A DNA stretch of 64,000 bases. Origin: an uncultured Massilia sp. Lineage in GTDB: Bacteria > Pseudomonadota > Gammaproteobacteria > Burkholderiales > Burkholderiaceae_D. The stretch's first letter is position 1; every line of letters begins with the position of its first letter. The position numbers and the translations under genes were made by a program. Positions 1-64,000 of this stretch are shown here, piece by piece. The notes beneath the pieces were generated by a model. It did no database searches, was not told the DNA's origin, and saw only the letters and a program-made list of their open reading frames with translations. The stretch covers positions 124,001 to 188,000 of the forward strand of contig NZ_CAJYEB010000025.1 of assembly GCF_913773735.1 (NCBI RefSeq). Direction: 5' to 3'.

Positions 1-1
1 C

Positions 2-34
2 GGCGCCGGCGACCGCGTCCCCGAGCACGCATGA
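2..34 (+). CDS. ccoN: cbb3 cytochrome oxidase subunit I, C-terminal tail only (partial)
   Basis: Only the last ten codons and a TGA stop are in the window, reading [10 protein letters not shown]. The identification rests on position: this frame ends 31 bp before ccoO, and in ccoNOQP operons the gene before ccoO is ccoN, the heme-copper catalytic subunit. No diagnostic motif is visible in so short a piece, so the assignment is inference from gene order. Confidence 0.6.
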
Positions 35-65
35 CCACCCTTCACGCTACAAGCAGGAGCAAGCA

Positions 66-680
66 ATGAGTTTCAATCATGAACGGATCGAGAAGAATCC
101 CTGGCTGCTGATCGGCCTGGTGCTGCTCGTGATTTCCTTCGGCGGCCTGGTCGAGATCGTGCCGCTGTTCTTCCAGAAATCGACGACCGAGCCGGTCGCC
201 GGCCTCAAGCCGTATTCGGCGCTGCGCCTGGCCGGGCGCGACGTCTACATCCGCGAGGGCTGCTACAACTGCCACTCGCAGATGATCCGCCCGCTGCGCG
301 CCGAGACCGAGCGCTACGGCCACTACTCGGTGGCCGGCGAATTCGTCTACGACCACCCGTTCCAGTGGGGATCGAAGCGCACCGGCCCGGACCTGGCCCG
401 CGTCGGCGCGCGCTACTCGGACGAGTGGCACCGCACCCACCTGGACAACCCGCGCGACGTGGTGCCGGAATCGAACATGCCCGGCTACCCGTGGCTGGCG
501 AAGACCAAGCTCGATCCGCAATCGATCGTGCCGAAGATGCGCGCGATGCAGCGCATCGGCGTGCCCTACAGCGAGCAGGACGTGCAGGACGGTCCCGCCG
601 AACTGGACGGCAAGACCGAGCAGGACGCCCTGATCGCCTACCTGCAAGGCCTGGGCACCCAGATCAAGACGAGGAACTGA
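66..680 (+). CDS. ccoO: cbb3-type cytochrome c oxidase subunit II (mono-heme)
   Basis: This 204-residue protein is the mono-heme subunit of the cbb3 terminal oxidase, which reduces oxygen with high affinity in the inner membrane. One N-terminal membrane anchor lies at about residues 14-34. The heme c attachment motif CYNCH is at 66-70, and a Met at 138 in SNMPGYPWL is the likely second heme ligand. Length is normal for CcoO. An AGGAG ribosome binding site at 55-59 sits six bases before the ATG and supports this start. The gene is followed after one base by ccoQ. In the family it carries electrons from CcoP to CcoN. Confidence 0.96.
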
Positions 681-681
681 C

Positions 682-870
682 ATGGCCATTACACATCTGT
701 TCGACAGCGCAAGCAGCATCATGACCCTGATCAGCTTCGCCACCTTCATGGGCATCTTCGCCTGGACCTACGTGCGCAAGGAACGCGATTTCGCTGCCGC
801 CGCCACGCTGCCGTTCGCCGACGACGCCGCCGACGAGTTCACTACCGGCAGGGAGGACCGCCATGTCTGA
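682..870 (+). CDS. ccoQ: cbb3-type oxidase small subunit CcoQ
   Basis: A 62-residue protein with one hydrophobic segment at about 11-30, followed by the basic stretch YVRKERD and an acidic tail. This is the usual build of CcoQ/FixQ, a small single-span subunit that helps keep the cbb3 complex assembled. It starts one base after the ccoO stop and its last 8 bp overlap ccoP, so translation of the three is probably coupled. The identification uses position and topology, since the sequence is short and poorly conserved. Confidence 0.88.
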   Translation: MAITHLFDSASSIMTLISFATFMGIFAWTYVRKERDFAAAATLPFADDAADEFTTGREDRHV

Positions 871-1816
871 CTTCACCAGCGGTTTCTGGAACTGGTACGT
901 CACGATCATCGTGATCTGCTCGATCGCCGGCTGCGCGATCCTGCTGTGGTCGCAGTCGCGCTTCAAGGTCAAGCTCGACGAGGACGGCCAGCCGCAAAAG
1001 ACCACGGGCCATGTCTGGGACGAGGACCTGACCGAGCTGAACACGCCGATGCCGCGCTGGTGGATGGCGATGTTCTGGCTGACCATCGTGTTCGGCATCG
1101 TCTACCTGGTGCTGTACCCAGGCGTGGGCAGCTACACCGGCAAGTACGACTGGAAATCGACCGGCCAGTACGAGGCCGAGGTCAAGCAGGCGAATGCCGA
1201 GTACGGCCCGCTGTTCGACAAGTACCTGCACCAGGACCTGCAGCAGGTCGCCGCCGACCCGCAGGCCCATGCCATCGGCGAGCGCCTGTTCCTGACCTAC
1301 TGCGCGCAGTGCCACGGTTCCGACGCGCGCGGCAACAAGGGCTATCCGAACCTGACCGACAAGGACTGGCTGTACGGCGGCGAACCCTCGGTGATCAAGG
1401 AAACGATCATGAAGGGCCGCCACGGCCAGATGCCGCCGATGGGCGCGGCGCTCGGTTCCGACAAGGACATCGAGAACGTGGCCCATTACGTGCGCAGCCT
1501 GTCGGGCCTGTCGGCCGACCCGATCAAGGTCAGCTTCGGCAAGGAGAAGTTCGGCGCCTGCGCCGCCTGCCACGGCGCCGATGCGCACGGCAACCCGATG
1601 CTGGGTTCCCCCAACCTGACCGACAAGGTCTGGCTGTACGGCGGCAGCGTGGAAACCGTCATGGAAACGATCCGCAAGGGCCGTGACAACACCATGCCGG
1701 CCTGGGGTGAATTCCTGGGCGAGCCGAAGGCGCACGTGCTGGCCGCGTATGTCTGGAGCCTGTCCAACGTGCCGCGCCAGCCGCAAGCCGCCGCAACCGA
1801 GGTGGCCGCAAAATGA
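863..1816 (+). CDS. ccoP: cbb3-type cytochrome c oxidase subunit III (di-heme)
   Basis: This 317-residue di-heme c subunit takes electrons from periplasmic cytochromes and passes them to CcoO. Two membrane segments lie at about 8-30 and 67-88; two-anchor CcoP proteins are a known subtype. Two cytochrome c domains follow, with CAQCH at 147-151 and CAACH at 233-237. Methionines in MPPMG (about 190) and MPAWG (about 278) are likely axial ligands. The start overlaps ccoQ by 8 bp and the stop overlaps ccoG as ATGA. Confidence 0.96.
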   Translation: MSDFTSGFWNWYVTIIVICSIAGCAILLWSQSRFKVKLDEDGQPQKTTGHVWDEDLTELNTPMPRWWMAMFWLTIVFGIVYLVLYPGVGSYTGKYDWKSTGQYEAEVKQANAEYGPLFDKYLHQDLQQVAADPQAHAIGERLFLTYCAQCHGSDARGNKGYPNLTDKDWLYGGEPSVIKETIMKGRHGQMPPMGAALGSDKDIENVAHYVRSLSGLSADPIKVSFGKEKFGACAACHGADAHGNPMLGSPNLTDKVWLYGGSVETVMETIRKGRDNTMPAWGEFLGEPKAHVLAAYVWSLSNVPRQPQAAATEVAAK

Positions 1817-3207
1817 ACGCCCCGGCGCCGAAGGAAGCGGTCATCAAGATGTACGAGTCGCGCGCGGACATCCATCCGCGCGAGGTGAAGGGCCGCTTCG
1901 CTTCGCTGCGCTGGGCGTTCGTCTGGTTGACCCAACTGTTGTTCTACGGCGTGCCGTGGTTGCAAGTGCACGGCCGCCAGGCCGTGCTGTTCGACCTCGA
2001 GACGCGCAAGTTCCACCTGTTCGGCCTAACGCTGTGGCCGCAGGACTTCATCTACCTGGCGGCGCTCCTGATCATCTGCGCCTACGGGCTGTTCCTCGTC
2101 ACCGCGGTGGCGGGGCGCATCTGGTGCGGCTACGCCTGCCCGCAGACGGTCTACACCGAGATCTTCCTGTGGATCGAGCGCCGCATCGAGGGCAACCGCA
2201 GCGCCCGCATCCGCCTGGACCGCCAGCGCTGGAATGGCGAGAAGATCGCCAAGCGCGGCAGCAAGCACCTGGCGTGGGCGCTGGTGGCGCTGTGGACCGG
2301 CTTCACCTTCGTCGGCTACTTCACGCCGATCCGCACGCTGGGCCACGAGGCCCTGCGCTTCGGCCTCGGGCCGTGGGAATCCTTCTGGGTGCTGTTCTAC
2401 GCCTGCGCCACCTACGAGAACGCCGGCTGGCTGCGCGAGCAGGTGTGCAAGTACATGTGCCCCTACGCCCGCTTCCAGAGCGCGATGTTCGACCGCGACA
2501 CGCTGATCGTCAGCTACGACGTGAAGCGCGGCGAGCCGCGCGGCGTGGACAAGAGCGGCGCCAGGGCGACGGCCAAGGGCGACTGCATCGACTGCAGCAT
2601 GTGCGTGCAGGTCTGCCCGACCGGCATCGACATCCGCAACGGCCTGCAGTACGAATGCATCGGCTGCGCCGCCTGCGTCGACGCCTGCGACACCGTGATG
2701 GACAAGGTGCACAAGCCGCACGGCCTGATCCGCTACTCGACCGGCAACGCGCTGGCCCAGGGCTGGAGCGGCGCGCAGATCCGCCGCCGCATCCTGCGGC
2801 CGCGCGTGATCGGCTACGGCGTGTTCTTCCTGCTCATCGCCGGCGCCATGACGACCTCGCTGGTCCTGCGAACCCCGCTCAAGCTCGACGTGATCCGCGA
2901 CCGCGGCGCGATGGGACGCGAGGTCGAGGACGGCCTGATCGAGAACGTGTACCGGCTGCAGGTGATGAACACCGGCGAGGAAGCGCACGTGTTCCGCATC
3001 GCGGTCGCGGGCATCCCCGGCGCCGCGGTGGCCGGCGACGACACGGTCGAACTGAAGGGCGCCAGCGCGCGCGCCGTGCCGGTGCGCGTGCGCGCCGACC
3101 CCGGCCACGCGAAGACCGGCTCGAACCACATCGCGTTCACCGTGACGGCGCAGGACGACGCCGGCATCAGCGTGACCGAGAAGGCCGTGTTCATCGTCCC
3201 GAAATGA
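1813..3207 (+). CDS. ccoG: CcoG, polyferredoxin-like Cu(II) reductase for cbb3 assembly
   Basis: This 464-residue membrane ferredoxin matches CcoG (FixG/RdxA), shown in other bacteria to reduce Cu(II) to Cu(I) for copper insertion into cbb3 oxidase. Several membrane segments precede two [4Fe-4S] motifs: Cys 258, 261, 264, 268 and Cys 282, 285, 288, 292. A CGYACP motif at 105-110 and a CKYMCP motif near 212 are also typical of the family. An immunoglobulin-like domain fills the last 120 residues. The start codon overlaps the ccoP stop by four bases, showing membership of the oxidase operon. Confidence 0.95.
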   Translation: MNAPAPKEAVIKMYESRADIHPREVKGRFASLRWAFVWLTQLLFYGVPWLQVHGRQAVLFDLETRKFHLFGLTLWPQDFIYLAALLIICAYGLFLVTAVAGRIWCGYACPQTVYTEIFLWIERRIEGNRSARIRLDRQRWNGEKIAKRGSKHLAWALVALWTGFTFVGYFTPIRTLGHEALRFGLGPWESFWVLFYACATYENAGWLREQVCKYMCPYARFQSAMFDRDTLIVSYDVKRGEPRGVDKSGARATAKGDCIDCSMCVQVCPTGIDIRNGLQYECIGCAACVDACDTVMDKVHKPHGLIRYSTGNALAQGWSGAQIRRRILRPRVIGYGVFFLLIAGAMTTSLVLRTPLKLDVIRDRGAMGREVEDGLIENVYRLQVMNTGEEAHVFRIAVAGIPGAAVAGDDTVELKGASARAVPVRVRADPGHAKTGSNHIAFTVTAQDDAGISVTEKAVFIVPK

Positions 3208-3241
3208 CCCATACGACATCAACGACCTGGAAGGACCGATC

Positions 3242-3775
3242 ATGCATGCGATTCCCAACCCCGCCACGCCGGCCAGCGCGCGCGGCGACGCCGATCCCTG
3301 GTACAAGCACCGCTGGCCCTGGTTCCTGATGCTGGGACCGGTCTCGGCGATGGCCTTCACCGGCATCGCCGTGCTGATGTCGTTCGACTACCCGGACGCC
3401 GTGGTGGTCGACGACTACTACAAGCAGGGCAAGGCGATCAACCAGGACCTGCGCCGCGACCGCGTGGCGACCAGCCTGCGCCTGTCGCTGCGCGCCAGCT
3501 ACGTGCCGGCCGAGGGCCGGCTGAAGGGCAGCATCGCCAGCGCCGGCAAGCCGCTGACGGTGCCGTTCACGATCTACCTCGTGCACCCGACGCTGCCGGG
3601 CAAGGACATCGCGCTGCTGGTGCGCCCGGACACGGCCGGCGCCTTCGCGGTCGACCTGCCGACGCTCGAGCCCACCCACTGGAGCGTGGTGGCCGAGGGC
3701 GCGCTGCGCGACTGGCGCCTGGCCAGGACCTGGAACGGGGTGCAGGCGCTGACGATCGACGCCGACCGCGAGTAG
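3242..3775 (+). CDS. ccoH: FixH/CcoH family cbb3 oxidase assembly protein
   Basis: This 177-residue protein has a short cytoplasmic leader, the motif PWYKHRWPWFLMLGP that is typical of FixH N-termini, one membrane span at about 28-48, and a periplasmic domain. CcoH interacts with the oxidase during assembly and is needed for stable complex. It begins 34 bp after ccoG, with GGAAGGA just upstream of the start. The usual copper ATPase ccoI and small ccoS are not seen downstream and must lie elsewhere or upstream of the window. A GC-rich hairpin (3786-3801) separates it from the convergent porin gene. Confidence 0.92.
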   Translation: MHAIPNPATPASARGDADPWYKHRWPWFLMLGPVSAMAFTGIAVLMSFDYPDAVVVDDYYKQGKAINQDLRRDRVATSLRLSLRASYVPAEGRLKGSIASAGKPLTVPFTIYLVHPTLPGKDIALLVRPDTAGAFAVDLPTLEPTHWSVVAEGALRDWRLARTWNGVQALTIDADRE

Positions 3776-3805
3776 CACGGCGGCGCCGGCGATCGCGCCG
3801 GACGC

Positions 3806-4915
3806 TCAGAAGTTGTGGCGCATCCCCAGCGCCATGCCCTTGAGCGTCGCCCCCGCCGCCGGCCCGATCCCGTTGATCGGGAAGTCGTACGCGGCATTGC
3901 CGCCGTTGTCCAGGCGCGAGACGTAGGCGTACAGGCTGGAACGTTTGGACAGCGTGTAGTCGTAGCCCAGCGTGACGTGCGTGGCGCCGGTGCCGGGTCC
4001 GCTGCGCACGTAGCCTATCCGCGCGGTGGATGGGCCGCTGCCGGCGCGCGCGCGGCCGACGGACAGGCGCAGGCCGTGCGCGCCCATCTGGTGCGACACG
4101 GCGACCCAGGCCGCGTCGCGCGCCAGTTCGCCCGAGGCGGTGCCGTATTCCAGGCGCTCGACGATCGCCGCGACACGCGTCTGCCCCCATGCGGCGGGAC
4201 CGAACTGGTAGGCCAGGGCGATCTTGCTGCCGCGGTCGTCCAGCCCCGGTCCCTGGTATTCGTGGTGGCGCTCGTGCGCCAGTACGGCATACCACGGTCC
4301 GCGTTCATAGACGGCGGCGGCCGAGTCCAGCGACGGCCGGGCGCCGCTGGCCGGCTTTTCCTCGTTCATCCCATGCGTCAGGCGCAGCGACAGGCCGTGC
4401 CAGGCCGGCGTCCAGTAGTGGACCGAGTTGGCCTGGCGCCGGTCGAACGAGTAGACGTTGCCGACGTTGTCGACCGACGGGCCGGAACCGTTGGCCAGGA
4501 TGCTCATGTAGCCGGCCGTGGTGGGGTAGAACGGGTCCAGGCCCGACGTGGCGCCGGCGTACGCGGTGACCCAGTGGCCGGCGAACAGCGTGCCCCAGGG
4601 GCCGTCGAGGCCGACGCGGGTATCGCGCCGGAACGGCTCGCCCGCGCCGGTGTCGGGCGACAGCGTGCCTTCCAGCTGGAAGATGGCCGTGACGCCGCCG
4701 CCCAGGTCTTCGCTGCCGCGAAAGCCGAGGACCGAGCGGTTGTTGACCATGCGGGTCTGGGTGAAGCCGCTGCCGTTGTCGACGTGCTCCATCGAGACGT
4801 TCAGGCGGCCGTAGATCGTGACGGATTGCTGGGCATGGGCGGAGGCGGCGCAGAGCGCGGCGAGCGCGGCGACGTTGGCGACGCACGTCGCGCCTTGGCG
4901 GATACGGGTGGGCAT
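3806..4915 (-). CDS. outer membrane porin, Burkholderiales general (OmpC-like) type
   Basis: This encodes a 369-residue beta-barrel porin for passive diffusion of small solutes. The start at 4915 is chosen because AAGGAGA lies five bases upstream; a longer frame from 4948 lacks this. A signal peptide ends at ASAHA before QQSV. The mature protein opens with VTIYGRLNVSMEH and LGFRGSEDLGGG, hallmarks of the family, and ends in a C-terminal Phe after MALGMRHN, the outer membrane sorting signal. No specific substrate can be read from the sequence. The gene is convergent with ccoH and stands alone. Confidence 0.92.
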   Translation of the reverse strand: MPTRIRQGATCVANVAALAALCAASAHAQQSVTIYGRLNVSMEHVDNGSGFTQTRMVNNRSVLGFRGSEDLGGGVTAIFQLEGTLSPDTGAGEPFRRDTRVGLDGPWGTLFAGHWVTAYAGATSGLDPFYPTTAGYMSILANGSGPSVDNVGNVYSFDRRQANSVHYWTPAWHGLSLRLTHGMNEEKPASGARPSLDSAAAVYERGPWYAVLAHERHHEYQGPGLDDRGSKIALAYQFGPAAWGQTRVAAIVERLEYGTASGELARDAAWVAVSHQMGAHGLRLSVGRARAGSGPSTARIGYVRSGPGTGATHVTLGYDYTLSKRSSLYAYVSRLDNGGNAAYDFPINGIGPAAGATLKGMALGMRHNF

Positions 4916-5155
4916 GGCATTCTCCTTTGCCGCGATTGTGCGGTGCATGCGAAGGGTTGCCAGCTATCCGATGGTATATGTGTCGTCATGTCGTGCCGTG
5001 CCCGACAGGCCGCGGGATTTCCCCGCGCATGGCGCTGCGGTCCGGTCCAGCGGCCCGGGCGGCCCGCCGCGGCCGGGCCAGGTCCGTCGCTTCGGCACCG
5101 GCCACGCAATCGGCCGACCCGGCGGCGGCGGCCGTGCCGCCATGCGCAGCGAGCG

Positions 5156-6262
5156 CTAGTCGGCGACTTCGAACGCGGCCGGGTCGAGTTCGCTGAGCGT
5201 GGCGAAGGCCGTCTCGCGCGCCGGCTGCGGGACGTGCTGACCCAGGCGCGCGCGCAACTGGGCCAGGTAGTCGGCGCGCACGCGGCGCAGCACGTAGTCG
5301 CGGAAGTTGTCCTGCTCCAGGCCGCGCCAGGCGCGCTCGCGGGCGGCGTCCGAGCGCGTCACGGCCAGGGCGCGCGCATCGGGCGACAGGTCGGCGTCGC
5401 CGCGTGCCAGGCGGGTGTAGTTGTAGCGGTCCATGTAGTCGCCGGTCACGGTTTCGATCACATTGATCTCGTCCATGCCGAGCTGCTGCTTGAACTTGTC
5501 GATGTTGGCGACGATGGGCGGGAAGCAGTTGGACGACCACAGCGCCGACAGCTGCGAAATCTGCTTGGCTTCCTGCGAGCCGCCCACGTCCAACATCCGC
5601 GGCTGGAAGTCGATGCCGAGGAAGCGGCAGACCGTTTCCAGCGTGGCCTGCTGGCTCGACAGGAAATCCTCGTAACGGATGGTCAGCACCCGCTCGGGGT
5701 GGCGTGCCGTCACCCGGTCGGCGGCGCGGTGGGCGGCCAGCCAGGTTTCCGCGTTCAGGCGCGTGTCGAAGTCGTGGATGATGGCGCGGTTCATCGACGC
5801 CACCTGGGCGCGCGGATCGCGCACCACGTTTACGAACAGCATGTCGGGGAACAGCGCCATCAGTTCGTCGGCGTAGTGGACGTTGTCCAGCGACTTGTCC
5901 ATGACGACGCTGGCGCCCTGGTACTCGGCGGCGCGCAGCAGCAATTCCCAGTGGACGCGGTGCACGCTGCGCGGCTGGTGGCGCAGGGCTTCGAACATCT
6001 CCACCGGATCGAAGGTCATGTGCGGCCACTTGACCATGCTGACGGCCTGCAGGCCGCACAGGTCGGTCACCAGGCGGAAATAGTTGCGGTCGTCCCGCAG
6101 GTCGCCGTAGTGCGGCAGCAGCGGCATGAAGTCGACGATGTGCAGCGGATACGGCGAATAAAATTGCGGCGCCATGTTGAGGCGCAGGCGCAGCGCGTGG
6201 CTGCCGCAGCGGCGCAGCGGGATCATCATCACCGGACGGGGGCGGGCGAGGGATGCGGTCAT
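5156..6262 (-). CDS. PAPS-dependent sulfotransferase
   Basis: This 368-residue protein belongs to the sulfotransferase superfamily, which moves a sulfuryl group from PAPS to an acceptor and leaves PAP. The 5'-phosphosulfate binding loop reads LRRCGSHALR at 16-25 in place of the more common PRSGT form. The 3'-phosphate element is RDPRAQVASMNR at 148-159, with Arg148 and Ser156 in the expected places. There is no signal peptide, so it should act in the cytoplasm. AGGAG lies seven bases before the ATG. It begins nine bases after the transporter gene and is last in a run with APS kinase and a DHH phosphoesterase. The acceptor substrate is unknown. Confidence 0.85.
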   Translation of the reverse strand: MTASLARPRPVMMIPLRRCGSHALRLRLNMAPQFYSPYPLHIVDFMPLLPHYGDLRDDRNYFRLVTDLCGLQAVSMVKWPHMTFDPVEMFEALRHQPRSVHRVHWELLLRAAEYQGASVVMDKSLDNVHYADELMALFPDMLFVNVVRDPRAQVASMNRAIIHDFDTRLNAETWLAAHRAADRVTARHPERVLTIRYEDFLSSQQATLETVCRFLGIDFQPRMLDVGGSQEAKQISQLSALWSSNCFPPIVANIDKFKQQLGMDEINVIETVTGDYMDRYNYTRLARGDADLSPDARALAVTRSDAARERAWRGLEQDNFRDYVLRRVRADYLAQLRARLGQHVPQPARETAFATLSELDPAAFEVAD

Positions 6263-6271
6263 GCCATTCTC

Positions 6272-7543
6272 CTAAAAAAGCAGGTAGCCGGCCAGGGCGG
6301 AACCAGTCACGACCAGGGCGGCGTCGATACGAAAGCGAAGCAGGGCCAGGAGGGCCAGCGCGCAGGGCAGGACGGCCAGCGGTTCCAGCGCGCCGGCCCG
6401 TGCGATGGTCCAGGCGGCGGCGAACACCATGCCGGCCAGGGAGGCGCGCATGCCGCCCAGTGCGGCCTGCACCGGTACGCAGTGGCGCACGCGCTGCAGC
6501 GCGCCGCTCGCGGCGATGATCAGCACGGCGCTGGGCACGAACATGCCGAGGGTGGCCGCCGCGGCGCCGGGCAGGCCGGCGACCTTGAGGCCGACCAGCG
6601 CGGAACTGATCATGGCCGGACCGGGGCTGAGCTGGGTGATGGCCAGGGCGTCGACGAACTCGCGCGCGCTCAGCCAGCGGTAGGCGTCGACCACGGTGTG
6701 CTGCAGCAGCGGAATGAATACATAGCCGCCACCGAATGCGAGCAGGCTCATGCCGGCGAACACGCTGGCCAGTTGCAGCAGGATGGGCGGGGCGGCCAGC
6801 GCGGCCAGGCCGCCGAGCGCGGCGGCCAGCGCGGCGAAACGCCGTCCGGCCGCGGCGCGCGGCGCGGCGTTCGTGGCGCCGCTGGCGGGAATGGTTTGCC
6901 TGGCGGTGGCGCCGCTTGCGGACCGGTCGCGCCAACGGTAGCCGAGGGCGGCGGCGATGGCCATCACGCTCAAGGTGGTCGCCAGGCCGGGCAGCGCGGC
7001 CAGCGCCAGCGCGGCGCAAACGCCCAATGCCATCTGGCGGCGGCCCTGCACCGCGCCGCGCCACAGCCGCAGGCCGGCCGCCAGCACGATGGCGATGATG
7101 GCCGGCGCGATGCCGTGGAAGAGCGGCTGCAATGCTTCCATGTGGCCGTAGCGCAGGTACAGCGTGCCCAGTCCGACCATGCACAGGAAGGCCGGCAGGA
7201 CGGCGCAGGCGATGGCGACCGCCGCGCCCGCAGCACCGCGCAGCCGGTAGCCGGCATAGGCGGCCACATTCACCGCCACCGGTCCGGGCAGCACGGAGGC
7301 GAGGGCCAGGCCGTCCAGCAGGTCGGCGGCGGGCAGCAGGCGCCGGCGCTCGCACAGCACCTGCTGCGTCACCGACACCATGGCCATGAAGCCGCCGAAG
7401 CTGGTGCAGCCGATGCGCAGGAACAGCAGGGCCAGCGCGAACAGGCCGATGGTCGGCACAGCGCACGGCATGGCCGCGCCCATGGGCATGGCCGCCGGCG
7501 CGGGCTGCGGCCGGGACGACTGGGCGGCGCCGTCAGGAAGCAT
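6272..7543 (-). CDS. CHR-family (ChrA-type) anion transporter
   Basis: This 423-residue protein with about 10-12 membrane segments is a full-length two-domain CHR transporter. Each half has the paired family motifs: a FGG motif (SFGGFMAMV near 50, LLAFGGGY in the second half) and a PGP motif (SVLPGPVAVN near 90, QLSPGPAMI). Characterised members export chromate, a sulfate analogue; at least one cyanobacterial member is induced by sulfur limitation. The start overlaps the DHH gene by 11 bp and the sulfotransferase follows after nine bases. Placed between sulfur-activation genes, it may move sulfate or a related anion instead of, or as well as, chromate. That substrate is inference. Confidence 0.85.
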   Translation of the reverse strand: MLPDGAAQSSRPQPAPAAMPMGAAMPCAVPTIGLFALALLFLRIGCTSFGGFMAMVSVTQQVLCERRRLLPAADLLDGLALASVLPGPVAVNVAAYAGYRLRGAAGAAVAIACAVLPAFLCMVGLGTLYLRYGHMEALQPLFHGIAPAIIAIVLAAGLRLWRGAVQGRRQMALGVCAALALAALPGLATTLSVMAIAAALGYRWRDRSASGATARQTIPASGATNAAPRAAAGRRFAALAAALGGLAALAAPPILLQLASVFAGMSLLAFGGGYVFIPLLQHTVVDAYRWLSAREFVDALAITQLSPGPAMISSALVGLKVAGLPGAAAATLGMFVPSAVLIIAASGALQRVRHCVPVQAALGGMRASLAGMVFAAAWTIARAGALEPLAVLPCALALLALLRFRIDAALVVTGSALAGYLLF

Positions 7544-8516
7544 GGCTGCGGGGCGCGTCCGGCGCGAAGTAGGTGCCGAAGCGATCGATAAAGCGTTCCA
7601 GCTGGTCCGCCGGCAGGCGGTTGATGCCGGCAGCGGCCTTGCGTCCCCCGCCGCCGGGGAACTCGCCGCACAGCCCGCAGGCGCTGCGCGCCTCAGGTTG
7701 CCCCGAGCGCACGCTGATCAGGTACGTGCCATCGCTGCTGGCCAGCACCACGGCGAACGCGGCGCCGTCCTGGCGCGCGGCCAGGCGGTTGGCCAGCACG
7801 CCGTTGACGCGCCGCGCCCACGGTGCGGACGGCAGCACGTACACCGCATTGCCGTCGCGCTGCCAGTGCGGCAGCAAGCCTTGCAGTCGCGCGCAGTCGC
7901 TGCGATAGCCATCCAGCAGGTCGCGGTACAGCGCGGTGCGGAGGAAACCGTCCGGTGTTTCGTGGCCGCTGATGGCGCGGTACAGATTGGCCGGCGCGAT
8001 GTGCAGGTCGGCCTCGCACTCGCCGTAGGCGTTGTAGTTCAGGGCCTGGCCCAGTTGCCGCAGGGCGTTGGTGCCGGCCTCGTCCAGCCCCAGGCTGCGC
8101 GCCAGCGCGCAGGCCGGCCGGTCGAGGTTGTCGCCGAAGGCGGCCGTCACGGCCCAGGGCCGGTAGCGACCGCCCAGGTGGCGGTCCACCAGGATGCTGG
8201 TGCAGACATCCGGCGCCGTGTCGCAATGCAGCGACAGATGCGGATGGCGCTGCGCCTGCGCGCATGCGGCCATGTGGTGGTCGAACCAGGTCAGCCGCGC
8301 GCCGCCGTCCAGCAGGCGGCGCAGTTCGCCGGCATTGGCGTCCAACGAGATGTCCAGCACCAGCACGTCCAGGTCCGGCCCGGCCGGCACGCGGCGCAGC
8401 AGTTCGATGTCGCGCTTGACGCCGGTGACCAGCGTGCGCCGGGCCGGCGCATGCAGGCGCAGCATGTGTAGCGCGCAGATGCCGTCGGCGTCGCCGTTGA
8501 ACACGTCGTAGGCCAT
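7533..8516 (-). CDS. DHH-family phosphoesterase (possible PAP phosphatase)
   Basis: This 327-residue protein carries the metal-binding motifs of the DHH superfamily: FNGDADG at 6-12, an aspartate pair region LVLDIS near 53, the DHH triad at 79-81, and a DHHA1-like C-terminal motif GGGGRKAAAG at 288-297. The superfamily includes NrnA/YtqI enzymes, which degrade nano-RNA and also remove the 3'-phosphate from PAP. It starts four bases after the APS kinase stop and overlaps the CHR transporter gene, so it is clearly co-transcribed with sulfur-activation genes. PAP removal is therefore an attractive role, but the enzyme has not been matched to a specific NrnA subgroup. Confidence 0.75.
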   Translation of the reverse strand: MAYDVFNGDADGICALHMLRLHAPARRTLVTGVKRDIELLRRVPAGPDLDVLVLDISLDANAGELRRLLDGGARLTWFDHHMAACAQAQRHPHLSLHCDTAPDVCTSILVDRHLGGRYRPWAVTAAFGDNLDRPACALARSLGLDEAGTNALRQLGQALNYNAYGECEADLHIAPANLYRAISGHETPDGFLRTALYRDLLDGYRSDCARLQGLLPHWQRDGNAVYVLPSAPWARRVNGVLANRLAARQDGAAFAVVLASSDGTYLISVRSGQPEARSACGLCGEFPGGGGRKAAAGINRLPADQLERFIDRFGTYFAPDAPRSHAS

Positions 8517-8520
8517 GGGG

Positions 8521-9138
8521 TCAGAGGAAGCGCGGCGTCAGGTGGCGGAACAGTTGCTCGCAGGCCTGGGCCAGCGTCAGCGCGTCGGTGTCCAGCGTCA
8601 GCGCCGGCGCCGGCGGCACTTCGTACGGGGCCGACACGCCGGTGAACTGCGGTATCAGGCCGGCGCGCGCCTTCTGGTACAGGCCCTTGGGATCGCGTTC
8701 CTCGCACACCGCGCATGGCGTGCTGACGTAGGTCTCGATGAAGTTGTCCGCGCCGATGATCTCGCGCGCCAGGTCGCGGTCGCTGCGCAGCGGCGAAATG
8801 AATGCGCAAATCACGATCAGCCCGGCGTCGTTCATCAGCCGAGCCACCTCCGCGCTGCGGCGAATGTTTTCGCGGCGGTCGTGGGCGGTAAACCCGAGAT
8901 CGCTGTTGAGGTGGTGGCGCAGGTTGTCGCCGTCGAGGATGAACGCGGTGCGCCCTTCGCGGAACAGGCGCTGCTCCAGCGCGCACGCCAGCGTGGACTT
9001 GCCTGCGCCGCTCAGCCCGGTCAACCAGACCGTCGCCGCCTGCTGGCGCAACTGCCGCTGGCGCTGCTCGGCGCGGACGCCGCTGGCATGCCAGAATACC
9101 CGCGGCGTGGCCGCTTCCAGTCTTCCTGCACTGTCCAT
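8521..9138 (-). CDS. cysC: adenylylsulfate (APS) kinase
   Basis: This 205-residue kinase phosphorylates APS to PAPS, the universal sulfuryl donor. The Walker A loop GLSGAGKST is at 41-49, the APS site DGDNLRHHLN at 69-78, and FISPLRSDRD holds the conserved Ser115 seen in APS kinases. The start at 9138 is preferred because GGGAGAA lies just upstream. It is a stand-alone CysC, not fused to a CysN GTPase, and no sulfate adenylyltransferase is nearby, so APS must come from elsewhere in the genome. It heads a run with a DHH phosphoesterase, a CHR transporter and a sulfotransferase, which points to sulfation more than to cysteine synthesis. Confidence 0.93.
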   Translation of the reverse strand: MDSAGRLEAATPRVFWHASGVRAEQRQRQLRQQAATVWLTGLSGAGKSTLACALEQRLFREGRTAFILDGDNLRHHLNSDLGFTAHDRRENIRRSAEVARLMNDAGLIVICAFISPLRSDRDLAREIIGADNFIETYVSTPCAVCEERDPKGLYQKARAGLIPQFTGVSAPYEVPPAPALTLDTDALTLAQACEQLFRHLTPRFL

Positions 9139-9157
9139 GTGGTTCTCCCGATAACGC

Positions 9158-10879
9158 TCAGAATTTTTGCCGGCCGGCCGCCGCCGGAGCCTTCGTCGCC
9201 GCGTACTTGACGCCACGCCCGGCTTGCGGGCCTCCTGGCGCGGACAGTTCCGGCACCGGTCTGGCGCGCGCGATCGGCGCCTCCTTGGCCGGCGACGTCT
9301 GCGTCGGGCCGCCCGCCAGGCGGAAGGTGGCGACCACGTCGTTCAGGCTGTCGACCTGTTCCTGCATGGCCTGCGCCGCCGCGGCGGCCTCTTCGACCAG
9401 TGCGGCGTTCTGCTGGGTGACGTCGTCCATCTGCGTGACGGCGTGGTTGATCTGCTCGATGCCGGCCGACTGTTCCTGGCTGGCCATCATGATTTCCGAC
9501 ATGATCTCGGTCACGCTCCGGACGCTTGCAACGACTTCCTCCATGGTGGCGCCGGCCTGTTCGACCAGCCGGTTGCCGTTCTGCACCTTGTCCACCGAAT
9601 CACCGATCAGTTCCTTGATTTCCTTGGCCGCCGCGGCGCTGCGCTGCGCCAGGGTGCGCACTTCGCCGGCCACCACGGCAAAGCCGCGCCCCTGTTCGCC
9701 GGCGCGGGCCGCTTCCACGGCGGCGTTCAGCGCCAGGATGTTGGTCTGGAACGCAATCCCGTCGATCACCGCAATGATGTCCACGATCTTGTGCGCCGAG
9801 CTATCGATGGCAGCCATGGTATCCACCACTTTCGCCACCACCGCGCCGCCCTTGACGGCCACGCTGGAAGCCGACTCCGCCAGGTTGTTGGCCTGGCGCG
9901 CGCGATCGGAATTGAGGCGTACCGTGCTGGTCAGTTCCTCCATCGACGAGGCCGTTTCCTCCAGCGTGCTGGCCTGCTGCTCGGTGCGCGAGGACAGGTC
10001 CAGGTTGCCGGTGGCGATCTGGCTCGCCGCGCTGGCGATGGCTTCGCTGCTGGTCTGCACCTGGCCGACGATGTGCGTCAGGCCGTCGCGCATGGACTGC
10101 ATGGCGAACAGGAGGCTGCTGGTGTCGCCGCTGCGCGCATGGATGGGCACGCTCAGGTTGCCGGCCGCGATTTCCGACGCGATGGCCGCCGCCTCGTCGG
10201 GTTCGCAGCCGAGCTGGCGCACCACGCGGCGCGTGATCATCCAGGCCGCCGCCACGCTGCACAGCAGCGCCAGCCCGCCGACGACCAGCATCTGCCGGCG
10301 CGCGCTGTCGTAGGCGGCTTCGGCAGCGGCGACCGCGTCGACGTTCTGCTTTTCCTCCACCGCGATCAGCTGGCGAATCAACTCCCACCATTTCTTTTGC
10401 ACGGGGCGGAATTCGTAGCGCAGCAGCTGGTACGCCTGGTCCTGCTGCTGGCCCAGCGCCAGGTCCTGCGCGCGCTTGATGAACGGCGCCGCAAGTTCGC
10501 CCTGCTTCCGGATGTCGTCGAGCAGGGCCTTTTCCTCGGGGGCGGTGTTGGCCACCTCGCGGAACATCGCGGCCATCTTGTTCAGTGCGTCGGCATACTT
10601 GGCTTCCTGGTCGCCGATGCGCTTGACCTCGATCCGGATTTCCTTTTCTTCCTTCAGCAGGATCAGGTTGCGCAGCGCCAGCGCGCGTTCTGTCACGGTC
10701 AGGTCCATCACTTGGGCAAGCCGCGTTTCCACATTGTTGACCTTGGTGATCTCGATCATGCGTGCCTGGATCTGGCGCATGCTGGCCAGCCCCAGTGCAA
10801 TTACTACCAACAGCAGGACGGACACGAGGCCGAAGCCAATGCCGAGTCGTTGGGCAACAGTCATATTTCGCAACGTCAT
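9158..10879 (-). CDS. methyl-accepting chemotaxis protein
   Basis: This 573-residue chemoreceptor has a membrane span at about 13-33, a periplasmic four-helix-bundle type sensor region to about 185, a second span near 190-212, HAMP, and a long coiled-coil signalling domain. The hairpin tip [20 protein letters not shown] is nearly invariant and contacts CheA and CheW. The C-terminus is Ala/Pro rich and lacks an obvious CheR tether pentapeptide. The start at 10879 is chosen because GAGGA lies nearby and the family begins with MTLRN-like residues. It lies 19 bp upstream of cysC on the same strand. The ligand is unknown. Confidence 0.93.
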
Positions 10880-10970
10880 GTTTTTCCTCAAATCGTAATG
10901 AGACGAATGCATAAATTTCTTCAGCATTCTCATATCGCCGATCTTAAAGACAGGAAGACGCTGAATTGTC

Positions 10971-10989
10971 GCCAATAGTCACTATCGGC
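10971..10989. repeat. 19-bp imperfect palindrome upstream of the chemoreceptor gene
   Basis: The sequence GCCAATAGTCACTATCGGC is a dyad about a central C with one mismatched pair. It lies about 90 bp upstream of the chemoreceptor ATG, where a dimeric regulator could bind. No known operator consensus was recognised. Confidence 0.35.
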
Positions 10990-11673
10990 ATCGTTGCAAC
11001 AGTCCCGCAAGCGGTTCGGTATCGGCACATGGCAGGCGTTCCGCCTACTTGCCATAGGGAAAAACGCTGGTGAAAGCCGCACGCAGGGACGGGACAAAAA
11101 TGGCGACGGGAAGTTGTGTGGAAGCAACACAGAGAGTACGGGGCGTGCAGGCATGACGCCAATCCCATGGCTTCTAGTGGTCACAGTGACGGCGAGGAAC
11201 AGGTCCTGGCAAGGCAGCGCCAGCGCAAAAGGGGGACATGGACCAACGGACAGCGAGCCGTCACTTGGACGGAACCTGGCGATCGAGGGCGTGCCTGTTC
11301 TACTTCCTCACCAGGCGGCGGTGGCGATGTAAAGCCTGCACGTGCCGGCTGGCCGGACCGCGCACTCTGCGACGAACCGATGCACGACGAACCCGACCCG
11401 CGGCGTGACGATCGCGTGCATGCCAACGCCATGCGCGACAGGCATCTGGTAGCGTTGAAAGCCCTGGCTGAACGGTTCCCCGATGGCTGGTCCTTCTCGA
11501 CGCCGCCACGGTGATGTTCAGGGTGCGTACGACGGCCGGATTCGGCCAGGACCGGGACATGGCGACTCACGGACGAGAAAGCGCCGATGAGCGACCGACT
11601 TGCCACCTCGTTGAAGGGGGCGTGGCTTCCGAAGCCGCGGCAGCCTTGTCGTGCGATGTCTGCCGCGGGTCGA
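10990..11673. other. gene-poor intergenic stretch, no supported gene
   Basis: Between the chemoreceptor promoter region and fnr there are about 680 bp without a convincing gene. Short open frames exist on both strands (for example 11381-11514 on the plus strand), but none has a good ribosome binding site, a recognisable domain or the strong third-position GC bias of its neighbours. Base composition looks somewhat less GC-rich than the surrounding genes. It may be a decayed gene or insertion; the sequence alone does not show which. Confidence 0.5.
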
Positions 11674-12450
11674 TCACGCCATCGGACTACATTGCTCCGT
11701 CCCCGCCGCCATCGCCTTCAGGCGCGCGGGCTCAAGCAGGATGACTTCGCGCTTGTCCACCTGCACCAGCCCCATCTTCTTGAAGCGCGACAACAGGCGG
11801 CTGATGCTCTCGATGGTCAGGCCCAGGTAGTTGCCGATGTCCTCGCGCGACATGCGCAGCTGGAAGCTGGTCGAGGAATAGCCACGCGCGGCGTAGCGGG
11901 CCGACAGGTTCACGAGGAAGACGGCGAAGCGCTGCTCGGCGCGCATGTTCCCCAGCAGGAGCATGACGTTCTGCTCGCGCGTGATTTCCTGGCTCATGAT
12001 GCGGTGGAAGTGGCGCAGCAGGGCCGGCACGTGGCCGAACAGCTCTTCCAGGTTGGAGAACGGGATCTCGCAGACCTCGCTGTCTTCCAGCGCCACCGCG
12101 TCGCAGTGGTGGCGGTCGCCGCTGATCGCGTCCATGCCCAGCAGTTCGCCGGCCATCTGGAAGCCGGTGATCTGCGATTCGCCGGCGGCGTTCACCTGGT
12201 AGGTCTTGAAGTGGCCGAAGCGCACCGCGTACAGGTTGCGGAACGGTTCGCCCATCTGGTACAGGCGCTCGTCGCGCTCGATGCGGCGGCGGCGGCCGAT
12301 GATCTGGTCCAGGCGGTCGATGTCGGCGTCCGCCAGGCCCATCGGCAGGCACAGCTGGCCCATGCTGCAGGCCTGGCAGCTGACCTTGATGGCGTTCAGG
12401 GTCACGGGCTGGGGCGGTTGCAGGTCGATGGGGGAGACGGCATTGTTCAT
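11674..12450 (-). CDS. fnr: FNR-type oxygen-sensing transcription regulator (Crp/Fnr family)
   Basis: This 258-residue regulator has the four cysteines expected to hold an oxygen-labile [4Fe-4S] cluster: Cys25, Cys28 and Cys34 in VSCQACSMGQLC, and Cys116 in RHHCDAV. A cyclic-nucleotide-binding-like domain is followed by a winged helix whose recognition helix reads TIESISRLL. The E-S-R spacing matches FNR and predicts a TTGAT-N4-ATCAA site. The start at 12450 fits family length, although no clear ribosome binding site precedes it. FNR proteins switch on anaerobic genes and often cbb3 oxidase operons such as the one at the start of this window. The ccoN promoter is outside the window, so this link is inference. 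Confidence 0.93.
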   Translation of the reverse strand: MNNAVSPIDLQPPQPVTLNAIKVSCQACSMGQLCLPMGLADADIDRLDQIIGRRRRIERDERLYQMGEPFRNLYAVRFGHFKTYQVNAAGESQITGFQMAGELLGMDAISGDRHHCDAVALEDSEVCEIPFSNLEELFGHVPALLRHFHRIMSQEITREQNVMLLLGNMRAEQRFAVFLVNLSARYAARGYSSTSFQLRMSREDIGNYLGLTIESISRLLSRFKKMGLVQVDKREVILLEPARLKAMAAGTEQCSPMA

Positions 12451-12679
12451 GGAGTCGGTATCGGGAGCGTAAACATCGGTATTCCGATTATATGCCGCCA
12501 GCGCACAAAGGGAACCCATCCAGGCCCGTTCGGGGCCCGCACGGGGCGATTTCGGGGACGATCCGTTGGACATACGGAACAAACTGGCGGGAATGACAAG
12601 CCGTGGCAGAATGCGGGAAACACAACAAGGCAGGGCAGCGCGGCGTTCCGCACGCGCCGCTTTTGCACAGGAGACCATC

Positions 12680-14368
12680 ATGACCGCATCGCCCCACGCG
12701 CGTTTCCTCGCCGCGCGCGACTTCCTGCATCGCCACCGCACCGACTACGCCGCCGCCTGCGCCGGCTACCGGGCCCCCGAGCTCGACGACTTCAACTGGG
12801 CGCTCGACTTCTTCGACGTCCAGGCGCGCGCCAACGCCACGCCGGCCCTGTGGGTGGTGGAAGAGGATGGCAGCGAACGCAAGCTCTCCTTCGAGGAGAT
12901 GGCCGCGCGCTCGAACCAGGTCGCGAACTGGCTGCGCGACTGCGGCGTGCGGCGCGGCGAGCGCGTGCTGCTGATGCTGCCCAACCGCGTCGAGCTGTGG
13001 GAAGCCATGCTGGCCGCGATCAAGCTGGGCGCCGTGCTGGTGCCGACGACGATGCTGGTATCCAGCGCCGACCTCGACGACCGCATGCGGCGCGGCGCCA
13101 TCCGCCACGTGATCGCGCAGGCGTCCGAGACGGCCAAGTTCGCGGATCTGCCGGGCGACTACGGCCGCATCGCCGTGGGCGGCGCGGTCCCCGGCTGGCG
13201 CGACTTCGCCGCCAGCGGCGCTGCGGCGCGCGACTTCGTCCCCGACGGCGTCACGCGCGCCACCGATCCGCTGCTGCTGTACTTCACGTCGGGCACCACG
13301 GCGCAACCGAAGCTGGTGCTGCACAGCCACCAGAGCTATCCGGTCGGCCACCTGTCGACGATGTACTGGATCGGCCTGCAGCCGGGCGACGTGCACTGGA
13401 ACATCAGCTCGCCCGGCTGGGCCAAGCATGCGTGGAGCTGCTTCTTCGCGCCCTGGAACGCGGGCGCCACGGTGTTCGTCTACAACTACGAGCGCTTCTC
13501 GGCGCGCGCCTGCCTGGACACCATCGTGCGCTGCGGCGTGACCTCGCTGTGCGCGCCGCCGACCGTGTGGCGCATGATGATCAAGGAAGACCTGGCGCAA
13601 TGGCGCCCGCCGCTGCGCGAGCTGGTGGGCGCGGGCGAGCCGCTCAATCCCGAAGTCATCGACCAGGTCGAACGCGCCTGGGGCATCCGCATCCGCGACG
13701 GCTTCGGCCAGTCCGAGACCTCCTGCCAGATCGGCAATTCCCCCGGCCAGCCGGTCAAGCCGGGCTCGATGGGGCGGCCGCTGCCGGGCTTCCGGATCGC
13801 CTTGCTGGACCTCGACGACCTTCCGGCGCAGGAGGGCGAGATCGCCATCGCGCTCGATCCGGCGCCGCTGGGCCTGATGCTGTGCTACGAGGGCGACGCG
13901 GCCAAGACCGCGGACGTGATGCGCGCCGGGTACTACCACACGGGCGACACGGCCCGGGTCGACGCCGACGGCTATTATTTCTACGTGGGCCGCAACGACG
14001 ACGTGTTCAAGTCGTCCGACTACCGCATCAGCCCCTTCGAGCTGGAGAGCGTGCTGATCGAGCATCCGGACGTGCTGGAAGCGGCGATCGTGCCGAGTCC
14101 CGACCCGCTGCGCCTGGCCGTGCCGAAGGCCTTCGTCGCGCTGCGCCCCGGCGTCGCGGCGTCGCGCGAGCTGGCCGGGGCGCTGTTCGCGTTCGCGCGC
14201 GCGCGGCTGTCGCCCTACAAGCGGATCCGCCGCATCGCGTTCGCCGAGCTGCCCAAGACCATCTCGGGCAAGATCCGGCGGGTCGAGCTGCGGCGCCTGG
14301 AGGCGGCGGAGCAGGCGGCCGGGCAGGGACGGCCGGCGGAATACCGCGAGGAAGATTTTTCCGCATAA
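12680..14368 (+). CDS. AMP-forming acyl-CoA synthetase
   Basis: This 562-residue enzyme of the ANL superfamily activates a carboxylic acid to its acyl-CoA through an acyl-AMP. The P-loop-like motif YFTSGTTAQPKL is near residue 207, the A5 motif GFGQSET and the YHTGD motif are present, and the catalytic lysine lies in KTISGKIRR near the C-terminus. It most resembles medium-chain or aryl acyl-CoA synthetases. CAGGAG lies six bases before the ATG. It diverges from fnr across about 230 bp. The substrate cannot be read from the sequence. Confidence 0.88.
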   Translation: MTASPHARFLAARDFLHRHRTDYAAACAGYRAPELDDFNWALDFFDVQARANATPALWVVEEDGSERKLSFEEMAARSNQVANWLRDCGVRRGERVLLMLPNRVELWEAMLAAIKLGAVLVPTTMLVSSADLDDRMRRGAIRHVIAQASETAKFADLPGDYGRIAVGGAVPGWRDFAASGAAARDFVPDGVTRATDPLLLYFTSGTTAQPKLVLHSHQSYPVGHLSTMYWIGLQPGDVHWNISSPGWAKHAWSCFFAPWNAGATVFVYNYERFSARACLDTIVRCGVTSLCAPPTVWRMMIKEDLAQWRPPLRELVGAGEPLNPEVIDQVERAWGIRIRDGFGQSETSCQIGNSPGQPVKPGSMGRPLPGFRIALLDLDDLPAQEGEIAIALDPAPLGLMLCYEGDAAKTADVMRAGYYHTGDTARVDADGYYFYVGRNDDVFKSSDYRISPFELESVLIEHPDVLEAAIVPSPDPLRLAVPKAFVALRPGVAASRELAGALFAFARARLSPYKRIRRIAFAELPKTISGKIRRVELRRLEAAEQAAGQGRPAEYREEDFSA

Positions 14369-14432
14369 GGTGCGGCACGAACGGTGCGAAACGGACAATA
14401 ATAGGGGCGTTCCCACTCGTCCATCGCCCGCA

Positions 14433-14951
14433 ATGACACCGTCCGCGCCATCGTCGCCGCTCTACGAAGTCCGCCAGTCCCCGGTCCACGGCCGGGGCGT
14501 GTTCGCCCTGCGTCCCATCGGGGCCGGGGAACGGATCATCGAATACAAGGGCGAGCGCATCGGCTGGGACCAGGCCACGCAGCGCGCGGCCGAGCGCGGC
14601 GGCCCCGTCAACCACACCTTCTATTTCAGCCTGGCCGACGGGCGCGTGATCGACGGCGGCCGGCGCGGCAACGACGCGCGCTGGATCAACCATGCCTGCG
14701 AACCCAACTGCGAAGCCTACGAGGACGACGGCCGCGTCTACATCCACGCGTTGCGCGACATCGACGCCGGCGAGGAGCTGAACTACGACTACGCGCTGAT
14801 CTACGACGAGCGCCACACGCCGGCGCTCAAGCGCCTGTTCGCCTGCCGCTGCGGCACGCCGGCCTGCAACGGCACGATGCTGGCACCCAAGCGGCGCAAG
14901 CGCAAGAAGGCCGGCGGGCCCGACGATGCCCCCGCCGGTGCCTTAGCGTAA
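14433..14951 (+). CDS. SET-domain protein (putative lysine methyltransferase)
   Basis: This 172-residue protein is almost entirely a SET domain, an S-adenosylmethionine-dependent lysine methyltransferase fold first known from eukaryotic histone enzymes. GRGVFA is at 20-25, the cofactor and substrate core RWINHACEPNC at 83-93, and GEELNYDY at 113-120. A post-SET-like zinc cluster CRCGTPAC follows at 138-145, with a basic tail KRRKRKK. The basic tail could bind nucleic acid. It lies 64 bp after the acyl-CoA synthetase gene. Bacterial SET proteins are found scattered across Proteobacteria; the target protein here is unknown. The start lacks a strong ribosome binding site. Confidence 0.88.
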   Translation: MTPSAPSSPLYEVRQSPVHGRGVFALRPIGAGERIIEYKGERIGWDQATQRAAERGGPVNHTFYFSLADGRVIDGGRRGNDARWINHACEPNCEAYEDDGRVYIHALRDIDAGEELNYDYALIYDERHTPALKRLFACRCGTPACNGTMLAPKRRKRKKAGGPDDAPAGALA

Positions 14952-15062
14952 AGCACGGATGTTGCCGCTCGCGTAAGATGGGGGATGCGCCCGGCATCGT
15001 TCCGTGACCGGGCGCGTTCCCGACCAACCACCACGCACCATCAACCGCACCACCGCGCACCC

Positions 15063-16250
15063 ATGAAACCCGTCGTCCGCAGCCTGCTCGAAACCGATCT
15101 CTACAAATTCACCATGTGGCAGGCCCTGCTGCACATGCACCCGAACGCCGTCGGCGAATACGAGTTCAGGTGCCGCAACACGCCGGCCTATCCGCTGGCC
15201 GAGCTGAAAGCGGAAATCGAGCGCGAGCTGGACCACCTGTGCACGATGACGTTCACCGAGGACGAGGTGAACTACCTGCGCACGCTGCGTTACATCAAGA
15301 GCGACTTCGCCGACTTCCTGACGCTGTTCCGCTTCCAGCGCAAGTTCATCCAGGTCGAGACCGACGGCCCGCACCTGCGCATCCATGCCAGCGGCCCGAT
15401 CGTGCACGTGATGGGCTTCGAGATCTTCGTCCTCTACATCGTCAACGAGCTGTACTTCCGCCGCTTCGACCAGGACGCCGCGCTGCGCGAGGCGCGCCTG
15501 CGCCTGCAGCAGAAGATCGACGAACTGCGCGCCTTCGAGGCGGAGCCCAAGCGCATGCACCCCTTCGAGTTCTCCGACTTCGGCGTGCGCCGGCGCTTCT
15601 CCGGCGACTGGCACGAGGAGGTCGTGGCCACCCTTGTGCGCGAGATCCCGCAATTCTTCAAGGGCACGTCGAACGTCTACCTGGCCAAGAAGTTCAACAT
15701 CGTCCCCATCGGCACGATGGCCCACGAATACATGCAGGCCTTCCAGTCCTTCGACGTGCGCCTGCGCGACTTCCAGAAGAAGGCGCTGGAAGACTGGGTG
15801 CAGGAATACCGCGGCGACCTCGGCACGGCGCTGACCGACGTGGTCGGCATGGACGCGTTCCTGCGCGACTTCGACCTGTACTTCGCCAAGCTGTTCGACG
15901 GCCTGCGCCACGATTCCGGCGACCCGGTGGAGTGGGGCGAAAAGGCGCTGGCGCACTACGCCAGGCTGCGCATCGATGCGCGCACCAAGCGCCTGGTGTT
16001 CTCCGACGCGCTGACCGTGCCCAAGGCGCTGGACCTGTACCGCCACTTCGCCGACCGCGTGCAGACCGGCTTCGGCATCGGCACCAAGCTGACCAACGAC
16101 ACCCAGTTCGCGCCGCTGAACATCGTCATGAAGCTCACCCGCTGCAACGGCCAGCCGGTGGCCAAGCTGTCCGACAGTCCCGGCAAGGGCTTCTCCACCG
16201 ACGAAACCTTCATCGCCTACCTGCGCCAGGTGTTCGACCAGCATATCTGA
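15063..16250 (+). CDS. pncB: nicotinate phosphoribosyltransferase
   Basis: This 395-residue enzyme makes nicotinate mononucleotide from nicotinate and PRPP, with ATP, in the NAD salvage pathway. The N-terminal [11 protein letters not shown] is diagnostic, and [14 protein letters not shown] carries the conserved phosphoribosyl-site residues. Length is normal for the bacterial PncB group. The start at 15063 is set by homology to TDLYK; the longer upstream frame is low-complexity. It follows the SET gene by about 110 bp and is probably transcribed on its own. A long perfect inverted repeat follows the stop codon. Confidence 0.96.
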
Positions 16251-16269
16251 CGCGCGGCCCCGCCATCTG

Positions 16270-16309
16270 GCCCCGACATTTGTTGGTAATTAACAACAAA
16301 TGTCGGGGC
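16270..16309. repeat. perfect 16-bp inverted repeat after pncB
   Basis: Arms 16270-16285 and 16294-16309 are perfect complements with an eight-base AT-rich loop, GTAATTAA. The outer part is GCCCCGACA and the inner part is AT-rich. There is no run of T after either arm, so it is not a canonical intrinsic terminator, but the RNA hairpin would be very stable and could stop transcription or protect pncB mRNA. It may also be a member of a dispersed repeat family; only one copy was noticed here. Confidence 0.7.
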
Positions 16310-16468
16310 GTGCGCACGGGATGACGCCTTGCCGTCTGTTCAACTGGGACAATTTGCCCGCATGTCCGGATCGCGTTTTCCGTTAGCATGCCATCCTTGC
16401 GCCATCCGGTGCCGGCTGCGCCCGCGGGGCGGCGCCGGAACGGGGCGGCCGCAGGAGACGGTGCCCCC

Positions 16469-17545
16469 ATGATGACGACCCTGGACGAATCCCTGCTCCG
16501 CTGGCTCGACGAGCACGCGGACGCCCTCGACGCCGACGCCGATGCCGCGCTGGCCGGCGCGCTGCACGCGCGGCTGGCCGCGGCCGGCCTGTTCCGCATC
16601 GGCGTGCCGCTTGCCAGCGGCGGCGACGGTGCCGGCACCGGCGCGGCGCTGGCCGCCGTCGCCGCGCTGGCCAGCCGCTCGCTGGCCGCCGCGTTCGTGT
16701 ACTGGGCACAGCGCGCCGTCGTCGCATGCCTGCTGGCCGCGCCGAACCGCGACCTTGCGGCGCGGCTGGTACCGCCCTTGCTCGACGGGCGCCTGGCCGG
16801 CGCGCCGGGCCTGTCGAATGCGATGAAGTTCTTGGGCGGCCTCGACCGCCTGCACGTGCGCGTCACCGCGGCGGGCGGCGCCGCGCGCCTGGATGGCGCA
16901 GTGGCCTGGGCCACCAACCTGAACGCGGCCGGCGGCGGCTTCGTCGCGCTGGTGGTGGCCGGCGACGAGGAGGGCGGGGCGGCGCTGTACGCGGTGCCGC
17001 ACGACGCGCCCGGCGTGGCGCGCGCGCCCGACCTGGACCTGCTCGGGCTGCGCGCGACGAACACGGCGGCGCTGCAACTGGACGGCGTCGTGCTCGGTCC
17101 TCAGTGGCTGCTGCACCCGCAGGCGCAGACGCTGCTGCCGGCCGTGCGCCCGGTCTTCGTCGGCATGCAGTGCGGCCTGGGCCTGGGCCTGGCGCGCGCC
17201 TGCCTGGATGCGGCGGCGCGCGCGCCGGGCGGCGAACAGCCGCTGCTGGCGCGGGACAGCGCGGCGCTGCGCATGCGGATCGACGGCACGCTGCGGCGGC
17301 TCGCCGACGGCCTGGACGACGGCGGACTGAGCGCGCAACCGCTGGCGCTGCTGGAAGCGCGCATCGCGATGGTCGAGATGGCGGCCGCCGCCGCCCGGAT
17401 CGAATTGCAGGCGCTGGGCGGACGGGCCTGGCTGCGTGGCCGCGACGGCGGCGCCGCGCGGCGCCGGCGCGAGGCGGACTTCCTGCCGCTGGTCACGCCC
17501 ACGCTGCTGCAGTTGAAGACGGAACTGGCGCGCGCGCGCGCCTGA
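16469..17545 (+). CDS. acyl-CoA dehydrogenase family protein
   Basis: This 358-residue Ala-rich protein shows the acyl-CoA dehydrogenase fold. An N-terminal helical domain contains [15 protein letters not shown], and the middle beta domain has the FAD-contact variant [12 protein letters not shown], where most relatives have a WITN-like signature. The helical C-terminal domain is somewhat short and I cannot identify the catalytic glutamate. It may oxidise an acyl-CoA or act as a flavin-dependent monooxygenase relative. CAGGAGA lies upstream of the ATG at 16469. It stands alone between pncB and heme O synthase. Confidence 0.65.
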
Positions 17546-17610
17546 CGATGCCTTCCAGGGCGTCACCCTGGTCGCCCGTGCGGCGCCGTTCTTTTATGGT
17601 TGGATTCACG

Positions 17611-18558
17611 ATGTCGAATGTCGAAGCAAAATACCGCGCGCCGGCTGAACCGGTCGCGCTCCCCGGCGCCGTGCTGGCGCCGCTCGTCGATACGCTGGCG
17701 CAGTACTACCGGCTGACCAAGCCGCGCATCACCCAGATGGCGGTGTTCTGCGCCCTGATCGGCAGCCTGCTGGCGACCGGCGGCTTTCCCGGCTGGGGCG
17801 TGCTGCTGTGGAGCGGCGCCGGCATCTGGCTGCTGGCCAGCGCCGCGTTCGCCGTCAACTGCCTGATCGAGGCCGAGGTCGACGCGCGCATGGCGCGCAC
17901 GGCCCGGCGGCCCACGGCGCGCGGCGAGATCACGCCCGGCCGCACCGTGCTGCTGTCGGTGCTGTTTGGCGCGGGCGGCATGGCGCTGCTGTACTTCCGG
18001 GTCAATCCGCTGACGATGTGGCTGACGCTCGGCACCTTCGTCGGCTATGCCTTCATCTACACCATGCTGCTCAAGCCGAACACCTCGCAGAACATCGTGA
18101 TCGGCGGCTTCGCCGGCGCGATGCCGCCGGCGCTCGGCTGGGCCGCCGCCACCGGGGCGGTGCCGCTGCCGGCCTGGCTGCTGGTCCTGATCATCTTCCT
18201 GTGGACGCCGCCGCACTTCTGGGCGCTGGCCATGTACCGGCGCGCGGACTACGAGCGTTCCGGCCTGCCGATGCTGCCGGTCACGCACGGCATGGACTAC
18301 ACGGGCCGCATGGTCTGGTACTACAGCATCGCGCTGGCGGCGTCGTGCGCGCTGCCGTGGATGGTGGGGATGAGCGGCTGGATCTACCTGGCGGCCGCGG
18401 CCGCGCTCAACGCCCTGTTCCTGCGCCACGCCTGGCTGGTGCACCGCCGCTACAGCGACGCGGTGGCGCGCAAGGCGTTCGCCTGGTCGATCATGTACCT
18501 GGGGCTGCTGTTCGCGGCGCTGCTGGTCGATCATTATCTGATGGCGGTGCTGGGGTAG
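17611..18558 (+). CDS. ctaB: protoheme IX farnesyltransferase (heme O synthase)
   Basis: This 315-residue polytopic membrane enzyme of the UbiA family adds a farnesyl group to heme B to give heme O for heme-copper oxidases. The first prenyl-diphosphate/Mg motif is [19 protein letters not shown] and the second region is [15 protein letters not shown]. About nine membrane spans are evident. The start could also be 17596, five codons upstream; neither has a strong ribosome binding site. It is separate from the cbb3 genes, which use heme B, so it must serve an aa3 or bo-type oxidase elsewhere. It converges on the kinase gene with a 14-bp gap. Confidence 0.93.
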
Positions 18559-18572
18559 GCGACGTCGGGCGC

Positions 18573-20774
18573 TTACGCCGCCGCCCCCACCCGCAACGCC
18601 CGCCGCAGGTCGTCCAGCGTCGCCGGCTTGGTGAGATGCAGGTCGAACCCCGCCGCGCGGGCGCGCTCCACGTCCGACTGTTGGCCGTAGCCCGTCAGCG
18701 CCACCAGGCGCAGGCGCGCGCCTTCCTTGCGGCGCAGGATCGTCGCCAGTCCATAGCCATCCATGTCCGGCAGGCCGATGTCCAGGATCGCCACGTCCGG
18801 CACGAACTCGCGCGCGGCCGCCAGCGCGTGGCCGGCCGTGTGCGCCACGCGCACCGCGTGGCCCAGGCGGGCCAGCAGCGCGGCCGTCGTCGCGACGGCG
18901 TCCTCGTTGTCGTCGACCAGCAGCACGCGCAGCAGGCTGCCGTCCTGCGCCGCCGGCGCCGGTGCCGGCGCCGCGGCCGCGCTGCCCAGCGGCAGCACGA
19001 CGTCGAAGCGGCTGCCGTGGCCCAGGCCGTCGCTGTGCGCCGTCACGCGGCCGCCGTGCAACTCGACGATGCGGCGCACGATCGCCAGTCCCAGTCCCAG
19101 GCCGCCCGTGTGGCGCGCCAGCGGCTGCGGCGCCTGGTAGAAGGGTTCGAACACGCGTGCCAGCAGCGCCGGCGCCATGCCGGCGCCGTTGTCGTGCACG
19201 CTCAGCCAGGCCTGGGCGCCCTCGGCGCGCAGCACGACCCGGGTCGCGCTGCTGCCGAAACGCGCCGCGTTCGACAGCAGGTTGCCCAGCACCTGGGCCA
19301 GGCGGTTCTCGTCGCCGTCGATCCACAGCGCGTCCGGGGCGTCCAGCACCACGGGCTGTCCGGACAGGGCGGCCACGGTCTGGCGCGCCAGCTCGGCCAG
19401 GTCGAGCGGACGCAGCTCCACCTGCAGCTTGCCGGAGGCGATGCGCGAGACGTCCAGCAGGTCGTCGACCAGGCGCTTCAGGTGGCTCACCTGGCGCCGC
19501 ATGATGGCGCGCTCGCGCCGGCTGGCGGCGTCGTCGCGCAGGTCCATCAGGTCGAGCGAGGCGACGATGGGGCTGAGCGGATTGCGCAGTTCGTGGCCCA
19601 GCACGGCCAGGAATTCGTCCTTGGCGCGGCCGGCGCTCCGGGCCTGGGCCAGCGCGTCCTCCTGGCGCTCCAGCGCCTGGCGCAGCGAGACCAGCAGGCG
19701 CGAGCGCTCCTCCTCGTGGGCGTTCCTCTGGCGCGCGGTGGCTTCCAGCGCCTGGCCGATGCGGTGCATCTCGCGGATGCGCGAGGGCGCGATCGCCACG
19801 GGGGCGCCGGCGCCGAGCGCCGCCGCGCCGCGCTGCAGGCGATCGATGCCGCGCACGATGCGCGCCGCCAGCCAGGAGGCCAGGGCGATGCACACGGCCA
19901 GCGACAGCAGGATGCCGGCCCCGTACAGCGTGAAGCCGTTGCCGAAGCCCGCGCTCAGCGGCGCCGGCGGGGCGCCGATCGCCACCGTCCAGCCGTAGTG
20001 CGACAGCCGGGTATAGGCGCCGACGACGTGGTCGCCTTCCATCGTGACGGTGGTGCCGACGTTTTCCGGCCCGCCCCGCTGCATCAGCCGTACCAGCGAG
20101 GCGCTGGCCGGGCGCGCGACGGTCTCGGCGTGGCGGCGCGAGCGCGCCACGACGGTACCGCTGCCGTCCAGCACCGCGATCACCGATCCGGCCGGCACGC
20201 GCTGGCGCTCGATCACGCGCACGATGCGGTCGGGGCGCACCACGGCCGTCAGCGCGTACAGCCGCCCGGCGCCGTCGGTGACCGGCACCCGCACCGGCAC
20301 CGCCAGGCGGCCGCCCTGGCCGCGCGCGATCCGTCCGACCGCCGGACGGCGCAGCGCCAGCGCCTGCTGCAGGCTGGCCGCGTCGGCGACGGGCGCCGGC
20401 GCGGCGCCGTACGGGGCGGTGGTGCGAAACAGCGGGCGGCCGTCGGCATCCGACAGGATCACGGCCAGCCACTCGGCTTGCGCCTCGGCCTGTTCGTGGG
20501 CGATGTCGTAGAACGCGCCGATGTCGCCGGCGGCCAGGGCCGGGTTGCGCGCCATGCTGCTGAGCGTGGCGACGGTGCCGTCCAGTTCCGCGTCGACGGC
20601 GCTCGACAGCGCGCGCGCCAGGTCCAGCATCGCCCGTTCCTGGCTGCGCTGGCGGTATTCGCTGGCGGCGTGCAGGTTCCATACCCCCAGCGCGGCCAGC
20701 GGCAGCAGGCCGATCGCCGTCAGCAGGATCAACAGGTGGCGCAGCGACAGGGTCGGCCCGCGGTGAGCGCGCAT
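18573..20774 (-). CDS. hybrid sensor histidine kinase with Cache-type sensor domain
   Basis: This 733-residue membrane kinase has a span at about 12-32, a periplasmic double-Cache-like domain to about 280, and a second span at 281-303. HAMP and a coiled coil follow, then HisKA with phosphoacceptor His394 in [10 protein letters not shown]. The ATPase domain has N, G1 (DNGAGM) and G2 (GGLGLGLAI) boxes, and a C-terminal receiver carries Asp665 in [11 protein letters not shown]. The phosphate therefore passes internally from His to Asp; the next partner is unknown. No response regulator or phosphotransfer gene adjoins it. Its Cache domain should sense a small extracellular ligand. Confidence 0.9.
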
Positions 20775-20948
20775 GGTTTTCTCTGAATCAAAACTTACAT
20801 TATACGGTTGAGCATCGCGGTGCAGGCCGCGGCGTTGCAGGTATCCGCAAGGAATGATGGCGCTGGGTTCAGCCGCGCACAGAAGCCGGGCACCGGTTTG
20901 CTTACAGTCGGCGCATCGGCCATCCGGCCCCTTTTCTGGAGACGACCC

Positions 20949-21485
20949 ATGGATTCCATCAACCGCAACCAACCCGAGCAGAACCGCCGCGACCTGTCCG
21001 GCCTGGACGCCGTCAAGCGCGTCAAGGACATGGTCGACGACGCCGAGACCTGTTTCTTTTGCACCACAGGCGCCACCGGCGCCGCCAATGGCGTGCGCCC
21101 GATGAGCGTGCGCCAGGCCGACGATGCCGGCAACCTGTGGTTCCTGAGCGCCAGCGACAGCCACAAGAACCAGGAACTGGCCGCCAACCCGTCGGTGAAG
21201 CTGTACTTCCAGGTCGGCGCCCACGCCGGCTTTCTGGAACTTGAAGGCCGCGCCGAAGTCATGCAGGACCGCACGATGATCAAGGCATTGTGGAACCCGC
21301 TGCTCAAGACCTGGTTCACCGAAGGGGAGGACGACCCGCGCATCACCGTGATCCGCTTCGCGCCGCAGGCCGGCTACTACTGGGACAACAAGCACGGCAG
21401 CGTGGTGGCCGGCGCCAAGGTCGCCGTCGGCGCGCTGATCGGCAAGACGCTGGACGATTCGATCGAGGGGCGCCTGGCGTTCTGA
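20949..21485 (+). CDS. pyridoxamine 5'-phosphate oxidase-like / general stress protein 26 family
   Basis: This 178-residue protein has the split-barrel flavin-binding fold of the general stress protein 26 group. Typical features are CFFCTTGATG near the start, RPMSVRQADDAGNLWFLS in the core, and the C-terminal YYWDNKHGS. Relatives bind FMN or FAD and are induced in stress; their reaction is mostly unknown. CTGGAGA lies seven bases before the ATG at 20949. It diverges from the hybrid kinase across 174 bp, so the two could share a regulatory region. Confidence 0.82.
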   Translation: MDSINRNQPEQNRRDLSGLDAVKRVKDMVDDAETCFFCTTGATGAANGVRPMSVRQADDAGNLWFLSASDSHKNQELAANPSVKLYFQVGAHAGFLELEGRAEVMQDRTMIKALWNPLLKTWFTEGEDDPRITVIRFAPQAGYYWDNKHGSVVAGAKVAVGALIGKTLDDSIEGRLAF

Positions 21486-21592
21486 CGGGCGTGCTTGAAC
21501 TGCGCGCGCCGCCTCCTATGCTGCAATGACGGCAGCCGGTGGCGCTGCGCCGCATCGCCACCCGTGCGCCGCGAGCCCATGGGGAGTGCTTC

Positions 21593-22978
21593 ATGACCAC
21601 GATGAACAGCGACGTCGTCGCCGGCCTGCGGGCCTCGCTGCGCGGGCCGGTGCTGCAGCCGGGCGACGCCGACTACGATGACGCGCGGAGGGTATGGAAT
21701 GCGATGATCGACCGCCGCCCGGCCCTGATCGCGCGCTGCGCCGGCACCGCCGACGTGCTGGCCGCGCTGGTGTTCGCCAGGCGCCACGGCCTGCCGCTGG
21801 CGGTGCGCGGCGGCGGCCACAACATCGCCGGCAGCGCCGTCTGCGACGACGGCCTGGTGATCGACCTGTCCGGCATGCGCGGGGTGCGGGTCGATCCGGA
21901 CGCGCGCCTGGCCTGGGTCGACGGCGGCGCGCTGCTGGCCGACGTCGACCACGAGACGCAGGCGTTCGGCCTGGCCGTCCCGCTCGGCATCAATTCCACC
22001 ACCGGCGTCGCCGGCCTGGCGCTGGGCGGCGGCTTCGGCTGGCTGAGCCGGATGCACGGGCTCACCGTCGACAACCTCGTCGGGGCCGAGGTCGTCACGG
22101 CCGACGGCCGGCGCCGCCGCGCCGGGCCGGACGAGGAAGCGGACCTGTTCTGGGCGCTGCGCGGCGGCGGCGGCAATTTCGGCGTCGTCACCGGCTTCGA
22201 GTTCGCGCTGCACCCGGTCGGTCCGGACGTGACCGCCGGCCTGCTGGTGTTCCCGCAGGCCGAAGGCAACGCCGTGCTGCGCCGCTACCGCGACCTGGTC
22301 GACACGCTGCCCGACGAGGTGGCGATCTGGGCCGTGCTGCGCAAGGCGCCGCCACTGCCGTTCCTGGCGCCGGAAGTGCACGGCACCGACGTCGTCGCGC
22401 TGGCCGTGTTCTCCCCGCTGGCGCCGGCGGCCGTCGAACCCGTCGTCGCCAGGGCGTGCGGCGTCGGACGGCTGCTGGGCGAGCACGTCGGCGCGATGCC
22501 CTACGTGGCCTGGCAAAAGATTTTCGATCCGTTACTGGCGCCGGGGGCGCGCAACTACTGGAAGTCGCACAATTTCACGCGCTTGTCGGACGCGGCGATC
22601 GACGTGGTGCTGCGCTACGCCGCCGCCGCGCCGACGGCGCAGTGCGAGATCTTCCTGGGGCTGATCGGCGGCCGCGCCAACGCGCCGGCCCCGGACGCCA
22701 CCGCCTATCCGCATCGCGACATCCTGTTCGCGATGAACGTGCACGGACGCTGGACCGAGGCGGCCGACGACGCGCGCTGCATGGCCTGGGCGCGCGAGTT
22801 CTTCGCGGCCGCGGCGCCCCATGCGGCGGGCAGCGTCTACGTCAACTTCCTGACGCAGGACGAGCAGGCGCGCACCGGCGCGGCCTACGGCGCGAACCAT
22901 GCGCGGCTGGCGCAGGTGAAGCGGCGCTACGATCCGGACAACCTGTTCCGCTTCAACCACAACATCGCGCCGGCGTGA
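21593..22978 (+). CDS. FAD-binding oxidoreductase with BBE domain
   Basis: This 461-residue flavoenzyme has a PCMH-type FAD domain with the GGGHNIAGSA motif, where His76 is the usual covalent flavin attachment residue. GVAGLALGGGFGWLSR follows, and the protein ends in a berberine-bridge-enzyme motif, NLFRFNHNI. I do not see the second covalent cysteine used by bicovalent members. Such enzymes oxidise sugars, alkaloid-like or polyketide substrates with oxygen; the substrate here cannot be told. GGGGAG lies seven bases before the ATG. There is no signal peptide. Confidence 0.85.
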   Translation: MTTMNSDVVAGLRASLRGPVLQPGDADYDDARRVWNAMIDRRPALIARCAGTADVLAALVFARRHGLPLAVRGGGHNIAGSAVCDDGLVIDLSGMRGVRVDPDARLAWVDGGALLADVDHETQAFGLAVPLGINSTTGVAGLALGGGFGWLSRMHGLTVDNLVGAEVVTADGRRRRAGPDEEADLFWALRGGGGNFGVVTGFEFALHPVGPDVTAGLLVFPQAEGNAVLRRYRDLVDTLPDEVAIWAVLRKAPPLPFLAPEVHGTDVVALAVFSPLAPAAVEPVVARACGVGRLLGEHVGAMPYVAWQKIFDPLLAPGARNYWKSHNFTRLSDAAIDVVLRYAAAAPTAQCEIFLGLIGGRANAPAPDATAYPHRDILFAMNVHGRWTEAADDARCMAWAREFFAAAAPHAAGSVYVNFLTQDEQARTGAAYGANHARLAQVKRRYDPDNLFRFNHNIAPA

Positions 22979-23099
22979 ATCGCCGCGGCCAGCCGCGCTC
23001 AGCCATGTCCAGCCGCGCCGACCGCGTCGGCAGGGCCGGCGGCGTCTCCGGCTCGAAGCGGGCCGCGCGGCGCGATCGCGTCGTCCCGCGGCGCGGTCG

Positions 23100-24227
23100 T
23101 CAGGCGGCGCGCCGCTTCGTCTTCCGGGCGACGGCCGCGGATTCCTGCGCCAGCCTGTGCTGCAGCATGCCCAGCACCGCCGCCTCCTCGGGCTGCAGGT
23201 CGTGCAGCTCCTGCGCCAGGCTCTGCTCGGCGCGGGCGCGCAGGCCCTCGAGCATGGTGCCGTCCAGGTAGGCGTCCAGCACGGCCGGGTGCACGTAGCA
23301 CTTGCGGCAGACCGACGGCGTATTGCCGAGCTTCTCGGCCACCGATTCGATCGCGCGCACGACGTTCTTCTTGGCCTGGGCCTCGGAATCGAACTGCTCG
23401 AACTCGCGCAGCGCCAGCGCGGCCAGCACGGTGCCGGACCAGGTGCGGAAGTCCTTGGCCGTGTATTCCTCGCCGGTGACCGTGCGCAGCCAGTCGTTGA
23501 CGTCGGCCGAGCCGACCGAGTGGCGCTCGCCGTCCTCGTCCAGGTACTGGAACAGTTCCTGGCCCGGCAGGTCGCGCGTGCTGCGCACGATCCGCGCGAG
23601 GCGCCGGTCGTGCACCTTGACGTCGTGGTAGACGCCGCTCTTGCCGCGGAAGCGGAATTCGACGTCGCTGCCGTCGATCTTCACATGGCGGTTGCGCAGC
23701 GTGGTCAGGCCATAGGACTTGTTCTCGCGCGCGTATTCGTCATTGCCGATGCGCATCATGGTCGCTTCCAGCAGGTAGACAATGGTCGCCACCACTTTTT
23801 CGCGCGGCAGGCCGGGCAGGGCCAGCGCGCGCTCGACCTCCTTGCGGATCTGCGGCAGGGCCTGGCCGAAATTGATCATGCGTTCGTACTTGACCTCGTC
23901 GCGCACCGTGCGCCATTTCGGGTGGTAGCGGTACTGCTTGCGGCCGCGCGCGTCGCGCCCGGTTGCCTGCAGGTGGCCGTTGGCCTGGGGGCAGATCCAG
24001 ACGTCGGTCCAGGCCGGCGGGATCGCGAGCGACTTGATGCGCCCGAGCGTGGCATCGTCCTCGACGAGGGCGCCGTGCGCGTCGCGGTAGCGGAATCCAT
24101 CCTTGACGGCCTCGCGGCGGATGCCGGGGCGGTCGTCGTGGACGTAGCGCAGGCCGGCGGCCTTGGCGGCGGCGGGGGCATCGCTGGAAGGGGCCGGGTC
24201 GGCCGGCGCGCGGGCTTGGCTGGTCAT
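23100..24227 (-). CDS. DNA topoisomerase IB (bacterial, poxvirus-like)
   Basis: This 375-residue enzyme relaxes supercoils by nicking one strand through a 3'-phosphotyrosine. The catalytic tyrosine is Tyr311 in CRKCYVHP; conserved partners include Arg261 in KDFRTWSGT and the basic stretch KWRTVRDEVKYER near 104-116. Length and layout match bacterial topoisomerase IB. These enzymes are common in soil Proteobacteria and dispensable for growth where tested. The start at 24227 follows no strong ribosome binding site. It is separated from the antiporter gene by a hairpin-rich repeat region. Confidence 0.92.
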   Translation of the reverse strand: MTSQARAPADPAPSSDAPAAAKAAGLRYVHDDRPGIRREAVKDGFRYRDAHGALVEDDATLGRIKSLAIPPAWTDVWICPQANGHLQATGRDARGRKQYRYHPKWRTVRDEVKYERMINFGQALPQIRKEVERALALPGLPREKVVATIVYLLEATMMRIGNDEYARENKSYGLTTLRNRHVKIDGSDVEFRFRGKSGVYHDVKVHDRRLARIVRSTRDLPGQELFQYLDEDGERHSVGSADVNDWLRTVTGEEYTAKDFRTWSGTVLAALALREFEQFDSEAQAKKNVVRAIESVAEKLGNTPSVCRKCYVHPAVLDAYLDGTMLEGLRARAEQSLAQELHDLQPEEAAVLGMLQHRLAQESAAVARKTKRRAA

Positions 24228-24355
24228 GGGGGCATCCGTTTCTCGTGCTTGGGCGAGCGGGGCTGGCTCGTGCCGAGTCTACCCGGATGGCATTGGGGCA
24301 CTGTACGGGAACTAACGTTGGAGCGGCGACATTGATCGTGGAAATGGTGGGGGGC

Positions 24356-24419
24356 GGGCACGGGGTGCCCACCCTACGTCCAATCGACGGAGTCGTAGGG
24401 TGGGCTCTCCGAGCCCACC
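24356..24419. repeat. cluster of three overlapping hairpins (REP-like intergenic repeat)
   Basis: Three inverted repeats overlap here. Arms 24356-24361 and 24365-24370 flank GGG. Arms 24367-24378 and 24394-24405 form a perfect 12-bp stem (GCCCACCCTACG). Arms 24399-24407 and 24411-24419 flank TCC. The repeated core GGGTGGGC/GCCCACCC and tandem hairpins resemble REP or BIME elements that lie between genes. It sits between two genes that are both read on the minus strand and could also end or protect transcripts. Only one copy is in this window. Confidence 0.65.
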
Positions 24420-24435
24420 ATTGCGTGCCGACACG

Positions 24436-26061
24436 TCAACGGTAGCGCGCCTCCACCAGGTCGATCTCGCGAACCAGGTGCCGCGCCGTCTCGTCCGAGA
24501 TCTCGTTGCGCCGGGCCAGGCGCAGGATGGTGTCGCGTTCGGCGCGCAGGCCCGCCAGGCGGTAGTCGCGCTCGGCCCGCTCGGCCGCGTGCGCGTCCTG
24601 CAGCGAGCCGTCCGGCCTGGGTTCGCGCAGGCGGTGGCGGTACAGGCCGGTCACGTGGGCGGCGGCTTCCGCGTGCAGCGTGCCCTCGGCGCCCGCCGTG
24701 CGGCGCTGGGCCTCCTGTTCGACGGCGGCCAGCGCGGCCAGCGTGGCCGCATGGCGCGCGCGGTCTTCCTCGTCCATCGCGTGCGGGGCGTCCGGCAGGA
24801 CCAGGCCGCGCAGCAGGCGCGGCAGCATGACGCTGGCCAGCACCAGGGAAACCAGGATCACGGCGCCGGCCAGGAAGATCGCCAGGTGGCGCGTCGGGAA
24901 CGGCGCGCCGTCCGGCAGGGTCAGCGGCAGGGTCAGCACGCCGGCCATCGTCAGCGCCCCGCGCACGCCGGCGAACGAGGTGGCCATGACCAGGCGCATG
25001 CGCGGCCGGTAGACCTGGTGGCCCAGGCGGCGCCGGTTCAGCAGCGTCAGGCGCAGCGAGACCCAGACCCAGACGAAGCGCAGCAGCACCAGGCCCAGGC
25101 TGAACGCCAGCGCCACGCCGGCCAGCCACCAGCCGCCGTACGGCGTGCCGCCGGCCGGGTGCAGGGCGCCGCGCGCGACGTCCGGCAACTGCTCGCCCAG
25201 CAGCACGAACATCACGCCGTTCAGCGTGAATTGCAGCGTGTCCCACACCACGTTGCGGCGGATGCGCGTGGTCGGCGTGGCCGAGCCGCCCAGTTCCACG
25301 TAGCTCATCGTGATGCCGGCGGCGACCGCGGCCAGGATGCCCGACGCCTGCAGGTGTTCGGCGGCCAGGTAGGCGCCGAATGGCGTCAGCAGGTTGATCA
25401 GGATCGGCATGCCGTCGTCCTCGCCGAAGCGGCGCAGCAGCAGGGCGTGCGCGCGCGCGATGGCCCAGGTGACGGCGACGCCGGCGGCGACGCCGCCCAG
25501 CGCCACCCACAGGAACGTGGTGCCGGCCTGCGCCAGCGAGAAGTGCCCGGTCATCGCCGCGGCCACGGCGAAGCGGAAGCACACCAGGCCGCTGGCGTCG
25601 TTGAGCAGCGATTCGCCTTCGATGATGTGCATCAGGCGCGGCGGCACCGGGATGCGGCTGGTGATCGAGGACACCGCCACCGGATCGGTGGGCGCGACGA
25701 TCGCCGCCAGCGCGAACGCCACCGCCAGCGGCATCTCCGGGATCAGCCAGTGCAGCAGGAAGCCGGCGCCCAGCACCGTGAACACGACCAGGCCCAGGGC
25801 CAGCTCGAGGATCGTGCCCTTGTCGTGGAACAGGCCCACCTTGGGGATGCGCCAGCCGTCCAGGAACAGCAGCGGCGGCAGGAACAGCAGGAAGAAGATG
25901 TCGGGATCGAGCGCGACGCCGTGCCGGAACACGCCTTCGATGATCGCGCCGAACGCGATCTGGATCAGCGGCAGCGGCACCGCGATGGGCAGCATGCGCC
26001 CGATCCACCCGCTGGCCACCACGGCGAGCAGCATCGCCAGGACGACTTCGATCGACTCCAT
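24436..26061 (-). CDS. CPA1-family Na+/H+ antiporter
   Basis: This 541-residue protein has about 12 membrane spans and a long cytoplasmic C-terminal tail from about residue 420. Family motifs include FLPPLLFLDGWR near 60, the ion-binding PTDPVAV near 124 (with Asp in the TDP motif), GESLLNDASG and GVRGALTMA. It exchanges Na+ or another monovalent cation for protons across the inner membrane. The tail is rich in Ala, Arg and Glu and may regulate transport. AGGAGAA lies six bases before the ATG. It is transcribed alone; a separate Mrp antiporter is encoded at 53-59 kb. Confidence 0.92.
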   Translation of the reverse strand: MESIEVVLAMLLAVVASGWIGRMLPIAVPLPLIQIAFGAIIEGVFRHGVALDPDIFFLLFLPPLLFLDGWRIPKVGLFHDKGTILELALGLVVFTVLGAGFLLHWLIPEMPLAVAFALAAIVAPTDPVAVSSITSRIPVPPRLMHIIEGESLLNDASGLVCFRFAVAAAMTGHFSLAQAGTTFLWVALGGVAAGVAVTWAIARAHALLLRRFGEDDGMPILINLLTPFGAYLAAEHLQASGILAAVAAGITMSYVELGGSATPTTRIRRNVVWDTLQFTLNGVMFVLLGEQLPDVARGALHPAGGTPYGGWWLAGVALAFSLGLVLLRFVWVWVSLRLTLLNRRRLGHQVYRPRMRLVMATSFAGVRGALTMAGVLTLPLTLPDGAPFPTRHLAIFLAGAVILVSLVLASVMLPRLLRGLVLPDAPHAMDEEDRARHAATLAALAAVEQEAQRRTAGAEGTLHAEAAAHVTGLYRHRLREPRPDGSLQDAHAAERAERDYRLAGLRAERDTILRLARRNEISDETARHLVREIDLVEARYR

Positions 26062-26184
26062 TCATTCTCCTGTCATTCGATATGCCCGAATGATAAATGA
26101 AGGCGCTGTTCGCGTTAATTGTGCGAACCATCCGCTGCGCTGGCAGTCTCACCCATTGTCGAGGTAACTGATGGGGAGGCAGCA

Positions 26185-26445
26185 ATGCAGGCTCTGGCGT
26201 TTGACGACGTGCTTGCCGCGCTCGAAGCGTTACCGCTGTGTACGCAGGATCTCGTGCGCCTGCGCAGCTGGCTGGCCTCCATCGCGGATCCCGGCGAATG
26301 CATCGCCCTCATCGAACAGGCCGCCGGCCGGCCACCCCATCGTCGAGCTGGCGCAGGAGCAGACGGCGACGCCGTCCCCAAGGCCGCCGACCACGCGTCT
26401 GCCGGACGCGAAGCGCCAACGCCTACGCGGGCCCACGCCTACCCG
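26185..26445 (+). pseudogene. truncated coding remnant, possibly the start of an IS1595-type transposase
   Basis: A good ribosome binding site (GGGGAGG, 26174-26180 region) precedes an ATG at 26185 that opens MQALAFDDVLAALEALPL and continues with CIALIEQAAGRP. The first 55 codons look coding. The frame then becomes low-complexity and runs on antisense through the end of the neighbouring kinase gene, which no real protein should do. The opening is reminiscent of the region before the zinc ribbon in IS1595-family transposases, but no zinc ribbon or DDE motif follows. The family guess is weak; the broken nature is better supported. The rest of 26062-26447 shows no gene. Confidence 0.3.
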
Positions 26446-26447
26446 GT

Positions 26448-28342
<1,895 letters not shown>

Positions 28343-28343
<1 letters not shown>

Positions 28344-28933
28344 CACTGCCCTCCCCTGTGCACCCGGTTCGCCACCGTCAGCAGGCGCGAACTGAGCTTG
28401 ATGCCGTTGCGTTCCGCGGCTTCCGGCGCGACGTCGAAGCGCACGCGCTCGCCTACCACGCGGAAATTGATCGCACTGCCCTGGCGCAGGCCGTCCTCGC
28501 AGTCCGTGACCACCAGCATGGCGCCGCTGGCCTGGCGCACGATGCGCCCCGCCTGTTCGGGATCGCGCGCGCCGACGAACAGCAGGTGCACGGGCACCGT
28601 GCCGTCGTCCTCGCGCAACTGGCGCACCACGATCCCGCGGTTGCCGATGATGCGCCCCGCCGTCACGCGCGCCAGTTCCGCCGCCAGGTCGTCCGCGCCG
28701 ACCACGCCGATCGTCAGCGGCGCGCGGTCGTCGGCGAAGGCCTGCGGCGGGAAATCGGCATAGCCGAGGAATTTGTACAGGAAGGCGGCCTTGACCTTGC
28801 GCTCGAGCAGCGGCTGGGTCGACAGGCTCCCGGCCCCGGCCGGCAGGCACAGTCCGGCCATGCACGCCAGCACGCCGCCGGCGAAACGCCGGCGCAACGC
28901 ACGGTTGACGGAAAAATTCGGTTCAGGATGCAT
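28343..28933 (-). CDS. YfiR-family periplasmic protein (DUF4154)
   Basis: This 196-residue protein has an N-terminal signal sequence (hydrophobic segment near 17-30, likely cleaved after PAGAG) and a YfiR-type domain. Typical parts are KVKAAFLYKFLGYADFP, IGVVGADDLAAEL and VVTDCEDGLRQGSAINFRV. In Pseudomonas, YfiR sits in the periplasm and inhibits the diguanylate cyclase YfiN; disulfide bonds stabilise it. Here I count one cysteine in the mature region, so that disulfide control seems absent. The gene overlaps the CHASE8 kinase gene by one base, and the kinase is the obvious partner. The start at 28933 lacks a strong ribosome binding site. Confidence 0.82.
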
Positions 28934-29239
28934 CGGCCGGGGTGAAGTGGGAGGCTGGTCGGGACGGCAGCGGCGGTGCGCCGCGCGGCGCGCCGGCCGT
29001 CGGAATGGATCGGTCGCGGTGGCGGCCATGGCCGCCGAGTTCATGATAGCCGCGCGCCGCCGGCAACGCCAACGCCCGCCTATCGTGCGCGAACGCCGGG
29101 CGCGGAAGATGGCGCGCGCGGTGCGCACGGTCGCGAATGGTGAACGACAACAAAACGTCATGGAACATTTTGCTATCGTAGAACATTTTCTTTTTTGCAC
29201 CAAGCGTGCGCGACATTCCAATGTTATCGCCTACATATT

Positions 29240-29367
29240 GATAAGAACGATAACAGACATCACAAAACTAAATTGGATTTCGTTTTTGCGATGCAGCATG
29301 ATGCACCTGTCTCCTCTATTCTCCTCCAAGGATAGATTCAGCCCGCTCCCGTAGCGGGCTTTTTTTT
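29240..29367 (+). ncRNA. candidate small RNA with anti-Shine-Dalgarno motifs
   Basis: The 28934-29587 intergenic region holds no convincing protein gene but is locally AT-rich and contains a strong plus-strand intrinsic terminator at 29340-29367. Just before it is a pyrimidine-rich stretch, TCTCCTCTATTCTCCTCC (29310-29327), with two CUCCUC motifs that could pair with ribosome binding sites. An orphan terminator after a non-coding AT-rich stretch is the usual mark of a trans-acting small RNA. The 5' end is a guess because no promoter with correct spacing was found. It could instead be a leader that attenuates the regulator gene starting at 29588. Confidence 0.4.
29340..29367 (+). terminator. 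intrinsic transcription terminator
   Basis: An eight-base-pair stem, AGCCCGCT paired with AGCGGGCT, encloses the loop CCCGT and runs straight into eight T residues. This is a canonical rho-independent terminator on the plus strand. No protein gene ends just upstream on that strand. Confidence 0.9.
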
Positions 29368-29587
29368 GCCCGCGCCGCGCGTGGCCCATCCGCGATGGCG
29401 CGCCATGTTGCGTCGCAAAATCCCCGCCTCCCTCTGTTGCAGCCTCGCAACTCCGATTCCGCCACCTCACTGCCGCGTTCCCGTCCGTCGTCGCGTCCGT
29501 GGTCGTGCCAGTCGTGCCGCCTTCCCTGCCGGTTTTGGTGTACGATTGCCCCTCTTTTCGTTTCGATAACACCATTTACAGATTGAT

Positions 29588-30415
29588 ATGCACGATTCCG
29601 GCAAGCCCGCTCCTTCTTCCAGCGCCTACGACTGGTCCGCTTCCCGGCTCGGCACTCCCGGCCAGTGGTCGCCGACCCTGCGGCTCGCCGCCGACCTGAT
29701 GTTCAACAATCCCGGTCCGCAACTGCTGGTGTGGGGCCGGGACATGACGGTCCTGTTCAACGAGGCGTATGCGGCGCTGGCCGGTCCCGTGTACGGCCGC
29801 GTGCCAGGCGGGGGCGTGCCCGCCGTGATGCCGCCGCCGCTGGCCGCCGCGCCGGACGCGCTGCAACGCGCCTGGAGCGGCGACGCCGTGCTCGCGCCGG
29901 GCTGCACGCCGGGCTTCGGCGGCGACGCCCAGGCCTACGACCTGCATTTCACGCCGCTGCGCGACGCCGACGGCGCCGTGGCCGGCGTGCTGTGCGCGCT
30001 GGCGCCGGCCGCCGCCATGGCGAGCGGCCTGCCGGAGGCCGGCGCCGGCCCGATGCGCATCCTGGTGGTCGAGGACAACCTCGATTCCCAGTACCTGGTC
30101 TGCGAGATGCTGCGCGCCTTCGGCCACGAGGCGGACGGCGTGGGCCATCCGAACGATGCGCTGGCACGCCTGGCGGCGCAGCGCTACGACGTGCTGTTCA
30201 CCGACGTCAGCCTGCCCGGCATGTCCGGCGTCGACCTGGCGCGCAAGGCGGTCGCCGACGCGCCGACCATCCAGGTCATCTTCGCGTCGGGCTATGGCGA
30301 CACGCTGCTGCGCCACGTCGAATTCCCCTACCTGTCGCTGCAGAAGCCCTATGAGCTCGACCAGCTGCAGGATGCGTTGGACAAGGTGGCGCGCCAGGTG
30401 CCAGGCCGGGCCTGA
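29588..30415 (+). CDS. PAS-like domain / receiver response regulator
   Basis: This 275-residue protein begins with a PAS-like domain at about 15-140, of the type seen at the front of hybrid kinases (PGQWSPTLRLAADLMFN, LLVWGRDMTVLFNEAYAAL). It ends in a receiver at about 156-270 with phosphoacceptor Asp206 in LFTDVSLPGMSG and a KP pair near the end. There is no kinase, DNA-binding or enzymatic output domain. It may act as a phosphate sink or relay for a neighbouring hybrid kinase. It lies 237 bp upstream of the large PAS/GAF kinase gene on the same strand. Confidence 0.82.
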   Translation: MHDSGKPAPSSSAYDWSASRLGTPGQWSPTLRLAADLMFNNPGPQLLVWGRDMTVLFNEAYAALAGPVYGRVPGGGVPAVMPPPLAAAPDALQRAWSGDAVLAPGCTPGFGGDAQAYDLHFTPLRDADGAVAGVLCALAPAAAMASGLPEAGAGPMRILVVEDNLDSQYLVCEMLRAFGHEADGVGHPNDALARLAAQRYDVLFTDVSLPGMSGVDLARKAVADAPTIQVIFASGYGDTLLRHVEFPYLSLQKPYELDQLQDALDKVARQVPGRA

Positions 30416-30548
30416 TCCCGTGGTCAACGGTGTGCAGCAAACGGCCCGGGCTGGGCTAGAATCGACCTACGCCTCGCCATGCGGCGCGGGTGGGAAGGCG
30501 CTTGCGTTCCCGCCCGCGCCGCGGCGAGCGCGCGCAGAGCCCAGACCC

Positions 30549-30656
30549 ATGAACCAGAACCCGCCTTACGGCAGACTCCTCCATCCGGCCGCCGGCCGGG
30601 CGTTCCCGTGGCGCGCGCCGCGCTTCCCATCCGTCCACGCGCCGGGGGTCCGGTGA
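30549..30656 (+). CDS. possible 35-residue leader peptide coupled to the next kinase gene
   Basis: An ATG at 30549 opens a 35-codon frame beginning MNQNPPYGRLLHPAAG. It ends in a TGA that overlaps the GTG start of the following kinase gene (GTGA). That arrangement could couple translation of the kinase to the leader. There is no strong ribosome binding site, no homologue is recognised, and such a frame can occur by chance in GC-rich DNA. Confidence 0.3.
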   Translation: MNQNPPYGRLLHPAAGRAFPWRAPRFPSVHAPGVR

Positions 30657-33649
30657 GCCTCGACCACGCATCCTTGCCGAACGCCGCCGCCGAGCGCGAA
30701 CTGCAGGCGGCGCGCGATGCGCTGCGCCAGGCCCAGGCGCGCATGGAAAACATGCTCGACAGCCTGAGCGACGGCGTCTGCGCCATCGACCACGACTGGC
30801 GCGTCACCTACGTCAACGCGCGTGCGCTCGACATGCTCACGCCGCTGCACAAGACGCGCTCGGACGTGCTCGGCCGCGACCTCTGGGACGCGCTGCCGGA
30901 ACTGCGCGGCGGGCAGCTCGAAGCCGCCTACCGGCGCGCCATGGGCAGCGCCACGACCGTCGTCCAGGAATTCTTCTATCGGGCGCTCAAGCGCTGGTTC
31001 GAGGTGCGCGCGCATCCGTCCCCGGACGGCCTGACGCTGTACTTCCAGGACATCGACCAGCGCAAGGCCGACCAGCTGGCGCTGAGCCAGGGCAGCCGGC
31101 GCCTGCAGGTCGCGCTCGACGCCGGCGGCCTGGGCGACTGGCGCTGGGAGGCGTCGTCCGACCGGGTGCTGCTGGGCGAACGCGCCGCCGCCATGTTCGG
31201 CCTGCCGGCCGAGACGCCGCTGGCCTGGAGCGAGCTGCGCGCCCGGCTCGAACCGGTCGACCGCGAAGGCGTGCGCCGCGCCGTGCTGCAGGCCTTCGCC
31301 AGCCGCGCCGACCTCGAACTGGAATGCCGCGTGCCCGCCGCCGGCGGCGAGTACCGCTGGGTCACGCTGGTCGGGCGCACCGACTACGCCGACCCCGGCC
31401 GGCGCGAAGGCGTGCTGGGGATGACCGGCGTGGTTCAGGACATCACCGCGCGCCGCAGCGCCGCCGACACCCTGCGCCAGAGCGAAGAAGTGCTGCGCGC
31501 GCTGGCCAACACGATCCCGCAGCTGGCGTGGATGGCCCAGCCCGACGGCGCCATCGTCTGGTTCAACGAACGCTGGTTCGAGTACACGGGCACCACGCCC
31601 GACCAGGTGGTCGGCCGGGGCTGGCAATCGACCTGCGAACCGAGCGTGCTGCCACTGGTGCGCGACCGCTGGGAAGCCAGCATGCGCAGCGGCAAGCCGT
31701 TCGAGATGGAATACCCGATCCGCGGCGCCGACGGCAAGTACCGCTGGTTCCTGACCCGCGTCAACCCGGTGCGCGACCGCGACGGCCACGTGCTGCGCTG
31801 GTTCGGCACCAATACCGACGTCGACGAAGTCAAGCGCGCCGAGCAGGCGCTGCGCGACGAGTCGCACGTGCTCGAACTGCTCAACAGCACCGGCAGCACC
31901 CTGGCGTCCACGCGCGACCTGCCGTCGCTGCTGCAGGCCGCCACCGACGCCGCCACCGGCATCGCCGGCGCGCGCCACGGCGCCTTCTTCTATCCGGGCC
32001 GGGCCGGCGCGGACGGCAAGATGTTCTCGCTGTACACGGTATCCGGCGCCAGCCCGGCCGGCACCGAGGCGTTCGGCGAGGACGGCGCCACCGGCCTGTT
32101 CGGCCCCGCCCAGGCGCTGCTGCGCTCGGACGACGTCACCCACGACCCGCGCTTCAGCGCCGCCGGCCCGTTCGGCCTGCCCGCCGGTCACCCGGCGGTG
32201 CGCAGCTACCTGGCGGTGCCGGTGGTCGCGCATTCCGGCGAGCTGCTGGGCACGATGTTCTTCGGCCACCCGCAGCCGAACGCGTTCAGCGAACGCACCG
32301 AGCGCATCGTGCGCGGCATCGCGGCCCAGGCCGCGGTGGCGATCGACAACGTGCGGCTGTACGAGGAAGCCCAGCGCGCCGCCGAGGAACGCAAGGTCCT
32401 GCTGGAAAACGAGCGCCTGGCGCGCGCCGAGGCCGAGCGCACCAGCCAGATGAAGGACGAGTTCCTGGCCACGCTGTCGCACGAGCTGCGCACCCCGCTG
32501 TCCGCCATCCTCGGCTGGGCCCAGGTGCTGCGGCGCGGCAGCCGCGACCAGAACGACCTGCAAAAAGGGTTGCAGACGATCGAGCGCAACGCGCGCTCCC
32601 AGGCCCAGCTCATCGAGGACCTGCTCGACATGAGCCGCATCACCTCGGGCAAGGTCCTGCTCGACATGCAGACGATCGCCCCGGCCGGCTTCGTCGACGC
32701 CGCCATCGAGACCGTGCGCCCGGCCGCCGACGCCAAGAACATCCGCATCGAGAAGCGCTACGCCGCCGATGCCGGCATGGTGGCCGGCGACCCGGCGCGC
32801 CTGCAGCAGGTGGTGTGGAACCTGCTGTCGAACGCGATCAAGTTCACGCCGCGCGACGGCCGCGTCGAGATCGAACTGGGCCGCACCGAGGGCAACGTGG
32901 TCATCACCGTGCGCGACGACGGCGCCGGGATCCGCCCCGAATTCATCACCCACGTGTTCGAACGCTTCCGCCAGGCCGATGCGTCGATGACGCGCCGCCA
33001 CGGCGGCCTGGGCCTGGGCCTGGCCATCGTCAAGCAGTTGATCGAGCAGCATGGCGGCACCGTGCGCGCCGAGAGCGCCGGCGAAGGCTGCGGCGCCAGC
33101 TTCACCATCGAACTGCCGCTGGCCAAGCAGGCGGCGCCCGCCGCGCGCTCGGCGCGCGCCGCGATGATCCGCCCGGCCCCGCCGACGCCGGAAATGACGG
33201 TGCTCGACCTGTCCGGCGCCAGCGTGCTGGTGGTCGACGACGACCGTGACGCGCGCGAGCTGATCAAGCGCATCCTGGGCGACTGCAACGCCCAGGTGCG
33301 CATCGCCGCCAGCGCGCGCGAGGCGCTCGAGATGTTCCGCGCGGCGCCGCCCCAGCTCCTGATCAGCGACCTGGGCATGCCGGAAGTGGACGGCTTCGAA
33401 TTGCTCGACCGGGTGCGCCAGCTGCCGCGCGACGCCGGCGGCCAGGTGCCGGCGATCGCGCTGACCGCGTTCGCCCGGTCCGAGGACCGGCTGCGCGCGC
33501 TGGAAGCGGGCTTTTCCGCGCACATCTCGAAGCCGGTCGAACCCAGCGAACTGATCGCCGCGGTGGCCGCCGTCGTGGGTCCGGCGGCGCCGCTGTTCCA
33601 GCGCGACGCGGCGGGCACGGGCGGTCGCGGCGGTGTACGGCAGGGCTGA
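30653..33649 (+). CDS. multi-PAS/GAF hybrid sensor histidine kinase
   Basis: From a GTG at 30653 this gives a 998-residue soluble hybrid kinase without membrane spans. Domains in order are PAS (about 30-145), PAS with PAC (about 150-275), PAS with PAC (about 285-405, IPQLAWMAQPDGAIVWFNERW), GAF (about 415-580), HisKA with the phosphoacceptor in LSHELRTPLSA, ATPase with DDGAGI and [10 protein letters not shown], and a receiver with Asp in LISDLGMPEVDG. A further upstream ATG in this frame (30479) would add an Arg/Ala/Pro-rich segment with no domain and is disfavoured. It likely senses cytoplasmic redox, light or small-molecule cues through PAS and GAF. It follows the PAS-REC gene. Confidence 0.88.
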   Translation: MSLDHASLPNAAAERELQAARDALRQAQARMENMLDSLSDGVCAIDHDWRVTYVNARALDMLTPLHKTRSDVLGRDLWDALPELRGGQLEAAYRRAMGSATTVVQEFFYRALKRWFEVRAHPSPDGLTLYFQDIDQRKADQLALSQGSRRLQVALDAGGLGDWRWEASSDRVLLGERAAAMFGLPAETPLAWSELRARLEPVDREGVRRAVLQAFASRADLELECRVPAAGGEYRWVTLVGRTDYADPGRREGVLGMTGVVQDITARRSAADTLRQSEEVLRALANTIPQLAWMAQPDGAIVWFNERWFEYTGTTPDQVVGRGWQSTCEPSVLPLVRDRWEASMRSGKPFEMEYPIRGADGKYRWFLTRVNPVRDRDGHVLRWFGTNTDVDEVKRAEQALRDESHVLELLNSTGSTLASTRDLPSLLQAATDAATGIAGARHGAFFYPGRAGADGKMFSLYTVSGASPAGTEAFGEDGATGLFGPAQALLRSDDVTHDPRFSAAGPFGLPAGHPAVRSYLAVPVVAHSGELLGTMFFGHPQPNAFSERTERIVRGIAAQAAVAIDNVRLYEEAQRAAEERKVLLENERLARAEAERTSQMKDEFLATLSHELRTPLSAILGWAQVLRRGSRDQNDLQKGLQTIERNARSQAQLIEDLLDMSRITSGKVLLDMQTIAPAGFVDAAIETVRPAADAKNIRIEKRYAADAGMVAGDPARLQQVVWNLLSNAIKFTPRDGRVEIELGRTEGNVVITVRDDGAGIRPEFITHVFERFRQADASMTRRHGGLGLGLAIVKQLIEQHGGTVRAESAGEGCGASFTIELPLAKQAAPAARSARAAMIRPAPPTPEMTVLDLSGASVLVVDDDRDARELIKRILGDCNAQVRIAASAREALEMFRAAPPQLLISDLGMPEVDGFELLDRVRQLPRDAGGQVPAIALTAFARSEDRLRALEAGFSAHISKPVEPSELIAAVAAVVGPAAPLFQRDAAGTGGRGGVRQG

Positions 33650-33817
33650 AAACTGCTCCTACCCACACACGCGGCGCTGTCCTACAAGAAATTCCGAGTG
33701 ATTTGTTAGACTTTGGTATGGTGTAATAGCGACGATGTGTAATTACAAAACTGACTAGAAGAAACATTTTCAGTTAGGTAATTGAACATCATCGGCCCTG
33801 ATTTGACGAGATTACGC

Positions 33818-34834
33818 ATGCCCAGCCGACAAGACATCCTGAACGCAAAGATCCTGGTCGTAGACGACTCGCCCGACAATATCGAACTGATGGAAGAGAT
33901 ATTGCGCGAGGAGGGCTACAGCGACGTCAGCTCCACGATGCTGCCGGAACAAGTGTGTCCGCTGCACCGGGAGCACAACTACGACCTGATCCTGCTCGAC
34001 CTGCAGATGCCGGGCCTGAACGGCTTCCAGGTCATGAAGGGACTGAAGGAAATCGAGCAAGGCGGTTACCTGCCCGTGCTGGCGCTGACGGCGCAGCCGA
34101 GCTTCAAGATCGCCGCGCTCGAAGCGGGCGCCCGCGACTTCATCAGCAAGCCCTTCGACCTGCTCGAGGTGCACAAGCGCATCCACAACATGCTGGAAGT
34201 GCGCCTGCTGTACAAGGAACTGGCCCAGTACAGCCGCGCCCAGCAGGAACTGGCACTGCACGACGCCCTCACCGGCCTGCCGAACCGCCGCCTGCTCGAG
34301 GACCGCATCGAGAACGCGCTGCAGCACGCCAACCGCAACCACCACAAGGCCGCGGTCATGTACCTCGACCTGGACGGCTTCAAGGCGATCAACGACACCT
34401 ACGGCCACGCCTACGGCGACGAGATCCTCAAGATGGTGTCGCAGCGCCTGCTGTCGAACTCGCGCAAGGAAGACACGGTGGCGCGCCTGGGCGGCGACGA
34501 ATTCATCGTGCTGCTGGCCGACGTGCACAGCCTCGGCGACGCCCAGGGGCCGGCGGCCAAGCTGGTCGAGGCATTGTCCGAGCCCTTCTTCGTCAACGAC
34601 CTGACCCTGCAGCTGTCGACCAGCATCGGCATCAGCCTGTATCCGGACGATGCCGAGAACGTCGTCGACCTGATCAGCATCGCCGACTACGCGCTGTACG
34701 AAGCCAAGCGCGCCGGCAAGAACCGCTTCTGCGCCAACGGCAGCGCCGCGCGCCAGGCCGCGCTGGCCGTCAAGCCGCCGATGCCGGCCCCCGCCGCGCC
34801 CCAGGCCAAGCCGGAACTGGCGCAGCACCGCTGA
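33818..34834 (+). CDS. response regulator with GGDEF domain (diguanylate cyclase)
   Basis: This 338-residue protein has a receiver domain (Asp61 in ILLDLQMPG, Lys in SKPFD) followed by a GGDEF domain with an intact GGDEF signature at 224-228. An RxxD inhibitory site sits at 215-218, five residues before it. Phosphorylation should control synthesis of cyclic di-GMP, with product feedback. The tail is Ala/Pro-rich. The start at 33818 is preferred over an upstream TTG. It follows the large hybrid kinase by 168 bp on the same strand, so that kinase is a plausible phosphodonor. Confidence 0.92.
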   Translation: MPSRQDILNAKILVVDDSPDNIELMEEILREEGYSDVSSTMLPEQVCPLHREHNYDLILLDLQMPGLNGFQVMKGLKEIEQGGYLPVLALTAQPSFKIAALEAGARDFISKPFDLLEVHKRIHNMLEVRLLYKELAQYSRAQQELALHDALTGLPNRRLLEDRIENALQHANRNHHKAAVMYLDLDGFKAINDTYGHAYGDEILKMVSQRLLSNSRKEDTVARLGGDEFIVLLADVHSLGDAQGPAAKLVEALSEPFFVNDLTLQLSTSIGISLYPDDAENVVDLISIADYALYEAKRAGKNRFCANGSAARQAALAVKPPMPAPAAPQAKPELAQHR

Positions 34835-34994
34835 TCCCGCCGACCTGGCCCGTATCGCCGATACCGCGCCGGCTGCACCCCGGGACGGCGCCGATGCGCA
34901 CGTATTCGCGTGCGATCACGACAAAACCGGATCATCCACGACAAACCGCGCAAAAACCTGCAACAATAGCGGCTGTCACATCACGGAAACTCCG

Positions 34995-36044
34995 ATGGAA
35001 ACCACCACGATCCGCGTCGGCCTGGCCGGCTTCGGCTATGCCGGCCAGACCTTCCACGCTCCCCTGCTCCGCACCACGCCCGGCCTGCGGATCGCCGCCG
35101 TGTCCAGCCGCGACCCGGCGCGCGTGCACGCCGCGCTGGGCGGGGACGTGACAGTGCTGGACGATGCCCGCGCGCTCGCCGCGCACGACGGCGTCGACCT
35201 GCTCGTCATCGCCAGCCCCAACGCCACCCACGCCGACCTGGCCCGCACCGCGCTGGCGGCCCGCAAGCACGTCGTCGTCGACAAGCCGTTCGCGCTGGAC
35301 GCCGCCGCCGCGCGGGACCTGGCGCGCCTGGTCCGCCCCGGACAGGTGCTGAGCGTGTTCCACAACCGGCGCTGGGACAGCAGCACGCTGGCCGCGCAGG
35401 CGATGCTGGCGTCCGGCCGGCTGGGCGCGGTGCGCCGCGCCGCCCTGCACTTCGACCGCTTCCGCCCGCAGCCGCGCGCGCGCTGGCGCGAGGACGGCAG
35501 CGCCGGTGGCGGGATCTGGCTGGACCTCGGTCCGCACCTGATCGACGAGGCGCTGCTGTACTTCGGCATGCCGCTGGCGATCCAGGCCGATATCGAGACG
35601 CTGCGTCCGGGCGCGCGCGCCGACGACGGCTTCAGCGCGCGCCTGCGCTACGCCGACGGGCTGCGCGTGGACCTCGGCGCCAGCATGCTGGCGGCCGCGC
35701 CGCGTCCGCGCGTGGTCCTGCACGGCCTGCGCGGCAGCTACGTCAAGCAGGGGCTGGATCCGCAGGAGGATGCGCTGAAGGCCGGGCGCCTGCCGCAGGA
35801 GGGCGCGCGCTGGGGCGTCGACGCCGACGACGGCGTGGCCACGATCGAGCAGGACGGCGCGCTGCGCGCCACCGCCGTTCCGTGCCCCGACGGCGCCTAC
35901 CCGGAATACTACCGCCGCGTGCGCGATGCGATCCTCGGCAAGGGACCGAATCCGGTCCCGCCGGAGCAGGCGCTGGCCGTCATGCGCCTGCTCGACGCGG
36001 GCCGCCTGAGCGCGCAGGAACGGCGCGAGGTCGCGCTGGATTGA
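34995..36044 (+). CDS. Gfo/Idh/MocA-family oxidoreductase
   Basis: This 349-residue NAD(P)-dependent dehydrogenase has an N-terminal Rossmann fold with VGLAGFGYAGQTFHAPLL at 8-25. The family EKP-type motif appears as VVVDKPFALD near 95, with the catalytic lysine. The C-terminal substrate domain includes GGGIWLDLGPHLIDEAL, where the DLGPHLID histidine is the usual catalytic base. It resembles YhhX/scyllo-inositol-type oxidoreductases that act on sugars or polyols. The substrate is unknown. It converges with the glycosyltransferase gene, with a GC-rich palindromic 33-bp gap. Confidence 0.88.
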   Translation: METTTIRVGLAGFGYAGQTFHAPLLRTTPGLRIAAVSSRDPARVHAALGGDVTVLDDARALAAHDGVDLLVIASPNATHADLARTALAARKHVVVDKPFALDAAAARDLARLVRPGQVLSVFHNRRWDSSTLAAQAMLASGRLGAVRRAALHFDRFRPQPRARWREDGSAGGGIWLDLGPHLIDEALLYFGMPLAIQADIETLRPGARADDGFSARLRYADGLRVDLGASMLAAAPRPRVVLHGLRGSYVKQGLDPQEDALKAGRLPQEGARWGVDADDGVATIEQDGALRATAVPCPDGAYPEYYRRVRDAILGKGPNPVPPEQALAVMRLLDAGRLSAQERREVALD

Positions 36045-36077
36045 CGGGCGCCGGCCGGTGCGCGCCGGCCGGCCAGG

Positions 36078-37310
36078 TCAGCGCCCCGGCGGCAGCGCCG
36101 CCAGCACGTCGGCCACGCCGATGCGCTCGACCCAGTCGTTGCGCCCGGGGACCGTGATGACGGTGCTGCGGGCGCGGTCGATCGGCGCCCATTCCGGCGT
36201 CTTCCGGCGCATCAGGGCGATCACCGGCACGTGCACGGCGTTCGCCAGGTGCATCACCGCCGTTTCGACCGATATCGCCAGGTCGCACCGGGCGAGGATG
36301 GCCGGCAGCTGGAAGAAGTTGTCCTGGGCGCTGAAGAGTTGCGTCGGGCCGAGCGCGCGGCCGGCGAACAGCGCGCGCGCCCGCGCCATGGCTTCCGGCA
36401 CGACGTTGACGATGACGCCGGCGTCGCGCCATCCGTCGCGCTCGCGCATGGCGTGGATCAGTTCGATGGTGCGTTCCAGCGGCCAGCTGCGCTCGACCGA
36501 TTTCGCGAACGCGTTCAGGAACACCAGCCTGGCCACCGCCCCGTCCGCGCGGTCCGCGCCCCCCATCCCCCAGGCGGCGCACTGGTCGCGCGCCCAGCGC
36601 GTCCAGGTGGCGGGAATGGCGAGCACCGGGTAGCGCGCCGCCGGCGCGATCTGCAGGCCGAACAACTGCGCGAACCAGCCGGCATAGATGTCGCTGATGT
36701 GCTGCACGGGCTGCTGCGCGCGCGGGCGGGCCGCAATCCAGGCATCGAGGTGGCGGTAGCACAGGCGCTTGTACAGGTCGTAGGGGCGCACCCGCTTCTT
36801 CTGGCCGACCACGAAGCCGTCCGGGCTCAGCTTGCGCGCCAGTCGCGCATAGCGGTGCCGTTCCAGTTCCGCCAGCGACACCACGACGGGGTAGGATTCG
36901 GCGCGCGCCTGCGCGATCGAGCGCGCCAGCAGCGCCGGGCTGTAGGTCTCCCGGTACACCCTGTCGAAATACGGGCAGGCCGCCAGCCAGTCGTACAGCG
37001 CGTACTTGCGCAGGTGCTCCCACGCCGCGGCGCGGCGGGTGCGGCGGCGTTCGTCGACCCACAGGTGGATCTTCAGGTGCGGCCAGGCCCGCGCGAAGGC
37101 CTCGAAGCAGGCTTTCAGGTAGGTGAAGTCGCCGAGCGCCAGGTGGGCGACGAACAGGATCTTGCCGGCGCGCTCCAGCAGGCGCGGATCGACGAGCGGC
37201 GCCGCCACATCGCCCACACCTGCGCCATGGTCCGCGGCGCGGCCGCCGTCGCCCGGCGCGATGCCGGGATGGCGCGCAATGACATCGTCCTGCCAGGGGC
37301 CGAATCGCAC
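36078..37310 (-). CDS. glycosyltransferase family 9 protein (heptosyltransferase-like)
   Basis: This protein of up to 410 residues shows the GT9 build. A first Rossmann domain begins KILFVAHLALGDFTYLKACF near residue 50, and a second carries the conserved SVETAVMHLANA near the C-terminus, where the nucleotide-sugar is bound. GT9 enzymes add heptose or related sugars to the LPS core. This member stands alone and not in a core-LPS cluster. The start is uncertain: the GTG at 37310 has no strong ribosome binding site and the first 45 residues look unconserved. Confidence 0.75.
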   Translation of the reverse strand: MRFGPWQDDVIARHPGIAPGDGGRAADHGAGVGDVAAPLVDPRLLERAGKILFVAHLALGDFTYLKACFEAFARAWPHLKIHLWVDERRRTRRAAAWEHLRKYALYDWLAACPYFDRVYRETYSPALLARSIAQARAESYPVVVSLAELERHRYARLARKLSPDGFVVGQKKRVRPYDLYKRLCYRHLDAWIAARPRAQQPVQHISDIYAGWFAQLFGLQIAPAARYPVLAIPATWTRWARDQCAAWGMGGADRADGAVARLVFLNAFAKSVERSWPLERTIELIHAMRERDGWRDAGVIVNVVPEAMARARALFAGRALGPTQLFSAQDNFFQLPAILARCDLAISVETAVMHLANAVHVPVIALMRRKTPEWAPIDRARSTVITVPGRNDWVERIGVADVLAALPPGR

Positions 37311-37573
37311 GGTCTGCTCGCTCGTCGAATGCCTGTGGTCCCGTTAGGATTGCGCAAGACGGCCGAAGTTCCCGCATGGCGTGGCCGCGCGGCGCCGGGA
37401 AAGCCGATGCAGGCTAACGTATTGCGCTGTCGCAGGAGGACAGCGCGGTTGGCGGCAAGAGCGTCGCCCCGGCGCAGGCCGGGACATGGACCGCAAGGGT
37501 GGGGGTGATACATCAGGAGAAACCCGCCGCGCCCGGAACTGCCGGCGGCGGGCGTGAGGCGATCGCAGGGAAA

Positions 37574-38215
<642 letters not shown>

Positions 38216-38298
38216 TTAACAAATAATTTGCAAAGCCGTGTCTTCCGCTATGCTGGGAAGATTGCGAATGCGTGAACTGACACCCTTGGTCGAACGCC

Positions 38299-39942
38299 GT
38301 GTCCGATTTTCATAAGCCAAAGATCCTCGTCGTCAACGACGATGCCGCCAGCCTGCTGGCCCTGACCAGCCTGCTGGAACAATGGGCCGACGACAGCAAC
38401 TACGAGGTCTTGTCGGCGCGCTCGGGCCAGGACGCGCTGCGCGAGGTCCTGCGCCACGACTTCGCCGTGATCCTGCTCGACGTCAACATGCCCGGCATGG
38501 ACGGCTTCGAGACCGCCGAGGCGATCCACCAGCGGCCGCGCTCGGCCGACATCCCGATCATCTTCGTGACGGCCTTCCTGGCCGACGAGATCGACCGCCT
38601 GAAGGCCTACCAGCGCGGCGCCGCCGACTTCATGTTCACGCCCGTGATCCCGCAGGTGCTGCGCGCCAAGGTGCAGGTGTTCGTGACGCTGGCCACCAAG
38701 AACGAGCAGCTCAAGCGCCAGGCCGAAAAGCTGTCGCAGCGCACCACCGAGCTGACCGCCACCAACAAGCGCCTGGTGCGCGAGATGGAAGAACGCCGCG
38801 CCGCCGAGCGCAAGAGCAGCGCCAAGGACGAGTTCCTGGCCATGCTGGGCCACGAGTTGCGCAATCCGCTGTCGGCGATCAGCAGCGCCGCCGCGCTGCT
38901 CGGCATGGCGGGCGCCAACGCCGAGTCGCTGGCGCGCGCGCGCCTGATCATCCAGCGCCAGAGCCAGCACCTGTCGCGCATCGTCGACGACCTGCTCGAC
39001 CTGTCGCGCGCGATGTCGGGCAAGATCCTGCTGTCGCGCAAGCGCCTGGACATGGCCGCGCTCGTTTCGAGTTGCCTCGACACCTTCCGCGCCACCGGGC
39101 GCACGTCCGGCTACGGCATCGAGACGCAGTTGCAGGCCGGCTGGGTCGACGGCGACGCCACCCGGCTGGAACAGATCGCCAGCAACCTGATCGACAATGC
39201 CCTGAAGTACACGCCGGCCGGCGGCCGCATCGAGATCGGCATCGTGCACGACGGCGACGACGTCGTGCTGCGCGTGCGCGACTCGGGCGTGGGCATCGCG
39301 CCCGACCTGCTGCCGCACGTGTTCGACGTGTTCGTGCAGGGCACCATCTCGATCGACCGCTCGCAGGGGGGCCTGGGAATCGGCCTGTCGCTGGTGCGCC
39401 GCCTGGTGGAGCTGCATGGCGGCAGCGTCAGCGCCAGCAGCCCCGGCACCAGCGGCGGCAGCACGTTCGAGATCCGCCTGCCGCGCGCCGAGGCGCAGGA
39501 CGGCACGCACGCGCCGGCGCACCACGATGCGGCGCCGGACGGCAAGCCGACCGTGCTGCTGATCGAGGACAACGACGACGGCCGCGAGATGATGGCGACC
39601 ATGCTCGGCTCCTTCGGCTATCCGGTGCTGCAGGCCGCCGACGGCATCGAGGGAGTGCGGGTGGCGCTGGCCGAGCGGCCGACGGTGGCCCTGGTCGACA
39701 TCGGCCTGCCCGGCATCGACGGCTACGAAGTGGCGCGGCGCCTGCGCCGCGACGAGGCGACCCGGCACATCCGGCTGATCGCCCTCACCGGCTACGGCCT
39801 GGCCGAGGACCAGCGACGCGTGCTGGAAGCCGGCTTCGACCTGCACCTGGTCAAGCCGGTGGACCTGGACGGCCTGCTGGCGCAGCTCGATGCCGCCGCA
39901 ACGCCGGCCGCGGCGCAGGGCCTGCCCGCGCCGGCGGCCTGA
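38299..39942 (+). CDS. REC-histidine kinase-REC hybrid sensor
   Basis: This 547-residue soluble protein has an N-terminal receiver (Asp61 in ILLDVNMPGMDG), a coiled coil, HisKA with His185 in [11 protein letters not shown], and an ATPase domain (DSGVGI, GGLGIGLSLV). A C-terminal receiver carries its Asp in LVDIGLPGIDG. In the first receiver the usual lysine is replaced: the segment reads FMFTPVIPQ, with Thr114 at the Lys position. This variant occurs in a known subgroup of receiver-kinases and may alter phosphorylation. The start is a GTG with no clear ribosome binding site. It likely takes phosphate from an upstream kinase and relays it. Confidence 0.88.
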   Translation: MSDFHKPKILVVNDDAASLLALTSLLEQWADDSNYEVLSARSGQDALREVLRHDFAVILLDVNMPGMDGFETAEAIHQRPRSADIPIIFVTAFLADEIDRLKAYQRGAADFMFTPVIPQVLRAKVQVFVTLATKNEQLKRQAEKLSQRTTELTATNKRLVREMEERRAAERKSSAKDEFLAMLGHELRNPLSAISSAAALLGMAGANAESLARARLIIQRQSQHLSRIVDDLLDLSRAMSGKILLSRKRLDMAALVSSCLDTFRATGRTSGYGIETQLQAGWVDGDATRLEQIASNLIDNALKYTPAGGRIEIGIVHDGDDVVLRVRDSGVGIAPDLLPHVFDVFVQGTISIDRSQGGLGIGLSLVRRLVELHGGSVSASSPGTSGGSTFEIRLPRAEAQDGTHAPAHHDAAPDGKPTVLLIEDNDDGREMMATMLGSFGYPVLQAADGIEGVRVALAERPTVALVDIGLPGIDGYEVARRLRRDEATRHIRLIALTGYGLAEDQRRVLEAGFDLHLVKPVDLDGLLAQLDAAATPAAAQGLPAPAA

Positions 39943-39948
39943 GCGGCC

Positions 39949-40449
39949 TTACAGCGTGGCCAGCAGTTCCTGCTTGCGCATGGCCATTTCCTGGCCCAGC
40001 GCCACCAGGTCGAGGCCGCTCTTGCGGGCCTTCGGGAACATCTCTTCCTCTTCTTCCTCGACGTGGTGGTCGATCTGCTCGCCCAGCACCTTGACCTTGG
40101 CATCGTACAGGTCGTCTTCCGGCTTCATTTCCTGCAGCTGGCGGATCAGGTCCTTGGCCGAGGCGTGCTCGACGACGGCTTCGTCGACCATGTCCTCGGC
40201 ATCCTTGATCGCCTCGCGCACGGCCGGGTAGAAGATTTCCTCCTCGATCGTCGTGTGGGCGATCAGGGCCTTGCAGATCTTGTCCTTGAGTTTTTCCTTG
40301 GCCACCTTGGCGCGGTCGCCGAGCTGGTCGAACTGCTCGAACATGTCGGACACCTCGCGGTGGTCCTCGATCAGCATGGAGACGGCGTCCTGGACGCCGG
40401 GCATGGCGGCGGCGCGGGTACGGCCGGCGTTGGTTTGCTTGCTTGGCAT
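39949..40449 (-). CDS. hemerythrin HHE-domain protein
   Basis: This 166-residue helical protein has the HHE cation-binding pattern. His30, His65, Glu69 (HTTIEEE), His95 and the DHHVEEEE segment (His128/129, Glu133) can hold a di-iron centre. Bacterial relatives bind oxygen, protect iron-sulfur proteins from NO or peroxide, or sense oxygen and iron. AAAGGGAA lies upstream of the ATG. It ends six bases from the end of the REC-kinase gene in convergent orientation and diverges from a NarX-like kinase gene across 149 bp, so it may share control with that kinase. Confidence 0.87.
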   Translation of the reverse strand: MPSKQTNAGRTRAAAMPGVQDAVSMLIEDHREVSDMFEQFDQLGDRAKVAKEKLKDKICKALIAHTTIEEEIFYPAVREAIKDAEDMVDEAVVEHASAKDLIRQLQEMKPEDDLYDAKVKVLGEQIDHHVEEEEEEMFPKARKSGLDLVALGQEMAMRKQELLATL

Positions 40450-40598
40450 GGTAGTTCCCTTTCAGTGTGGGGCTGATGGAGTCCCCAGCATCCACCAAAA
40501 CGCCGGCGCTGACGGTTCGGCAACACACAGTCGATTCCTGCGCGCCGCCTCCCGGCCAGCTGTTGTATCATCCAAGGAAACATAATTTGGTTGCTTTC

Positions 40599-41309
40599 AT
40601 GAAAGTTCCGGCATCCCAACAATCCGCCCCCGAGCAGGACGACCCGGCGGCCCGCGCCGCCGAGCTGACCGAACTGCTGGCTCACCTGACCACGTGCTGG
40701 GACGAGGAGCGGCGCCTGCTGGCGCGGCGCCTGCACGACAGCCTGGGCTCGTCGATGACGGCGTTGACGATGCACCTGGGGCTGCTGACCCAGCACCTGC
40801 ACGAGCAGCCGCAGCGCGACCGCGCGGGCCAGATGAAGCAGTTGCTGAACACCATCATCGAAACCAACCGCAAGATGCAGCTGGCGCTGTGGAACGACAA
40901 GCTCGAATTCCTCGGCCCGAAGGCGGCGATCGCGGAACTGGTGAGCGACTGGGGCCGCGAACACGGCATCAAGGCGCGCATCAGCCTGCCCGACGAGGAT
41001 CCCGCCTATTCGCGCGCCCAGGGCGTGGCCCTGCTGCGCTGCGCCGAGGAAGGCTTGCGCAACGTGCTGGCGCACGCGCAGGCGACGGCGGTCGACGTGA
41101 TCCTCGACGACGACGGCGAACAGGCCATGCTGACGGTGCGCGACGACGGCGCGGGCGCGGCCCCGGACGCGCCGCTGCCCGCCGGCCGCCACGGCCTGCG
41201 CCTGCTGCGCGAACGGGCGCGCATGCTGGGCGGCACGCTCACGCTGGGCCCGGCGCCGGACGGCAAGGGCGCGGCGTTGACGCTGGTCTTCCCGAAACAG
41301 CAGGGTTGA
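40599..41309 (+). CDS. NarX/DegS-type soluble sensor histidine kinase
   Basis: This 236-residue kinase has a HisKA_3 dimerisation domain with the phosphoacceptor His46 in ARRLHDSLGSS. It is followed by an ATPase domain with CAEEGLRNVLAHAQAT (N box), DDGAG and GLRLLRERARMLGG. There is no membrane span and no separate sensor domain, only about 30 leader residues. Such kinases normally pair with a LuxR/NarL-type regulator, but none is adjacent, so the partner must be encoded elsewhere. The start at 40599 is chosen by domain fit; the ribosome binding site is weak. Confidence 0.82.
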   Translation: MKVPASQQSAPEQDDPAARAAELTELLAHLTTCWDEERRLLARRLHDSLGSSMTALTMHLGLLTQHLHEQPQRDRAGQMKQLLNTIIETNRKMQLALWNDKLEFLGPKAAIAELVSDWGREHGIKARISLPDEDPAYSRAQGVALLRCAEEGLRNVLAHAQATAVDVILDDDGEQAMLTVRDDGAGAAPDAPLPAGRHGLRLLRERARMLGGTLTLGPAPDGKGAALTLVFPKQQG

Positions 41310-41460
41310 CGTCACCCGCACCGCGGCCGACCGTCGGGTCGGCAGCGCCACCCTCCATGGCAATGCCCGCGCGTGCCGCGTGCCGCGTGCCGCGTGCATG
41401 CCCGCGGCCGGCCCCGAAGACGGCCGGCACGACCGGGCGTCACCGCAGCGGCACGCCACG

Positions 41461-42786
41461 TCAGTGCAGCTTGACGAGCGGCGTCGTGCGCCGGATCAGG
41501 AACCGCCCCAGCGCCATCAACCCGGTGCGCATCGTGCCCAGCACCGCCTTGTGGTGCAGCAGGTGCAGGCTCAGGTAGAACATGCGCGCCATCATCCCCT
41601 CGACGAACCAGCTGGCGCCGCGCAGCGACCCCATCAGGCTGCCGACCGTCGTCTGGTGGCCGATCGACACCAGCGAGCCGTAGTCGCGGTAGACGTAGGG
41701 CTGCTTCGGCGGCGGTTGGCCCGCCGCCATGTTCATGAACATCTTCAACAGGTAGTCGGCCTGCTGGTGCGCGGCCTGGGCGCGCGGCGGGACCGGCTTG
41801 CCCGCGCCGTCGGTGCAGGCGGCGCAGTCGCCCAGCGCGTACACGTCGGCGACGCCGGGCACGCGCAGGTGCGCGTCGACCTCGACCTGGCCGCCCTTGG
41901 CCGTGGGCAGGCCCAGCGTGGCGAGGAATTCCGGGGCGCGGATGCCGGCCGCCCACACGCACAGGTCGGCCGGATAGACGTTGCCCTTGTTGTCGCTGAC
42001 GTGGTCGCGCGCGATGCCGTCGACGCGGCAGTCGGCCACCACGCGGATCGCGCGCTGTTCGAGCAGGCGCGCCGCGGCGGCGGAAACGCGTTCGGGCAGC
42101 GGCGCCAGGATGCGCGGCGCGCCCTCCAGCAGCGTGATGCGCACGTCGCGCTGCACCTGCAGGCGGTTGAAACCGTAGGCGGCGTAGGCGCCGGAGGCTT
42201 CGCGCAATTCCGCCGCCAGCTCGACGCCGGTGGCGCCGCCGCCGATGATGACGATGTCCAGGCCGCCCGGCCCGCCACCCTGGCCGTCTTCCTTGTTGCG
42301 TTCGGCCTGGGCGAGCAGGCGCAGCAGGCGCAGGCGGAAGCGCTCGGCGTCCTCGGTGGCGTTCAGGGAAATGGTGTGCTCGCGCGCGCCCGGCACGCCG
42401 AAGTAGTTCGACGTGCTGCCCACCGCGATCACCAGCGCGCGGTAGCCGATGCGCCGCTCGGGCAGGACTTCCTCGCCGTCGGCGGCGGCCGTCACGGCGC
42501 CGACCGTCAGCGTCCTGGCGGCGGCGTCGAGCCCCGTCATGGCGCCGTAGACGAAGGTGAAACCGCGATCGTGGGCCAGCATCTGGTACGACAGGCCTTC
42601 CTGGTGGATGTCCAGCGTGCCGGCCGCCACCTCGTGCAGCGACGGCTTCCACACGTGATACTGGCGGCTGTCCACCAGCATGACCTTGCCGGGCCCGAGC
42701 CTGCGTCCCAGCTTGCAGGCCAGTTCCAGGCCGCCCGCCCCGCCCCCCACGATCACGATCTCGCTCTGCAACGCTTCCTCCCGCAC
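41461..42786 (-). CDS. ndh: type II NADH dehydrogenase (NDH-2) / FAD-dependent oxidoreductase
   Basis: This 441-residue flavoprotein has an FAD-binding fold at the N-terminus (EIVIVGGGAGGLELA), an NAD-binding fold in the middle (IVIIGGGATGVELAAEL), and VYALGDCAA near 300 for FAD. The C-terminal region, from GMMARMFYLSLHLLHH on, is hydrophobic and amphipathic and should attach it to the membrane. NDH-2 passes electrons from NADH to quinone without pumping protons. The start may be the GTG at 42786 or a TTG at 42771; the latter has GGGAGGA at a better distance. It stands alone. Confidence 0.87.
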   Translation of the reverse strand: MREEALQSEIVIVGGGAGGLELACKLGRRLGPGKVMLVDSRQYHVWKPSLHEVAAGTLDIHQEGLSYQMLAHDRGFTFVYGAMTGLDAAARTLTVGAVTAAADGEEVLPERRIGYRALVIAVGSTSNYFGVPGAREHTISLNATEDAERFRLRLLRLLAQAERNKEDGQGGGPGGLDIVIIGGGATGVELAAELREASGAYAAYGFNRLQVQRDVRITLLEGAPRILAPLPERVSAAAARLLEQRAIRVVADCRVDGIARDHVSDNKGNVYPADLCVWAAGIRAPEFLATLGLPTAKGGQVEVDAHLRVPGVADVYALGDCAACTDGAGKPVPPRAQAAHQQADYLLKMFMNMAAGQPPPKQPYVYRDYGSLVSIGHQTTVGSLMGSLRGASWFVEGMMARMFYLSLHLLHHKAVLGTMRTGLMALGRFLIRRTTPLVKLH

Positions 42787-42874
42787 CTGGCGTGTCCCGG
42801 GCGCGGGTGCGCCCGCCGGACCGACCGGGGCAGTGTACTACGGGGCGCGCGAAACGGCTGGTACCGCCGTGCCG

Positions 42875-43432
42875 TCAGCGGTCGTGGCCGCGGCCGGGTC
42901 CACCGTGGCCGGGGCCGCCATGACCCGGGCCGCCGTGGCCGGGACCACCATGGCCGGGACCGCCATGGGGCGGCCCGTCGTGGCGCGGACCGCCGTGGTG
43001 CGGCCCGCGGTCCCAGCCGCCGTGCGGGCCGTGGTGCGGACGCGGACCGTAGTCGCGGTACTCGACGCGCTCGACCACGCGCACCGGGCGGCCGTGGTAG
43101 TGCTCGCGCCAGCGCGGCACGTAGGTGTTGCGGTACCAGTCGTCGCGCACGAACAGCACCGGACGGCCGCAGGCGCCGTAGCGGCCGCAGTAGCGCGACC
43201 AGTGGCGCCGATGGTCGACCGGCACGCGCAGGTAGATCGGTTCGGCGACGTAGTTCGGGGCCGGCGCGATGATGACCGGGCGCGGCGCGTACAGCACCGG
43301 CTGCGGCGCGAAGTCGCCGACGTCGATGCGGCCGTAGAAGCCGGGCTGGCCGATGCTGACGCTGACGTTGGTCTGGGCCTGGGCCGGGAGGGCGGACGCG
43401 CACAGCGCGAGACCGAGGACGATGGATTTCAT
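42875..43432 (-). CDS. exported protein with C-terminal GPGHG repeats
   Basis: This 185-residue protein has a clean signal peptide (MKSIVLGLALCASALPAQA) and a mature part that opens VSVSIGQPGFYGRIDVGDF. It continues with Pro/Val-rich and Arg/Tyr-rich segments and ends in a His/Gly/Pro-rich tail with repeated GGPGH units. Similar secreted proteins are common in Burkholderiales but their function is unknown. The histidine-rich tail could bind metals. AGAGG lies upstream of the ATG at 43432. Two cysteines in the middle (YCGRYGACGR) could form a disulfide in the periplasm. Confidence 0.75.
   Translation of the reverse strand: MKSIVLGLALCASALPAQAQTNVSVSIGQPGFYGRIDVGDFAPQPVLYAPRPVIIAPAPNYVAEPIYLRVPVDHRRHWSRYCGRYGACGRPVLFVRDDWYRNTYVPRWREHYHGRPVRVVERVEYRDYGPRPHHGPHGGWDRGPHHGGPRHDGPPHGGPGHGGPGHGGPGHGGPGHGGPGRGHDR
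42884..42970 (-). repeat. tandem repeats encoding GGPGH units
   Basis: The last 30 or so codons of the exported protein contain four or five near-identical 15-base units that encode GGPGH. The repeats are similar at the DNA level (CATGGCCGGGACC-like on the plus strand), so copy number could change by slippage. Confidence 0.7.
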
Positions 43433-43627
43433 GGTTGCCTCTGGTAGGAAAGCTGGAAGTGTGTCGAGTTTATCGCATGGAATATTACAGTTCCGTTCGT
43501 TGCAACACATCCTTACATTGTCGGGCACGCTGTTACCAATGCGGCGCGCCCGTTGCTCCGCTTTATCGGGTGTATCCGCCACGTAGCGTGCGCGCGCCCG
43601 GCCCACGTCGCGGCTACCATCCGCAGG

Positions 43628-44713
43628 ATGACTATCGACAGGGAAACCGCAAACCGCATCGCCGTGCTGCGCCCGCTGCTGATCTTCGGCGTGGTGTTCC
43701 TGCACGTGCCGGGCCAGGTGGACCAGGCCAGCCTGCTGGGCCACGGCTGGTTCGACTACCTGTCCGGCTTCTTCCAGCTCGGCCTGTTCCGCGGCACCGT
43801 CCCGACGCTGACGCTGATCGCCGGCTTCCTGCTGTATCGCGCCGGCCTCGACCTCGTGCCGGGCAAGCTCTACCGCAAGAAGGCGCGCACGATCGGCATC
43901 CCCTTCCTGGTCTTCAACGTGGCCCTGGCGCTGATGGCGGCGGCGATCCAGGCGCGCTTCGACCTCGTCTTCATGCGCGACCTGGTCGGGGTGGCGCCGC
44001 GCGACTGGATCAATGCGCTGTTCGGCGTCAAGGCGGTGCCCTTCAACTACCCGCTTTACTTCCTGCGCGACCTGATGGTGCTGATCGCCCTGGCCCCGCT
44101 GCTCGGCTGGTTCCTGCGCCGGCGGCCGTTGGTCGGCGTGCTGCTGGTGGCGCTGGTGTTCGGCTGCGGCTTCGACGGCTGGCTGATCCGGCGCGACAGC
44201 AGCGCCGTCATGTTCGCCATCGGCGGCTGGCTGGCGCTGGCGGACCGCGACCTGCTGGCGGCCGACCGCCTGGCCGTGCCCGCGGCGGTGCTGCTGGTCC
44301 TGCTGTGCGCCGCGTTGCCCGCGCTGCGCATCGACGACAACACCTTCCTCGTCTACACGGCGCCCTTCCTGATCTGGCCGGCCGTCGCGCTGCTGCGCGG
44401 CACCGCCCTGTGGCCGCTGGCGCTACGCATGAGCAAGTACAGCTTCTTCGTGTTCGTGGCCCACGCGCCGCTGCAGGAACTGCTGTACTGGGGCTACGTC
44501 CACCTGCGCCGCACGGTGCCGATTCCCTACGAGGCGTTCTGGTTCCTCGGGCCGGTGCTGACGATCGGCATCCTGGTCGCCGTCTACCACGGCGCGATGC
44601 GGGTGGCGCCGCGCGCCTTCAACGCCGTCATCGGCGCGCGCGCCGGCAAGGCGCGGCCGGGCGAGGCGCACGCGGACGACGCCGGGGCGAAGGCGCTGTC
44701 GCGCGCCGGCTGA
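43628..44713 (+). CDS. acyltransferase 3 family membrane protein
   Basis: This 361-residue protein has about ten membrane segments and fits the acyltransferase 3 family, whose members add acyl groups to surface sugars or other envelope molecules. The N-terminal ETANRIAVLRPLLIFGVVFLHVPG contains the family's conserved Arg in a first span and a His near 26 (FLHVPG). A later YSFFVFVAHAPLQELL has the conserved C-terminal histidine region. No neighbour reveals the acceptor. The start at 43628 fits the family; the ribosome binding site is poor. Confidence 0.8.
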   Translation: MTIDRETANRIAVLRPLLIFGVVFLHVPGQVDQASLLGHGWFDYLSGFFQLGLFRGTVPTLTLIAGFLLYRAGLDLVPGKLYRKKARTIGIPFLVFNVALALMAAAIQARFDLVFMRDLVGVAPRDWINALFGVKAVPFNYPLYFLRDLMVLIALAPLLGWFLRRRPLVGVLLVALVFGCGFDGWLIRRDSSAVMFAIGGWLALADRDLLAADRLAVPAAVLLVLLCAALPALRIDDNTFLVYTAPFLIWPAVALLRGTALWPLALRMSKYSFFVFVAHAPLQELLYWGYVHLRRTVPIPYEAFWFLGPVLTIGILVAVYHGAMRVAPRAFNAVIGARAGKARPGEAHADDAGAKALSRAG

Positions 44714-44810
44714 ACGTGGCGCGTGCAAGAAAGCAACAGATCATCATCCCATGCTGGGCGGGGGCGAACGGCGACGGCTACAATCGCCGCTTTCACCTTC
44801 GGAAACAACA

Positions 44811-45491
44811 ATGTTTGCAAAACAAATCGCGCTGGCGGGTGCCGCGCTCCTGTTGTCGGCCGGCGCCAGCGCCCAGGTCGGCATTACCGCGGACCTCGGC
44901 ACGACCGGCGTGGGCGCCCACCTCGTGGTGCCGATGGAGACCTACCTGAACGGCCGTTTCGGCATCAACTATTTCAAGCACGACTTCAGCAAGACCTCGG
45001 GCAGCGTCGCCTACGACGTCGACGGCAAGCTGCAGTCGGTCGACATCCTGTTCGACTGGTACCTGCGCGAAGGCAGCAGCTTCCACGTCACCGGCGGCGT
45101 GCTGTACAACGGCAACCGCCTGGACGCCCATGCCAAGCCGAACGCCAACGGCACCTTCGCGCTGAACGGCACCGGCTACACGACGGCGAACATCGGCGGC
45201 CTGAACGGCACGGTCGACTACCGCAAGGCGGCGCCCTACATCGGCATCGGCTGGGGCAACCCGCTGGCCGGCGCGAAGAACGGCCGCGGCTGGAGCTTCA
45301 ACAGCGACATCGGCGTGTTCTACATGGGCAACCCGAACGTCAAGCTGGTCAACTGGAGCTGCACGCTCGGCACCACCGGCTGCGCCACGCTGGCCAAGAA
45401 CATCGAGGTCGAGCGCGTCAAGCTGCAGGAAGACTTCGACGACCTGAAGGTGTATCCGGTCCTGCGCGCCAGCGTCAGCTACGCGTTCTGA
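44811..45491 (+). CDS. outer membrane beta-barrel protein
   Basis: This 226-residue protein has a signal peptide cleaved after AGASA and a mature part of alternating hydrophobic strands, ending in a C-terminal Phe (LRASVSYAF), the outer membrane assembly signal. It looks like a small eight-stranded barrel. Two cysteines (SCTLGTTGC) could form a loop disulfide. No transport or adhesion function can be assigned. The ribosome binding site GGAAA is weak. It is followed by a small lipoprotein gene. Confidence 0.8.
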   Translation: MFAKQIALAGAALLLSAGASAQVGITADLGTTGVGAHLVVPMETYLNGRFGINYFKHDFSKTSGSVAYDVDGKLQSVDILFDWYLREGSSFHVTGGVLYNGNRLDAHAKPNANGTFALNGTGYTTANIGGLNGTVDYRKAAPYIGIGWGNPLAGAKNGRGWSFNSDIGVFYMGNPNVKLVNWSCTLGTTGCATLAKNIEVERVKLQEDFDDLKVYPVLRASVSYAF

Positions 45492-45562
45492 ACCCGCGGC
45501 GCGCTGCGGCGCGCCGCCGTCCGCGCCGTTCGACTACGATGTCCCTCCAGGAGGCATCGATC

Positions 45563-45691
45563 ATGAACAAGCATCCGTTGCGCTGGAGCGTACTGGCGGC
45601 AGCCTGCCTGCTGCTGGTGGCGTGCCAGGACCGGCGCGAGCCGGTCAAGCCCACCGTCGATCCGGGCGCCGTGGTCGCTCAGGCGGCCTGA
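45563..45691 (+). CDS. 42-residue lipoprotein
   Basis: A strong ribosome binding site (CAGGAGG, 45548-45554) precedes an ATG that opens MNKHPLRWSVLAAACLLL, followed by the lipobox LLVAC at about 17-21 and a short polar tail. The mature peptide would be only about 22 residues anchored by a lipidated Cys. Small lipoproteins of this kind are common and of unknown role. It follows the beta-barrel gene by 71 bp and may be co-transcribed. Confidence 0.7.
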   Translation: MNKHPLRWSVLAAACLLLVACQDRREPVKPTVDPGAVVAQAA

Positions 45692-45790
45692 TCCAGGCGA
45701 CCCGAGCCAGGCCGCCCTCTTCCACACGCGCCTGGCACGCCCGGCGCGCGGCACGGTACACTGTCGCCTTTTGCACGGTACCCTTCTCCC

Positions 45791-47053
45791 ATGTCGTTTG
45801 CCTCGCTCGGCCTGATCGACCAGATCACGCGCACACTCGCCGCACTGCACTACCACACGCCCACCGCCGTCCAGGCCCAGGCGATCCCGGCCGTCCTCGC
45901 GGGACGCGACGTGATGGCCGCCGCCCAGACCGGCACCGGCAAGACCGCCGGCTTCACCCTGCCGCTGCTGCAACGCCTCGTCATGGACGGCGGCCAGGTC
46001 GCCAGCAACAGCGTGCGCGCCCTCGTGCTGGTGCCGACGCGCGAACTGGCCGAACAGGTCCATGAAAGCGTGCGCGCTTATGGCGCCGGCCTGCCGCTGC
46101 GCACGATGGTTGCCTATGGCGGGGTCAGCATCAATCCGCAGATGATGCGCCTGCGCAAGGGCGTCGACCTGATGGTGGCCACGCCGGGCCGTCTGCTCGA
46201 CCTGCAGCGCCAGAACGCCGTGCGCTTCGACCGGGTGCAGGCGCTGGTGCTGGACGAGGCCGACCGCATGCTCGACCTGGGCTTTTCGCGCGACATCGAC
46301 AAGCTGATGGCGCTGCTGCCGGACAAGCGCCAGACGCTGCTGTTCTCGGCGACGTTCTCGGATCCGATCCGCGCGCTGGCCGGCAAGCTGCTGCACGACC
46401 CGGTGAACATCGAGGCGACGCCGCGCAACACGACGGTAAGGGCGATCCGCCAATGGATCGTCCCGGTCGACAAGAAGCGCAAGCCGGAACTGTTCCTGCA
46501 CCTGCTCGCGCGCCACGGCTGGGGCCAGGTACTGGCCTTCGTCAAGACCCGCAAGGGCGTCGACGAGCTGGTCGGCCTGCTCGACGCGAAGGGCCTGGCC
46601 AGCGACGCGATCCACGGCGACAAGCCGCAGCCGGCGCGCCTGCGCGCGCTTGAGCGCTTCAAGGCGGGCGAGGTCCGCATCCTGGTGGCGACCGACGTCG
46701 CCGCGCGCGGCCTGGACATCGACGAGCTGCCCGTGGTCGTCAACGTCGACCTGCCGATCGTGGCCGAGGACTACGTCCACCGCACCGGCCGCACCGGCCG
46801 CGCCGGCGCCTCGGGCGAGGCGGTGTCGCTGGTGTGCGCCGACGAGGTCCAGCTGCTGGCCGCGATCGAGGCGCTGACCGGCCAGGTCCTGCCGCGCCAG
46901 GAAGAAGCCGGCTTCGAGGCCGAGCACCGCGTGCCGCAGACGAACGCCGGCGGCCAGGTCGTCAAGAAGCCCAAGAAACCGAAAAAGAGCAAACAGGAAA
47001 AGGCCCGCGCCGACGCCCCCGTCGTGCAGGAAGACGTGCGTTTCCGCCGTTGA
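45791..47053 (+). CDS. rhlE: DEAD-box RNA helicase, RhlE type
   Basis: This 420-residue ATP-dependent RNA helicase has the full motif set: Q motif region TPTAVQAQAIP, Walker A AAQTGTGKT, PTRELAEQV, VATPGRL, DEAD as VLDEADRMLD, SAT in LLFSATF, and HRTGRTGRAG. The C-terminal tail is short and lysine-rich (KKPKKPKKSKQ), as in RhlE, and probably binds RNA. It is likely active in ribosome assembly or mRNA decay, often at low temperature. Two hairpins lie directly after the stop codon. Confidence 0.92.
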   Translation: MSFASLGLIDQITRTLAALHYHTPTAVQAQAIPAVLAGRDVMAAAQTGTGKTAGFTLPLLQRLVMDGGQVASNSVRALVLVPTRELAEQVHESVRAYGAGLPLRTMVAYGGVSINPQMMRLRKGVDLMVATPGRLLDLQRQNAVRFDRVQALVLDEADRMLDLGFSRDIDKLMALLPDKRQTLLFSATFSDPIRALAGKLLHDPVNIEATPRNTTVRAIRQWIVPVDKKRKPELFLHLLARHGWGQVLAFVKTRKGVDELVGLLDAKGLASDAIHGDKPQPARLRALERFKAGEVRILVATDVAARGLDIDELPVVVNVDLPIVAEDYVHRTGRTGRAGASGEAVSLVCADEVQLLAAIEALTGQVLPRQEEAGFEAEHRVPQTNAGGQVVKKPKKPKKSKQEKARADAPVVQEDVRFRR

Positions 47054-47086
47054 AAGAACCTTTCATTTCAATGTATATATTGAAAT
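47051..47086 (+). repeat. two adjacent hairpins at the 3' end of the helicase gene
   Basis: TGAAAG/CTTTCA (47051-47056 and 47060-47065, loop AAC) is followed by ATTTCAAT/ATTGAAAT (47065-47072 and 47079-47086, loop GTATAT). The first begins at the helicase stop codon. They are AT-rich, unlike the surrounding DNA, and lack a T run. They may slow RNA decay or bind a regulator. Confidence 0.5.
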
Positions 47087-47254
47087 TTCCTGTCATCACC
47101 TTGACGTCAGCGCAGGTTGGCGCCCGTGCGCACGCATCGCGCCAGCGTTCGTCCAGGCCAGCGACCGGCGGCCCGCATCGGGTGACGGGCCGGTACGACG
47201 TCATGCAGGACAAGACGGTGCCGCCGGCAGAACGCCGGTACCGGTCGCGACCGC

Positions 47255-47488
47255 CTACCTGGTCCGCTCCAGCAGCTTGTTCGACGGCGCCAGCGCCAGC
47301 ACGAGCAGCCACCCGGCGAGCGAGGCGGCGCGCTGCACGCCGGTAAAGCACAGGACGTACAGCAGCCATTGCGCCGCGTTGTAGGGATGCGCGATGGTCG
47401 CCTGGTCCATCACGACGGTGGTGACCACTGCCGCCAGCGCGCTCGTCGGGGCGATGAACCACCATTGCCGCTCCAGTCTCGATGCCAT
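47255..47488 (-). CDS. small two-span membrane protein
   Basis: A 77-residue frame beginning MASRLERQWWFIAP has two hydrophobic segments, at about 9-26 and 38-68, separated by a polar turn (DQATIAHPYN). No family is recognised. Codon use fits a real gene, and AAGGCAAGG lies upstream of the ATG, but support is limited to topology. It is divergent from the PH-domain gene. Confidence 0.5.
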   Translation of the reverse strand: MASRLERQWWFIAPTSALAAVVTTVVMDQATIAHPYNAAQWLLYVLCFTGVQRAASLAGWLLVLALAPSNKLLERTR

Positions 47489-47637
47489 GCCTTGCCTTGT
47501 TCCATGCCGTTGGGGGGAACCAAGTCTACCGCATCCGCCCCCCCGCAAAACGCGCACAAAATCACCGCGGCACCCGTACTGGATTTACTTGCAGAAACTG
47601 GCATACACTGGTGCACGTCCCGACTCCCCTCGATGCC

Positions 47638-48165
47638 ATGTCGCCCGATCCCATCCCCCTGCGCGCCCGCTTCAACCCGCTGATCAAGCCCTTCCTGGTG
47701 CTGAAGATCGGCCTCACGATGGCCTGCACGATCGTCGGCATTCCGCTGGCGCTGGCCTGGTTCCTGGGCGTCGGCCGCTGGTGGGCGCAGCATTATTTCG
47801 AGCGACTCGAATGCCAGCTGGGCGAGCGCCACCTGCGCTTTCGCAAGGGCATCCTGGTCACGACCGAGAAAACGATCCCGCTCGAGAACATCCAGGACGT
47901 CACCTTCATCGAAGGCCCGATCCTGCGCCACTTCCACCTGAGCACCCTGAAGTTCGAGACGGCCGGGCACAGCGCCGGACAGGCCGCCGACATGCACCTG
48001 ACCGGCATCGTCGACGCCCAGGCGTTCCGCGCGCGCATCCTGCGGGCGCGCGACGCCCTGCGCGACGCGCCGCAACGGCGCGAAGACGACGCCCAGCTCG
48101 CCGTGCTGCGTTCGATCGAGTCGAAGCTGGGCGAAATCGCCGACCTGCTGCGCACCCGGCCCTAG
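47638..48165 (+). CDS. membrane protein with bacterial PH (bPH2/YdbT-like) domain
   Basis: This 175-residue protein has a membrane hairpin at about 20-45 (LKIGLTMACTIVGIPLALAWF) and a bPH2-type domain with ERHLRFRKGILVTTEKTIPLENIQDV, which is diagnostic. A C-terminal helix follows. Such proteins are inner-membrane proteins of unknown function, some linked to stress or envelope processes. It starts at the ATG at 47638, chosen by homology, since no good ribosome binding site is present. It is probably monocistronic. Confidence 0.8.
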   Translation: MSPDPIPLRARFNPLIKPFLVLKIGLTMACTIVGIPLALAWFLGVGRWWAQHYFERLECQLGERHLRFRKGILVTTEKTIPLENIQDVTFIEGPILRHFHLSTLKFETAGHSAGQAADMHLTGIVDAQAFRARILRARDALRDAPQRREDDAQLAVLRSIESKLGEIADLLRTRP

Positions 48166-48253
48166 CACCAATACTCCTGGTAACAGAATGTACTAACAGG
48201 CAACACCTCTTCACTCTGACAGGACACCGAGAAGTTTCCGGACTGTATAAATA

Positions 48254-48279
48254 TGTCGCGCATCATAGGATGCGCGACA
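48254..48279. promoter_or_regulatory. perfect 11-bp inverted repeat upstream of lodA
   Basis: TGTCGCGCATC (48254-48264) and GATGCGCGACA (48269-48279) are perfect complements around the four-base loop ATAG. The repeat lies 36 bases before the lodA GTG and just after a TATAAA-like sequence (48246-48251). It may be an operator for a dimeric repressor or, if transcribed, a stable hairpin in the leader that controls translation. Confidence 0.55.
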
Positions 48280-48315
48280 CATTCCGGCATCACTCCTTTA
48301 CCTGAAAGGGCCGTC

Positions 48316-50190
48316 GTGAGCAGCGAAAGCAAACTTGTCGAACAAATCGCCTACGCGAAAATCCACCCGTCGATCGGCATCGCGCGGGTCGGCAATTCGA
48401 AGAAGGAAGACGGATTCTACGTCGGTCCCCAGGTAACCGAGCCGGCACCGAAGGCTGCCGATTTCTACCGGGACAAGGAAGGCGCACTCAAGCGCGAAGT
48501 GGCGGAATTCCGCATCTACGGCTACGACGCCCAGGGACGCGTGGTCTGCGAACTGGGCATGGAGCATGGCGTCGACATCGAATGGACGGTCGAGCTGGCC
48601 AACCACAAGGCGGCCTGGTACAACTTCGAGCTGGCGCTCGACATTCCCGAAGCGACCACCACGACGCCGTCCACCCGGCGCAATGCGAAAGTGCTGCTGC
48701 CGGAACGCGGCACGCTGTCGATCGTGCCCGGCCCGCGCAGCATCGGCGAACCGGGCGAGTCCGGCCCGGAATACCATTTCGACGGCGGCAGCTTCATGGG
48801 CATTCCCGTGCCGCTGGGCGAATTGCGCACCGATGCGCAGGGCCGCCTGCGGGTATTCGGCGGCTACGGCAAGTCGGCGTCGGTCGACGCCAGCGCCCCG
48901 ACCACGTTCGCCAACAACGACGGCTGGTACGACGATACCAGCGACGGCCCGGTGACCGCCCGCGTGCGCGTGGGCGGACGCGAACTGCGCGTCGCGCCGG
49001 CATGGGTGGTGGTGGCGCCGCCCAACTACGGACCGCAGCAGAAATCGGTGCGCACCATGTACGCCCTGATGACCGACGTCGCGATCCAGTCCGGACAACT
49101 GCCGGTGCCGACGCGGCCGTCCTTCAGGAACGACCTGCTGCCCATCTTCAAGGCCCTGTGCGACCTGCAGTGGATGAACGCCGGCTTCGCGGCCGCGTTC
49201 GGCCACGGCATGCCCCAGGATTTCCTGGCGCCGGACTACCTGCGCAAGCTCGCGCAGAAGGGCGACACGTACGCGCAGTTGCGCCGCACCGTCGCCAATG
49301 CGTTCCGCAATCCCCAGTACCAGGATGCGTCGATGAAGCCCTGGCCGTGGGTGTACGGCGATGCGATGGACGTGCCGATGCCGCCGATCCCGCGCGCCAT
49401 GAATGCGCTGACCACCACGCAGCTGGCCATGCTCGAGCGCTGGGCGCTGGGCGAGTTCATCGCCGACTACGATCCCGACGCCGGCGACGACGCACCCCGC
49501 GACATCGCCGCCGTGCCGCTGGAAGAACAACCGGCCATGCTGGACCGCGCCGCGCTGGAATTCTGCCTGGCCGATGCCTTCCACCCCGGCTGCGAGATGA
49601 CCTGGCCGGTGCGCCACGCCTCGATGTACAGCGAGCCCTATCGCTGGCGCCACCGCGCCGCCGACAATCCGGAGCCGGACTACGGCAAGACGCTGACGCC
49701 GGCGGAAGCCTGTTCGTTCGACGGGCCGCTGTACGGCCAGTTCGCGGGTTCGATCACGCGCTGGATGGCGATCCCCTGGCAGACCGACACCGCCAGCTGC
49801 CGCTCCGGCTACGACACACAGTACGATCCCTACCTGCCGACCTTCTGGCCGGCGCGGGTGCCGAACCAGGTGCTCAGCGCCGAGAACTACGCCAAGGTGA
49901 TGGACGAGGAGCTGCCGCGCGCCGAACGGCTGGCCGCGTTCAACGACCGCGCCGACTGGGACCGCACGCTCGGCCCCGGCTACATGCAGCAGCTGCAGGC
50001 GATGGTCAACCACTTCGACCGCCAGGGCATCGTCGTGGTCCGCGAGGGCATCGCCGACGACCCGGACTTCCCGCCCGTGATGCAGGTCGAGGATTGCGGC
50101 GGCCAGGCGTTCACCGACGACGAGCGCGCGGCCACCGACAGCCAGATGCGCCAGGTCGCGCGGCGCGGCACGCCGCATCGTCCGGAGTGA
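48316..50190 (+). CDS. lodA: LodA-like cysteine tryptophylquinone oxidase
   Basis: This 624-residue protein matches the LodA family of quinoprotein amino acid oxidases, which release hydrogen peroxide and ammonia. The N-terminal IAYAKIHPSIGIARVGNS is the family signature. The cofactor cysteine is likely Cys426 in HPGCEMTWP, and the partner tryptophan Trp511 in YLPTFWPARVP. No classical signal peptide is seen, as in other members. The GTG start at 48316 has GAAAGGG upstream. The stop overlaps the lodB-like gene. Known members oxidise lysine epsilon-amino groups or glycine; the substrate here cannot be told from the sequence. Confidence 0.92.
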   Translation: MSSESKLVEQIAYAKIHPSIGIARVGNSKKEDGFYVGPQVTEPAPKAADFYRDKEGALKREVAEFRIYGYDAQGRVVCELGMEHGVDIEWTVELANHKAAWYNFELALDIPEATTTTPSTRRNAKVLLPERGTLSIVPGPRSIGEPGESGPEYHFDGGSFMGIPVPLGELRTDAQGRLRVFGGYGKSASVDASAPTTFANNDGWYDDTSDGPVTARVRVGGRELRVAPAWVVVAPPNYGPQQKSVRTMYALMTDVAIQSGQLPVPTRPSFRNDLLPIFKALCDLQWMNAGFAAAFGHGMPQDFLAPDYLRKLAQKGDTYAQLRRTVANAFRNPQYQDASMKPWPWVYGDAMDVPMPPIPRAMNALTTTQLAMLERWALGEFIADYDPDAGDDAPRDIAAVPLEEQPAMLDRAALEFCLADAFHPGCEMTWPVRHASMYSEPYRWRHRAADNPEPDYGKTLTPAEACSFDGPLYGQFAGSITRWMAIPWQTDTASCRSGYDTQYDPYLPTFWPARVPNQVLSAENYAKVMDEELPRAERLAAFNDRADWDRTLGPGYMQQLQAMVNHFDRQGIVVVREGIADDPDFPPVMQVEDCGGQAFTDDERAATDSQMRQVARRGTPHRPE

Positions 50191-51368
50191 ACGTCCGTCC
50201 GCCACCGGACGCGGCGCAGGAGTGGGATGCGATCGTCGTGGGCGCCGGGCCGGCCGGCGCGGCGCTGGCGCGGCGCCTGCGCCCCCGCCATCGCGTGCTG
50301 CTGCTGGACCGTGCGCCGGCGCGGGCCGCCGCGGCGCCGCGCATCGGCGAGTCGCTCCCCGGGGCGGCCCGCGTGCTGCTGCAGCGCCTGGGCATCCACG
50401 ACGGCTTCCTCGCGCAGGGTCATGCACAGCGCGGCGCGGCCGTCTCGCAGTGGGAGCAGGACACGCCGGCGTGGTTCGACGGCGTGCGCGATCCCCACGG
50501 CCCGGGCTGGCACCTGGACCGTGCGCGCTTCGATGCCTTCCTGCGCGAGGCCGCTGTCGCGGCGGGCGCGGTGCTGGCGGGCGACGTGCGGCAATCGACC
50601 GTGGCGCACGACGGCGGGCGCTGGCGCGTCGACGTCGAGCGTCCCGGCCCCGATGGCGCGGCCCCCTCGCTGCACACCCACCGCGCGCCAATACTGGTCG
50701 ATGCCAGCGGGCGCAGCATGAGCGTGGCCCGCCAGCTCGGCCTGGCCCGGCACGGCCAGGACCGGCTGGTCTGCCTGTACGCGCACCTGCCGGCGGATGC
50801 AGGCGACCAAGACCAGCTGACCCGCATCTGCGCCGATACCAACGGCTGGTGGTACAGCGTGCGCGTGCCGTCCGGGCAGCGGGTGCTGGCCTTCCACCTC
50901 GACAGCGACGATCCCGACCTGAAGACGCTGCGCGACCCGGCGCGCCTGCTCGCCAGGGCGCAGCGCCACGCGCTGCTGGCCGGCATCCGGCCCGCGACGA
51001 CGGATTTTGCCGTCCACGCGCAACCGGCCGGCGGCGGCGGACTGGATCCCTCTGCCATTGCCGCCCTGCCCGCGGGCTTCTTCGCGGTCGGCGACGCCAT
51101 GCTGGCCTTCGACCCGGTGGCGTCGCAAGGGATGTTCAATGCGCTGGCGACGGCCGAGAGCGCCGCCCGGGCGATCGCCGCGACCCTCGGCGGCAGCGCG
51201 GATGCGAGGGCGCGGTATCTCGACGAGATGCGCGCGGTGCAGGCCCGCTATCGGCGGCATCTCGACGCGACCTACGCGGCCGTGCAACACCATGCGCACG
51301 AACCGTTCTGGCGGCGCCGCGGCGCCGACGCCGCCGCCCCGGTACTCAGTCCCTCGACGCCGGCGTGA
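50187..51368 (+). CDS. lodB: LodB-like flavoprotein for quinone cofactor maturation
   Basis: This 393-residue FAD-dependent protein starts from a GTG that overlaps the lodA stop as GTGA. It has the FAD motif IVVGAGPAGAALA at about 16-28, the RIGESLPGAARVLL motif seen in tryptophan-halogenase-like and LodB flavoproteins, and FFAVGDAMLAFDPVASQGM for FAD near the end. LodB proteins are required to make the cysteine tryptophylquinone of their cognate LodA. Direct overlap with lodA makes that role very likely. The 3' end overlaps the convergent exported-protein gene by 23 bp. Confidence 0.9.
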   Translation: MNVRPPPDAAQEWDAIVVGAGPAGAALARRLRPRHRVLLLDRAPARAAAAPRIGESLPGAARVLLQRLGIHDGFLAQGHAQRGAAVSQWEQDTPAWFDGVRDPHGPGWHLDRARFDAFLREAAVAAGAVLAGDVRQSTVAHDGGRWRVDVERPGPDGAAPSLHTHRAPILVDASGRSMSVARQLGLARHGQDRLVCLYAHLPADAGDQDQLTRICADTNGWWYSVRVPSGQRVLAFHLDSDDPDLKTLRDPARLLARAQRHALLAGIRPATTDFAVHAQPAGGGGLDPSAIAALPAGFFAVGDAMLAFDPVASQGMFNALATAESAARAIAATLGGSADARARYLDEMRAVQARYRRHLDATYAAVQHHAHEPFWRRRGADAAAPVLSPSTPA

Positions 51369-52080
51369 TCGACTTGCTGACCTTGCCCTGCTCGTCCAGC
51401 ATGCGGATCTCCGCCTTGCCGTCGGCCGACACCAGCAGCATCATGCGGGTGCGTCCGCGCGCATCCTTCAATTGCAGGGCCGAGCCCTTGTCGCCGGTAT
51501 TGCCGAGCCAGATGCGGTTCTGGCTCAGGCGCCCCGCCTCGGCCAGCTTGTTCCAGTAGGCCTGCTGCCCGTCCTGCGGCAGCGCGCCGCTTTCTTCGCC
51601 GAAGCGGCGGATGTCGTCCATCGACGTCACCGCGAAGCTCGGCACGTCGTTGATGCGGATGCCAGTCATCTGGTGGCCGGCGCCGTCGTTGTTGATCAGC
51701 TGGAGCGCCTGGTCCTGGCGGAAGCGGTCGAAAGTCAGCGACAGGCCGGATTCGATCCTGCCGTCCGCGCCGATGCTGCCTTTCTGGATCAGGCCGCCGT
51801 TTTCCGTGCCCTCCTCGTTGATGAACAACATGCCGGCGAAGGAATCGCGGTCGGGACGCGCCCGTTCCTTGCCCTGCTGGAAATCGCCGGGGAAGCGGGC
51901 CTTGCTGGACAGGATGATGCGTTTGGTGCCGTCCGGCTCGACGATGTTGATGCGGCCGACGGTGATCTCGTCGAAGGTCTCGTGGCGCGCGGGACTCTTG
52001 GCGCCCGTCAGGACGAGAACGGCGGCGAGCGCGGCGGCCATGGTGGTGGCGCCGGCGCAGAAGGTGCGGAACTGGGACAT
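51346..52080 (-). CDS. exported or membrane-anchored protein of unknown function
   Basis: This 244-residue protein has an N-terminal hydrophobic segment (about 8-26) and then a family-typical stretch, VGRINIVEPDGTKRIILSSK, followed by ARFPGDFQQG. Similar proteins are common in Proteobacteria and have no known role. The core repeats short beta segments such as SGLSLTFDRF and NRIWLGNTG. It lies 22 bp downstream of the membrane XRE regulator gene, on the same strand, and the two are likely an operon. It converges on lodB with a 23-bp overlap. Confidence 0.75.
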   Translation of the reverse strand: MSQFRTFCAGATTMAAALAAVLVLTGAKSPARHETFDEITVGRINIVEPDGTKRIILSSKARFPGDFQQGKERARPDRDSFAGMLFINEEGTENGGLIQKGSIGADGRIESGLSLTFDRFRQDQALQLINNDGAGHQMTGIRINDVPSFAVTSMDDIRRFGEESGALPQDGQQAYWNKLAEAGRLSQNRIWLGNTGDKGSALQLKDARGRTRMMLLVSADGKAEIRMLDEQGKVSKSITPASRD

Positions 52081-52102
52081 GGTCTTCCTTTCGGGTGATG
52101 GA

Positions 52103-52849
52103 TCAACGGCGCCTGGTTTTCATGCGGCGCAGCCGCCATTCGATGAACAGGCCGACGAACCCGGAAAACAGCACGATCGCGCCGACGTATTGCAGGATGC
52201 GGTTGCCGGACGCCTGCTGGATTTCCGTGTGCACCAGGTCGTAGCGCCGGTGCCCGCCCTCCACGGCTTCGACATAGGTCGTGCCGCGGCTCGCCGGCCA
52301 TTCCACGACCGCCGGCCGGTCGCGGTTCGTCTGGAACGCCTCGACTTCCTTCGCCATCTCTTCCGGCGTGATGGTCTTGGCCATCATCCGGTTGGCCAGG
52401 ATTTCGCGGTACTTGCCGAAGATGTTTTCCGCCTCGCCGGGGCGCACGACGCCGGGCGACTGGTAGCGGTACAGCCTGTTGGAAAAGAAGATACCGTCGT
52501 TCGCCGCCAGCATCAGCGCGAAGCCGACGATCCAGGCCAGCGCCGAACCGTACAGCCAGCGCCGGGTATCGCCGGCCTGCGCCGCCGCCACGTCGTTGCT
52601 GAATCGGGCAACCGCCGGGATGTGGCGCAAGGTCGTGGCCAGCGCGTCGTCGCCGACGTCCTTCAGGAAGGTCGCCTCGTCCATCCCGAGCCCCGCCAGG
52701 ATGGTCGAGAACATCTCCGCCGACGGCACCGATTTGTCGTTTTCCAGCTTGGACAGGTAGGACTGTTCGATGCCCGCCAGTTGCGCGAGCTGCGGCTGGG
52801 TGAGTCCTTTATCGGTCCTGGCCTGCTTGAGTCGTTCGCCAAAAGTCAT
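52103..52849 (-). CDS. membrane-anchored XRE-family regulator
   Basis: This 248-residue protein starts with an XRE helix-turn-helix (FGERLKQARTDKGLTQPQLA, then IEQSYLSKLEND) and continues with a membrane span at about 97-115. A polar domain of about 105 residues follows, presumably periplasmic, then a second span at about 219-237 and a basic end (RRMKTRRR). The layout suggests that a periplasmic domain signals to a DNA-binding domain across the membrane. The downstream gene encodes an exported protein that may be its ligand or target. The start codon has AAAGGTT upstream. Confidence 0.8.
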   Translation of the reverse strand: MTFGERLKQARTDKGLTQPQLAQLAGIEQSYLSKLENDKSVPSAEMFSTILAGLGMDEATFLKDVGDDALATTLRHIPAVARFSNDVAAAQAGDTRRWLYGSALAWIVGFALMLAANDGIFFSNRLYRYQSPGVVRPGEAENIFGKYREILANRMMAKTITPEEMAKEVEAFQTNRDRPAVVEWPASRGTTYVEAVEGGHRRYDLVHTEIQQASGNRILQYVGAIVLFSGFVGLFIEWRLRRMKTRRR

Positions 52850-53077
52850 CGCAACCTTTCCTGGATGTCATGGAAAAGTCGTATTCTTGGCGATTCATGC
52901 AAGACTTGAAAGATGAATATGCGCGAATATCGATGAATTTTAGAGAAATCTGTTATCGCCTATTGCCGCAGCACATGGCAATCATCGCTCGCCAACACGG
53001 AATCCTTCGTATTATACTTTCCACAACGCAAACAATGCGGTGCCCTCCCGGCCCGCGCAACCGGAAGCCGACCCTCG

Positions 53078-53275
53078 ATGCGACTCATCATTGCCCTGAT
53101 CCTGCCCTGGCTGACCTTCTTCACGATCGGCCGTCCGCTGGCCGGCATCATTTGCCTGATCCTCCAGGTCACCCTGATCGGCTGGCTGCCCGCCACGATC
53201 TGGGCGGTCTACTCCCTCAGCCAGTTCAAGACCGACCAGAAGATCGAACGGGCGATGCGCGGGCGCGGGGTCTGA
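53078..53275 (+). CDS. YqaE/Pmp3-family membrane protein
   Basis: This 65-residue protein has two membrane segments and the Pmp3 pattern LPWLTFFTIGRPLAGI followed by GWLPATIWAVYSL. Pmp3/YqaE proteins are small stress-induced membrane proteins; yeast Pmp3 affects membrane potential. A basic tail (MRGRG) follows. It converges on mrpG with a gap of only four bases. The 228 bp upstream shows no further gene. Confidence 0.8.
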   Translation: MRLIIALILPWLTFFTIGRPLAGIICLILQVTLIGWLPATIWAVYSLSQFKTDQKIERAMRGRGV

Positions 53276-53279
53276 CCCG

Positions 53280-53654
53280 CTACTCGTCGCCGGGCAGGCG
53301 GTAGACCTTCCCGGCCGTCACGCCCGATTCGCGCCGGCCAGCGCGCAGGTCGCGGTACACCGCCGCGCGCATGATCAGCATCGACACCACCGGCGCCGTC
53401 AGCATGATGAAGGCAGCGATGATCAGCTCGTGCACGACCAGGCGCGATTGCGAGGCCGTGAAGTACACCATCGAGGCCAGCAGGATGCTGCCGGTGCCCA
53501 GCGTGATCGTGATCGCCGGACCGTGGATGCGCTGGTAGAAGGTGCGCAGGCGCAGCAGGCCCAGCGCGCCCAGCAGCACGACGCTCGCGCCCAGCACCAG
53601 CAGCAGCGCGACGATGGCGGCGGCCCAGTCGGGGATGGTGTCCAGCGTGCTCAT
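53280..53654 (-). CDS. mrpG: Mrp antiporter subunit G
   Basis: This 124-residue protein has three membrane segments, with LRTFYQRIHGPAITITLGTG diagnostic of the MnhG/PhaG family. It is the last subunit of the Mrp complex. The ATG overlaps the mrpF stop by four bases (ATGA), which fixes the start. A polar tail (RRESGVTAGK) follows the last span. The complex exchanges Na+ or K+ for protons and supports pH and salt tolerance. Confidence 0.92.
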   Translation of the reverse strand: MSTLDTIPDWAAAIVALLLVLGASVVLLGALGLLRLRTFYQRIHGPAITITLGTGSILLASMVYFTASQSRLVVHELIIAAFIMLTAPVVSMLIMRAAVYRDLRAGRRESGVTAGKVYRLPGDE

Positions 53655-53929
53655 TCGATGATCTCCCCGCGCATCAGGAACTTCGCCAGCGCGACCGTCG
53701 ACACGAAACCCAGCAGCGCGATCAGCATCGCCGCCTCGAAGTACACCTGGCTGCTGGAGCAGATGCCCAGCACCAGGGCCAGCACCATGCCGGACATCCA
53801 CAGCGTGTCCAGCGCCAGCACGCGGTCGTGGGCCGAGGGTCCCATCAGCAGGCGCGCGGTGCACAGCAGCATGGCCACGAGCACGCACCCGAGCGCGTAC
53901 ACGGCCGCCAGTTCAAGCAAGGTCGACAC
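53651..53929 (-). CDS. mrpF: Mrp antiporter subunit F
   Basis: This 92-residue three-span protein has the MnhF pattern LLMGPSAHDRVLALDTLW followed by YFEAAMLIALLGFVSTVALAKFL. The start is taken as the GTG at 53929, with GGAGGGAA at a proper distance; this overlaps the mrpE end by 17 bp. A TTG at 53947 is possible but less well placed. The MrpF subunit is needed for an active antiporter. Confidence 0.9.
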   Translation of the reverse strand: MSTLLELAAVYALGCVLVAMLLCTARLLMGPSAHDRVLALDTLWMSGMVLALVLGICSSSQVYFEAAMLIALLGFVSTVALAKFLMRGEIIE

Positions 53930-54428
53930 GATTTCCCTCCGCTTCAAAGATCTCGATCAGGGGCCGCTCGTAGCGGGTCTGGATGATCCCGACCCAGGCG
54001 TCGGCGTCGTGCAGGTCGAACACGTGCAGCACCAGTTCGTGGTCGTCCGCCAGGATCTCGACCCACACCGTGCCCGGCGTCAGGTTGATCAGGCAGGACA
54101 GCACGGCCAGCCCGTAGGGGTCGCGCAGCGTCAGCGGGACCCGGATGAACTGCGAATCGACCTTGGCGTAGTCGGCGAACAGGATCACGCGGCAGACGTC
54201 GAAGCAGGAACGCACGATCTCGAACGCGGCCATCGCCAGCAGGCGCGCCAGCACGCGCGCCCGGCGCAGGCGCGGATAGCCCTGCGGCTGCAGGCCGCGC
54301 GCCAGCAGCGGCGCGGCGATGCCGACGGCGGCGCCCAGCAGCACGTGGGCCGGCGCGAGCGTCTGGTTGAGCAGCAGCCACAGCACGCACAAACCGAGCG
54401 ACACGAATGGATACGGCAGCCAGCTCAT
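53913..54428 (-). CDS. mrpE: Mrp antiporter subunit E
   Basis: This 171-residue protein has two or three N-terminal spans and the MnhE signature INLTPGTVWVEILADDHELVLHV. The ATG overlaps the mrpD stop as ATGA. MrpE is not catalytic but is needed for full assembly in other bacteria. Length is normal. Confidence 0.92.
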   Translation of the reverse strand: MSWLPYPFVSLGLCVLWLLLNQTLAPAHVLLGAAVGIAAPLLARGLQPQGYPRLRRARVLARLLAMAAFEIVRSCFDVCRVILFADYAKVDSQFIRVPLTLRDPYGLAVLSCLINLTPGTVWVEILADDHELVLHVFDLHDADAWVGIIQTRYERPLIEIFEAEGNRVDLA

Positions 54429-56047
54429 CGGGCGTCCTCCCGCGCCGGCGCTGCCACGACCGGCGCGTGCAGCACCCGCGCCACGTAGTCGCCCGGCCGG
54501 TGGATGCCGGCGCTGGCCCGGCCCAGGAAGGCGAAGATCGGGCTGGCCTGCACCGTCATGAACACGCTCAGCCCGACCAGGAAGGCCACCGGCACCACCT
54601 CCGAGCGGTGCAGCCGCGGCGCGCCGCCGCCGCTGGCCCAGAAGGTGCGCACGCCGAAGCGCATCATCGACAGCACGGCCACCAGGCCGGATGCGATCAC
54701 CAGCGCCATCAGCACCCAGCCGGCCGTGCGCACCGGCGCGCCGCCGCCGGGGTTGAGCAGCGCGTGGAACAGGCCGAACTTGGCCACGAAGCCCGACAGC
54801 GGCGGCAGGCCGGCGATCGTCAGCGCGCAGGCCAGGAAGGACAGCGACAGGAAGGCCATGGCGGCCGGGATGCCGCGCCCGACCGGCTCCACCGGCGCGT
54901 CCTCGACGGCCCACGCCTCCATGGTCACGGCCAGCACGGCGCTGCCCGGGGTGCGGATGCGGTCGATCAGTTCGATCAGCAGCAGGAACGCGGCGATCGC
55001 CAGCGTCGAGCCGACCAGGTAGTACAGCGCGGCCGTCACCAGCGAGGCCTGGCCGTAGCCGACCGCCGCCAGCAGCGTGCCGGACGACACCGTCGCCGCG
55101 TAGCCGGCCATGCGTCCGGCGCCGTCGCTGGCCAGCATGCCGGCCGTGCCGAACACGATGGTGACCATGCCGCCCCACAGCAGCGCGTCGTAGCCGAAGC
55201 CGCCCAGTATCCCGTTCCCGGGCGCGAACAGCAGCAGCCACAGGCGCAGGATCGCGTAGGTCCCGACCTTGGTCATCAGCACCAGCAGCGCCGCCACCGG
55301 CGGCGAGGCGGCGGCGTAGGTGGTCGGCAGCCAGAAGCCCAGCGGCCACATGGCGCTCTTGATCAGGAACGCCAGCGCCAGTACCGCCGCGCCGATCTTC
55401 AGCAGGCCGGCGTCGTGCGCCGGCAGCGTCGCGATGCGCGCGGCCAGGTCGGCCATGTTCAGGGTGCCGGCGGTCGCGTAGATCAGCGCGGTCCCGAGCA
55501 GGAACAGCAGCGAGGCCGCCAGGTTGACGGCGATGTACTGCAGGCTCGCGCGCAGGCGCTCGGCGTTGTAGCCGTGCAGGACCAGGCCGTAGGAGGCGGC
55601 CAGCATCACCTCGAAGAACACGAACAGGTTGAACAGGTCGTGCGTGAGGAAGGCGCCGTTGATGCCCATCAGCAGGAACTGGAACAACGTGTGGAAGTGC
55701 ACGCCGATGCGGCTCCAGCGCATCATCGCGAAGTGCAGCGCGGCCAGGCCCAGTAGGGCCGTCAGCAGCAGCAGCAGCGCCGCCAGCCGGTCCGCCACCA
55801 GCGCGATGCCGAACGGCGCCGCCCAGTCGGCGGCCACGTAGACGCCGATGCCATCCTGCCAGTAGCCGCCGTCGGTCATGGCGATCAGCACCAGCGACGT
55901 CGCCAGCATGCCCAGCACCGAGGCATAGCCGAGCGCGAACTTGAGGCCGTGGCGGCCCTGGGTCAGCGGCGCCAGCACTGCGCCGCACAGCAGCGGCAGC
56001 AGGATCGGGACGAGCAGCAGGTGCTGCATCCAGGGCAGCGCCGTCAT
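54425..56047 (-). CDS. mrpD: Mrp antiporter subunit D
   Basis: This 540-residue protein with about 14 spans belongs to the proton-translocating NuoM/NuoN-like family. Conserved parts include LKIGAAVLALAFLIKSAMWPLGFWLPTTY, with the key lysine in LIKSAMWP, and AALLVLMTKVGTYAILR. A conserved acidic residue in the NLFVFFEVMLAASYGL segment (Glu) is the other expected proton-path residue. The ATG overlaps mrpC by four bases. Confidence 0.94.
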   Translation of the reverse strand: MTALPWMQHLLLVPILLPLLCGAVLAPLTQGRHGLKFALGYASVLGMLATSLVLIAMTDGGYWQDGIGVYVAADWAAPFGIALVADRLAALLLLLTALLGLAALHFAMMRWSRIGVHFHTLFQFLLMGINGAFLTHDLFNLFVFFEVMLAASYGLVLHGYNAERLRASLQYIAVNLAASLLFLLGTALIYATAGTLNMADLAARIATLPAHDAGLLKIGAAVLALAFLIKSAMWPLGFWLPTTYAAASPPVAALLVLMTKVGTYAILRLWLLLFAPGNGILGGFGYDALLWGGMVTIVFGTAGMLASDGAGRMAGYAATVSSGTLLAAVGYGQASLVTAALYYLVGSTLAIAAFLLLIELIDRIRTPGSAVLAVTMEAWAVEDAPVEPVGRGIPAAMAFLSLSFLACALTIAGLPPLSGFVAKFGLFHALLNPGGGAPVRTAGWVLMALVIASGLVAVLSMMRFGVRTFWASGGGAPRLHRSEVVPVAFLVGLSVFMTVQASPIFAFLGRASAGIHRPGDYVARVLHAPVVAAPAREDAR

Positions 56048-56388
56048 GCCTCGGGCTCCCTGCCGTCGACGTGGTCGGTGCCGGTCAGGCCGCGCGCGCC
56101 GATCATCACCACCAGGTACAGCGCCGTCGTGGCGAAGCCGATCACGATGGCCGTCAGCACCAGCGCCTGCGGCAGCGGGTCGGCCAGCAGCGCCGGGTCG
56201 GGCGGCGTGCCGGCGGGCGTGAGCGGCACGCGGTCGACCCACAGCCGGCCCATGACGAAGATGAACAGGTTGACGGCGTAGGACATCAGCATCAGCCCGA
56301 TCAGCACCTGGAAGGTGCGCGGGCGCAGCACCAGCCAGATGCCGGAGCCGAACACGATGCCGATGGCGATGGCGATCACGAGTTCCAT
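56044..56388 (-). CDS. mrpC: Mrp antiporter subunit C
   Basis: This 114-residue protein is a NuoK-like three-span subunit, with the family segment QVLIGLMLMSYAVNLFIFVMG and DPLPQALVLTAIVIGFATTA. It starts at the ATG that shares one base with the mrpA stop and ends in an ATGA overlap with mrpD. MrpC links the A/B and D parts of the complex. Confidence 0.94.
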   Translation of the reverse strand: MELVIAIAIGIVFGSGIWLVLRPRTFQVLIGLMLMSYAVNLFIFVMGRLWVDRVPLTPAGTPPDPALLADPLPQALVLTAIVIGFATTALYLVVMIGARGLTGTDHVDGREPEA

Positions 56389-59318
56389 CAGTGGATCTCC
56401 TTGGCGGGCGGCAGCGGCGGGGTGACGGCGGCGCGGCCGGCGCCGGGCGGCATGCGGTGGCTGCGCAGCGACTGGTGCGCCAGCGCCACCAGGATCAGCA
56501 TCGTCGCGCCCACCACCACCAGGAACACGCCGACGTCGAAGAAGAAGGCGCTCGGTACGTGCAGTTCGCCCAGCAGCGGCAGCGTGACGTGGGCCGTGTG
56601 GCTGGTGAGGAAGGGATAGCCGAACAGCCACGCGCCCATGCCGGTGCAGGCGGCGGTGACCAGCCCGAGCGCGATCCACCTGTGCGGGCGCAGGCGCAGA
56701 TGATCCTCCACCCATTCCGTGCCGGCCACCATGTACTGGACGATCAGCGCGGTGGCGAAGATCAGGCCGGCGACGAAGCCGCCGCCCGGCAGGTTGTGGC
56801 CGCGCATGAAGAAGTACAGCGCGATGATCCCCATCACCGGCAGCAGGAAGCGCAGGTAGACGGCCGGCACGGCCAGGTAGCCGCCGTTCTGCGCCTGGCG
56901 CTCCGGGGTCTGGCTCACGGCCGGGTCGACGTCGCTGGCCTGCTGCACGGGAATCGCGACGCTCTCCGGCGCCGGCCGGAAGCGCCGCAGCAGCGCGTAC
57001 ACGGTCAGCGCCACCGCGCCCAGCACGGTGATCTCGCCCATCGTGTCGAAGCCGCGGAAGTCGACCAGCAGCACGTTCACGACGTTGGCGCCGCCGCCCT
57101 CGCGCAGCGCGCGCAGCACGTAGAAGTCGCTGATCGTGCTGCCCGGCGCGCGCATCAGCACGACGTAGCTGACGGCGGCCAGTCCCAGGCCGCCGCCCAG
57201 CGCCGCCGCCACGTCGCGCGCGCGCCGCACCCAGGCGCTGGGCGGGATGCGCGCCGCGAAGCCGCGCGGGCGCCTGCGCGGCGGCAGCCAGCGCAGGCCG
57301 AGCAGGATCAGCACCGTCGTCACCGTTTCCACCATCAGCTGGGTCAGCGCCAGGTCGGGCGCCGACAGCCACAGGAAGGTGATGCTGGTGACCATGCCGG
57401 TGCCGCCCACCATGACCAGGGCCGCGAGGCGGTGGTACTTGGCCTTCCACGCGGCGCCCAGCGCGCAGGCAGCGCCGATCAGCCACAGCACGGCGAACGG
57501 CAGCGCGTCCACGTCGAAGTCCAGCACCGGCATGTCGGGCAGCGGCCAGGCCAGCAGCAGCGGTACGCCTGTCATCATCAGCATCACGGCCAGCAGCTGC
57601 GTCTGCAGGCGCCGGGTCGAGGTCCAGCGCATCAGGCGGATCGCCGCCAGGCCCATCGCCTGCATCGCGTTCTCGTACGCCTGCGCCCCCTTGATGCGGT
57701 GCAGGACCGGCACGTCGCTGCGCTCGCGCAGGTTGTGGCGGTGCTTGAGGAAGCGGTAGAACAGCCAGCCGCCGGCCAGCGCCACGAAGCTCATCACGAG
57801 CGGCAGGTTGAAGCCGTGCCAGATGGCCAGGTCGTAGGCCGGCATGCGCGCGCCCAGCACGGCGTGGGCGGCGACGGCCAGCACCGCGCCCACCACCAGG
57901 TTCGGCACCACGCCCACGGCCACGCACAGCAGCACCAGGCATTCGATCGGGAAGCGCATCCAGTGCGGCGGCTCGTTGGGCGGGTCCGGCAGGTCCTGTA
58001 CCAGGGGGCCGAAGAACACGCTGATGAAGCGCAGCGAATAGGCCACGCTGAAGATGCCCATCAGCGTGGCGGCCACCGCCATCGACCAGTCGTCGTCGCC
58101 GCCCACCAGCGCCGCCTCGGCGAAGAACATTTCCTTGGACAGGAAGCCGTTCAGCAGCGGCACCCCGGCCATCGCCGCGCTGGCGACCACGGCCAGCGCG
58201 GCCGTGATCGGCATCGCGTGGCGCAGGCCGCGCAGCACGCGCATGTCGCGCGTGCTGGTTTCGTGATCGACGATGCCGACCGCCATGAACAGCGAGGCCT
58301 TGAACACCGCGTGGTTCATCGTGTGGAAGATCGCCGCCACCACCGACAGCGGATTGCCGATCCCCAGCAGCACCGTGATCAGGCCCAGGTGGCTGATCGT
58401 GGAATACGCCAGCAGGCCCTTCATGTCGTTCTGGAAGATCGCGAAGAACGAGGCCAGCAGCAGCGTGCAGACGCCGGCGCCGCCGACGATCCAGGTCCAT
58501 TCGTGGCTGCCGGACAGCACCGGCCACAGGCGCATGAGCAGGAACACGCCGGCCTTGACCATCGTGGCCGAGTGCAGGTAGGCCGAGACCGGCGTGGGCG
58601 CCGCCATCGCGTGCGGCAGCCAGAAGTGGAACGGGAATTGCGCGCTCTTGGTCAGCGCCCCCAGCGCGATCAGCACCAGCGCCGGCAGGTATAGCGCGTG
58701 GGCGCGGATGCGCTCGCCCGCCGCCAGCACCGCGTCGAGTTTGTAGCTGCCGGCGATGTGCCCCAGGATCAGCATCCCGGCCAGCAGGCACAGGCCGCCC
58801 ATGGTGGTGACGGTGAAGGCCATGCGCGCGCCGCGGCGGGCGTCGTTGCGCTCGGACCAGTAGCCGATCAGCAGGAACGAGGTCAGGCTGGTCAGCTCCC
58901 AGAACACCACCAGCTGGATCAGGTTGCCCGACAGGACCACGCCCAGCATCGAGCCCATGAAGGCCAGCATGTAGGCGAAGAAGCGCGCCACCGGGTCGCG
59001 CCGCGACATGTAGTAGCGCGCATAGACCGTCACCAGCAGGCCGATGCCCAGCACCATGATCGAGAACAGCCAGGCCAGGCCGTCCATGCGCCAGGCCAGG
59101 TCCAGGCCGAACTCGGGCACCCAGGTGAAATAGGCGCGCAGCACCTCGCCGCGCTCGATGCGGCCGAACTGGACGGCAGCCAGCACCAGCGACGCCAGCG
59201 TGGCCACGCCCGCGACCAGCGCGGGGCGGGTACGCGATCCGGCCGGCATCGCGGCGGCGACGAACGCGGCGACGAAGGGAATCAGGACCAGCAGGGGCAG
59301 CGGCTGCAGCGGCAACAT
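56388..59318 (-). CDS. mrpA: Mrp antiporter fused A and B subunits
   Basis: This 976-residue protein fuses MrpA and MrpB, as in the Pha-type (group 2) systems. The first 500 residues form a NuoL-like proton channel with TSFLLIGYWSERNDARRGAR, then GALTKSAQFPFHFWLPHAM and SAYLHSATMVKAGVFLL. The C-terminal part contains the MrpB domain with FLLPVMGIIALYFFMRGHNLPGGGF. GGAGG lies seven bases before the ATG. It heads the operon A(B)-C-D-E-F-G, in which every junction overlaps. A universal stress protein gene ends 41 bp upstream and may be co-transcribed. Confidence 0.95.
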   Translation of the reverse strand: MLPLQPLPLLVLIPFVAAFVAAAMPAGSRTRPALVAGVATLASLVLAAVQFGRIERGEVLRAYFTWVPEFGLDLAWRMDGLAWLFSIMVLGIGLLVTVYARYYMSRRDPVARFFAYMLAFMGSMLGVVLSGNLIQLVVFWELTSLTSFLLIGYWSERNDARRGARMAFTVTTMGGLCLLAGMLILGHIAGSYKLDAVLAAGERIRAHALYLPALVLIALGALTKSAQFPFHFWLPHAMAAPTPVSAYLHSATMVKAGVFLLMRLWPVLSGSHEWTWIVGGAGVCTLLLASFFAIFQNDMKGLLAYSTISHLGLITVLLGIGNPLSVVAAIFHTMNHAVFKASLFMAVGIVDHETSTRDMRVLRGLRHAMPITAALAVVASAAMAGVPLLNGFLSKEMFFAEAALVGGDDDWSMAVAATLMGIFSVAYSLRFISVFFGPLVQDLPDPPNEPPHWMRFPIECLVLLCVAVGVVPNLVVGAVLAVAAHAVLGARMPAYDLAIWHGFNLPLVMSFVALAGGWLFYRFLKHRHNLRERSDVPVLHRIKGAQAYENAMQAMGLAAIRLMRWTSTRRLQTQLLAVMLMMTGVPLLLAWPLPDMPVLDFDVDALPFAVLWLIGAACALGAAWKAKYHRLAALVMVGGTGMVTSITFLWLSAPDLALTQLMVETVTTVLILLGLRWLPPRRRPRGFAARIPPSAWVRRARDVAAALGGGLGLAAVSYVVLMRAPGSTISDFYVLRALREGGGANVVNVLLVDFRGFDTMGEITVLGAVALTVYALLRRFRPAPESVAIPVQQASDVDPAVSQTPERQAQNGGYLAVPAVYLRFLLPVMGIIALYFFMRGHNLPGGGFVAGLIFATALIVQYMVAGTEWVEDHLRLRPHRWIALGLVTAACTGMGAWLFGYPFLTSHTAHVTLPLLGELHVPSAFFFDVGVFLVVVGATMLILVALAHQSLRSHRMPPGAGRAAVTPPLPPAKEIH

Positions 59319-59359
59319 CGGCCTACCTCCGACTTCGGCCGGGCCGGCGGCCCGGCGGT

Positions 59360-60247
59360 TCAGGCGCCGTCACCGGCGGCTCCGTCCGGCATCGCGGCCG
59401 GCACCAGCAGGGTATCGCAGGCGGCGTCCTGCAGCAGGTGGCCGCTGCGGCTGCCCACCAGCAGGCGGCGCAGCGCCGGCTCCTCACGCACGCCGAGCAC
59501 GGCCAGGTCGATGGCGTTGGCGCGCACGTAGCGCGCCAGCGCCGCCTCCGGCCCGCCCTCGCCCACCGCGAGCGCGACGCCGGCGCGCGCCTGCGGGGAC
59601 AGCCCGCAGGCGTCGACGAAGCGCTCCAGCTCGGCCTCCATCGCCACCTCGTCAGCCAGCGGCTCCATGCCGTCGCGCACGTGGAAGGCGACCAGGCGCC
59701 GGTCCGGGAACAGGCGCGCCGCCAGGCGCAGCGCGCGGCGCGCGGCCGTGCCCCCGTCGACGGCCACCAGCACGGCGCGGTACGGCGCGCGCACGCGCCG
59801 GCGCACCACCAGCAGCGGCTGCGCCAGGCCGTGCGCCACCCGCTCGACGGTCGAGCCGAGCAGCGCGCCCACCAGCGTCTCGCCGCGCGGGGCGCCGGTC
59901 ACCACCAGCCAGCCGGGCAGCGCGGCGGCCGCCTGCAGGATCGCCGCGTCGACCGGGCCGCCGGCGAAGCGCGGCTGCGCCTGCAGGCCGGCATCGGCGA
60001 ACTCGCGCGCCACCTCGGCGCGGGCGGCGCCTTCCGCGCGCGCCGCGCCGGCGGCATCGTCGCCGTCGAGCCAGGGCAGCACGTCGTCCGGCGCGCGCGC
60101 CGGCTCGTGCACCGTCAGCACCTCGACCGGCGCGCCGAATTCGGCGGCCAACTGCCTGGTGCGCTCGAGCGCGCGGTCGCAGCGCGGGCCGAAGTCGGTC
60201 GCGAGCAGGAGGCCGGGCAGCCGGGATGAATGATGAGGGTCGCGCAT
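59360..60247 (-). CDS. tandem universal stress protein
   Basis: This 295-residue protein has two UspA domains, at about 8-148 and 155-285. The first opens LPGLLLATDFGPRCDRALE and the second YRAVLVAVDGGTAARRAL. The ATP-type glycine motif near the end of each domain reads VVTGAPRGETLVGALLGST and VLGVREEPALRRLLVGSRS, both resembling the GxxG-x9-G(S/T) pattern. It lies 41 bp upstream of the mrp operon on the same strand, so it may be induced with it in salt or pH stress. The start codon lacks a strong ribosome binding site. Confidence 0.85.
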   Translation of the reverse strand: MRDPHHSSRLPGLLLATDFGPRCDRALERTRQLAAEFGAPVEVLTVHEPARAPDDVLPWLDGDDAAGAARAEGAARAEVAREFADAGLQAQPRFAGGPVDAAILQAAAALPGWLVVTGAPRGETLVGALLGSTVERVAHGLAQPLLVVRRRVRAPYRAVLVAVDGGTAARRALRLAARLFPDRRLVAFHVRDGMEPLADEVAMEAELERFVDACGLSPQARAGVALAVGEGGPEAALARYVRANAIDLAVLGVREEPALRRLLVGSRSGHLLQDAACDTLLVPAAMPDGAAGDGA

Positions 60248-60497
60248 GCCGTTCGTCGCAGTGATATCGAGGTGTCACTGTAACGGTTTTGTGGCGATTA
60301 CGACAACGCGTTACCGCTGCACTTCAACTATTTATTGAAAACAACTCATCCGGATCCGGGACGATGTATTCCAAGGCCATGTGCATCCGGGGGAACTGGA
60401 AGAACGCGATACGCCGCGACGGGCGCGACCTGTCCATGTCGTCTCCGGCGTCCGGGATCGCCGCGCGCGCCGACGGCTGCCGTACCGGGATGGGCGG

Positions 60498-60531
60498 GTG
60501 TCACACGAGGGTCATATCGACGCCCTATATT
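60498..60531 (+). promoter_or_regulatory. PHO-box-like element with -10 hexamer
   Basis: Two seven-base direct repeats, GTGTCAC (60498-60504) and GGGTCAT (60509-60515), are separated by four bases, the spacing of a PhoB half-site pair (consensus CTGTCAT-N4-CTGTCAT; five of seven bases match in each). Ten bases later is TATATT (60526-60531), a good -10. This is the layout of PhoB-activated promoters, in which the PHO box replaces the -35. The metallophosphoesterase starts at 60562. The rest of 60248-60497 shows no gene. Confidence 0.5.
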
Positions 60532-60561
60532 GTTGCGTTTTTACAATAACAAGGAGCACCA

Positions 60562-61989
60562 ATGACCAAGCCAGTCCCCCACCTGCGCGGCGTCCCCGCC
60601 CTCGCGCCGGCAGTCGCCGCCATGGCCGCGCTGCTCGCCGGCTGCGGCTCCACCATGGACGAAGCGTCCAGGAACGAGCACCTGAAGTACGCCTGGGTCG
60701 TCGTCGGCGACGGCGGCAAGCCGATCGCGCGCGTGGCCACCGACTACGACAGCTGCCCCTACGTCAACGTCGACGGCAACGCCACCCGCATGACGCTGCG
60801 CGCCGCCGCCGGCACCGCCGCCCTGCGCACCACCGCGAGCAGCCCGGCCGACTCGAAGCCGTCGGCCTTCCCGCTGGCCACCTGCGAAGCGACGCTGCCG
60901 GCCGGCGCCAAGGACGCCCGCGTCGGCGACAAGGCGCTGCCGCTGCCGAAGGCCGAGCCGCAGCGCGTGCTGGTGCTGGCCGATACCGGCTGCCGCCTGA
61001 AGAAGGCCGACAACGCCTTCCAGTCCTGCAACGACGGCGAGATGTGGCCGCTGGCGCAGATCGCCGCCACCGCCGCCGCGATGAAGCCGGACCTGGTGCT
61101 GCACATCGGCGACTACCACTACCGCGAGAACGCGTGCCCGGCCGACATCGCCGGCTGCAAGGACAGCCCGTGGGGCTATGGCTGGGATACCTGGGAGGCC
61201 GACCTGTTCAAGCCGGCCGCGCCGCTGCTGGCCGCCGCGCCCTGGATCGTCGTGCGCGGCAACCACGAGGAGTGCGCGCGCGCCGGCCAGGGCTGGTTCC
61301 GCCTGCTCGACACCCAGCCCTACAGTGCCGCGCGCAGCTGCGACGACCCGGCCAACGACGGCACCGCCAACTACACGACGCCGTATGCCGTCCCGCTGGG
61401 CGGCGACACCCAGGTGATCGTGTTCGATTCGGCGCGCACCGGCAAGGCCGCGCTGGCGGCCACCGATCCGCAATTCCTGGCCTACCAGAAGGATTTCAGG
61501 ACCGTGGCCACGCTGGCCGCGAAGCCGAAGACGACGAGCCTGTTCGTCAACCACCACCCGATCCTGGGCTATGCCCCGATCGCCGGCGGCGCGCCCGCGG
61601 GCGGCAATGCGGCGCTGCTGTCGGTGGCGGCGCAGGTGAACCCGACCGCCTACTACCCGGCGGGCATCGCGCTGGCGCTGCACGGCCACGTGCACGACTT
61701 CCAGGCCATCAATTTCAGCTCGAACCACCCGGCGACCTTCGTCAGCGGCAACGGCGGCGACAACCTCGACGTCGCCCTGCCCGACCCGTTCCCGGCCGGC
61801 GTGGCGCCGGCGCCCGGCGTCACCCTCGACCGGATCACCCACAGCGTGACCTTCGGCTTCATGGTGATGGAGCGCAGCGGCACCAGCTGGACCTTCAAGG
61901 CCTACACCAGGGCCGGCAAGCCGATGGCGACCTGCACCCAGTCGCTCAACAAGATCTCCTGCGACAAGGTGGGTTTCCTTGCAGGCTAA
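60562..61989 (+). CDS. lipoprotein metallophosphoesterase
   Basis: This 475-residue protein has a lipoprotein signal with Cys28 in LLAGC. A calcineurin-like metallophosphoesterase domain follows from about 130, with metal and active-site motifs in order: VLADTGCR, HIGDYHYREN, VRGNHEEC, VNHHPI and HGHVHDF. It probably hydrolyses phosphate esters outside the cytoplasm. AAGGAGCACCA precedes the ATG. Its 3' end overlaps the di-heme peroxidase gene by 11 bp. A PHO-box-like promoter suggests induction under phosphate starvation; the link to peroxidase activity is not obvious. Confidence 0.87.
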   Translation: MTKPVPHLRGVPALAPAVAAMAALLAGCGSTMDEASRNEHLKYAWVVVGDGGKPIARVATDYDSCPYVNVDGNATRMTLRAAAGTAALRTTASSPADSKPSAFPLATCEATLPAGAKDARVGDKALPLPKAEPQRVLVLADTGCRLKKADNAFQSCNDGEMWPLAQIAATAAAMKPDLVLHIGDYHYRENACPADIAGCKDSPWGYGWDTWEADLFKPAAPLLAAAPWIVVRGNHEECARAGQGWFRLLDTQPYSAARSCDDPANDGTANYTTPYAVPLGGDTQVIVFDSARTGKAALAATDPQFLAYQKDFRTVATLAAKPKTTSLFVNHHPILGYAPIAGGAPAGGNAALLSVAAQVNPTAYYPAGIALALHGHVHDFQAINFSSNHPATFVSGNGGDNLDVALPDPFPAGVAPAPGVTLDRITHSVTFGFMVMERSGTSWTFKAYTRAGKPMATCTQSLNKISCDKVGFLAG

Positions 61990-63217
61990 GCGCTTCTGCG
62001 CCGGCTTGCTGGCATCGGTGGCGGTGGCGGCCGCCTGCGCCGCCGCGGACGTCCAGCGCATCGGCGCGACCCCGCAACTGGCGGCGATGCCGGCCGTCGC
62101 GGGGCCGTTCGCGCCATCCCCGGCGCGCGCCGCGCTGGGACGCCAGGCGTTCTTCGATCCGCGCCTGTCCGAGCCGGCCGGCACCAGCTGCGCCAGCTGC
62201 CACGATCCGCGCCGGGCCTTCTCCGGCAACCACGGCTCGCGCCTGGGCGTGCCGCTGGGCGCCAGGGCCGACCTGGTCGGACTGCGCAACACGCCGTCGG
62301 CGCTGTACGTGGCCTACGTCCCGCGCCTGTTCTTCTACCAGGACGACGACGCCCTGGCCGCCACGCCGTTCGGCGGCCTGTTCGCCGACGGCCGCGCCGA
62401 CGACGTGCCAGACCTGGTGCGCCATCCGCTCATGAACCCGCTGGAGATGCACAACCGCAGCCTCGCCGACGTGGCGCGCAAGCTGCGCGCGGCGCCGTAC
62501 GCGGACGGCCTGCGGCGCGAGTTCGGCGCGCGCGCGCTCGACACGACGGCCGGCGCCCTCGCGGCCCTCGGCAAGGCCATGGAAAGCTTCTTGCAAAGCC
62601 GCGAGATGGCGCCGTTCTCGTCGCGCTACGACGCCTGGGTGCAGGGCAAGGCGCCACTGACGGCGCTGGAACTGCGCGGCCTGAAGCTGTTCAAGAATCC
62701 GGACAAGGGCAACTGCGCCAGCTGCCACAAGTTCAACGAGACGTCGAGCAACCCGGCGCGCTCGCTGTTCACCGACTTCGGCTACGACGCCATCGGCGTG
62801 CCGCGCAACCGCGCGATCCCCGCCACGCGCGACCCCGCCTATTTCGACACGGGACTGTGCGCCACCGCCGCCGCGGCAACCTGGCCGGAGCGCGCGCAGT
62901 GGTGCGGCTACTTCCGCACGCCCGGCCTGCGCAACGTCGCCGTGCGCGAACGATTCATGCACAACGGCGCGTTCTCCACGCTGCGCGACGCCGTCGCCTT
63001 CTACGCCACGCGCGGCATCGAGCCGGAACGCTGGTACAAGGACGGCGTCCTGTTCGACGACGTCCCGAAGGCCTACCGCGGCAACGTCAACGCCGCAACG
63101 CTGCCCTACAACCGCCGCAAGGGCATGCAGCCGGCGCTGGACGACGCCGAGATCGACGCCATCGTCGCCTTCCTGCGCACGCTCACCGACGCGCCCTGGG
63201 AGACGCGCGCGCCCTGA
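61979..63217 (+). CDS. di-heme cytochrome c peroxidase / MauG family protein
   Basis: This 412-residue exported protein has a signal peptide (cleavage near ACAAA) and two heme c motifs, CASCH at 71-75 and CASCH at 246-250, as in CcpA and MauG. RHPLMNPLEMHN near 149-159 and NVAVRERFMHNGAFST near the end carry family-conserved residues, including the likely Met ligand. It reduces peroxide with electrons from cytochromes or oxidises an organic substrate. The start appears to be a TTG at 61979, inside the end of the phosphoesterase gene, with AAGGTGGG upstream. An alternative later start would remove the signal peptide. Confidence 0.88.
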   Translation: MQAKRFCAGLLASVAVAAACAAADVQRIGATPQLAAMPAVAGPFAPSPARAALGRQAFFDPRLSEPAGTSCASCHDPRRAFSGNHGSRLGVPLGARADLVGLRNTPSALYVAYVPRLFFYQDDDALAATPFGGLFADGRADDVPDLVRHPLMNPLEMHNRSLADVARKLRAAPYADGLRREFGARALDTTAGALAALGKAMESFLQSREMAPFSSRYDAWVQGKAPLTALELRGLKLFKNPDKGNCASCHKFNETSSNPARSLFTDFGYDAIGVPRNRAIPATRDPAYFDTGLCATAAAATWPERAQWCGYFRTPGLRNVAVRERFMHNGAFSTLRDAVAFYATRGIEPERWYKDGVLFDDVPKAYRGNVNAATLPYNRRKGMQPALDDAEIDAIVAFLRTLTDAPWETRAP

Positions 63218-63384
63218 CGGCGCGCCGGCCTCCATTCCCCCGAAGCCGGCATTCGTCGGCCGCGCGACCGGCTTCGTCGCAGTCCGCTTTCGCCGGGCGG
63301 CGCCGCTTGGCATGATCGGCGCATCGCCGGCCGGGGCACGTCCCCCGGCCGGACGATCCGCACAAGAACGCCAAGAGGAAACGC

Positions 63385-64000
63385 ATGAAACCAATCGCCC
63401 CGTTGTTCGCCTCCGCCCTGCTGTCCGCCGTGAGTTCCACCGCGTGCGCCCAGGATGCGCTCAACGACATCGTCCGCAGCTCGACGAATACCAAGACCAC
63501 GTTCGCCGTGTTCGACGTGCGTCCCGCCGGCACCAGCCTGGAAGGCATCCAGGAAGCCGTCGCCGCCGCGTTCCGCAAGCACTACGACGGCATCAAGGTG
63601 ATGCAGCAGATGGCGCCGTATCCGCTGCCGGCCTACGCGCCGCGCATGGGCTTCCACCAGGAGTCGCTGCGCGGCAGCATCGTCAGCGCGCCGGACTGCC
63701 CCCAGGCGGCCGCCATCGTCACGTCCTCGGACGGCACGCTGGCCAGGTACGGCGAAGCCTCGGTGCTGCAGGGCTGCGTGTTCCCCTACCGCGATGGCTA
63801 CCGCGTCAACGTCTACGCTCTGTTCGTGCAGAAGTCCGGCGGCGCCGACGTCAACGTGCTGGGCGCCATGTTCGGCCGCGCCATCACCAACGCGGTCGGC
63901 ATCGGCGACTCCAGCCGCTTCATCGGCGAGACCGTCGACGACGTCGAGACGCGCCTGAAGGCGCTGGCGCCGGACGTGGCGCTGGTCGAACTGCAGCCGG
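63385..64000 (+). CDS. exported protein of unknown function (partial, cut by window end)
   Basis: An ATG at 63385 with AAGAGGAA upstream opens a 205-codon frame that runs off the window. A signal peptide (MKPIAPLFASALLSAVSSTACA) is followed by DALNDIVRSSTNTKTTFAVF and a mixed alpha/beta domain, with two cysteines (SAPDCPQAA and LQGCVFPY) that could form a disulfide. No family was recognised. It lies 167 bp after the peroxidase gene and may have its own promoter. Confidence 0.75.
   Translation, partial: MKPIAPLFASALLSAVSSTACAQDALNDIVRSSTNTKTTFAVFDVRPAGTSLEGIQEAVAAAFRKHYDGIKVMQQMAPYPLPAYAPRMGFHQESLRGSIVSAPDCPQAAAIVTSSDGTLARYGEASVLQGCVFPYRDGYRVNVYALFVQKSGGADVNVLGAMFGRAITNAVGIGDSSRFIGETVDDVETRLKALAPDVALVELQP

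Follow-up and report, generated by a model that had tools for sequence, protein, structure and literature searches.

A recurrent PAPS sulfation cassette that usually begins with a chemoreceptor gene

Bacterial sulfotransferases are known in company with genes that supply PAPS, as for rhizobial NodH, to which the supply genes NodPQ are dedicated, and for Xanthomonas RaxST with RaxP/RaxQ; in tyrosine sulfation of the Rax type, the sulfotransferase gene is, in addition, accompanied by a gene for a small precursor peptide. Within the CHR family of transporters, SrpC is known as a sulfur-regulated protein. Regarding PAP, phosphatases of the DHH class have been described in archaea, and the corresponding reports state that MtPAPP and the pApase of Pyrococcus yayanosii turn PAP into AMP (PMC10322725, PMC8268124), that MtPAPP is PAP-specific, and that its gene neighbourhood holds ATP sulfurylase and APS kinase genes (PMC10322725). 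The gene combination presented here was not found in open-licence full texts, the passages of PMC3770913 concerning other genes, and among the literature matches listed for CHR proteins with sulfate no title deals with a sulfotransferase operon.

The window, that is, the whole stretch of 64,000 nucleotides analysed from an uncultured Massilia sp., contains one tight minus-strand run in which a stand-alone APS kinase (CysC, 8521..9138, 205 aa), a DHH-DHHA1 phosphoesterase (DHH, 7533..8516, 327 aa, assigned from its motifs and predicted fold), a two-domain ChrA-type transporter of the CHR family (CHR, 6272..7543, 423 aa) and a Sulfotransfer_3 sulfotransferase (ST, 5156..6262, 368 aa) are encoded at spacings of +4, -11 and +9 bp, the start of the CHR gene overlapping the end of the DHH gene by 11 bp. 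A preliminary description had already reported this four-gene order, with spacings of -11 to +9 bp, and both its coordinates and its family assignments are confirmed, but it had overlooked a gene for a methyl-accepting chemotaxis protein (MCP, minus strand, about 9158..10879) that ends 19 bp upstream of CysC. The MCP, with a 4HB_MCP_1 sensor (49.9 bits, cut-off 27) and an MCPsignal domain (182.2 bits, cut-off 34.6), belongs to the unit as its first gene, the unit being in consequence bigger than first described; its longest reading frame extends to 10975, while its homologues begin near 10879. On the other side of the run, the porin gene at 3806-4948 gave one weak match (L102, 34%) among 100 loci and was kept outside the unit.

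Matches to ST with an identity of 63% or more were found in 3 of 300 genomes of the order and 4 of 62 of the genus, amounting to six distinct genomes; any ST match at E<=0.001 occurs in 22 of the 300, the other 19 being only 22-36% identical. In all six genomes, a sample chosen without partner bias, CysC and DHH share the run with ST, contrary to the case of rarely co-occurring genes envisaged in the preliminary description. A larger set of 31 cassette loci, gathered by three routes (DHH, ST and sensor domain) and therefore biased, shows similar spacing from genus to genus. Since it recurs in other genomes, the run is not a chance arrangement, and the PAPS sulfation cassette is real and recurrent. 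The permutations that reached the observed co-divergence of the unit genes numbered from 0 to 67 of 2000, the 67 belonging to the MCP-CHR pair with five loci; such co-divergence is also expected under vertical descent. Stop flags raised at some loci (MCP in L140, L217 and L223; ST in L131) correspond to matches overrunning a start or stop codon. Regarding plasmid carriage, an ST match was present in 7 of 72,556 plasmid records, the best being only 30.6% identical.

CysC scores far above its cut-offs (TIGR00455, 233.6 bits against 138.7; PF01583, 214 against 21.1), and carries the P-loop GLSGAGKST. By profile search, the genome yielded no other APS kinase and, apart from ST, no other Sulfotransfer_3 match, which supports the earlier reading of the run as a unit that makes and uses PAPS. 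CysH, CysD and CysN lie on a contig other than that of the cassette. CysH passes the APS-reductase cut-off (275.1 against 235.3) as well as the general phosphoadenylyl-sulfate reductase model. No CysQ (TIGR01331) was found above cut-off genome-wide, the sole Inositol_P match reaching 113.1 against 228.8 and scoring best as an inositol monophosphatase. Considering that (i) there is one APS kinase, (ii) the APS reductase and CysDN occupy a separate locus, and (iii) no CysQ passes its cut-off, PAPS in this genome probably serves sulfation alone, with an assimilation that does not need it. Contrary to the earlier claim, the unit is nonetheless not self-contained, because ATP sulfurylase is encoded elsewhere and 4 of the 31 cassette loci lack DHH; in these four, PAP removal within the operon is accordingly not essential.

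With moderate confidence, we favour a five-gene, presumably co-transcribed operon MCP-cysC-DHH-CHR-ST devoted to chemoreceptor-linked sulfation. CysDN sulfurylase would supply APS from elsewhere, CysC would phosphorylate it to PAPS, and ST would move the sulfate from PAPS onto a cytoplasmic acceptor, releasing PAP that the DHH protein would hydrolyse to AMP and phosphate, so lifting inhibition. CHR, where present, may carry an oxyanion, either sulfate or, with less certainty, the sulfated product, and the MCP would sense a ligand tied to the same sulfation chemistry, which would be why one sensor-domain group keeps with CysC and ST.

The place of CHR in this scheme is that of an optional partner. 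As first described, it is a member of the run in the window, and DHH and ST flank it in 4 of the 6 ST-based genomes and in 8 of the 31 cassette loci, but elsewhere the unit does without it. Its scores (PF02417, 241 bits against 28.6; TIGR00937, a chromate efflux model, 228.7 against 171.7), together with its lack in most cassettes, would fit a chromate-resistance gene sitting in the operon by chance. On the contrary, cassette CHRs are 46-82% identical among themselves and only 27-34% identical to the other CHR of the source genome, and on these sequence comparisons form a subgroup of their own, so that a chance passenger appears possible, though not the reading to be preferred.

No other gene of the unit is as conserved as ST, whose identity is 60-94% across 18 loci. 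The protein matches Sulfotransfer_3 (PF13469) with 89.8 bits against a cut-off of 27, its motifs RRCGSHALR and RDPR...S are invariant in 14 sequences and stand at the usual PAPS-binding places, and its model matches PAPS sulfotransferases with Z values of 16.4-17.7. Transfer of sulfate from PAPS is therefore the activity predicted from model and motifs. Regarding the acceptor, neither an acceptor-making gene nor a widely conserved small gene was seen to recur beside the unit. A first comparison of small reading frames at 27 loci listed matches dominated by the shared flanking genes of one lineage, and was redone by lineage group: among frames of 20-120 aa located, at a distance of up to 1 kb, on the downstream side of ST at 27 loci or on the upstream side of the MCP at 23, none was matched in at least three lineage groups, a comparison that short or fast-changing genes may escape. 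Only one set of frames, antisense-like, is common to two lineage groups (L033 with L057/L060), and upstream of the MCP there is no shared set.

The lack of recurrent acceptor-making genes nearby would be expected if the acceptor were an external or a housekeeping molecule. In one such reading the MCP would detect a hydroxylated compound from outside, which ST would then conjugate, while PAP would be removed by DHH, and CHR would assist in exporting the charged product. The strong conservation of ST and the presence of a receptor and a transporter in the same run are compatible with such conjugation. Nonetheless, catabolic or other efflux genes were not seen to recur and most cassette loci have no CHR, which leaves conjugation rather unlikely.

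That the first gene of the recurrent unit is usually a chemoreceptor of one and the same type is apparent from several comparisons. Among 97 distinct DHH loci, an MCP occurs in 14 of the 16 that have the cassette and in 1 of the 81 that do not. Sensor domains at least 46% identical were listed at 23 places, of which 15 adjoin CysC and ST, 7 do not and 1 is unjudgeable, while none of the next six places below this group lies beside CysC and ST. A first sensor-domain tree showed a pure clade of 13, partly a sampling effect, as the nearest paralogue of the genome itself (L146) was missing and outside MCPs were not included. In a second tree, which included L146 and 12 unlinked MCPs, left out L061, L218 and L233 (L169 yielding no match), and was built by a quick method with several long paralogue branches, all 23 linked domains given fall in one supported set of 29 that also holds six unlinked MCPs. 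The receptor can thus persist without the cassette, as the seven unaccompanied places also indicate. Comparison with the own MCP paralogues of the genome covered 29 of 41, and the truncated MCP of L061 scored below the best of these paralogues (92.8 against 95.9 bits). The nearby MCPs of L066, L067, L070, L085 and L126 match the sensor weakly or not at all; MCPs of other sensor types constitute weak evidence, because MCP genes are numerous both in the source genome (42 matches) and in Gallionella ES-2, for which a passage of PMC3770913 gives 25.

An ordinary sulfation operon acting on a small metabolite, a lipid or a glycan, with the MCP as a functionally unlinked neighbour by shared descent, would account for the same-sensor MCPs without cassette at 7 of 23 places and for the L033 cassette, which has no adjoining MCP. 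It would also agree with the promoter scan: with the FliA-type consensus, 98 of 100 shuffled sequences did as well as the best site upstream of the MCP in the window, and over 23 loci only L131 (0 of 100) and L060 (1 of 100) stood out, with L053 at 7 of 100. On the contrary, the linkage of MCP and cassette is kept across Oxalobacteraceae and Burkholderiaceae despite flanking genes that differ by lineage, and in Acidovorax, Gallionella and Roseateles other MCPs lie near the cassette, although genomes of this kind can be rich in MCPs. A mere neighbour is for these reasons unlikely, and an operon starting with an MCP hints at a tie between the sulfated molecule and cell movement.

Genes of sulfation and chemotaxis thus travel together, so that the ligand of the receptor can be searched for among sulfate-related molecules, the chemoreceptor being in turn a handle on the sulfated product. 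A bolder version, put forward as speculation and with little confidence, is a signalling loop in which ST would make a sulfated molecule, CHR would export it, and the co-encoded chemoreceptor would read the product or its precursor and steer the cells, with a new proteobacterial family of DHH enzymes replacing CysQ in PAP removal; if so, orphan receptors in relatives would listen to the sulfated molecules of their neighbours.

The DHH protein, the only one of its kind in the source genome, had been put forward as possibly clearing PAP. Its DHHA1 Pfam score (25.5) is just below the cut-off of 25.9, but DHH motifs are visible, its model (pLDDT 92.6) shows the DHH-DHHA1 fold, and the likely metal ligands N7, D9, D11, D55, H80, H81 and D129 are invariant in 28 aligned sequences. 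The top solved match of the model is 8a8k, an archaeal DHH PAP phosphatase (with VIA, Z 24.9 along 297 residues; with Foldseek, E 3.5e-15 and a target TM of 0.74, the next entry being at 4.6e-11), at an identity of only 14%, a shared fold alone showing no function. Against the sequences of solved structures, phmmer returned nothing at E<=1.

DHH and APS kinase occur together in 63 of 300 genomes (DHH in 108 and strong APS kinase in 121, among the matches listed; Fisher 2.7e-6, kinship not being corrected). In 29 genomes the two are no more than 5 kb apart, whereas random placement in 4 Mb genomes would give about 0.18 such pairs. Of the 110 genomes that had a DHH match, 108 entered this count, weak matches in G106, in G068 and, as a second match, in G280 being dropped; it took in APS kinases listed down to E 4e-20, weaker ones being left out, including one beside DHH in G271. 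The linked APS kinases take three forms, namely stand-alone CysC, a CysN-CysC fusion and an ATP-sulfurylase-APS-kinase fusion. Because of this linkage, and with a PAP phosphatase as best structural match, PAP removal is the likely role suggested by the model; as a strong APS kinase is missing, among the matches listed, from 45 of the 108 genomes with DHH, the family may have another role. The alternative of a nanoRNase or RecJ-like nuclease, found near CysC only through general nucleotide salvage, is quite improbable, since, although those 45 genomes, RecJ structures with Z up to 23.6 and a profile search of solved chains that found three RecJ sequences only, weakly (E 0.0048 to 0.057), would favour it, the PAP phosphatase ranks best in two programs, nanoRNase and related phosphodiesterases reach Z 14.8-15.8 and the linkage to all three kinase forms recurs. 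This widespread proteobacterial DHH family, whose genes often adjoin one for APS kinase, makes a strong candidate for a counterpart, in bacteria, of the archaeal PAP phosphatase.

Compared with described systems, the DHH protein shares with archaeal MtPAPP (8a8k) the DHH-DHHA1 fold and the metal-ligand motifs, in which the ligands correspond, as judged by eye, except for His6, replaced by Asn7; it differs in being bacterial, distant in sequence, known from sequence and model, and encoded next to a sulfotransferase instead of a PAPS reductase. CHR resembles ChrA and other CHR chromate transporters as a two-domain protein above the TIGR00937 cut-off, but sits in a sulfation run and in a cassette-specific subgroup. 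The closest solved relatives of ST by sequence are the sulfotransferase domains of olefin synthase (4gox) and CurM (4gbm), joined by tyrosylprotein sulfotransferases when fold is considered; unlike the 4gox and 4gbm domains, ST stands alone, with C-terminal helices (about 294-341) outside the matched range. Regarding gene organization, the operon differs from NodH/NodPQ in its partners and in not including ATP sulfurylase. With Xanthomonas RaxST and RaxP/RaxQ it shares a bacterial sulfotransferase accompanied by PAPS-supply genes; here, no gene for a small precursor peptide was found beside ST that is conserved from lineage to lineage, the partners being instead MCP, DHH and CHR. The cassette is thus a variant of known PAPS sulfation systems in which the surprise is the link to a chemoreceptor.

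Five consecutive minus-strand genes, running from ~10879 to 5156, form the unit: a chemoreceptor gene (MCP) with a 4HB_MCP_1 sensor domain, followed by genes for an APS kinase (CysC), a DHH-DHHA1 phosphoesterase (DHH), a ChrA-type transporter (CHR) and a Sulfotransfer_3 sulfotransferase (ST). Successive genes are spaced by 19, 4, -11 and 9 bp. The preliminary description of a four-gene sulfation cassette at 5156-9138 placed and spaced the last four correctly, but left out the MCP as first gene. CysC, CHR and ST pass their curated family cut-offs, the DHH protein falling marginally below that of Pfam DHHA1 (25.5 vs 25.9 bits). Cassette and porin gene (3806-4948) are flanked by cytochrome cbb3 oxidase genes (CcoO, CcoP, CcoG, FixH) and an Fnr-type regulator gene, read by eye at 66-3775 and 11674-12741.

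The assembly (5.88 Mb, 52 contigs, 99.84% complete, with the window on contig 25) holds one match each for APS kinase, Sulfotransfer_3 and DHH proteins of the cassette kind; its four CHR domain hits correspond to two proteins. The genes for CysH, CysD and CysN are grouped on contig 10, the latter two having been named by eye. CysH exceeds the cut-off for APS reductase (275.1 vs 235.3) and also passes a general phosphoadenylyl-sulfate reductase model; sulfate assimilation therefore probably runs through APS, leaving ST as the one evident use of PAPS in this genome. Regarding the PAP phosphatase CysQ, the genome's single Inositol_P match is far below its cut-off and scores best as inositol monophosphatase.

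Recurrence was evaluated by ST-based searches, free of bias towards partner genes. ST matches of at least 63% identity were found in 3/300 genomes of the order and 4/62 of the genus, six distinct genomes in all; any ST match appeared in 22/300 order genomes, the remaining 19 at 22-36% identity. The same run holds CysC and DHH in all six, CHR between DHH and ST in four, and MCP directly before CysC in five. Among the 31 cassette loci pooled from all search routes, eight carry all five genes (one ending at a contig end inside CHR), 12 MCP-CysC-DHH-ST, four MCP-CysC-ST without DHH, and five CysC-DHH-ST without the window's MCP type, while two from Gallionella have CysC-DHH with ST on the opposite strand, one with CHR adjoining ST. 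In the four DHH-less loci (L210, L211, L213, L214) neither DHH nor CHR separates CysC from ST, gaps being 5-37 bp. Duganella, Paraburkholderia, Trinickia, Undibacterium, Acidovorax, Roseateles and Gallionella are among the named hosts. The patchy distribution (4/62 in the genus) suggests transfer or repeated loss. An Undibacterium MAG locus (L064, 7366-8945) shows CysC-DHH with no ST match and shares flanking gene clusters with cassette locus L043; its ST and MCP were possibly lost or replaced.

The MCP sensor domain travels with the cassette. After collapsing three pairs among 100 fetched DHH loci, an MCP match was present in 14/16 distinct loci with the cassette and 1/81 lacking it (Fisher 6e-14, uncorrected for kinship); the two exceptions are L033, with other genes at that place, and L087, a 3.3 kb contig. 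Sensor domains of 12 cassette loci, one copy being shortened, are 46-78% identical to the window's, against a maximum of 40% among 29 paralogues compared from the window's own genome, and the signalling domains do not discriminate cassette MCPs from paralogues. When 245 family genomes were searched, 15 of the 23 listed places at ≥46% sensor identity adjoin CysC and ST, seven do not within the fetched stretch, and one is unjudgeable at a contig end; none of the next six listed (40-43%) adjoins them. A tree of 41 sensor domains placed all 23 linked ones given inside one supported set of 29 (SH-aLRT 99), together with six unlinked ones. These six (L209, L215, L222, L226, L227, L228), with neither CysC nor ST adjoining, are positioned among cassette-linked MCPs and are possible orphan receptors left after cassette loss. 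MCPs whose sensors belong to other types also lie near the Acidovorax, Gallionella and Roseateles cassettes; this counts for less as evidence, since MCP genes can be numerous in genomes of this sort (25 in Gallionella ES-2, PMC3770913). Divergences across the five unit proteins are correlated (rho 0.53-0.94), as equally expected from common inheritance.

Among 300 order genomes, DHH occurs in 108, a strong APS kinase in 121 and both in 63 (Fisher 2.7e-6, for APS-kinase matches listed), the two lying ≤5 kb apart in 29 genomes where ~0.18 pairs were expected. Against this tie, 45 of the 108 DHH genomes lack a strong APS kinase among the matches listed. An APS-kinase match falls within the fetched stretch at 53/97 distinct DHH loci, including 37/81 of those without cassette, the partner being a stand-alone CysC, a CysN-CysC after CysD (Nitrosomonas) or a fused ATP sulfurylase-APS kinase. 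One Nitrosomonas locus (L105, 5105-10998) reads CysD, CysN-CysC, DHH and then GalE- and GalU-like genes by eye, an order that may point to a sulfated polysaccharide. In L069 (9037-10689) and L104 (6143-7825) DHH is adjoined by a gene of ~551-561 aa from the same cluster, whose L069 product has an AAA_33 kinase domain; this is possibly a further partner of the DHH family.

Both programs ranked the PAP phosphatase of Methanothermococcus thermolithotrophicus first among solved matches to the predicted DHH structure (28 sequences, pLDDT 92.6), with Z 24.9 and rmsd 3.3 over 297 aligned residues and a Foldseek E of 3.5e-15, ahead of RecJ-type (Z 23.6 and less) and nanoRNase-type proteins (14.8-15.8). 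PMC10322725 describes that archaeal enzyme as highly specific for PAP, its gene lying near those for ATP sulfurylase and APS kinase. By motif, the metal ligands of this archaeal enzyme (MtPAPP), Asp8, Asp10, Asp57, His76, His77 and Asp127 correspond here to Asp9, Asp11, Asp55, His80, His81 and Asp129, invariant across the 28 aligned sequences, whereas the archaeal His6 is replaced by Asn7. Linkage and fold thus predict PAP hydrolysis as the likely activity.

ST is the most conserved gene of the unit (60-94% over 18 loci). Its model (pLDDT 82.7) is about equally close to tyrosylprotein sulfotransferases and to olefin synthase/curacin sulfotransferase domains (Z 16.4-17.7), so the fold does not fix the acceptor class, and genes neighbouring the cassette loci revealed no acceptor. 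The C-terminal helices (~residues 294-341; window 5156-5380), with invariant W312, R326, R329 and Y332, fall beyond the range matched by solved sulfotransferases and are a possible acceptor or partner site. Cassette CHRs share 46-82% mutual identity, 39-47% with the Gallionella CHR and 27-34% with the genome's second CHR; CHR is thus a cassette-specific type where present.

The most likely account of the unit is a five-step scheme. Judging by family membership, CysDN-made APS would be converted to PAPS by CysC and an acceptor sulfated by ST; PAP would be removed by DHH, as linkage and fold suggest, and linkage would have CHR moving an oxyanion and MCP sensing a linked ligand. The enzymes themselves are of already known kinds. 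Neither a sulfation cassette combined with a chemoreceptor nor a DHH family replacing CysQ beside a sulfotransferase was found in the open-licence full texts, listings and passages searched. Relative to known PAPS sulfation systems, what appears new is the chemoreceptor partner and the DHH family that would take the place of CysQ.
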